Source of the DNA: Comamonadaceae bacterium
GTDB taxonomy: Bacteria > Pseudomonadota > Gammaproteobacteria > Burkholderiales > Burkholderiaceae_C
NCBI GenBank assembly: GCA_023259355.1
Contig: JAHFQI010000012.1
Coordinates: 1-38,909, forward strand
Direction: 5' to 3'
DNA length: 38,909 nt
Positions within the stretch are counted from its first letter, which is position 1; the number at the start of each line of letters is the position of its first letter. Below the pieces are notes generated by a model. It did no database searches and was not told where the DNA came from. It worked only from the letters and a program-made list of their open reading frames with translations. Below, one piece after another: positions 1 to 38,909 of the stretch. The translations under genes and the position numbers were made by a program.

Positions 1-2253
1 GCAGCACCTCGTCCTTGTCGTCCAGATCCACGGTCAGGCGACCGCCTTCCGTCAACCGGCCAAACAGCAGTTCGTCGGCCAGCGCCCGGCGGATCGTGTC
101 CTGGATGAGACGCTGCATCGGGCGGGCGCCCATCAGCGGATCGAAGCCCTTCTTCGCCAAGTGCTTGCGCAGCTTGTCGGTGAACGTGACATCGACCTTC
201 TTCTCGGCCAGTTGCGTTTCCAGCTGCAGCAGGAACTTGTCGACCACCCGCATGATGACCACCTCATCGAGTGCCTTGAAGCTCACCATCGCATCCAGCC
301 GGTTGCGGAACTCCGGCGTGAACAGGCGCTTGATGTCGCCCATTTCATCCCCGGACTGGCGCGGGTTGGTGAAACCGATGGTCGCCTTGTTCATGGTTTC
401 GGCGCCGGCGTTGGTCGTCATGATGATGATGACGTTGCGGAAGTCGGCCTTGCGTCCGTTGTTGTCCGTCAGCGTGCCGTGGTCCATGACCTGCAGCAAG
501 ACGTTGAAGATGTCCGGGTGCGCCTTCTCGATCTCGTCGAGCAGCAGCACGGCGTGCGGCTTCTTGGTGATCGCCTCGGTCAGCAGGCCGCCCTGGTCGA
601 AGCCCACGTAGCCCGGGGGCGCGCCGATCAGGCGGCTCACTGCATGGCGCTCCATGTACTCCGACATGTCGAAGCGGATCAACTCGATGCCCATGATGTA
701 GGCCAACTGCTTGGCCGCCTCGGTCTTGCCGACGCCGGTCGGGCCGGAGAACAGGAACGAGCCGATCGGCTTGTCGCCCTTGCCCAGACCCGAACGCGCC
801 ATCTTGACGGCGCTGGCAAGCACTTCCAGTGCCTTGTCCTGGCCGAACACCACGCTCTTGAGATCGCGCTCCAGCGTCTGCAGCTTGCCGCGGTCGTCGT
901 TCGACACATTGGCCGGCGGAATGCGGGCGATCTTGGCGACGATGTCCTCGATCTCGGACTTGCCAATGGTCTTCTTGCGCTTGGAGGGCACCAGAATCCG
1001 CTGGGCGGCCCCCGCCTCATCGATCACATCGATGGCCTTGTCGGGCAGGTGGCGGTCATTGATGTACTTGGCGCTCAATTCGGCCGCCGCCTGCAGCGCC
1101 GCGTTGGCATATTTGACGCTGTGGTGCTCTTCAAAACGCGACTTCAGGCCCTTGAGGATTTCGACCGTCTCCTGCACGGTCGGCTCCACCACGTCCACTT
1201 TCTGGAAGCGGCGCGAAAGCGCGGCGTCTTTCTCGAAAATGCCACGGTACTCGGTGAATGTCGTCGCGCCGATGCACTTGAGCGCACCGGAACTGAGTGC
1301 GGGTTTGAGCAGGTTGGACGCATCCAGCGTACCGCCCGAGGCCGCACCCGCACCAATCAAGGTGTGGATTTCGTCAATGAACAGGATCGCGTTCGGCTTG
1401 TCCTTGAGCGACTTGAGCACACCTTTGAGGCGCTGCTCAAAGTCGCCGCGGTACTTGGTGCCCGCCAGCAGCGCACCCATGTCCAGCGAAAACACCTGCG
1501 ATTCAGCCAGGATTTCCGGCACGTCTTTCTGCGTGATGCGCCAGGCCAGGCCCTCGGCAATCGCCGTCTTGCCCACGCCGGCCTCACCCACCAGCAGCGG
1601 GTTGTTCTTGCGGCGGCGGCACAGGATCTGGATCACGCGCTCGACCTCGTACTCGCGGCCGATCAGCGGGTCGATCTTGCCGTCTTTCGCCAGCTGGTTC
1701 AGGTTCTGGGTGAACTGCTCCAGTGGCGAGGCTTTTTCATTCTTCTCGCCGCCCCCCTCTTCGCCTTCACTTCCGGACGAGGGCTCACTGCCCTTGGCGG
1801 GCTCGGGCGGATCACTCTTCTTGATGCCATGGGCGATGAAATTCACCACGTCAAGCCGGGTCACGCCCTGCTGGTGCAGGTAGTACACGGCGTGCGAGTC
1901 CTTCTCGCCGAAGATGGCCACCAGCACGTTCGCACCGGTGACTTCCTTCTTGCCGTTGCCGGTGGACTGCACATGCATGATGGCACGCTGGATCACACGC
2001 TGGAAACCCAGGGTAGGCTGGGTGTCCACATCGTCGGTTCCGGCAACCTGCGGCGTGTTGTCCTTGATGAAGTTCGTCAGGGACTTTCGCAAGTCGTCGA
2101 TGTTGGCCGAGCAGGCCCTGAGGACCTCGGCGGCGCTGGGGTTATCGAGCAAGGCGAGCAGCAGATGCTCCACGGTGATGAACTCGTGGCGCTGCTGCCG
2201 GGCCTCGACGAAGGCCATGTGCAAGCTGACTTCCAATTCCTGGGCAATCATGT
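1..2253 (-). CDS. clpA: ATP-dependent Clp protease ATP-binding subunit ClpA (3' end runs off the window)
   Basis: Minus-strand translation starts [35 protein letters not shown] and contains two AAA+ Walker A motifs ([16 protein letters not shown]); directly downstream of clpS. Confidence 0.96.
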
Positions 2254-2312
2254 GATTTCCTTTTGCCTTGCTGTGAAAACGTAATATCTCTTCATGTCGG
2301 GGGTGCCGGTGT

Positions 2313-2672
2313 TTATTCAACAGGCTCGCTGACACATTGCAACGGATGCCCGGCATGTTTCGCGGCATCCAGCACTTGGTCGACCTTGGTGGCGGCGACA
2401 TCGCGCGAATAAACGCCGCAAATGCCTTTTCCGTCCAGGTGAATCTTGAGCATGATCTGGGTCGCGGTTTCCCGGTCCTTGCTGAAAAACTCCTGGATCA
2501 CCAGCACCACAAATTCCATGGGGGTGAAGTCGTCGTTCAGCATCACCACCTGGTACATCTGGGGTGGCTTCACCTTCTGGGTTCGCCGCTCAAGAACCAC
2601 CGAGTTGCCGTCGTCCCCCTCGCGCACGGGCTTGGTCGGCGCGGTCGGGGTGGAAGGAGTTTTGGTTGCCAT
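2313..2672 (-). CDS. clpS: ATP-dependent Clp protease adaptor ClpS
   Basis: 119 aa with [21 protein letters not shown]...; adjacent to clpA. Confidence 0.96.
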
Positions 2673-2773
2673 GAAATCATTCTATCGAGCCTGCCGGTCC
2701 AGCACATTTGCTGGGTGAATACCGGAGCAGGCGGCCGCCTTCGCAGGCCGCGTCGCGCTGCCCGAGACATCCA

Positions 2774-2806
2774 ACAAAAAGCCCGGAGACTCCGGGCTTT
2801 TGATTC
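2774..2806 (-). terminator. Rho-independent terminator downstream of icd
   Basis: AAAAAGCCCGGAGACTCCGGGCTTTT stem-loop with flanking A/T tracts. Confidence 0.75.
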
Positions 2807-2855
2807 GAGGCGACGAAGCCCGTCACCTCACGTAGGACGGGTTGCCCCGCCTTAA

Positions 2856-4109
2856 TTACATGTTGTCAATCATGACCTGCCCGAAACCCGAGCAGCTGAC
2901 TTGGGTTGCACCGTCCATCAGGCGGGCAAAGTCATAGGTCACTTTCTTGCTGGCGATGGATTTTTCCATCGAGCTGATGATGCGGTCGGCGGCTTCGGTC
3001 CAGCCCATGTGACGCAGCATCATTTCGGCCGACAGGATTTCGGAACCGGGGTTCACATAGTCCTTGCCAGCGTATTTGGGCGCCGTGCCGTGGGTGGCTT
3101 CAAAGCAGGCCACCGTGTCAGACAGGTTGGCGCCCGGGGCGATGCCGATGCCGCCCACTTGCGCCGCCAGCGCGTCGGAAATGTAGTCGCCATTGAGGTT
3201 CAGCGTCGCAACGACCGAATACTCGGCCGGACGCAGCAGAATCTGCTGCAGGAAGGCGTCGGCAATCACGTCCTTGATGGTGATGTCCTTGCCGGTCTTC
3301 GGGTTCTTGAATTTGCACCATGGGCCGCCGTCGATCAGCTCGGCGCCGAATTCCTTCTGTGCCAGCGCGTAGGCCCAGTCCCGGAAACCGCCTTCGGTGA
3401 ACTTCATGATGTTGCCCTTGTGCACGATGGTCACGTTGGGCTTGTCGTTGTCGATCGCGTACTGGATGGCTTTGCGCATCAGGCGCTCGGTGCCTTCGAT
3501 GGACACGGGCTTGATGCCAATGCCCGAAGTTTCCGGGAAGCGGATCTTTTTGACCCCCATGTCCTCGATCAGGAACTTGATCAGCTTCTTGGCCTTGTCG
3601 CTCTGGGCTTCGTACTCGATGCCAGCGTAGATGTCTTCCGAGTTTTCACGGAAGATCACCATGTTGGTCTTTTCCGGCTCCTTCACCGGGGAAGGCACGC
3701 CCTTGAAGTACTGCACCGGACGCAGGCAGACGTACAGGTCAAGTTCCTGGCGCAAGGCGACGTTCAGCGAACGGATGCCGCCGCCGACGGGCGTGGTCAA
3801 CGGGCCCTTGATGGACACCACGTATTCGCGCAGGACTTTCAGGGTTTCTTCAGGCAGCCACACGTCGGGGCCGTAGATCTTCGTGGACTTTTCACCGGCG
3901 AAAACTTCCATCCAGTGGATCTTCCGCTTGCCGCCGTAGGCCTTGGCCACCGCGGCGTCCACCACCTTCAGCATCACCGGAGTGATGTCAAAACCGGTGC
4001 CATCACCCTCGATGTACGGAATGATTGGCTGGTCCGGCACGTTGAGCGACATGTCGGCGTTGACCGTAATCTTCTGGCCCTCGGCGGGCACTGTGATGTG
4101 TTGGTACAT
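2856..4109 (-). CDS. icd: NADP-dependent isocitrate dehydrogenase
   Basis: [39 protein letters not shown]... ; full-length ICD signature. The ORF track extends upstream to 4169, but the ATG at 4109 is the likely start. Confidence 0.95.
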
Positions 4110-4289
4110 GGGGAAAAGTCTCCGAAGTGGACTGAAATGCCTGAGCTGGAGCGATTTGGGTGAAGCCAATCAATTTTAGCGGCAAAAAAATTACCAAAAC
4201 TTGTCAACCGTCCGTGTTCCGCCCCCGTTACGGATGAGTCTTCCCGAGTACGGGAGGAATTTTTCGAAAATTACCGTCATTCAAGGAAA

Positions 4290-4565
4290 TTGAAAATGAA
4301 CAAAGTTCTCGCCGCCCTGATCGCTGGCCTGTTCGCCGCTGGTGCTTTCGCTCAAGCTGCTGCTCCCGCCGCCCCCGCCAAGGCTGCTGCTCCCGCTGCC
4401 GCTGCTGCTCCCGCAGCTGCTGCCCCGGCCGCCGCTCCCGCCAAGGCTGAAGCCAAGCCTGCCGCTGCTGCTGAAGAAAAGAAAGCCGCTCCCAAGAAGG
4501 CCAAGAAGGCCAAGAAGGTGAAGGCTGCCAAGGCTGCCGCTCCCAAGGCTGAAGAAAAGAAGTAA
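4290..4565 (+). CDS. Small secreted-like Ala/Lys/Pro-rich protein
   Basis: 91 aa: signal peptide-like N-terminus MKMNKVLAALIAGLFAAGAFAQ followed by AAAPAAPAKAAAP... and a Lys-rich tail; followed by a terminator. Confidence 0.75.
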   Translation: MKMNKVLAALIAGLFAAGAFAQAAAPAAPAKAAAPAAAAAPAAAAPAAAPAKAEAKPAAAAEEKKAAPKKAKKAKKVKAAKAAAPKAEEKK

Positions 4566-4585
4566 TCCTTCTTTGACTTCGCGTC

Positions 4586-4615
4586 AAAATGCCCGCCTCG
4601 GCGGGCATTTTTCAT
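4586..4615. terminator. Rho-independent terminator
   Basis: AAAATGCCCGCCTCGGCGGGCATTTTTCATTTTT. Confidence 0.8.
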
Positions 4616-4657
4616 TTTTGGCCCGCGCAGACCTTACTGATCCGGAGTTTTCTTTCC

Positions 4658-5140
4658 ATGAATCCACGTTCCATGCGCCCCAGGTTGACGTTGACGTCCG
4701 CATTCCTGACTTTGGCCACTGTCCTGGCGTTCAGTGCCAGCGCCCTTGCCCAGGAAGCCCCCCAAACCAACCTTCAGCGCGTGAAGCTCGCGGCCGGCAT
4801 GCACCTGATCGACGCACAAGTTGCGCTCAGCCCTGAACAACGCCAGATCGGCCTGATGTTCCGCCGTGACATGCCGCAGCACGAAGGCATGCTGTTTGTC
4901 TTTGAACAGGCCTCCACCCAGTGCTTCTGGATGAAGAACACGCTGCTGCCATTGACGGCGGCCTTCGTGGCCGACGACGGCACCATTGTCAATCTGGCCG
5001 ACATGAAACCCCAGACCACCGACTCGCACTGCTCGACGCAGCCCGTGCGCTATGTTCTGGAAATGAACCAGGGGTGGTTTGCCAAGAAAAGCATCAAGGC
5101 GGGCTTCAAGCTCGGCGGCAAGCCGTTCGAGATGAAATAG
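4658..5140 (+). CDS. DUF192 family protein
   Basis: MNPRSMRPRLTLTSAFLTLATVLAFSASALAQ signal peptide, then ...LSPEQRQIGLMFRRDMPQHEGMLFVFEQASTQCFWMKNTLLPLTAAFVADDGTI, the typical DUF192 core. Confidence 0.88.
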   Translation: MNPRSMRPRLTLTSAFLTLATVLAFSASALAQEAPQTNLQRVKLAAGMHLIDAQVALSPEQRQIGLMFRRDMPQHEGMLFVFEQASTQCFWMKNTLLPLTAAFVADDGTIVNLADMKPQTTDSHCSTQPVRYVLEMNQGWFAKKSIKAGFKLGGKPFEMK

Positions 5141-5203
5141 CAGCGAACCGGGGCGGCTCCGATGCCCGGATGGAATGGCGCCCGCGAACAGGCCGGGTTC
5201 CAT

Positions 5204-5236
5204 CAAAAAAAAGCCGGCGCGAAGCCGGCTTTTTCA
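5204..5236. terminator. Bidirectional Rho-independent terminator between the DUF192 gene and sodB
   Basis: AAAAAAAAGCCGGCGCGAAGCCGGCTTTTT. Confidence 0.8.
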
Positions 5237-5251
5237 ATGGGCGCAGGGCGC

Positions 5252-5833
5252 TCAGGCGAAATTGGCTTCGGCGAAGCTCCAGTTCGCCAGTTTGTCGAGG
5301 AAGGTTTCGACAAACTTCTGGCGCAGGTTGCGGTAGTCAATGTAGTAGGCGTGCTCCCACACATCCACCGTCAGCACAGCCTTGTCGGCGGTGGTCAGCG
5401 GGGTGCCCGCCGCACCCATGTTGACGATGTCCACCGAACCGTCGGCCTTTTTCACCAGCCAGGTCCAGCCGGAGCCAAAGTTGCCCACAGCCGACTTCAC
5501 GAAGGCTTCGCGGAAGGCCGCATAGCTGCCCCATTTGGCATTGATGGCCGCAGCCAGCGCACCGGAAGGCTCGCCGCCGCCATTGGGCTTCATGCAGTTC
5601 CAGAAGAACGTGTGGTTCCAGATCTGGGCCGAGTTGTTGTAGATGCCGCCGCTGGACGTCTTGACGATCTCTTCCAGCGTCTTGGTTTCGAATTCCGTGC
5701 CCTTTTGCAGGTTGTTCAGGTTCACCACGTAGGCGTTGTGATGCTTGCCATGGTGGTACTCCAGCGTCTCCTTGGAGTAGTGCGGCGCAAGGGCGTCGAT
5801 CGCGTAAGGCAGGGCGGGCAAGGTGTGTTCCAT
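5252..5833 (-). CDS. sodB: Fe superoxide dismutase
   Basis: MEHTLPALPYAIDALAPHYSKETLEYHHGKHHNAYV... and DVWEHAYYIDYRN. Confidence 0.96.
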   Translation of the reverse strand: MEHTLPALPYAIDALAPHYSKETLEYHHGKHHNAYVVNLNNLQKGTEFETKTLEEIVKTSSGGIYNNSAQIWNHTFFWNCMKPNGGGEPSGALAAAINAKWGSYAAFREAFVKSAVGNFGSGWTWLVKKADGSVDIVNMGAAGTPLTTADKAVLTVDVWEHAYYIDYRNLRQKFVETFLDKLANWSFAEANFA

Positions 5834-5895
5834 GGATTCCTCGTGAGTTGGGGTTGTGATGAAGAAGATATTGCCAGGGGGCTGATTGTAGGAAC

Positions 5896-7236
5896 TTAAA
5901 GCAGGCGCCGCTGGGTCACGGTCAGATCAACCGTGCCGTCGGCAAGGGTGGCCTGAACGGCCTGTCCGGGGTGGGTCCCCTGCGCGCTGGTGATGGCGTG
6001 GCCGGCCTCGTCGGTCAGCCAGGCATAGCCGCGCCGCAACACCCCATGGGGGTCCACGGCATTCAGGCGCAATCCAATGCGCGCCATCCGGTCCTGCTCA
6101 AGCCGCAGTCGCCGCTCCACCTTCAGGGGAAAATCAGCCGACTGCCTTTGCCAATCGCCCGTCAGCCGCGCCATCCTCGCCAGCACGCCATAACGCAGGC
6201 GCTGGGCATGGCGCGCCAGTTGCAGTTGCTGGCGGGTCACCAGCGACGAGGGCCGGCCCAGCCGGGATGCGGCGATATCAAGCCGCTGGCTCTGCGTGTC
6301 AAGCACGCGCTGGACGGCGTCGCCCATCCGGCTGCCGATCAGACTCAGGGCGCCCAGCCACACGTCGCGTGGCTCGGCCACCAGTTCGGCCGCCGCCGTG
6401 GGTGTCGGCGCCCGCAAGTCGGCGACGAAGTCGGCCATCGTGAAATCGGTCTCGTGTCCCACGCCGCAAACCACCGGCACCGGGCTCTGCGCCAGCGTGC
6501 GGGCGAGCTGCTCGTCGTTGAAAGCCCACAAATCCTCCATGGAACCGCCGCCGCGCACCAGCAGGATCACGTCCACACAAGACATGCCTCCGACGGCTGG
6601 CGCCGGCTGTTCCGGCTTTTCCGCCGGTTCGGCCGGGGCAAGACGGTAGAGAGAGGCCAGCGCCCGGACCAGTTCCCCCGGAGCCCCGGCGCCCTGCACT
6701 GCGGCCGGCGAAACCACCACCGGGATGTGCGGCACGCGCCGCTGCAGCGCGGTGACCACATCATGCAGCGCCGCCGCACCCAGCGATGTCACGACCCCGA
6801 TGGCACGTGGCATGGGTGGCAGAGGCCGCTTGCGGGCGGCATCGAACAGGCCCTCGGCTTCCAGTTTAGCCTTCAGGCGCAAAAACTGTTCAAACATCGC
6901 GCCCTGCCCGGCGCGTTGCAGGCTTTCCACGATGAGCTGCAGGTCCCCGCGGGCCTCATACACCCCGAGGCGCCCCCGCAATTCGACCAGCTCGCCATCG
7001 CGCGGAACAAAGTCCAGCAGACTGGCGGCCCGGCGGAACATGGCGCAGCGAATCTGGCCGGTTTCGTCCTTGATCGAAAAGTAACAATGCCCGCTGGACG
7101 CGCGCGAGAAGCCCGAAACCTCGCCGCGGACCGCGACGGGATTGAACCGGGCCTCCAGCGCATCAGCAACGGCGCGGCACAGCGCGCCAACTTGCCAGAT
7201 TCGCGGCGCCAATGCTGGATTTTCAGGGCTGGACAT
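5896..7236 (-). CDS. xseA: Exodeoxyribonuclease VII large subunit
   Basis: OB-fold N-terminus (VRGEVSGFSRASSGHCYFSIKDETGQIRCAMFR) and VVCGVGHETDFTMADFVADLRAPTPTAAAELV. Confidence 0.95.
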   Translation of the reverse strand: MSSPENPALAPRIWQVGALCRAVADALEARFNPVAVRGEVSGFSRASSGHCYFSIKDETGQIRCAMFRRAASLLDFVPRDGELVELRGRLGVYEARGDLQLIVESLQRAGQGAMFEQFLRLKAKLEAEGLFDAARKRPLPPMPRAIGVVTSLGAAALHDVVTALQRRVPHIPVVVSPAAVQGAGAPGELVRALASLYRLAPAEPAEKPEQPAPAVGGMSCVDVILLVRGGGSMEDLWAFNDEQLARTLAQSPVPVVCGVGHETDFTMADFVADLRAPTPTAAAELVAEPRDVWLGALSLIGSRMGDAVQRVLDTQSQRLDIAASRLGRPSSLVTRQQLQLARHAQRLRYGVLARMARLTGDWQRQSADFPLKVERRLRLEQDRMARIGLRLNAVDPHGVLRRGYAWLTDEAGHAITSAQGTHPGQAVQATLADGTVDLTVTQRRLL

Positions 7237-7574
7237 CAGTACCCATGCGCTTCATGGGGCAATTTGCCTGGCACAGTACTCCACAGACAGGCCCGGATAC
7301 CTGCCTGAGCCCGGCGCATCGCGAAAATGCCGATCCGGCGTTGCAAGTTGTTGATTTTCATGAGTTTTTTTCTGCTCAATTTGTGACCAATTTGTCACAA
7401 AGCCCATTCCGCGCGGTCTGGCGCCCCATCCAGCACCAGTTCTTCACAAAGTTATCCACAGATTTTGTGGGTCTGTGTGATCCGGAAGACGCCGCCGACA
7501 ATGCGCCTCCGGGACTTGGCGCTGGGCCATAATCCCGGCATCTGGCAAACGCCCCAATCCCCCGGAGAGACCTC

Positions 7575-8213
7575 TTGCTTTCGATCATACAAGCTGCAGG
7601 CTGGCCCATCTGGCCTCTCGTCGCCTGCTCCATTCTGGCGCTGGCTCTCATCATCGAACGGTTCGTGAACCTCAAAACCGACCGCATTGCGCCGGCCAAG
7701 CTGCTGGACGAAGCCCTGACGGTGTCACGCACCAGCGTGCCTTCCGGCGACGTGGTCAGCCAGCTGGAGCAGAACTCGGCGCTTGGCGAAGTGCTGGCCA
7801 GCGGGTTCCGCGCGCTCAATGCCAATCCGCGTTGCACCGAGGCCGACCTGCGCGCCAGCATGGAGGGGTCGGGCCGCATTGTGGCTCACCGGCTGGAGCG
7901 CTATCTGACGGCGCTGGCCACCATCGCCTCCGCAGCCCCGCTGCTGGGGCTGCTTGGTACGGTGATCGGGATGATCGAGATTTTTGGCTCGCAGGCGCCC
8001 ACGGGCGGCGCGACCATGGGTGGCGCCAACCCGGTGCAGCTCGCGCACGGCATTTCCGTGGCGCTGTACAACACGGCCTTCGGCCTGATCGTCGCCATTC
8101 CCTCGTTGATTTTCTGGCGCTATTTCCGCGCCCGGGTCGATGGCTACCTGCTGACCATGGAGCTGGCCTCGGAGCGGTTTGTCCGGCATCTGGACACGTT
8201 GCGCAGCAAGTAG
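7575..8213 (+). CDS. exbB: MotA/TolQ/ExbB proton channel family protein
   Basis: TTG start after a GGAGAGA RBS; IASAAPLLGLLGTVIGMIEIF and three TM segments; followed by exbD. Confidence 0.9.
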   Translation: MLSIIQAAGWPIWPLVACSILALALIIERFVNLKTDRIAPAKLLDEALTVSRTSVPSGDVVSQLEQNSALGEVLASGFRALNANPRCTEADLRASMEGSGRIVAHRLERYLTALATIASAAPLLGLLGTVIGMIEIFGSQAPTGGATMGGANPVQLAHGISVALYNTAFGLIVAIPSLIFWRYFRARVDGYLLTMELASERFVRHLDTLRSK

Positions 8214-8220
8214 GCCGCCC

Positions 8221-8649
8221 ATGAATTTCCGACCAAGGCCCAAGGATGAGCCGGAGATCAACCTGATCCCTTTCATCGACGTGCTGCTGGTGGTGCTCAT
8301 TTTCCTGATGCTCACCACGACGTACAGCAAGTTCACCGAAATGCAGTTGCAGTTGCCGGTGGCCGATGCACAGGCGCAGCGCGACTACCCGAAAGAGGTG
8401 ATCGTGGCCGTCAGCAGCGACGGACGCTACATGGTCAACAAGATGCCGGTGGATGGCCGCAGCGTGGACGTGGTGGCCGCTGCACTGGTGGAGGCCGCGA
8501 AGGCCGGCAAGGACAGTGTGATCATCATCAGTGCCGATGCGAGCACCTCGCACCAGAGCGTCATCACCGTGATGGAGGCAGCCCGACGCTCCGGCCTCAC
8601 GCAAATCACCTTTGCCACGCAGTCGACGGCCCAGGCCGGCGGCAAATAA
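8221..8649 (+). CDS. exbD: Biopolymer transport protein ExbD/TolR family
   Basis: MNFRPRPKDEPEINLIPFIDVLLVVLIFLMLTTTY. Confidence 0.92.
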   Translation: MNFRPRPKDEPEINLIPFIDVLLVVLIFLMLTTTYSKFTEMQLQLPVADAQAQRDYPKEVIVAVSSDGRYMVNKMPVDGRSVDVVAAALVEAAKAGKDSVIIISADASTSHQSVITVMEAARRSGLTQITFATQSTAQAGGK

Positions 8650-8673
8650 CCCCTGGGCGCCCCTCCCATTTCC

Positions 8674-9708
8674 ATGCCCGAAGCCAGCCCGCCCTCGCTG
8701 CGGCAGCGTCTGCAGCAGGCGTGGCTGCGGCGCGGCGTCACAGCCTGGCTGTTGTGGCCGCTCTCACTGCTCATGCGCGGGATCGTGGCGGTGCGACGCG
8801 CGTGTTACCGAGCAGGCTTGTTACGCTCCGACCATCCCGGTGTGCCGGTGATCGTGGTCGGCAATGTGGTCGCGGGTGGTGCCGGCAAAACCCCCACGGT
8901 GATCGCCGTGGTGCAGCACCTGCAGGCGCGGGGCCTGCATCCGGGCGTGATTTCCCGGGGTTACGGACGCGTCGGCCCGGCGTGCGCCGAGGTGGCACCC
9001 GACAGTCCGGCCAAGGCGGTGGGTGACGAGCCTCTGCTCATGCGCCGCGCCACCGGCGCCCCGGTGTTCGTGGCAGCTCGCCGGATAGATGCGGCGCGGG
9101 CATTGCGTACACGGCACCCCCGGACCGACGTGATCGTTTGCGATGACGGGCTCCAGCACCTCGCCTTGCGACGCGATATCGAGATCTGCGTGTTTGACGA
9201 ACGTGGCACCGGCAATGGTTTTCTCCTGCCCGCCGGGCCGTTGCGCGAACCGTGGCCAAGGCAGGTCGATCTCGTCCTGAATACGTCAGGAGCGGGCGGC
9301 GTGTCACCGTCCACGGCCGGGTTCACCGCCCCCAGGGCGCTGGCCGACCACGCCGTCCGTGCAGACGGCAGCCGGATCCCGCTGGAGAAATTGCGCGGCG
9401 GCACCTTGCGTGCCTTGGCCGGTATTGCCCGTCCCCAGGCATTTTTCGACATGCTGAAAGCCCGCGGATTGTCTCTGACGACCACCGAATTCCTGCCGGA
9501 TCACTACGATTTCAGCGACTGGAGACGCCCGGCAGATGACCCCAGCGAGCTGGTCTGCACCGAAAAAGACGCGCTCAAGCTCTGGACAACCCATCCCGAT
9601 GCCTGGGCCGTCCCGCTGGTGCTCACCCCCGAGCCCGGCTTCTTCAGTGCGCTCGATCAGCGGCTTGACGCAAAGCTATCATCACCCAATGGACACCAAA
9701 CTTCTTGA
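8674..9708 (+). CDS. lpxK: Tetraacyldisaccharide 4'-kinase
   Basis: [27 protein letters not shown]...GVISRGYG...[20 protein letters not shown]. Confidence 0.95.
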
Positions 9709-9895
9709 ACTGCTGGTCTGCCCCGTGACCAAGGGACCGCTGGACTATGACCGCGATAAGCAGGAACTTCTCTCACGCAGCGCCCGTCTGGCTTACCCGG
9801 TGCGCGACGGCATTCCCGTGCTGCTGGAAAGCGAAGCCCGCACGCTGAGCGACGAAGAACTCGCAGCCCTGCCCGCGCGCACGCCACTGGTCTGA
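9689..9895 (+). CDS. Trm112 family protein (YcaR-like)
   Basis: [51 protein letters not shown]; between lpxK and kdsB. Confidence 0.92.
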
Positions 9896-9903
9896 CGCAC
9901 GCC

Positions 9904-10707
9904 ATGAACACATCGAGCCTGGAGACTCCATCTTCGTCCGGTGAGGCGCCCGTCGGCTTCACCGTGCTGATCCCGGCGCGGCTGGCCTCCACCCGTTTGC
10001 CCGACAAACCGCTGGCCGACCTGGGTGGCGCCCCCATGGTCGTGCGAGTCGCCCAGCGCGCCCGGCTCAGTGGCGCAACCCGCAGCGTGGTGGCGGCAGA
10101 CAGCCCGGCCATCGTTGCCGCCTGCGAGCAGCATGGCATTGAAGCCGTGCTCACTCGCGCCGATCACCCCTCGGGCAGCGACCGCCTGGCCGAGGCCTGC
10201 GAACGGCTGGGTCTGCCGGACGACGCCATTGTGGTCAACGTGCAGGGCGACGAACCTCTGATCGAGCCCTCGCTGATCGATGCGGTGGCCCGTCTGCTGG
10301 CCGAACGCACAGACGCCAGCATGAGCACGGCCGCGCACCCCGTCGACAGCGTTGCTGATTTCACCAACCCCAATGTGGTGAAGGTGGTGCTGGACGCCAA
10401 CCAGCTCGCCCTGTACTTCAGCCGTGCGCCCATTCCGTGGTGGCGTGACGGTTTTGCCCAAGGCGTCACCGCCCTGCCCCAGCCTGCGCCATTGCGCCAT
10501 GTTGGCATTTACGCCTACCGCGTCGGCTTCTTGCGGAAATTCCCCACCCTGCCTCAGGCCCCGGTCGAGATGGGCGAGGCGCTTGAACAGCTGCGCGCGC
10601 TGTGGCACGGCCATCGCATCGCGGTGCACGTCACCGACCACGCCCCGGGTCCGGGCGTGGACACGCCCGAAGATCTGGCGCGCGTGCGCAAGCTGTTCAC
10701 ACGCTGA
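9904..10707 (+). CDS. kdsB: 3-deoxy-manno-octulosonate cytidylyltransferase
   Basis: [33 protein letters not shown]...[12 protein letters not shown]. Confidence 0.95.
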
Positions 10708-10792
10708 CGCGCAAACGCATGCGAAGGGCGTTCGCAGCGGCGTAAGCCAGCCGGAGGCTCACGCATGCTATTCTCGGATGCAAGAAGCATGA

Positions 10793-11509
<717 letters not shown>

Positions 11510-11528
11510 TCTCCTCCTGCCATTGAGA

Positions 11529-11558
11529 CAAAACGCCCCGCCCAGCGGGGCGTTTTGC
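11529..11558 (+). terminator. Rho-independent terminator after adk
   Basis: AAAACGCCCCGCCCAGCGGGGCGTTTT. Confidence 0.8.
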
Positions 11559-11615
11559 ATGGCGCGCAGCCTTTTGATCGGCGACGAACCCGGTGCATGA
11601 GTCCGTCCTCGGCGC

Positions 11616-12602
11616 TCAACGGGTATCGACGGCCAACAACTCCAGCATCAAGGCCACTCGCGCCTTGACCGGGCTCAGGCCATTGGAGTCTGCAAAGGCG
11701 TCGGCCGGCCGTGGCAGCACGCGGCCCTGCGCGCAACGGGTAGCCCGTACCACCTTGACGCCGGCGGCCTTCGCGCGCAGCAGCGCGGCCTCCAGATCAT
11801 GGTGCAGCGTGCCATTGCCCGTGCCGGCGGCGATCAGCCCCCGTACCCCATCCTTGACCAGAAGATCCACGATGACGCCGCTGGCGCCAGCGTGGTTCAT
11901 GACGATTTCCACGCGGGGCGCTTGCTTCACCTTGCCCAGCTTTTGAATCGATATCGGCCGGTGACTGTCGATGGAGACCGGCTCGCGCCGCACCCAGCGC
12001 ACGGCGTTTTCCTCCACATACCCGAGCGCGCCAGCCTCGCCGGAACCAAACGCATCGAGCCGGTACGGGTGGCTCTTGCGCACATCCCGCGCGCTGTGGA
12101 CGACGCCGGCGCACACCGCCACCACGCCGTGCGAGGCGGCATCGCTGTCCACGGCCACGGTCACGGCGTCAAGCAGGTTTTGCGGACCGTCCGGCGCCAG
12201 TGCCGTGGCCGGGCGCATGGCGCAGGTCAGCACCACCGGCTTGCAGGGCTGCAGCACCGCCTGCAGGAAGTAGGCGGTTTCTTCCAGGGTGTCCGTGCCA
12301 TGGGTGATGACGAGGCCCTGAACGGCGGGGTCCGCCAGCCAGTGGGCGCATCGCGCGGCAAGTTGCTGCCACAGGGCAAAGCTCATGTCCTTGCTGTCGA
12401 TTTGCGCCACCTGCTCGGCAACGAGCGTACGCCCGCGCAGCGCCGCCGGCAGGGTCCCAATGGCGTCCAGCAACTGCGCCACACCCAGCTGCGCCGCGGT
12501 GTAGCCGGTGTGGTCGCCCGCGCGGGCCGCGGTGCCGGCGATGGTTCCCCCCGTGCCCAGCACCACGATTCTTGAGTTGTCGGGTTGCACCATGGCTTGC
12601 AA
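11616..12602 (-). CDS. L-asparaginase
   Basis: IVVLGTGGTIAGTAARAGDHTGYTAAQLG...GLVITHGTDTLEETAYFLQ: both asparaginase active-site signatures. Confidence 0.93.
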   Translation of the reverse strand: MQAMVQPDNSRIVVLGTGGTIAGTAARAGDHTGYTAAQLGVAQLLDAIGTLPAALRGRTLVAEQVAQIDSKDMSFALWQQLAARCAHWLADPAVQGLVITHGTDTLEETAYFLQAVLQPCKPVVLTCAMRPATALAPDGPQNLLDAVTVAVDSDAASHGVVAVCAGVVHSARDVRKSHPYRLDAFGSGEAGALGYVEENAVRWVRREPVSIDSHRPISIQKLGKVKQAPRVEIVMNHAGASGVIVDLLVKDGVRGLIAAGTGNGTLHHDLEAALLRAKAAGVKVVRATRCAQGRVLPRPADAFADSNGLSPVKARVALMLELLAVDTR

Positions 12603-12613
12603 ACTTTCAAAAA

Positions 12614-12648
12614 CTGGTTAAAAATACAGTCACTGTTTATTAAGACAG
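12614..12648. promoter_or_regulatory. Tandem LexA (SOS) boxes in the asparaginase/lexA divergent promoter region
   Basis: CTGG-TTAAAAAT-ACAG (12614-12629, one mismatch to CTGT-N8-ACAG) and CTGT-TTATTAAG-ACAG (12633-12648, perfect), 19 bp apart. Confidence 0.85.
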
Positions 12649-12682
12649 TTATTTATCTCCGGCACGGCCTCAAGGAGTTGCC

Positions 12683-13369
12683 ATGATCGACGCATCACCG
12701 TTCCCCGCCAAGCTCACCGCACGCCAGCAGCAGATTCTGGACCTGATCCAGAGCGCGATCGCGCGCACAGGCGCACCACCCACGCGTGCTGAAATCGCCG
12801 CCGAATTGGGCTTCAAGTCCGCCAACGCCGCAGAAGAACACCTGCAGGCCTTGGCGCGCAAGGGGGTGATCGAGCTGGTCAGCGGCACCTCGCGTGGCAT
12901 CCGACTGAAAAGCGATGCGCTGCGGTCCATCAACGAATCGCGCATGAAGCAGTTTTCCCTCCCGCTGCCCAGCCTGGCCCAATTGGCACTGCCCTTGATC
13001 GGGCGGGTCGCTGCCGGCTCCCCGATTCTCGCGCAGGAGCATGTGGACCAGACTTATTACGTGGAAAACAGCCTGTTCCAGCGCAAACCCGACTACCTGC
13101 TCAAGGTGCGTGGCATGTCCATGCGCGACGCCGGCATCATGGACGGCGACCTGCTGGCGGTGCAGGCCACCAAGGATGCCAAAAATGGCCAGATCGTGGT
13201 GGCACGGCTGGGTGACGAAGTGACGGTCAAGCGGTTTCGCCGCAACAAGCACCTGATCGAACTGCATGCTGAAAACCCGGATTACCAGACCATCATCGTC
13301 GAACCCGGCGAACCCTTCGAGATCGAAGGCCTCGCCGTCGGATTGATCCGCAACACGATGCTGATGTAA
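12683..13369 (+). CDS. lexA: SOS repressor LexA
   Basis: [55 protein letters not shown] and S24 peptidase part [23 protein letters not shown]. Confidence 0.97.
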
Positions 13370-13504
13370 GCCCCGGACTTCGACCCCCTATTTGCCGCGG
13401 TAGGTGGCGGGCGTTTGGCACGCTTCGGCATGCCACAACCCTGTCGCGGCAAACTCTCCAGCAATCCTGCCTGTGTACGACCTCCAACCATTGAAAGGTT
13501 TCAC

Positions 13505-13825
13505 ATGGGAATCGCCCTCTTCAGTATTTCGGCCCTGTTTGCACCGCTGCAGGAACTCGTCACCCGGCTTGTACCAGCGCACCAGGCGCTGGCCCGGCGT
13601 CCCTCTCGACGACCGGCCTGCCCGGCACGAACCTTCGTCCGCAAGGATGCAGCGCACCTCACGCGGCGTGCACTTCCGCTGCGGGTGGTGCGAACCCTTG
13701 AAGCGGGCATACCGGCAGGAAGCACGGGCCGCATGGTAATTTCCGGACGCATGGCGGATGTTTGTGCCGAACTGGAGCGCCTGGCCGCACTGGAAGCCGC
13801 ACAAGAAGGTTTGGCCCGGCAGTAG
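13505..13825 (+). CDS. Small hypothetical protein downstream of lexA
   Basis: MGIALFSISALFAPLQELVTRLVPAHQALARR...GRMVISGRMADVCAELERLAALEAAQEG; convincing C-terminal half, function unknown. Confidence 0.5.
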   Translation: MGIALFSISALFAPLQELVTRLVPAHQALARRPSRRPACPARTFVRKDAAHLTRRALPLRVVRTLEAGIPAGSTGRMVISGRMADVCAELERLAALEAAQEGLARQ

Positions 13826-13946
13826 CCACGCTACCAAGCTGCCGCGGTGTGGCCAAGTTCCCATTGGCGCGGCGGCTTGACTTTGCGCAGCCAAAAGCAC
13901 GGACCACCCTCGGTGAAACCGCCCGGTCAGAGGGCACAATGACGGG

Positions 13947-14954
13947 ATGAACATTGTGATCCTCGACGACTACCAGGATGCGGTGCGCAAGCTGAACTGC
14001 GCCGCCCGGCTGGACGCCTTCCCCGCCAAAGTTTTTACCAACACCGTCAAGGGCATCGGTCAGCTGTCCGTGCGGCTCAAGGACGCCGACGTGATCGTGC
14101 TGATCCGCGAACGCACCCAGATCACCCGGCAGTTGGTGGAAAAGCTGCCCCGCCTCAAGCTGATTGCCCAGACCGGGCGGATCGGCAAACACATTGACGT
14201 TGCCGCCTGCACCGAGCGGGGCATCGCCGTCGCCGAGGGGGTCGGATCACCCGTGGCGCCTGCCGAGCTGACCTGGGCGCTCATCATGGCGGCCATGCGA
14301 CGCCTGCCCCAGTACATCGGTAATCTCAAGCACGGCGCATGGCAGCAATCGGGACTGAAATCAGGGGCCATGCCGCCTAATTTTGCCCTTGGCACGGTGC
14401 TCAGGGGGAGAACCCTCGGCATCTGGGGTTACGGAAAAATCGGGCAGATCGTGGCCGGCTATGGCAAGGCCTTCGGCATGCATGTGATGATCTGGGGCAG
14501 CGAGGCCTCGCGCGCCAAGGCAGCCAGTGACGGATTTGTGCCCGCCGCCACACGCGAAGCTTTTTTTGAGCAGTCTGACGTGCTTTCGCTGCATTTGCGA
14601 CTGCACGAGACCACCCAGGGCATTGTCACGCTGGACGATCTCTCGCGCATGAAGACCACGTCGCTGATCGTGAACACCTCGCGTGCCGAGCTGATCCAGA
14701 CCGACGCCTTGATCAGCGCCCTCAATCGGGGACGCCCGGGCCTTGCGGCCGTGGATGTGTTTGAAACCGAGCCCATCTTGCAGGGCCATGCGCTGCTCAG
14801 GCTGGAAAGCTGTATTTGCACCCCGCACATCGGCTATGTGGAGCAGGACAGCTACGAGATGTACTTCAGCGCGGCTTTTGACAATGTGGTGAACTTCATC
14901 AAGGGGACGCCCACCAACATCGTGAACCCCGGCGCACTGCAGGTCCGGCGCTGA
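13947..14954 (+). CDS. D-2-hydroxyacid dehydrogenase family protein
   Basis: LGIWGYGKIGQIVAGYGKAFGMHVMIWG, LSLHLRLHETTQGIV, LIVNTSRAELIQTDALISALNRGRPGLAAVDVFETEP. Confidence 0.92.
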   Translation: MNIVILDDYQDAVRKLNCAARLDAFPAKVFTNTVKGIGQLSVRLKDADVIVLIRERTQITRQLVEKLPRLKLIAQTGRIGKHIDVAACTERGIAVAEGVGSPVAPAELTWALIMAAMRRLPQYIGNLKHGAWQQSGLKSGAMPPNFALGTVLRGRTLGIWGYGKIGQIVAGYGKAFGMHVMIWGSEASRAKAASDGFVPAATREAFFEQSDVLSLHLRLHETTQGIVTLDDLSRMKTTSLIVNTSRAELIQTDALISALNRGRPGLAAVDVFETEPILQGHALLRLESCICTPHIGYVEQDSYEMYFSAAFDNVVNFIKGTPTNIVNPGALQVRR

Positions 14955-15155
14955 CATGTGCCACGCCCGACAGCCTCAAGCCACTGGCCCGCTGCTTCGC
15001 GCGCCGTGGGTCTGGGCATCGGGTCCATGGCGTTGAACCTGGCAAGGTGGCCGGCGCACCGATCGACCCCAGCTTGACATCCTCAGCGCAAAACATGAAC
15101 TCCAACACCAATCCCACGACCACAAGCACCTCTAAATGTGCACGATAATGCAGCC

Positions 15156-16679
15156 ATGAAAGAAGTCACCTACCCCACCGTCGCGATCATTGGCGCGGGC
15201 GCCATGGGCCGCGGCATCGCGCAAATCGCGGCCCAAGCCGGCAGCACCGTCAAGATTTTTGACACCCAGCCCGAGGCCATTGCCAAGGCGCGCGAGGCCC
15301 TGTTTTCGCAGTGGGACAAGCTGCAGGAGAAGGGCCGCCTGACGCCCGAGGCCGTGGTCGGCCACAAATCCCGGCTGCTTGCCGCCGACAGCCTGGCCCT
15401 GCTGGCCGACTGTGATCTCGTGGTCGAAGCCATCGTGGAACGGCTCGACGTCAAGAAAAACCTGTTTGGCCAGCTGGAGGCCATCGTCAGGCCGGATGCG
15501 GTGCTGGTCACCAACACCTCGTCCCTGTCGGTCACCGCCATTGCCGCCGGATTGAAGCACCCCGAACGGTTTGCCGGCTATCACTTCTTCAATCCCGTCC
15601 CACTGATGAAGGTGGTGGAAGTCATCGCCGGCCTCAAGACCGACGCCGCGGTCTGCGCCGCGCTGTCCGGCTATGCCCGCCAGATGGGCCACACGCCGGT
15701 ACAGGCGCAGGACACGCCGGGCTTCATCGTCAACCACGCGGGCCGCGGCTATGGCACCGAGGCGCTGCGCGTCGCCAGCGAGGGCGTGGCTGATTTCGCC
15801 ACGATCGACCGCATCCTGCGGGACCAGGTGGGTTTCAAGCTCGGTCCTTTCGAATTGCTCGATCTGACCGCGCTGGACGTGTCCCACCCCGTGATGGAAT
15901 CGATCTACCAGCAGTACTACCACGAGCCGCGCTACCGCCCCAGCGTGATCACCGCCCAGCGGCTCGCCGGCGGCGTAGTCGGCAAGAAGGTCGGCGAAGG
16001 CTTTTACCGCTATGTGGACGGCGCCGCCCAGGTCAGCCCCGAACCGCCCGTGCCGCAAGTGGCGGAAATGCCGCCGGTGTGGGTATCGCCGCGCGCCGCG
16101 CGCCGCGCCGAACTCCTGCAGCTCTTGAAGAACCTCGGCGCCAGCATCGAAACCGGGGCCTCGCCGTCCCCTGCCGCGCTGACCCTGGTCGCACCGCTGG
16201 GCTTCGACATCACCACCGTGGCCGTGGTCGAGCGGCTGGACCCGGCGAGAACCGTGGGCATCGACATGCTGATCGACGACGCGGCCACCAAGCGCCGCGT
16301 GCTGGCCACCAACCCGGCCACACGCACCGACATGCGCGACGCGGCGCACGCGCTGTTTGCCCGCGATGGCAAGGCCGTCAGCGTGATCCGCGACAGTGGC
16401 GGCTTCGTGACGCAGCGCGTGGTGGCGACCATCGTCAACATCGCCACCGACATGTGCCAGCAGGGCGTGTGCAGCCCCAAGGACCTGGAGACCGCCGTCA
16501 CACTCGGCCTGGGCTACCCCCTCGGGCCGCTGGCCATGGGCGACCGCTACGGCCCGACCAATGTGCTGGAAGTGCTGTTCAACATGCAGACCGTCTATGG
16601 TGACCCGCGTTACCGCCCCAGCCCCTGGCTGCGCCGCCGCGGCGCGATCGGCCTGAGCCTGATGCACACCGAGGAATAA
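15156..16679 (+). CDS. 3-hydroxyacyl-CoA dehydrogenase
   Basis: VAIIGAGAMGRGIAQIAAQAGSTVKIFDTQPEAI...ERFAGYHFFNPVPLMKVVEVI; two C-terminal domains. Confidence 0.93.
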   Translation: MKEVTYPTVAIIGAGAMGRGIAQIAAQAGSTVKIFDTQPEAIAKAREALFSQWDKLQEKGRLTPEAVVGHKSRLLAADSLALLADCDLVVEAIVERLDVKKNLFGQLEAIVRPDAVLVTNTSSLSVTAIAAGLKHPERFAGYHFFNPVPLMKVVEVIAGLKTDAAVCAALSGYARQMGHTPVQAQDTPGFIVNHAGRGYGTEALRVASEGVADFATIDRILRDQVGFKLGPFELLDLTALDVSHPVMESIYQQYYHEPRYRPSVITAQRLAGGVVGKKVGEGFYRYVDGAAQVSPEPPVPQVAEMPPVWVSPRAARRAELLQLLKNLGASIETGASPSPAALTLVAPLGFDITTVAVVERLDPARTVGIDMLIDDAATKRRVLATNPATRTDMRDAAHALFARDGKAVSVIRDSGGFVTQRVVATIVNIATDMCQQGVCSPKDLETAVTLGLGYPLGPLAMGDRYGPTNVLEVLFNMQTVYGDPRYRPSPWLRRRGAIGLSLMHTEE

Positions 16680-16684
16680 GCCCC

Positions 16685-17464
16685 ATGGCAGCCGAACTCC
16701 GAAGCACCAGCCAGGGCCTGACCATGGTCCTGACCGTCAGCAACCCGGAACACCGCAACGCGCTCGGCCCGGAAATCTACGCGGCGGGGGTGGAAGCGCT
16801 GAACGTGGCGGAATCCAGCCCCGAAGTGCGCAGCGTCGTCATCGTGGGGGAAGGCGCGATCTTCAGCGCGGGCGGCAACCTCCAGCGCCTGCAGGCCAAC
16901 CGGCAGTTGCCGCCCGACGTCCAGGCGCAAAGCATTGAAGGCCTGCACAACTGGATCGAGGCGATCCGCACTTTTCCCAAGCCCGTCATCGCGGCCGTGG
17001 AAGGGCCTGCCGCCGGCGCCGGATTTTCGCTGGCGCTGGCTTGCGACTTCGTCGTCGCGGCGAACAACGCCGTCTTCGTCATGGCCTACAGCAACATCGC
17101 CTTGTCTCCCGACGGGGGCGGCAGCTGGAGCCTTTCCCGTGCGCTGCCGCGCCAGCTCGTCACCGAACTGTTGATGTGCGGCGAGCGCATCAGCGCCGAG
17201 CGCCTGCACCAGCTCGGCGTGGTCAACCGACTGACGGACGCGGGCAACGCGCTCTCGGCCGCACTTGAACTGGCCGAGCGGCTCAACGCCCGCGCGCCCA
17301 ATGCCCTGGCGAGCATCAAGGAACTGGTCAGCGAAGCGCCCACGTCCACCCTCACGCGCCAGCTCGCGCTGGAACGCGACCACTTCGTCAAAAACCTGCA
17401 TCACGCCAACGCAGGGATCGGGATCGCCGCCTTTCTCGACAAGAAGCCGCCGCGCTTCGAATAA
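16685..17464 (+). CDS. Enoyl-CoA hydratase family protein
   Basis: VVIVGEGAIFSAGGNLQRL..., VEGPAAGAGFSLALACDFVVAANNAVF. Confidence 0.92.
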   Translation: MAAELRSTSQGLTMVLTVSNPEHRNALGPEIYAAGVEALNVAESSPEVRSVVIVGEGAIFSAGGNLQRLQANRQLPPDVQAQSIEGLHNWIEAIRTFPKPVIAAVEGPAAGAGFSLALACDFVVAANNAVFVMAYSNIALSPDGGGSWSLSRALPRQLVTELLMCGERISAERLHQLGVVNRLTDAGNALSAALELAERLNARAPNALASIKELVSEAPTSTLTRQLALERDHFVKNLHHANAGIGIAAFLDKKPPRFE

Positions 17465-17481
17465 GCCCGGCCAGCAGGCCA

Positions 17482-17514
17482 GCGACCCCACGCATCACGG
17501 GAGCGTGGGGTCTT
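17482..17514 (+). terminator. Putative terminator
   Basis: GACCCCACGC-ATCACGGGA-GCGTGGGGTC then TTCCC; T tract weak. Confidence 0.5.
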
Positions 17515-17601
17515 CCCAGACGCTCAGGTGACAACCCTGAGAGGAATCGTCCGTCCCTCACGTGACAATGTCAGCGTCATCAGTCACGCAAAAGACAGAC
17601 C

Positions 17602-18321
17602 ATGGACGATCCGATTCTTACCATCGAGGAACGCGAGGCGATCAATACCGGTCGCTGGTTTTCCTCCCTTTCACCCTCACTGCGACACGACATTCTCAGA
17701 TGCGCCTATGTCAAGCGATTCAAGGACGGCGAGCTCATAGTGGCGCGCGGCGATCCGCCCATCGAATGGACAGCGTGCGCGCGCGGCGCGGTGCGGGTGA
17801 GTTCCACCTCGATTTCCGGCAAGCAGATCACGCTGACCTATGTGGAGCCGGGCATCTGGTTTGGCGACGTGTCGATCTTCGACGGCGACCGGCGCACCCA
17901 CGATGCCTATGCCCATGGCGAGACCACGCTGCTGTGCGTGTCGCGCAGCGACTTCCAGAAAATCCTGGCGCAGCACGTGGAGCTCTACGAAGCGCTCGTG
18001 CGCCTGCAGTCGCGCCGCATCCGCCAGCTCTATGGCCTCGTGGAAGACCTCAACACCTTGCCGCTGCGGGCACGGCTGGCCAAGCAGCTGCTGCACCTGG
18101 TCCGCAGCTACGGTGTGCCCTGCCTCTCCGACGGGCGGGAAATGCGCATCAGCCTGCAACTGGCGCAGGAGGAACTGGCCCAGTTGCTCGGTGCCTCGCG
18201 CCAGCGGGTGAACCAGGAACTCAAGGCCATGGAGCGGGAGAACGCCATTCGCATCGAACCCGGCGGCCTGGTGGTGCGCGACCGCGAAGCACTCATGCGC
18301 ATCGTTGAGGCCGACAACTAG
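17602..18321 (+). CDS. Crp/Fnr family transcriptional regulator
   Basis: cNMP-binding-like N-terminus and HTH LQLAQEELAQLLGASRQRVNQELKAMERENAIRIEPGGLVV. Confidence 0.92.
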   Translation: MDDPILTIEEREAINTGRWFSSLSPSLRHDILRCAYVKRFKDGELIVARGDPPIEWTACARGAVRVSSTSISGKQITLTYVEPGIWFGDVSIFDGDRRTHDAYAHGETTLLCVSRSDFQKILAQHVELYEALVRLQSRRIRQLYGLVEDLNTLPLRARLAKQLLHLVRSYGVPCLSDGREMRISLQLAQEELAQLLGASRQRVNQELKAMERENAIRIEPGGLVVRDREALMRIVEADN

Positions 18322-18352
18322 ACCCTGAAGACCCCATCCATCGAGCCCGAGC

Positions 18353-19438
18353 ATGACCGACTTTGAGCATTTTGTAGGAACCCGGCCCGTGACCGGTTCG
18401 CACGTCATCGACGTGGAACGTCTGAACGACTGGCTGGAGAAGAACCTTGCCGGGTTCAAGGGTCCGCTGACCGTGGAGATGTTCAAGGGCGGCCAGTCCA
18501 ACCCGACCTACAAGCTCATCACCCCTGGCGAAAGCTACGTCATGCGCGCCAAGCCCGGCCCCGTGGCAAAACTGCTGCCATCGGCCCACGCCGTGGAACG
18601 CGAATTCGCCGTGATGAAGGGCCTGCAAGGCACGGACGTGCCGGTCGCGCGCATGCACGTGCTCTGTGAGGACGAGTCGGTCATCGGCCGCGCGTTCTAC
18701 GTGATGGAATTCGTGCAGGGCCGCGTGCTGTGGGACCAGTCGCTGCCCGGCATGAGCCTCAGCGAGCGCGGCGCCATCTACAACGAAATGAACCGCGTAA
18801 TTGCCGCGCTGCACACCGTGAAATTCGCCGAGCGCGGCCTCGCCGGTTACGGCAAGCCCGGCAACTATTTCGAGCGCCAGATCGGCCGCTGGAGCAAGCA
18901 GTACGTGGCCTCGGTCACCCAGCCGATTCCCGAGATGGACCGGCTCATGGAATGGCTGCCCGCGCACATCCCGGCCAAGGCGCGGGATGAGGCCATGGTC
19001 AGCATCGTCCATGGCGACTACCGGCTCGACAACCTGATGTTCCACCCGACCGAGCCGCGTGTGCTGGCCGTGCTGGACTGGGAACTGTCCACCCTGGGCC
19101 ACCCGCTGGCCGACTTCAGCTACCACTGCATGGCCTGGCACATTCCGCCGGGCACCTTCCGCGGCATCGGCGGGCTTGATGTGGCCAGCCTGGGGATTCC
19201 CACCGAAGCCGAATACATCCGCATGTACTGCGACCGCACCGGCTTCACCACGCCCGAAGACTTGAAGGCCGACTGGAACTTCTACCTCGCCTACAACATG
19301 TTCCGCATCGCCGCCATTCTGCAAGGCATCGCCAAGCGCGTCGAAGCCGGCACGGCATCGAGCCCCCAGGCCAAGGCCTCCGGCGCCGGTGCCCGCCCCA
19401 TGGCCGAAATGGCCTGGAAATTTGCCCAGAAGGCCTGA
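18353..19438 (+). CDS. Phosphotransferase family protein (APH fold, ACAD10/11 N-domain-like)
   Basis: [11 protein letters not shown]..., [39 protein letters not shown]; upstream of an acyl-CoA dehydrogenase. Confidence 0.92.
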
Positions 19439-19469
19439 CCCCGATTCTCATCCGCCAAAGGAAACTGTC

Positions 19470-20729
<1,260 letters not shown>

Positions 20730-20733
20730 CAAA

Positions 20734-20812
20734 GCCCCCAACGCTTGTCGCTGCGTGTACTGCGCTGCCCCCGAGAGGGGCCGCATTCGCCTTGGGGCGG
20801 CCGGCTGCGCCT
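20734..20812 (+). repeat. Interspersed intergenic repeat, copy 1
   Basis: CCCCCAACGCTTGTCGCTGCGTGTACTGCGCTGCCCCCGAGAGGGGCCGCATTCGCCTTGGGGCGGCCGGC; strongly similar to 38100-38178. Confidence 0.7.
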
Positions 20813-20870
20813 GAGCCTGCAAAAATACGGCAGACCGGAGAAAATCCGCCCTTTACCAAGGAATCCCGAC

Positions 20871-21563
20871 GTGATTGACGTTTTCTCCTGGCCCACGTCC
20901 AACGGCCACAAGGTCCACATCATGCTGGAGGAATGCGGTCTTCCGTACCGCGTTCACCCCATCAACATTGGTGCCGGCGACCAGTTCAAGCCCGACTTCC
21001 TCAAGATCAGCCCGAACAACAAGATCCCCGCGCTCACCGATTCCGAAGGCCCCGGCGGCAAGCCGATCTCGCTGTTCGAGTCGGGCGCCATCCTGCTGTA
21101 CCTGGCAGCCAAGACCGGCAAGTTGCTGCCCAAATCCGACCGGCAGAAATACGAAGTCCTGCAGTGGCTGATGTTCCAGATGGGCGGCGTGGGTCCGATG
21201 CTCGGCCAGGCCCATCATTTCCGCCTCTATGCGCCCGAGAAGATCGAATACGCGTTCAACCGCTACACCAACGAAGCCAAGCGCCTGTATGGCGTCATGG
21301 AAAAGCAGCTTGAGAAGAAGCGGTTCATCGCCGGCAACCAATACACCATCGCCGACATTGCGATCTTCCCGTGGCTGCGCAACTGGCAAAACCAGGGCAT
21401 CGATTGGGCCGACTACCCGCACCTCAAGGAATGGTTCGACCGCATCGGCAACCGGCCGGCCGTCAAGCGCGGCGTGCAGGTTCTGGCCCATGCGCGCAAG
21501 CCCATCACGGACGACAAATCGCGCGAAGTGTTGTTTGGCAAGACGCAATACAGCCAGCACTGA
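20871..21563 (+). CDS. Glutathione S-transferase family protein (YghU/YfcG-like)
   Basis: GTG start; VIDVFSWPTSNGHKVHIMLEECGLPYRVHPINIGAGDQFKPDFLKISPNNKIPALTD. Confidence 0.93.
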   Translation: MIDVFSWPTSNGHKVHIMLEECGLPYRVHPINIGAGDQFKPDFLKISPNNKIPALTDSEGPGGKPISLFESGAILLYLAAKTGKLLPKSDRQKYEVLQWLMFQMGGVGPMLGQAHHFRLYAPEKIEYAFNRYTNEAKRLYGVMEKQLEKKRFIAGNQYTIADIAIFPWLRNWQNQGIDWADYPHLKEWFDRIGNRPAVKRGVQVLAHARKPITDDKSREVLFGKTQYSQH

Positions 21564-21602
21564 AGAAACGAGGCCCTGCAGGCAGTAGAATGCAAGGCTT
21601 GT

Positions 21603-21679
<77 letters not shown>

Positions 21680-21687
21680 TTCATCTG

Positions 21688-21712
21688 AAAAGGCCCACCT
21701 GATGGGCCTTTC
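21688..21712 (+). terminator. Possible terminator between the two tRNAs
   Basis: AAAAGGCCCACCTGATGGGCCTTTCAT. Confidence 0.5.
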
Positions 21713-21718
21713 ATCCAT

Positions 21719-21795
21719 CTGCCCGTAGCTCAACTGGATAGAGCAACGGCCTTCTAAGCCGTAGGTCGGGGGTTCGAGTCCCTCCGGGCAGGCCA
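21719..21795 (+). tRNA. tRNA-Arg (anticodon TCT); its 3' part is attL of the integrative element
   Basis: CTGCCCG/CGGGCAG acceptor stem, CGGCCTTCTAAGCCG anticodon arm, GGGGGTTCGAGTCCCTC T arm, GCCA end. Confidence 0.95.
21751..21795 (+). repeat. attL: direct repeat in the tRNA-Arg 3' end
   Basis: CTTCTAAGCCGTAGGTCGGGGGTTCGAGTCCCTCCGGGCAGGCCA. Confidence 0.9.
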
Positions 21796-21842
21796 GTAAA
21801 CACTAGGTTTCATGCTACAAATTAAGTAGCAAACCCCATCCA

Positions 21843-21862
21843 GGGTAACGCCGGGGTAACAA
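21843..21862 (+). repeat. Paired GGGTAAC sites (candidate integrase arm-type site, attL side)
   Basis: GGGTAACGCCGGGGTAACAA; 19/20 identical to 31094-31113. Confidence 0.6.
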
Positions 21863-21914
21863 ATCCAGTGACCCGGCTCTTGTGATGCTTTTTCGCGACG
21901 CGGGCAGACTTCCC

Positions 21915-21940
21915 ATCGACAAAGTAGACAGTCTCGACGG
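21915..21940 (+). repeat. GACAA/G 9-bp iteron-like cluster near attL
   Basis: ATCGACAAAGTAGACAGTCTCGACGG; the first 17 bp match the reverse complement of 25440-25456. Confidence 0.55.
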
Positions 21941-22468
21941 ACTCAACCCCAAAGCAGAAAGCCGGCCAACGTCCCCGCTTGCCGGCTCCTGTGCCTATCG
22001 TGCGCCCTTGCACCAATCCCACCCTTCACCCGTTGACTGAATATGGTGCAAGCACCGCGCCACAGACTGTCACGGGCTTTCTGGCCGCCCCCGCTGACCG
22101 GGCGGGCGGGGCCTGGTGGGGCCGGTCGTAGCCTTTCGGCCTTAACCGGTATACCAGCAGGACGGCACGTCATGTGAACGTTCCGGTGCCGGGCCCCTGC
22201 CTTGGGTGCGATGCAGGCGCACTGGCTGGTGGGAGCGGTTCGTGCGGCGCCATGTTCGGCCTTGCGTGATGTGTGTGGGGGTGTTGCCTTCGCATTCCAG
22301 CGATAGGCGCGCACCTGTCGAGACTTCCCGGAGAGGAGTCGCCCCCTTCGTGCGCTTGCGCGGGATTCAGTCGAATCATGCGCGGGGTGTCGCTCATGGG
22401 GCGGCGCTGCAAACGCCAGGGGTTGGCGGGCTATGAGCAACCCCTCGCCCGCCGTCCAGATTGCGAAT

Positions 22469-24364
22469 TTACGCGCCAGGGTTCTTGTACAGACCACGGT
22501 AATCGATCACACCGGCCGCGAAATCCAAGCGGACTTTGTAGCTGATGGCATCGCGCTCGAATTCGGTGTTTTCCTCCAGGTATGGGCGGGGTTCGCCGGC
22601 CAGATAGGCGCGCAGGATGCCCTCGATTTGGCTCGGAGACGCAGACAGATACCACGCCGTAACGCTGTGGGCGTCCAAACGCGGATCGGCAACCAGCGTC
22701 AGGCCTCGGATAAATTCCGCATTGGGTGTTGCATTGTTGCGGGACGGGTCCACAAGACTGGACAAAATTTGCTCCGCGCTGGTTTCCAGTGCAGCCGGCA
22801 CGATCAGGAACTTGGGTTGCGGATCGACGTAACCCAGTCCTGCCAGGCCCTTCTGCTGACGCATAGCAGACCGGGCCGTGCCCAGACTGGCGATGCTCAA
22901 GGCTGCGGCGGCGCCCAGGTTGCCGTGATCGGTGCTGAACAGCGCGAAGCCGTCGCCCAAGGTGGGGTTGCCGTTCAGAACTCCGTAGACCTTGTCGGCC
23001 TCCAGGCGGCGCGCTGCAACGCCGAAAGCTTTTGGCATGATCGTGAACGCGCTCAGGTCGTCATTCACCAACGCCTGCCGACTGATTTGCAGGATCCTGC
23101 CGTATGCGGCAATCTGGAACGCTGCGGCGCCGTCGGACATTTGGCCGTGCTTGTATTCGGCCAGCTCGGGAATTTCCAGCAGACCGGGCGCTTCGCTCAA
23201 ATTCACCAGCGTCTGTTGCTTGAAGTCAGCAACGTCGCGTTCTGCCGTCCACAGGGTGTGACCATTGGGTGCTGATTCGTAGCCCAACGCCATTGCTTTT
23301 CCAGCAGTGTTGGCCAACAGCGCAGGAAAGTCGGACGTACTCAACGCGGCACTGATGACCGAGCCCGGATTCATATCGCGGGTTGCTTTGCCCGTCATCG
23401 AGAGGATGGCCTCAGCCATGCCGACGATGCCCAGGCGTTGCAGGTCGCGGGCGCCAGGGTGCGGCTCGGAAACACTCACGCCGGCACGGCGCAACAGCAC
23501 ATCCTGCGCTGCAGCCTTGAAATCACTCAGGCGATTGTCGCCGCCGAAGCTGGGGATGTAGTGCGCGCCGATAGGGCTGCATTGCGAGCCAATGTGCGCA
23601 AGCAGGCGATCAGCCGCGGCTTGCGCGCCGATGCTGGGATCGGCCTCGCAGCGGGCCTGCAGCTCAGCAACTCCTTCGCGTTGAACAAAGTGACTGAATT
23701 TGGCGCGGATGTCGTTACGGCGCTGGCTTTCGGCCTGCACAGCGGCGGCGCGAATGGCTTCGGGATTGGTGGCTTGGGTGGTGGCGGTCATGTTGATCCT
23801 TTGAGCAAAAACGGGGGGAAGGGGGTGTCGTGCTGCCACGGCGTTGGCTGGCGCAGCGGGTATGGCGGCAATGTCGCTGATGACTTCATCGATCAGGCCA
23901 AGCGCTTGGGCCTCGGCTGCGGTGAACCAGTGGTCGGTGCCATCGAGCCAAGTACGGATGACGGCATCGGGTTGCCCGGTGCGCCGGTAGGCAATCAGCA
24001 TCGACTCCCGGACCTGGTCAAGCAGATCAGCGCTGCCGCGAAGTGAGTCGGCATTGCCCGTCGTGCTGGTCCATGGCGCATGAACCATAAGTAACGCGGA
24101 TTCGTGCGCGCGGCGGATGGTGCCCGACTGCAGGATCACACTGGCGATGGACAGCGCCCAGCCGACAACTTCAACGGTGATGCCGCCTGGCCAGCTGCGC
24201 AGCATGTTGAAACAGGCGATGCCGTCAGCAACATTTCCGCCATCGGAATTGATTTCGACCTGCAGCGGCACGGCGCGGTCGAAGCCGTCAAGCTGGAATC
24301 TCAGCGACTCCGTGGTCGCCTCGGTGACGGAACCGGTGATGCTGATTTTTTGGGGTAGTTGCAT
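22469..24364 (-). CDS. Prohead protease (ClpP-like)/major capsid protein fusion
   Basis: Start at MQLPQKISITGSVTEATTESLRFQL; ClpP-like core LQVEINSDGGNVADGIACFNML...GWALSIASVILQSG...ALLMVHAPW; C-terminal region resembles Mu gpT-type/fusion MCPs (FPALLANTAGKAMALGYESAPNGHTLWTAERDVADFKQQTLVNLSEAPGL...RQALVNDDLSAF...VLNGNPTLGDGFALFSTDHGNL). Confidence 0.88.
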   Translation of the reverse strand: MQLPQKISITGSVTEATTESLRFQLDGFDRAVPLQVEINSDGGNVADGIACFNMLRSWPGGITVEVVGWALSIASVILQSGTIRRAHESALLMVHAPWTSTTGNADSLRGSADLLDQVRESMLIAYRRTGQPDAVIRTWLDGTDHWFTAAEAQALGLIDEVISDIAAIPAAPANAVAARHPLPPVFAQRINMTATTQATNPEAIRAAAVQAESQRRNDIRAKFSHFVQREGVAELQARCEADPSIGAQAAADRLLAHIGSQCSPIGAHYIPSFGGDNRLSDFKAAAQDVLLRRAGVSVSEPHPGARDLQRLGIVGMAEAILSMTGKATRDMNPGSVISAALSTSDFPALLANTAGKAMALGYESAPNGHTLWTAERDVADFKQQTLVNLSEAPGLLEIPELAEYKHGQMSDGAAAFQIAAYGRILQISRQALVNDDLSAFTIMPKAFGVAARRLEADKVYGVLNGNPTLGDGFALFSTDHGNLGAAAALSIASLGTARSAMRQQKGLAGLGYVDPQPKFLIVPAALETSAEQILSSLVDPSRNNATPNAEFIRGLTLVADPRLDAHSVTAWYLSASPSQIEGILRAYLAGEPRPYLEENTEFERDAISYKVRLDFAAGVIDYRGLYKNPGA

Positions 24365-24381
24365 GGCGGGCTGGGGTGGCG

Positions 24382-24915
24382 TTAGAGAAACTGTGAAAGC
24401 AGTTTCCCCCCCGTTGTCTTTTGCGAAAACCCCTTGTTTCGCGAAAGAGTCGCGTACAAACCGCTGGCGGTCGTCGGCAACTTGACGTCGGTGCGCGCTG
24501 CTTGCCAAATGTGTCGGGTGTATTCCGGCCAGTGGGCTGGCGGCGCGGACAGTCGCTTGGTCTTGGGCCAGGTGCTTCGCATGAAGCGGTCCACCTCGAT
24601 TGCCAGACGTTGGCATCGATGCCAGGTGCTGACGCCATCGTCAAGGGCAACGGACTGCAGGGCTGCGTGCAGGTGCTGATCGCGCTGAATCATCAGCAAT
24701 TGCTCCTGCAGTCGGGTCTTGCCAGCGCCCGCCAAGCCCAACGCCAGGTCGAGCGATTCATCGCGCCGGATTGCTCGCAGAATGCCGCGCACGGCCCACT
24801 CTCGGGTAGAGGCGTCCACGGGACGGCCATCGATCAGCGAGCCCAGCAAATCGCCCAGCATGTCGGCGGGACTGGTGGGGCTTTGCACTCTGTAGTGGGG
24901 GTGTCCGTTTTCCAT
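24382..24915 (-). CDS. Hypothetical protein, mobile-element type
   Basis: MENGHPHYRVQSPTSPADMLGDLLGSLIDGRPVDASTREWAVRGILRAIRRDESLDLALGLAGAGKTRLQ...; tightly packed between two minus-strand ORFs. Confidence 0.7.
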   Translation of the reverse strand: MENGHPHYRVQSPTSPADMLGDLLGSLIDGRPVDASTREWAVRGILRAIRRDESLDLALGLAGAGKTRLQEQLLMIQRDQHLHAALQSVALDDGVSTWHRCQRLAIEVDRFMRSTWPKTKRLSAPPAHWPEYTRHIWQAARTDVKLPTTASGLYATLSRNKGFSQKTTGGKLLSQFL

Positions 24916-24925
24916 ACGGCCGCCA

Positions 24926-25216
24926 TCAGTGGCCGGAATTGCGCGCTTCCACGGCGTTGACCGTGAACAGGTGTGCTTTGCCGCCGTGGCTGCAGTAATG
25001 GCCCTCTGCCGATACACCGCGTTTCGTAAACATCACCGTTGTCTCAATGAATGCGTCGCCGTCCGCGATGGAGTCCAGATTCGCCAGGGCCGCTGCCTTG
25101 CCTTCTTTCATCAAGGCCTTCATCGCCAGGCCCATCAGGCCCGCCCCGGCAGCGTCAATCAAGGTTTGAATCCCGTCGTCATCCCCATCATTCTGGTTTG
25201 TGATTTCGTTGCTCAT
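24926..25216 (-). CDS. Hypothetical protein
   Basis: MSNEITNQNDGDDDGIQTLIDAAGAGLMGLAMKALMKEGKAAALANLDSIADGDAFIETTVMFTKRGVSAEGHYCSHGGKAHLFTVNAVEARNSGH; 10 bp upstream of the next ORF. Confidence 0.7.
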   Translation of the reverse strand: MSNEITNQNDGDDDGIQTLIDAAGAGLMGLAMKALMKEGKAAALANLDSIADGDAFIETTVMFTKRGVSAEGHYCSHGGKAHLFTVNAVEARNSGH

Positions 25217-25380
25217 GTCGTTCTTTCGTTGGTTGGTAGTGGTGGGGGACATCACCCCCCAAGAGGTAGCCGCAAACTAGATGGGCCACGCCGCCGAATT
25301 CGCCCGCGAGGGTCACCCCCCCGGGAGTACCTTTCTTCAGGCACGCGACATCCCCGACCAGCGCGGCCCCGTCCACCCCC

Positions 25381-25459
25381 CCTATCGACAATCTCGACAA
25401 TCTCGACAGACGCCCCGCAGTCACTCGGGTTTGTCTACTCTGTCTACTTTGTCGATAGG
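25381..25459. repeat. Two opposed arrays of three 9-bp GACA(A/G) iterons, bounded by an 11-bp inverted repeat; candidate replication origin or operator
   Basis: CCTATCGACAATCTCGACAATCTCGACAG ... TTTGTCTACTCTGTCTACTTTGTCGATAGG; CCTATCGACAA/TTGTCGATAGG are perfect inverted repeats. Confidence 0.65.
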
Positions 25460-25534
25460 TGCAGGGGTTGAGGCTCATAATTGATTGATACAGAAAGAAA
25501 AAGGGTTAAAAAATGCTTATGGCGACAGACTCGG

Positions 25535-27085
25535 TTATGTCGACAGCACCTTGGGATTGACTCGGTAGGCCGTGGTCGGTGGTGCGCCCTTGTTGTGGCG
25601 CTTGAACCCGCGCAGTACGTCCTGGTTCTCCAGTCGCTCCAGCGCCTTCTGAAGCCGGTCCACGCTTCGAAATCGCCCTTCCTGCGCCTTCTGCGCCTCG
25701 CGCCTGGTGAACTCGGCCAAATCACCCGCCCGGACCCACTTCACGATGGCCCCGGCGTCCGCGTCCGCCGCATCCGTGCCCAGCAGCCCGAAGGCCGCCT
25801 GCGCATGGGGGATCAGCAGCCGCGCCAGCCGCACGGCCCGGTCCATGGCAGCCCAGCTCACCTCGGGCGCCTGCAGCCCCATCTCGGCCAACTCCAACAG
25901 CGCCGCCACCCGCGCCACCGCGCCGGGCAGCTTGCTGGTCCAGTCGCTGATGGACTCATACCGGCCACCGTCGCCCTGCTCGCGCTCGATGGCTTCGGCC
26001 ATGTCAAGCCAGATCTCCCGCGCCGCTTCAGACAAGGGCAGCGTCTTGGGTGCCTGTGCGGGACCGGGCACGCCCTCCAGCAGCGCGAACAGCCGCCGCT
26101 GGTACTCATCCTTCACCGCATGGGGGATCGGCGTATGTCGGCGCACGTCGCGGGTGCCCACGTTGCTGGCCGGCATGGCGTACAGGAACCGCGCCAGCAG
26201 GCCGGAATCCCTGAACCGGCGCGAGCTGGCCACCTCGGACAGCACACCCGGCTGCAGCAGCAAGCCGAATGACAGCGCGGGTTGGTCAACGTGGGCAGAT
26301 CGGCCGGCCCGGTCCACCCGCATGGCGCTGCCCGCGTGCCCCTGCAGGAAGACGTCCAGGTTGGCCGCGCCCCCGTTGTAGATGCCGGCCATGATGAGGA
26401 AGATTCCCGCCTCGTCCTAGTGCACCGCCATGCGCTCGCCGTGTTCCACCAGCATGGCCTGCAGCCGCTCGGCTGTGGTGTCTCCGCTGAACAGTCGCGG
26501 CGCCCGGATTTCATCGGGCATGTCGGTTTCCTCACGCTCGATCTCCGCCGTGATCGCCGCGCGTTCGCTGGCGTCCTTGGCTTTGGCGCCGTCCTGCTGC
26601 AGGCGTTCAATCCGCTTTTTTGCAACGGCGCGTTGGGCGTTGACCTTGGCAATCTCGCCGCGCATGCGGTCGCGCAACAGCTTTTCCCAATAGACCAGCG
26701 GCCCCAGCATGGCGCCCAGGACGGCGCTCTTGCGTGTGCCGCTGGGTGACGCGCTCAGGGTCCACAGCGCCAGCGGCTCGGTGTATCCGTCGCCATAGGG
26801 CGCCACCTCAAACCGGCGCTGCAGCACAGTCGCCAGCACGGCCAGGCCGGACATAACCGCCAGGGCTGGCGGCGTCTGTGTGGCCTCGGCCAGGGCGTGC
26901 GCCATGTCACCCAGCCAGGTGGGCAGCAAGTCCGGCGGTATGGACGGGGTTCGCAGCATGCCGGGCAAGATCGGGTCCGGCCACTCAGGCGGCGCGACCG
27001 TGGGCGCGGCCTGGTCAACCTGTCGGCGCACCTCTTCCAGGCCGGCCATGTCCGCCAGGTCGTTAAAGTCCGTCGCAATGCTCAT
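25535..27085 (-). pseudogene. DUF3987-type replication protein/ATPase interrupted by an in-frame TAG at 26419-26417
   Basis: N-part ...LWTLSASPSGTRKSAVLGAMLGPL...ERLQAMLVEHGERMAVH*; C-part continues in the same frame DEAGIFLIMAGIYNGGAANLDVFLQGHAGSAMRVDRAGR... to NPKVLST. Could instead be readthrough, reinitiation or a sequence error. Confidence 0.8.
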
Positions 27086-27894
27086 GGGCGGACCTCCGGG
27101 AACCGTGGCACCGCCACTGAGCCGCCAATGGCCCGCGCCGCCGCCGTGGCGTGCGTCACGCCGGGGTTGTTAGAAGTGGCCGCATCGTCGTCAGCACAGA
27201 TGACCATGGTCAAGCGCGGGAACTTCGCCCGCAGCGCCCGAGCCACGGGTTCCAGATTGCCGCAGTTGAAGCACACAGCCACCGCCGCGCCGGTCGCCTG
27301 GTGCAAGGTGCAGCCGGTGGCCAACCCTTCGGCCAATAGCAGCAAGCCAGCGGGCCGGCCGATGGCGAAGTAACAGCCCCTGATGCGCCCGCCCGTCAGG
27401 AATCGCTTGGATCCGTCCGGGCTGATGAACTGCAGCGTGTGCAGCGTGCCGGTAACGTCACGAGCCGGGATCACCAGCATGTCGCGCAACTGGCGAACAC
27501 CGATGGCCGGAACGCGCTTGCGCTGCAGGTAGGGGTGCGCGTTGGTGGCCGGGTGTGCCCACGCCCACAGCTTCGCGGCTCGCTCGGATGCGGACGCATG
27601 CACGGCCGCCTGCTCCGCGGCGCGGGCCTGCTGCATGGCTTTCATCTGGCGTTGCAGCTCGGCGCGCTGGGCTGGCGTCGGTGGTGTGGTGGTGGCTTCG
27701 CGCCAGGTGTGCGACTCGCCGGTCTTCCAGCTCCCGAACGCGCCGGCCATGACCGGGTGGCTGTAGAGCACGGCCCAGCCGTTGCGGCTGCCGGACTTGT
27801 CGCCCTCGACGCGGTAGCGGGTCAGCTTGCCGTCTTCGCGCAGCTCCAACGCCTTGGCCGGACCCAAGCCGGCGCCGCGCATGGCGTCCAACAT
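27082..27894 (-). CDS. Toprim-domain/primase-like protein
   Basis: MLDAMRGAGLGPAKALELREDGKLTRYRVEGDKSGSRNGWAVLY...LLLLAEGLATGCTLHQATGAAVAVCFNCGNLEPVARALRAKFPRLTMVICADDDAAT; ATGA overlap with the downstream DUF3987 gene. Confidence 0.88.
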   Translation of the reverse strand: MLDAMRGAGLGPAKALELREDGKLTRYRVEGDKSGSRNGWAVLYSHPVMAGAFGSWKTGESHTWREATTTPPTPAQRAELQRQMKAMQQARAAEQAAVHASASERAAKLWAWAHPATNAHPYLQRKRVPAIGVRQLRDMLVIPARDVTGTLHTLQFISPDGSKRFLTGGRIRGCYFAIGRPAGLLLLAEGLATGCTLHQATGAAVAVCFNCGNLEPVARALRAKFPRLTMVICADDDAATSNNPGVTHATAAARAIGGSVAVPRFPEVRP

Positions 27895-27902
27895 GCAGGC
27901 CG

Positions 27903-28196
27903 TCAAAATGGCACCCCCGTGACTTGGTTCAGGAAGGCTTGAACGTCGTGCAGGTGGCTGAAATTCCGGGACTGATTCCAGCGCGTGACGATGTACGTGA
28001 TGCGGCCATCGGGCACACGGCGGGAGCGGGTCAGGACGCGCCCACGCAAGGCGAACTGCGCCCGCATGGTGGCGTAATCCTTGGGTTCCTCGTTGCTTAT
28101 TTCTTCGGCCGTGAATACACTGGTGGGGCAAACTTCAATTGAATCCGCTTCGGGTGTGTCCAGCACCCGGGCGGATTTTTCTTTGGGGCATCGCAT
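27903..28196 (-). CDS. Small hypothetical protein
   Basis: 97 aa, start codon directly abuts the alpA-like stop; ...VLTRSRRVPDGRITYIVTRWNQSRNFSHLHDVQAFLNQVTGVPF. Confidence 0.7.
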   Translation of the reverse strand: MRCPKEKSARVLDTPEADSIEVCPTSVFTAEEISNEEPKDYATMRAQFALRGRVLTRSRRVPDGRITYIVTRWNQSRNFSHLHDVQAFLNQVTGVPF

Positions 28197-28406
28197 TTAT
28201 GCCCCTCGTGTGCGCTGGGCCAGGAATGCGTCCAGGTCAGACAGGCGATAGCGCACCAGCCGGCCGACCTTGATGTAAGCCAAGGGGTAGCGTTTGGTGC
28301 TGCGCCAGATTTGCAGGGTGGTCGGCTTGACCCCAAGGTAGGCGGCCGCCTCGTTTTCGGCAAGTCTCGCGTCTGGCGCGGATTGGGGGGATTGGGTGGA
28401 ATTCAT
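28197..28406 (-). CDS. AlpA-like/excisionase-family HTH protein
   Basis: MNSTQSPQSAPDARLAENEAAAYLGVKPTTLQIWRSTKRYPLAYIKVGRLVRYRLSDLDAFLAQRTRGA; classic HTH_17 pattern. Confidence 0.9.
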   Translation of the reverse strand: MNSTQSPQSAPDARLAENEAAAYLGVKPTTLQIWRSTKRYPLAYIKVGRLVRYRLSDLDAFLAQRTRGA

Positions 28407-28568
28407 CGAACCTCCGGTGGGTTACGAATCGCACAGCGCGTTTCGTGTGGGTTCGATCCTCCCCAAAAGTCACGTTCGGTAAAACTTGGTATGCCGGCAC
28501 ACCACCAACAATATCGGCCCAACTTCATGGTTGAGCGTGCCGCTTTCAACCCACCTCATGCTGAGCAA

Positions 28569-29024
28569 TTACCGCTGATTCATATGGGCAATAGCTTCAC
28601 CATCCCCCCCGGGCCCCCGCATCGCCGGTGCAATACAACCACGCAACCAGTCTCTGGCAATGGTTGTGGGCTTCACTTTGACGCCAAACTTATTCAAAAC
28701 TACTGATGACATCCGCTCGGAAAACTCCTTCTTGGCGCCATTTCGGGGAGCTTGGTCAGGCCACAGATCACGCACATGTTGCATTGCATTTTTTCGCTCC
28801 CGATGCCTCTTTTCTGCCAGCTCACGTTGCCGACTGGATGCGTCCGCAATTCGAAGTGCAGTGACCAGTTCCACGAGGTCGCAAGCATTGATCGGTTGTT
28901 GATCCAACAAGCCCTGAAGAGCGGGGATGTCAACGTCATCAGACTTGACCAAAGTCAACAAGGAAGCGACCCGGGCGACATCGCAGCCCAAGTGAATATC
29001 TTTAAGTTTCACGGACTTCGCCAC
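28569..29024 (-). CDS. Hypothetical cargo protein 2
   Basis: 151 aa, starts 3 bp after the upstream ORF stop; no family recognised. Confidence 0.65.
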   Translation of the reverse strand: MAKSVKLKDIHLGCDVARVASLLTLVKSDDVDIPALQGLLDQQPINACDLVELVTALRIADASSRQRELAEKRHRERKNAMQHVRDLWPDQAPRNGAKKEFSERMSSVVLNKFGVKVKPTTIARDWLRGCIAPAMRGPGGDGEAIAHMNQR

Positions 29025-29027
29025 CGC

Positions 29028-29744
29028 TCACCCCTTGCAGTTTGCGATCCCGACAGATGGCACCAGACGCAGCACAGGCCGAACAGGATTAGCCTGCTCA
29101 ACCCAGGCATTGATAGCCTCGATCCTCGCGTTGCGCCGGCTTTCGTCAAAGCGCGTCTTGCCGGTCAAGAGCAATGTATGCAGCCTCGCAGAGACAAGGC
29201 GGAATTCACGTATGGCGTCAGCGTCATAGCTGTAACCGCTGAACTCGTTAACACACATGCCAGAGGCAACCGTCTCGATGAGGGCAGAAAAGCAGCGCGC
29301 CTCCCTCTCCCGATAAATCTGGGGCGTTCGCGGCATCGACGCCAACTCGCGTTCCGCGCGCTCTCTAGCTTCACGATAAGCCCCCTCCTTTTCGCGCCGC
29401 ACCCGATCGCGGTCAATGGCCGCCCAATACGCCCCCATTTCCTCTTCCGAGTGGCCAACAAGCGCTTCAAAAATCTGACTGCTCCGGCGCCGGATAGATA
29501 GATATTTTTCGTCTCTGGGACGGGCGCTGCCTTTTCTCACCGGCTCTCCGTCGTAGTAAGTCGCCTGGACCTTCCCCCTACCTGGTTCACCTGGCATTTG
29601 ATCGTGCCGCACCAATCCAGTAGCCACAATTTGCGCCGCAGAGCCGATAAAGGTCCGGCCCCAACCGCTGACTTCAACTTTAAGTTCATGATCGTTGGAT
29701 ACAGCCACCAATCGAGAAGAGGATGTAGAGTTCACATCAGCCAT
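29028..29744 (-). CDS. Hypothetical cargo protein 1
   Basis: MADVNSTSSSRLVAVSNDHELKVEVSGWGRTFIGSAAQIVATGLVRH...; no family recognised. ORF track extends to 29765. Confidence 0.65.
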   Translation of the reverse strand: MADVNSTSSSRLVAVSNDHELKVEVSGWGRTFIGSAAQIVATGLVRHDQMPGEPGRGKVQATYYDGEPVRKGSARPRDEKYLSIRRRSSQIFEALVGHSEEEMGAYWAAIDRDRVRREKEGAYREARERAERELASMPRTPQIYREREARCFSALIETVASGMCVNEFSGYSYDADAIREFRLVSARLHTLLLTGKTRFDESRRNARIEAINAWVEQANPVRPVLRLVPSVGIANCKG

Positions 29745-29820
29745 GATTGCACCTCCAATGTGCATTGTGGTCAGGCGGAGTTGGTGGTCTCAACACCAGC
29801 CCCGCCGCCTTTTACCCGGC

Positions 29821-31062
29821 TCAATCCGCCGCCGGGCTTGGCGGTTTCTCTGTCTGTGCGGCTTGCCGGCCGCCGCTCACCAGTGCATTGGTGGCTCGCT
29901 CCATGGCCTCGCGCACCGGGTCGGTATCGGCAATCCGCTGGTACACGGCCGCCGCTTGCAGGCTCTTGTGCCCCAAGGCTTTGGCATTGATGGCGGTACT
30001 GGCGCCAGTGCGCACCAGCCAGGACCCCATGGTGCGGCGCAGGTCGTGAATTCTCAAATCATCCAGGCCGGCGCGGCGCTGCAGCGTAGCCCAGGCGCGT
30101 TTTGGCTCCTGGTAGTGCCCGGTCTTGCTGTCTGCCGGGAACACCCACGGCGATGACTTCGCATGCTCTTTGTGCCGGGGCTTCAACACGGCCACGGCCT
30201 CGGGGGTCAAGGGGATCAGCATTTCCTCGCCGGCCTTGGCATCCACGGCCCGAATGCGCCAGGTCGCCGCGCCCATGTCCACATCGGCCCAGCGCATGGC
30301 CAGCACGTTGGAGCGCCGCGCGCCGGTCAGCAGCGCCAGGGTGAAAAAGCTCTTGGCCGGCTCGGCCGTCTCTCCCAGCGCCTCGAAGAACCGCGCCAGC
30401 TCGGCCGGTTGAAGGTAGCGGGTGCGCGAGGCCTCGGTGTTCTTCCTGACGGCTTCGGCCGGGTTGTCGCCGCTCCACAACCGGGCATCCTTGGCCCAAT
30501 TGAAAACCGCCTTGACCAGCGTGATGCACCGGTTTGCACTTACAGGCGCCCCGGTCTTCTTGCCTTCCTCTTTCGGTTGACCCTTGGTCACAGCACCGTG
30601 CAGCGCCCGCACCTTGTCGTGCGTGATGGCAGACAGGCGGCTTTTCCCGATGGCCGGATCGATGTACACCTTATTCAGACGTTCGAACTCGGCGCGGCTG
30701 CTCGCGCGCAGCCCGGGGTGCGCTTCCAGGTACTGGGTGAACAGTTCGCCGTAGGTCATCTCGCCACGGCGGGCGCGGCCGGCGGCCGCGTAGCTTTGCC
30801 CCATGGCAAGCTGGGCCACGATCTGTTTGGCGCTGGTGCGAGCGTTTTCCGGCGTCAGCTTGTCCGCCGTGCCGATGGTGACGCGCTCAAGCGCCCCACC
30901 CTTGGCACGCGCCAGGACGCAATAGGTCTTCACGCCGGCCGCACTGACGCGCAGGCGCAGGCCGGGTTGTTCCGTGTCTTGGTACTCGGCCCGCTTGCCA
31001 GGATCGGCTGGCGGCAATGCCAACACGCTGGTCTTCGTGAACCTGAATTTGGTCTCGCTCAT
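29821..31062 (-). CDS. int: Tyrosine-type site-specific integrase (P4-like)
   Basis: MSETKFRFTKTSVLALPPADPGKRAEYQDTEQPGLRLRVSAAGVKTYCVLARAKG...LTGARRSNVLAMRW...LRIHDLRRTMGSWLVRTGASTAINAKALGHKSLQAAAVYQR: R...HxxR...H/Y catalytic residues present. Confidence 0.95.
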   Translation of the reverse strand: MSETKFRFTKTSVLALPPADPGKRAEYQDTEQPGLRLRVSAAGVKTYCVLARAKGGALERVTIGTADKLTPENARTSAKQIVAQLAMGQSYAAAGRARRGEMTYGELFTQYLEAHPGLRASSRAEFERLNKVYIDPAIGKSRLSAITHDKVRALHGAVTKGQPKEEGKKTGAPVSANRCITLVKAVFNWAKDARLWSGDNPAEAVRKNTEASRTRYLQPAELARFFEALGETAEPAKSFFTLALLTGARRSNVLAMRWADVDMGAATWRIRAVDAKAGEEMLIPLTPEAVAVLKPRHKEHAKSSPWVFPADSKTGHYQEPKRAWATLQRRAGLDDLRIHDLRRTMGSWLVRTGASTAINAKALGHKSLQAAAVYQRIADTDPVREAMERATNALVSGGRQAAQTEKPPSPAAD

Positions 31063-31093
31063 GTGCCCTTTTCCCGTAGCCGTGGGTCGTTTG

Positions 31094-31113
31094 GGGTAAC
31101 ACCGGGGTAACAA
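31094..31113 (+). repeat. Paired GGGTAAC sites (candidate integrase arm-type site, attR side)
   Basis: GGGTAACACCGGGGTAACAA, 19/20 identical to 21843-21862; an inverted third copy GTTACCC lies at 31142-31148. Confidence 0.6.
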
Positions 31114-31242
31114 GACCTAGTAAATTTCGTAAAACTTGGTCGTTACCCGTTAAGCGAGACTCTATCGTAACTATTTGATTTGTCTAGATTAATAAAGATT
31201 TGTCTAGCCGTGGTTCGGCGTGGAAAACAGGCTAAAAACAAT

Positions 31243-31285
31243 CTTCTAAGCCGTAGGTCGGGGGTTCGAGTCCCTCCGGGGGCCA
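31243..31285 (+). repeat. attR: duplicated tRNA-Arg 3' end with a 2-bp deletion
   Basis: CTTCTAAGCCGTAGGTCGGGGGTTCGAGTCCCTCCGGG--GGCCA compared with attL. Confidence 0.9.
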
Positions 31286-31302
31286 AATCCCCCCGGCCCC
31301 AA

Positions 31303-33357
31303 TCACAGCAGGTAGCCGGCCACCCGCTGGATTTTCGCCTCCGCCTCCGCGTAGGCTTTCACTGAATGCAGTTGTCGTGCCGCAGCAATGTCCCCGGACA
31401 CGATCAAATCAGCATGTGTCATCGTCAACTGCGCGCCGGACACGCCTTGCGTCTCCTGCACACGCTTGCGGTAGGCCGCGAATTTCTCGGGCGCGCCGAC
31501 ATCGGCGTACATCAGGGCCACGGTCGTCAGCGCCTGCGCCTTCGCGGCACCCAGCTTGGCGTCGGCCGCGGCCTCCAGCCGGTCAATGGCGGCCTTGAAT
31601 TTTTCATGCCCGCTCACCTCTGGCGCCGCGGCCAGCCACCGCAGCAGGTTCGCCCGCGCTGTGACGGAGGCTTCCTTTTCGATCAGGTCGAGTGCCGCGC
31701 CCAGTCGAGACGGGATTTCGGCTCCGAGGCCTGCGACCGTCTTGCCACGCAGATCGAGTGCCATCAACCGGATCGCGGTCTCGTTGTTCGGCGCCTGGGC
31801 AACCAGCGCACCGATATCGGTCGAAAGCGCACGCACACGCGCCCAAGCCCCTTCGCTGGCTTTGGCCACGCTGTCAGCCAGCAGGGTCCGACCCAACGCC
31901 ACCAGGAACTCGCCACCTACCGCGTTTCGCTGTCCCACATCCGAGATATGGGTCAAAGAGTCTCGCGCCAGTTTCAGGAACGCCACGGACACCTCTGTCG
32001 GCAGGCCCGGGGACTCGCCGAGGATCGCGCCCACCCTGGCCAGCGCCAGCGTTCGGGCCGCAGGATCAGGTAGGGCGCTGGCATCGGTTCGCAAGGCGTC
32101 CACCAACGGGCGTCGACGGCCCTCCGGACTGGCCGCCACGCTCCAGGCCCGCACTTCGATATCGACCTGGTTCACCAGGGCCGCCAACTCCTTGTCCGCA
32201 GCGACGGCCGGCCCCGCACGCAGCGACTTGACCACTTCCCTGGCACGCGGCAGCTGCCCCATCTCGGCCAGGGCCCTTGCAAATTCGATGTCCAGCGCGA
32301 GCTTGTGCTGGGCCGGAAGAGGCGCGGCCGCCGAATCCGCCCCGCCTGATGTCCCGGCCACGGCCGAACCCGGCGCGGCTTTCATGTCGGCCGATCCGCC
32401 GGCACCCGGCGCCCCGCCAGCCCCTCCAGCACCCTGCCCGGTCTTGACGCCGACGGCGCCGGCCAGCGCCTGCGACGCCGCCACGGCCTGCTCCACCGTC
32501 AGCGTCTTGCCGCCGACGTGGCCCTGGCCTGCGGCCGCGACGAGCGAGTCTTCGGGCGCGGGCCCGCCGCCGTCGATATCAGCAGCATCACCGGGCGCGC
32601 CGGACGAAGGCGATCCCAGTTTTTCAAAGCTCTTTTCAATGTCGGGTGCGGCCGGCCCTTTCGGGACATTGGCCGCCGCCACGGTCGCGGACTGGCCGCC
32701 TTTCCATTGACCCACGCCAAACGCAGCCCCCAGCAACACCAGCACGCCTGCCGCCTTGGCCACACCGGCAAAACGCCCCAGGGCGCTCGGCTTGGCGTCG
32801 AGCCCGTATTCCTCCGCCAGCTCCCTGCGAATCTCATCACGCAAAGCCGCCTCGCGGGCTTCACGGTTTCGCTTCTCGCTGGCCTTGAGATCCTTGGCGC
32901 GCTGCAATTCAAGGCGCTCGCGCTCCTGTTCCAGCATCCGCTTGCGCATCAGGAACTCTTCAGAAACCTTGTCGACGAAAACGCCGCAGCTGGGGCACTG
33001 GCGCTCGGCGGTCAACTGGACTTTTTTCTCGCAAGCGGGACAGGCGTACTGCTCATCCACGCCCCCCTTGGACAAGCCCTCCAGCGCCAGCACGGGCGCG
33101 AGATCGACCTCCAGGCCGGCCTGGGTAAAGTCTCGCTTGGCCTTGTCGGCCTTGTCACGGGTCACTTCATGGCCGATCTTGACCTTGGGTGTTTTTTCGA
33201 GGACCTGAATCAGCTTCTCGATCTTGTCGACCGGGATAATGCCGTCGAGAATGGCCTTGTCCCTGATGACGGCGAGTTGGGCACCCGAGGGGACCCGAAC
33301 AAACACGTCGTAGCACGGGCCTTTTGTTTCCGGGTTTGCTTGCTGCTCTGTATCCAT
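31303..33357 (-). CDS. Large membrane-anchored zinc-ribbon protein of unknown function
   Basis: 684 aa; CPAC/CPSC zinc-ribbon pair (YACPACEKKVQLTAERQCPSCGVFVDKV), charged coiled segment, single TM (AAGVLVLLGAAFGVGQW), Ala/Gly-rich linker, helical C-terminus. Confidence 0.8.
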   Translation of the reverse strand: MDTEQQANPETKGPCYDVFVRVPSGAQLAVIRDKAILDGIIPVDKIEKLIQVLEKTPKVKIGHEVTRDKADKAKRDFTQAGLEVDLAPVLALEGLSKGGVDEQYACPACEKKVQLTAERQCPSCGVFVDKVSEEFLMRKRMLEQERERLELQRAKDLKASEKRNREAREAALRDEIRRELAEEYGLDAKPSALGRFAGVAKAAGVLVLLGAAFGVGQWKGGQSATVAAANVPKGPAAPDIEKSFEKLGSPSSGAPGDAADIDGGGPAPEDSLVAAAGQGHVGGKTLTVEQAVAASQALAGAVGVKTGQGAGGAGGAPGAGGSADMKAAPGSAVAGTSGGADSAAAPLPAQHKLALDIEFARALAEMGQLPRAREVVKSLRAGPAVAADKELAALVNQVDIEVRAWSVAASPEGRRRPLVDALRTDASALPDPAARTLALARVGAILGESPGLPTEVSVAFLKLARDSLTHISDVGQRNAVGGEFLVALGRTLLADSVAKASEGAWARVRALSTDIGALVAQAPNNETAIRLMALDLRGKTVAGLGAEIPSRLGAALDLIEKEASVTARANLLRWLAAAPEVSGHEKFKAAIDRLEAAADAKLGAAKAQALTTVALMYADVGAPEKFAAYRKRVQETQGVSGAQLTMTHADLIVSGDIAAARQLHSVKAYAEAEAKIQRVAGYLL

Positions 33358-33470
33358 GACTGGGCACCGCTGTAGATGTGAAAAGTTGTGGCAACTGTAT
33401 CAAAACCCTTGTTGCAAAAACCGGTTTGCGCCGTCCGCAGCGACAGGCATCCCGTCGCCGCCATCCATCC

Positions 33471-35345
33471 ATGCCGCCAGATCGCCCTGACACCGTCCTT
33501 GACCCCGATCGCCGCCTTGTCCTGAAACAATCGGGCGTCGCGGCCATCGCCGCCCTGCTGGGCCAGAGCGGCGCCGCAAGGGCGGCCATTTCAGCGGCCC
33601 CGATGGGTTTCACCGCGGTGCCGGCTTCGCTGCGCGACGCCGTCGTGGTCCCGCCGGAGTACGAATACCGGGTGCTCTACCGCTGGGGCGATCCGACCGG
33701 CATCGCCGGCAACATGCCGGAATTCAGACCGGACGCGTCCAACACCGCGGACGAGCAGGCCGCGCAGGCCGGCATGCACCACGACGGCATGCATTTCTTT
33801 CCGCTGGGCACCGACGGAAGGCGGGCCTTGCTCGTGTTGAACCACGAATACACCGACGAGCAATTGCTGCACCCCCACGGCAGCAAGCCCCTCACATTGG
33901 AAAAGGTGCGCAAATCCCAGCAGGCCATGGGCGTGTCCGTGATCGAGATCCAGCGCACCTCCACCGGCTGGCAGCAGGTGTTGCCGTCACCTTACGCGCG
34001 CCGCATCCACGGCAACACGCCGATGCGCGTGGGCGGCCCCGCTGCGGGCTCACCCCTCATGAAAACCACGGCGGACCCCGCCGGCCAGCGGGTGCTGGGC
34101 ACTTTCGCCAACTGCGCCATGGGCGTCACGCCGTGGGGCACCTACCTGACCTGCGAGGAAAATTTTCAAGGCTACTTTGGTGGGCCCTCCGACCCGGCTT
34201 TTCGCGCCGACACGGCCTCCCGGCGCTATGGCACCGTGCCCGGTGGACAGTGGGTGGACTGGTTTCGCCTGGACGAGCGATTCGACGTGTCCAGACACCC
34301 CAACGAGCCGAACCGCTTCGGCTGGGTGATCGAAATCGACCCGATGGACCCGAACTCCACCCCCGTCAAACGCACGGCGCTGGGCCGCAAGCGGACCGAA
34401 AGCGCCACCTGCACGCTCACGCGCGATGGCCGCGTGGCGGTGTACATGGGTGACGACGGCGCATTCGAATACATCTACAAGTTCGTCAGCCGCGACCGCG
34501 TGAACCCCGGCGGCCTCGCCGCCAACCGGGATCTGCTCGATCACGGCACCCTCTATGTCGCGCGTTTTGATCCGAACGGGCAAGGCGCCTGGCTCGAACT
34601 GCGCCACGGCGAGGGCGGCCTGACGCCTGAGAAAGGCTTCGCCGCCCCCGCCGAGGTGGTGATCAAGGCGCGCCTGGCCGCCGACGCCGTGGGCGCCACG
34701 CCCATGGACCGCCCCGAGTGGATCGCCGTGCACCCCCAGAGCGGCGAGGTGTTCGTCACGCTGACCCACAACAGCCAGCGCGGCGCCCCCAGCCGGCCCG
34801 CCGCGGACGCCGCCAACCCGCGTGCGGGCAACCTGGGTGGCCACATCGTGCGGTGGCGGGAAGCCGGCGCCGACGCGGCAGCCACCACCTTCGCCTGGAG
34901 CCACTTCGTGCTTGCCGGCGACCCGACGCTACCCGGCGCCGCCACGCATTACCCCAGCACGCCTGCCGACCCGTTCGGCGCGCCCGATGGCCTGCATTTC
35001 GACAGCGGCGGCCTGTTGTGGATCCAGACCGACATGAGCGGCCAGGCCATCGGCAAAGGCGCCTACGCGAACCTCGGCAACAACGCGCTGCTCTGCGCCA
35101 ACCCGTCCACAGGGCAGATCAAGCGCTTTCTGACGGGGCCCCGGGGCTGCGAGATCACCGGCTGCGTGGTCACCCCCGACCGCACCAGCCTGTTCGTCAA
35201 CATCCAGCATCCGGGCGAGACCCGGGACGACGGCAGCGGCAGCCCCAACAGCGCCTGGCCCGATGGCACGACACCCGGATCGGCCCGGCCGCGCTCAGCG
35301 ACCGTGGTGGTCTGGCGGCGCGATGGCAAAGTGGTTGGAAGCTGA
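33471..35345 (+). CDS. PhoX-like (DUF839) phosphatase family protein
   Basis: TFANCAMGVTPWGTYLTCEENFQGYFG, HPNEPNRFGWVIEIDPMDPNSTPVKRTALGRKRTESATC, VYMGDDGAFEYIYKFV. Confidence 0.9.
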   Translation: MPPDRPDTVLDPDRRLVLKQSGVAAIAALLGQSGAARAAISAAPMGFTAVPASLRDAVVVPPEYEYRVLYRWGDPTGIAGNMPEFRPDASNTADEQAAQAGMHHDGMHFFPLGTDGRRALLVLNHEYTDEQLLHPHGSKPLTLEKVRKSQQAMGVSVIEIQRTSTGWQQVLPSPYARRIHGNTPMRVGGPAAGSPLMKTTADPAGQRVLGTFANCAMGVTPWGTYLTCEENFQGYFGGPSDPAFRADTASRRYGTVPGGQWVDWFRLDERFDVSRHPNEPNRFGWVIEIDPMDPNSTPVKRTALGRKRTESATCTLTRDGRVAVYMGDDGAFEYIYKFVSRDRVNPGGLAANRDLLDHGTLYVARFDPNGQGAWLELRHGEGGLTPEKGFAAPAEVVIKARLAADAVGATPMDRPEWIAVHPQSGEVFVTLTHNSQRGAPSRPAADAANPRAGNLGGHIVRWREAGADAAATTFAWSHFVLAGDPTLPGAATHYPSTPADPFGAPDGLHFDSGGLLWIQTDMSGQAIGKGAYANLGNNALLCANPSTGQIKRFLTGPRGCEITGCVVTPDRTSLFVNIQHPGETRDDGSGSPNSAWPDGTTPGSARPRSATVVVWRRDGKVVGS

Positions 35346-35414
35346 AAGATTTGCAATATACTTCATGAAAAATAACAAAAAGCAATTTAATGCACAAACT
35401 GGAGACACTCAGCA

Positions 35415-35873
35415 ATGAAGCTCAAGATTCTGGTCGGGACCGTGACCAGCACCGCCGAATACGTGGCGCAAGCCATCCAGATGGATTGCGCCGATCTGGT
35501 CGATGACATCGAAATCCAGTTGATGGACGGACTGGACATCACCGCGTTCGACGATGACGCGCTGTTTCTCATCTGCACCTCCACCTATGGCGCGGGCGAC
35601 GTGCCCGACAACGCCCAGCGGCTGTACGACGCGCTCGACATGACGCCCAAATTCCTTGGCCACGTGCGCTACGGCGTCATCGCGCTGGGGGACATGGGCA
35701 GCCACGCAGCCACCTTCTGCGCCGCCGGCAAGCGGTTCGACGAACGCCTGCAGGGTCTGGGCGCCAGGCGCGTGGGCGAGATCTGGTGCCACGACGCGAG
35801 CGATGGCTCGGTCCCGGAAGCCGATGGCGTGGCCTGGTGCCGCGACTGGCTGGCGCTGGCCGCAGCGGCCTGA
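35415..35873 (+). CDS. Small flavodoxin-domain protein (MioC-like)
   Basis: MKLKILVGTVTSTAEYVAQAIQ...LFLICTSTYGAGDVPDNAQRLYDAL...YGVIALGDMGSHAATFCAAGKRFDERL. Confidence 0.88.
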   Translation: MKLKILVGTVTSTAEYVAQAIQMDCADLVDDIEIQLMDGLDITAFDDDALFLICTSTYGAGDVPDNAQRLYDALDMTPKFLGHVRYGVIALGDMGSHAATFCAAGKRFDERLQGLGARRVGEIWCHDASDGSVPEADGVAWCRDWLALAAAA

Positions 35874-35959
35874 TGCCCAAGGCGTTCGGGTTAGCCATAT
35901 CACGACCCGCCATCGAGTTCCTGTAAATTGCTTTAAGCCTAAACAAAGAGGAGACTTTC

Positions 35960-37150
35960 ATGCCCAGTTCACGCCGTCTTGTCCTGTCCCGCAGCGCCGC
36001 CCTGATCGGCGCCGCCTCCACAGGGCTCTTGCTGCCCGAGATCGTGCGCGCCCAGGGCGCCAAGATCCGCGTCGGACTGATGCTGCCCTACACCGGCACC
36101 TTTGCCCAACTGGGCGTGGCCATTGAAAACGGCGTGCGCATGGCCATCAACGAGCAGGGCGGCAAGCTCGGCGGCCGCGAGATCGAATGGTTCAAGGTCG
36201 ATGACGAATCCGACCCCTCCAAGGGCGTCGAGAACGCCAGCAAGCTGGTGCAGCGCGACAAGGTGGATGTGCTGATCGGCACGGTGCACTCGGGCGTGCA
36301 GATGGGCATCCAGAAAGTGGCGCGCGATTCGGGCGTCCTGAGCCTGATTCCCAATGCCGGGGTCCATGCCGCCACGCGCGCTCTTTGTGCGCCCAACGTG
36401 TTCCGTACCAGCTTCACCAACAGCCAGCCCACGCTGGCGCTGGGAAAGGCCATGATGGACCGAGGCCACAAGAAGGCCGTCTGGATCACCTGGAAGTACG
36501 CCGCGGGCGACGAGGCCTTCGAAGGCTTCAAGGAAAGCTACACCAAGGCCGGCGGCACCATCATCAAGGAACTCGGCCTGCCTTTCCCCAACGTGGAATT
36601 CCAGTCGCTGCTGACCGAGATCGCCGCCCTCAAGCCCGACGCGGTGGCCTGTTTCTTTGCCGGCGGCGGCGCGGCCAAGTTCATGCGTGACTACGCGGCC
36701 GCGGGCCTCAAGGGCAAGATTCCCCTGTACGGCTCGGGCTTCCTGACCGAAGGCGTGCTCGACGCCGCCGGCCCGGCCGCCGACGGCGTGATCACCACCA
36801 TGCACTACAGCGATTCGCTGGACACGCCGCGCAACAAGAAATTCCGGCTGGACTACGCCAAGGCCTTCAAGGCGCAACCCGACGTGTACGCGGTGCAGGG
36901 CTACGACACCGGCCTGCTGCTGGTCCAGGGTGCCAACGCCGTCAAGGGCGACCTCGGCGCCAAACCGGCGCTGTACAAGGCCATGGAAGGCGCCGTCATC
37001 GACAGCCCGCGCGGCAAATGGACCATGAGCAAGGCGCACAACCCGGTGCAGGACATGTACCTGCGCGTGGTCGAGAACAAGGAGAACAAGGTGCTTGGCG
37101 TGGCCGCCAAGGCGCTGTCGGATTCAGGGGCCGGCTGCAAGATGGGCTGA
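35960..37150 (+). CDS. ABC transporter substrate-binding protein, branched-chain amino acid/amide (Liv) family
   Basis: KIRVGLMLPYTGTFAQLGVAIENGVRMAINEQGGKLGGREIEWFKVDDESDPSKGVENASKLVQRDKVDVLIGTVHSGVQ. Confidence 0.93.
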   Translation: MPSSRRLVLSRSAALIGAASTGLLLPEIVRAQGAKIRVGLMLPYTGTFAQLGVAIENGVRMAINEQGGKLGGREIEWFKVDDESDPSKGVENASKLVQRDKVDVLIGTVHSGVQMGIQKVARDSGVLSLIPNAGVHAATRALCAPNVFRTSFTNSQPTLALGKAMMDRGHKKAVWITWKYAAGDEAFEGFKESYTKAGGTIIKELGLPFPNVEFQSLLTEIAALKPDAVACFFAGGGAAKFMRDYAAAGLKGKIPLYGSGFLTEGVLDAAGPAADGVITTMHYSDSLDTPRNKKFRLDYAKAFKAQPDVYAVQGYDTGLLLVQGANAVKGDLGAKPALYKAMEGAVIDSPRGKWTMSKAHNPVQDMYLRVVENKENKVLGVAAKALSDSGAGCKMG

Positions 37151-37186
37151 AGCCCGCCTGCTGTCCAACCCCACCTTTTGTGCCCT

Positions 37187-37215
37187 CAAACGGCGGACAT
37201 CCTCCGCCGTTTTTC
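37187..37215 (+). terminator. Stem-loop/terminator between the binding-protein and permease genes
   Basis: AAACGGCGGACATCCTCCGCCGTTTTT. Confidence 0.65.
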
Positions 37216-37228
37216 ATGCCCTCCTCCC

Positions 37229-38092
37229 ATGGATTTCGCCAATTTCCTCATCCAGGTCCTGAACGGCGTGCAGTACGGCCTGCTGCTGTTCATGCTGGCC
37301 GCCGGCCTGACGCTGATCTTCGGCATCATGGGCGTGGTCAACCTCGCGCATGGCAGCTTTTACATGCTGGGGGCCTATCTCGCGTATTCGCTGTCCGGCC
37401 TGCTGGGCAGCCTGACGCTGGCCATCCTGGTCGGCGCGCTGCTCTCGGTGCTGTTCGGCCTGGCGCTCGAATGGCTGCTGTTTCGCCACTTCTACCAGCG
37501 CGACCACCTCGATCAGGTGCTGCTGACCTTCGGCCTGATCTACATCTTCGAAGAGCTTCGCTCCATCCTCTGGGGCGACGACGTGCACGGCGTCCCGATT
37601 CCCGATCTGCTGGCCGCCTCCATTCCGCTGACCGAGACGCTCTCCTACCCCGTCTACCGACTGTTCATGTCGGGCGTCTGCGTGGCGCTGGCGATCGGGC
37701 TGTACCTGTTGATTTCCAAGACGCGTCTGGGCATGAAAATCCGCGCCGGCGCATTCAACCGCGACATGACCGAATCGCTGGGCATCAACATCAAGCTGAT
37801 CCACGCCATCGTCTTTGCGCTCGGCGTGGGCCTGGCCACCGTGGCCGGCATGATCGCCGCGCCGATTTCCAGCGTCTACCCCAACATGGGCTCGCAGGTG
37901 CTGATCATGTGTTTCGTGGTCGTGGTGATCGGCGGCATCGGCTCGGTGCGCGGCGCGCTGATCTCGGCCCTGCTGGTCGGCCTGGTCGACACCTTCGGCA
38001 AGGTGCTGCTGCCTCAGGTCTCGGGCATGCTGGTCTACATGCTGATGGCGGCCGTGCTGCTGTGGAAGCCTGAAGGCCTGTTCAAGCAATAA
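37229..38092 (+). CDS. Branched-chain amino acid ABC transporter permease (LivH family)
   Basis: MDFANFLIQVLNGVQYGLLLFMLAAGLTLIFGIMGVVNLAHGSFYMLGAYLAY. Confidence 0.94.
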   Translation: MDFANFLIQVLNGVQYGLLLFMLAAGLTLIFGIMGVVNLAHGSFYMLGAYLAYSLSGLLGSLTLAILVGALLSVLFGLALEWLLFRHFYQRDHLDQVLLTFGLIYIFEELRSILWGDDVHGVPIPDLLAASIPLTETLSYPVYRLFMSGVCVALAIGLYLLISKTRLGMKIRAGAFNRDMTESLGINIKLIHAIVFALGVGLATVAGMIAAPISSVYPNMGSQVLIMCFVVVVIGGIGSVRGALISALLVGLVDTFGKVLLPQVSGMLVYMLMAAVLLWKPEGLFKQ

Positions 38093-38099
38093 GCATATG

Positions 38100-38178
38100 A
38101 CCCCCACGCTCGTCACTTCGTGTATTTCGCTGCCCCCCGAGGGGGCGTTCGTCGCCTTGGGGCGGCCCGGCGGCACCT
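38100..38178 (+). repeat. Interspersed intergenic repeat, copy 2
   Basis: CCCCCACGCTCGTCACTTCGTGTATTTCGCTGCCCCCCGAGGGGGCGTTCGTCGCCTTGGGGCGGCCCGGCGGCACC; compare 20734-20812. Confidence 0.7.
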
Positions 38179-38191
38179 CAGTATCCCCATC

Positions 38192-38909
38192 ATGAGCAGT
38201 CCCAAAGCCAATCTTGAAACCCTGCCGCGCAGCATCCAGTTCGTTCTGGTGCTGGGCGCCGCGGCACTCGCCGCCTTCCCCTTCGTGGGCACCGACTTCT
38301 ACACCCAGATGGTCACGCGGATGATGATCCTCGGCATCTTCGCCATGAGCTTGGACCTGCTGCAGGGCGTGACCGGCCTGGTGTCGCTGGGCCATGCGGC
38401 CTACTTCGGCCTGGCCGGCTACGCGCTGGCCTTCCTCACGCCGCAGGGCGAAGCCGTGAGCCTGTGGTGGACGTTGCCCCTGGCCGTGCTGGCGGCCGGC
38501 GCGGCGGCGCTGGTCATCGGCTTCTTCGTGGTGCGCACGCACGGCATCTACTTCATCATGGTGACGATGGCGTTCGCCCAGATGGTGTTCTACGTGTTCT
38601 TCGACAACAAGGCGCTGGGCGGTTCGGATGGCATCTACATCAACTTCAAGCCCGACGCCACGTTGTTCGACCTGGAGAACAAGCGCGTTTTCTATTACTT
38701 CACGCTGGCCTGCCTGATCGCCACCTATGCGTTCCTGCGCCGCCTGCTCTGGAGCCCGTTCGGCCGCGCGCTGTCGGGCATCCGCGTGAATGAGCACCGC
38801 ATGCGGGCCATGGGCTTCGGCACCTTCGGCTACAAGCTCGCGGCCTTCACGCTGGCGGGCGCGCTGGCGGGGCTGGCGGGCTACCTGTGGGGCGCGCAGA
38901 CCGGTTACG
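38192..38909 (+). CDS. Branched-chain amino acid ABC transporter permease (LivM family), 3' end outside the window
   Basis: MSSPKANLETLPRSIQFVLVLGAAALAAFPFVGTDFYTQMVTRMMILGIFAMSLDLLQGVTGLVSLGHAAYFGLAGYALAFL; frame open to the window end. Confidence 0.93.
   Translation, partial: MSSPKANLETLPRSIQFVLVLGAAALAAFPFVGTDFYTQMVTRMMILGIFAMSLDLLQGVTGLVSLGHAAYFGLAGYALAFLTPQGEAVSLWWTLPLAVLAAGAAALVIGFFVVRTHGIYFIMVTMAFAQMVFYVFFDNKALGGSDGIYINFKPDATLFDLENKRVFYYFTLACLIATYAFLRRLLWSPFGRALSGIRVNEHRMRAMGFGTFGYKLAAFTLAGALAGLAGYLWGAQTGY

Follow-up and report, generated by a model that had tools for sequence, protein, structure and literature searches.

An integrative element of satellite type that encodes a protease-capsid fusion but no portal, terminase or tail protein in a Comamonadaceae bacterium

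Results

Gene content and limits of the element

The window analyzed here, a stretch of 38,909 nucleotides from a Comamonadaceae bacterium (contig JAHFQI010000012.1), contains an integrative element of ~9.5 kb, spanning positions 21751-31280 and flanked by an exact direct repeat of 38 bp whose sequence corresponds to the 3' half of a tRNA-Arg(tct) gene (Table 1). An exact pair of 38-mers within 10 kb is far beyond chance. The ORFs were identified by HMM searches with Pfam, NCBIfam and PHROGs, and all the convincing genes lie on the minus strand, being an integrase, two hypothetical proteins, an AlpA-like HTH protein, a 97-aa protein, a Toprim primase, a DUF3987 protein, a small protein, orf177 and a protease/capsid fusion. 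A previous reading of the DNA letters (hereafter, the sequence-only reading) had placed an element with att repeats at both ends at 21751-31285 and had named the integrase, AlpA, toprim, DUF3987 and protease-MCP fusion genes, all on the minus strand. The HMM searches confirm these genes and the repeats are indeed present, although the element ends at 31280 and the conserved orf177, located between DUF3987 and the capsid gene (24382-24915), was missing from that list. Also, the integrase, replication module and regulator show the conserved order and the one-way transcription by which PICIs are recognized (PMC6092414), and the same gene order is found in the relatives L039-L041, L047 and L227 described below.

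Table 1. Features of the element and of its integration site, in window positions
Feature	Position	Strand	Basis
Integration target tRNA-Arg(tct), complete	21719..21795	+	ARAGORN
att repeat copy 1, 38 bp, inside tRNA-Arg	21751..21788		exact repeat
680 bp beyond the capsid gene, no family-level ORF; candidate packaging-site region	21789..22468		no PHROG match of its ORFs; no phage-record match
Fusion of a ClpP-like prohead protease with an HK97-type major capsid protein, 631 aa	22469..24364	-	Pfam/NCBIfam/PHROG; start by homology (conserved ATG)
orf177, all-helical small protein, directly upstream of the capsid gene	24382..24915	-	conserved in 7 elements; class-wide matches
Small hypothetical protein, 96 aa from likely ATG	24926..25216	-	ORF list; no PHROG match
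DUF3987 helicase-like protein, two ORFs owing to one in-frame TAG	25535..27085	-	PF13148 2e-34 and 4e-56 on the two ORFs
Toprim primase-like protein	27082..28131	-	phrog_2249 4e-67; PF13362 just below cutoff; 70% identity in L039
Hypothetical protein, 97 aa	27903..28196	-	no family match (Pfam/NCBIfam/PHROG)
AlpA-like HTH regulator/excisionase	28197..28406	-	HTH_17 (3e-10), phrog_66
Hypothetical protein, 151 aa	28569..29024	-	no family match (Pfam/NCBIfam/PHROG)
Hypothetical protein, 245 aa, largest coding-strand ORF without assignment	29028..29765	-	no significant family match (Pfam/NCBIfam/PHROG)
Tyrosine integrase	29821..31113	-	PF00589 3e-25, phrog_1 8e-59
att repeat copy 2, 38 bp	31243..31280		exact repeat

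The DUF3987 gene is split by the TAG at positions 26417-26419, where the closest homologue has a Ser. When the gene is read through this codon, the identity to L039 is 78% before the stop and 81% after it, which suggests that the stop is either recent or a base error of the assembly. Then, the window copy may be impaired by this stop, or may simply carry an error of the MAG. The dN/dS of DUF3987 was excluded because the stop produced an alignment artefact.

Absence of portal, terminase and tail genes

None of the ORFs of the element matches portal, TerL, connector or tail families in Pfam, NCBIfam or PHROGs, and no Sid/Psu-type capsid-size gene is found among their matches to the same databases. 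The only match to a "terminase small subunit" (phrog_57, 1e-3) corresponds to the generic HTH of AlpA and was discarded. Portal and TerL proteins are normally larger than 245 aa, and no minus-strand ORF without assignment in the element exceeds this length. The negative HMM scans, together with the size of this largest leftover coding-strand ORF, exclude a hidden portal or TerL. As the sequence-only reading had proposed, the integrative element is of satellite type and has a capsid gene but no portal, terminase or tail gene; the profile check for portal, TerL and TerS that it suggested reveals neither a portal nor a terminase among the small ORFs.

The protease-capsid fusion

The capsid protein combines a ClpP protease domain (2e-24) and a Phage_capsid_4 domain (8e-52), and the fusion as a whole passes the threshold that NCBIfam sets for NF045540, "ClpP-like prohead protease/major capsid protein fusion". 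The open frame reaches position 24616, and the gene probably starts at 24364, judging from the ATG conserved among homologues. All of the compared MCP-fusion satellites retain Ser and His at their positions in the protease, and so do the phage homologues; the acidic third residue could be assigned in neither group. The dN/dS values of the capsid gene are 0.07, 0.15 and 0.26 for three pairs, those at larger distances being rough because dS is near saturation; the pattern is that of a maintained gene under purifying selection.

In the phages that carry the same type of fusion (mEp213 and Solano), the gene order is TerS-TerL-gpW-portal-fusion-gpD, and their fusions are about 33% identical to that of the window. 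The satellite fusion has its origin in the heads of siphoviruses whose terminase and portal are of the lambda type, and has since followed a separate, satellite-only lineage. A second MCP match in the MAG of the window (contig C35 of G000) resembles host ClpP rather than a phage gene.

Recurrence of the element in other genomes

Of the 401 genomes of the family that were searched, two contain close relatives of the capsid gene, three in total, with 52-54% identity. In L039, the identity to the window is 70% for toprim, 78-81% for DUF3987, 40% for orf177 and 52% for the capsid. The other two, L040 and L041, are copies in one genome located at different tRNA-Ser genes, and both have a fused primase/DUF927-like protein instead. 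All three present the order int - primase/helicase - orf177 - MCP, without portal or TerL. Repeats of 127-128 nt after the MCP of L040 and L041 flank single Ns and were rejected as scaffold-gap artefacts, the far ends of both copies being uncertain.

Further members (L046, L047, L048 and L128) come from metagenomic contigs. Moreover, three contigs are circular, L047 with 9.90 kb, L048 with 10.49 kb and L050 with 10.35 kb (terminal overlaps of 99, 127 and 141 bp, respectively), and most bounded members fall in a narrow size range of 9.5-10.5 kb. Hence the layout of ~10 kb, whose recurrence without portal or terminase had been proposed as a check, is found again both in L039-L041 and in metagenomic contigs, and the element belongs to a real, maintained and recurrent satellite family.

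In the roughly 190 labelled loci, most of the other capsid relatives, including the best-scoring ones, adjoin TerL, portal or the decoration gene gpD. Those without such neighbors are short contigs, distant matches and remnants, apart from L094, L203 and L050, which are separate cases of satellites. For example, L094 (4457-11857) combines int and AlpA with a RepA helicase and a protease-capsid fusion, and lacks orf177, portal and TerL. Another contig, L183 (3355-13708), has two different protease-capsid fusions with an integrase gene between them, and possibly represents a satellite inserted into a prophage head module. Also, a capsid-gene remnant stands alone in the chromosome of G283 (L042, 9868-10152); it is 59% identical to the window protein over the C-terminal part, and is probably a relic of the satellite lineage of the window element.

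Capsid phylogeny

In a tree of 130 capsid proteins, seven satellite MCPs (those of the window, L039, L040, L041, L046, L047 and L128) form an exclusive clade with an SH-aLRT support of 100, all the sampled phage MCPs being outside of it, and L048 branches next to this clade (support 83). The satellite label requires 3 changes on the tree versus 10.7 in shuffles. The head/tail module missing from the window element is absent as well from the members of the satellite clade that were checked. The capsid of L094 nests in the phage part of the tree, next to mEp213 and Solano, and on this placement constitutes a second, independent capsid capture. The positions of L050 and L203 are unsure.

orf177 and a wider group of satellites

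The protein encoded by orf177 has no match in Pfam, PHROG or PDB, nor by fold; its AF2 model, built from 5 sequences, has a mean pLDDT of 75, and the best Foldseek matches are not significant. Also, no match to the window orf177 was found among 50,697 phage records. In the members of the capsid clade, the gene immediately precedes that of the capsid. When profiles were searched across the class, orf177 appeared in further genomes, several of the copies being inside att-bounded elements oriented like the window element, with int at one end and a virion gene adjoining the intact target. In L227 (tRNA-Leu, 58-bp att, 9.7 kb), orf177 is followed by a capsid fusion and a neck/tail-completion protein, and in L231 (25-bp att, 9.5 kb) by a capsid domain without protease and a tape measure. 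In L228 (tRNA-Met, 48-bp att, 13.1 kb), it is accompanied by a lambda-type capsid E, an S49 protease, a decoration protein D and a tape measure, and in L229 (tRNA-Leu, 58-bp att, 10.3 kb) by a small terminase and a J-like tail-tip protein.

The genes of L228 for capsid E, S49 protease and decoration D occupy positions 6092-8820, with no portal or TerL found; going by its gene content, this is an independent capsid type on the same orf177-satellite plan. In L229, the small terminase and the lambda J-like tail-tip protein (5302-7824) are the sole recognizable virion genes. A tape measure gene also follows the capsid gene in L046 and L047. Considering the four elements with such a gene (L046, L047, L231 and L228), it lies downstream of the orf177-capsid pair in three, and the PHROG/Pfam matches are strong for L046, L047 and L228 and weaker for L231. 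The tape measure genes are at L046:4746-7361, L047:8266-9995 plus 1-241, L231:12126-14555 and L228:2816-5311. Small terminase (TerS) genes are present in L128, L048 and L229, and a capsid domain without protease in the related satellites L203, L231 and L233. The exceptions are L232 and L230, which have a TerL-like gene near orf177.

These comparisons mark orf177 as the signature of a wider satellite group with differing partial virion kits: capsid alone; capsid and tape measure; TerS and tail tip; and lambda-type capsid, protease and decoration with a tape measure. The gene thus provides a sequence handle for finding such elements. When divergent orf177 copies served as single-protein queries against viral contigs, the only addition was L236, whose orf177-capsid-tail-completion cassette is 97% identical to that of L227 over 3.5 kb, whereas the rest of the contig hardly aligns. 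This suggests that the cassette moves as a unit.

Discussion

Comparison with known satellites

A lone capsid-protein gene in a satellite is already known from SaPIbov5, PmCI172 and EcCICFT073, so the division of labor that the sequence-only reading called unusual was overstated (PMC8569155, PMC5052747, PMC6092414). The cos SaPIs of the SaPIbov5 type resemble the window element in size, in their int, regulator and primase genes, and in having an HK97-fold capsid homologue, Ccm, in the absence of portal and terminase genes; SaPIbov5 borrows the portal, the motor and the tail (PMC8569155, PMC5052747). However, Ccm of this Staphylococcus element has no protease, is confined to pentamers and makes no capsid by itself (PMC8569155), whereas the window element has an intact protease-capsid fusion from a different (ClpP-fusion) capsid lineage with orf177 adjoining. 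Among Gram-negative bacteria, the PICIs PmCI172 and EcCICFT073, whose reported hosts are Enterobacteriaceae and Pasteurellaceae, share the one-directional order int - AlpA - replication - late genes and a capsid gene without a head module; no protease fusion is described for these capsid genes (PMC6092414). Capsid homologues thus occur in accepted PICIs such as SaPIbov5 and PmCI172 as well, the one in the window element being a complete protease-capsid fusion. At 9.5 kb, with its att in a tRNA-Arg gene, the window element is smaller than a typical PICI of about 12-15 kb, and PICIs use att sites never used by prophages (PMC6092414).

The cf-PICIs, as described in papers that cite the original work, resemble the window element in encoding both a major capsid protein and a protease for head maturation, and use a helper tail, but they also encode a portal, head-tail connectors and both terminase subunits, TerS and TerL, none of which is present in the window element (PMC10690885). 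MulchRoom and MiniFlayer are also satellites with their own capsid gene; nevertheless, their genes include TerS, TerL, portal, scaffold and adaptor but none for replication, the window element being the reverse on both counts (PMC10690885). With P4-like satellites, the window element shares the integrase, AlpA, primase/helicase, a size of ~10 kb and the tRNA site, but it has its own capsid gene and no Sid/Psu-type genes in the family scans. Compared with the full TerS-TerL-gpW-portal-fusion-gpD head modules of the siphoviruses mEp213 and Solano, it keeps only the fusion. Finally, the Pseudomonas satellite AH14b has a tail-assembly gene and no capsid gene (PMC4936722).

What is new here is an intact protease fusion without any packaging gene, a deep satellite-only capsid lineage, and an orf177 group with partial virion kits that include tail genes. 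No description of these features was found in the open-licence literature, which for cf-PICIs is represented by citing papers, nor was any found there of tail parts owned by capsid-carrying satellites. A satellite can, in this light, keep a complete protease-capsid fusion over long evolutionary times without a matching portal or motor.

A proposed mechanism and its alternatives

The element is an integrative phage satellite, and we consider it probable that it makes its own small shell, which is finished by the portal, terminase and tail of a helper. A self-built shell is favored because the protease-scaffold-capsid fusion is intact and most bounded members have a uniform size of 9.5-10.5 kb. 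According to this mechanism, infection by a helper or its induction would lead AlpA to activate the element, which would excise and replicate as a circle of ~9.5 kb or as a concatemer. The fusion protein would build a small shell, matured by the fused protease; this shell would nucleate on the helper portal and be filled by the helper terminase, with the element DNA being recognized through a packaging site of its own, or through the satellite TerS in the members that have one. The helper connectors and tail would then complete an infectious particle too small for the helper genome. As a guess, orf177 might act as an adaptor or regulator of a late packaging or assembly step. If the mechanism is true, the compatibility between capsid and portal from different genomes would be directly testable in a 10 kb system.

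Nonetheless, a self-sufficient shell should not be assumed, because Ccm, the satellite capsid protein studied in most detail, does not assemble into capsids by itself (PMC8569155). The main rival is a Ccm-like redirection of size, in which the satellite MCP co-assembles with the helper MCP (e.g., as pentamers) and forces small capsids, most of the head being given by the helper. SaPIbov5 is a direct precedent for this, its Ccm being homologous to capsid proteins while the element has neither a portal nor a terminase gene (PMC8569155, PMC5052747), and PmCI172 encodes an MCP homologue and makes small capsids (PMC6092414); the capsid domains without protease of L203, L231 and L233 point in the same direction. 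However, the window and its clade keep the protease, with its Ser and His conserved, and the complete scaffold/capsid fusion, whereas Ccm has no protease. Moreover, the MCP clade has diverged from all the sampled phage MCPs, so that a close co-assembly with a single MCP of a helper is less readily expected, and we judge this explanation unlikely for the window element. Less likely still, and by a clear step, is that the capsid gene serves mainly as a weapon, its product poisoning the assembly of the helper head and protecting the host while the element travels as concatemers in helper capsids. It is true that Ccm strongly blocks its helper (PMC5052747), that the capsid-protein gene of EcCICFT073 is dispensable for transfer (PMC6092414), and that the lone tail genes of other orf177 satellites (J-like in L229, tape measure in L228 and L231) could also interfere. 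Yet a dominant-negative product needs no conserved protease, and the uniform size found for most of the bounded members points to a limit on volume.

The sequence-only reading had taken a decayed prophage, which lost its portal, terminase and tail genes, as the main alternative. The stop codon in DUF3987 and the phage origin of the capsid fusion would fit such a scenario, but the same layout occurs at independent integration sites and genomes, in multiple att-bounded members and in complete circular relatives; the capsids form an exclusive satellite clade and are under purifying selection, and orf177 is missing from the phage records searched. On this evidence, a decayed prophage is extremely improbable.

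Returning to the satellite with a self-built shell, the wider orf177 group allows a broader proposal, which we hold tentatively and with slightly more doubt than belief: each satellite would own a few chosen virion parts and the helper would give the rest, resulting in virions made from two genomes, with the window element as the capsid-only form whose shell would self-assemble around a foreign portal. Judging from the elements that carry a tape-measure or tail-tip gene, satellites may select the virion parts that they encode themselves, those of the tail included.

Candidate helpers and packaging sites

No helper phage was identified in G000, G120 and G262, the genomes examined for a lambda-type portal or a GpA-type TerL. 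G262, a complete genome with a member of the family, has neither of them, which indicates that the helper there is not a resident phage of lambda type. A comparison of the element with the TerL contig of the same MAG, in search of a shared packaging site, gave only short GC-rich matches, and the non-coding end of the element has no match in phage records. In G000, only a TerL fragment is found. The 5.9 kb contig L210 (G000:C104) of this MAG carries a lambda-type TerL and a Toprim primase, and is possibly a fragment of a helper prophage. Three lambda-type portals (L211, L212 and L213) are found in G120, with no GpA TerL in the genome. Two of them are followed by a small holin-like ORF, and the gene order is unusual.
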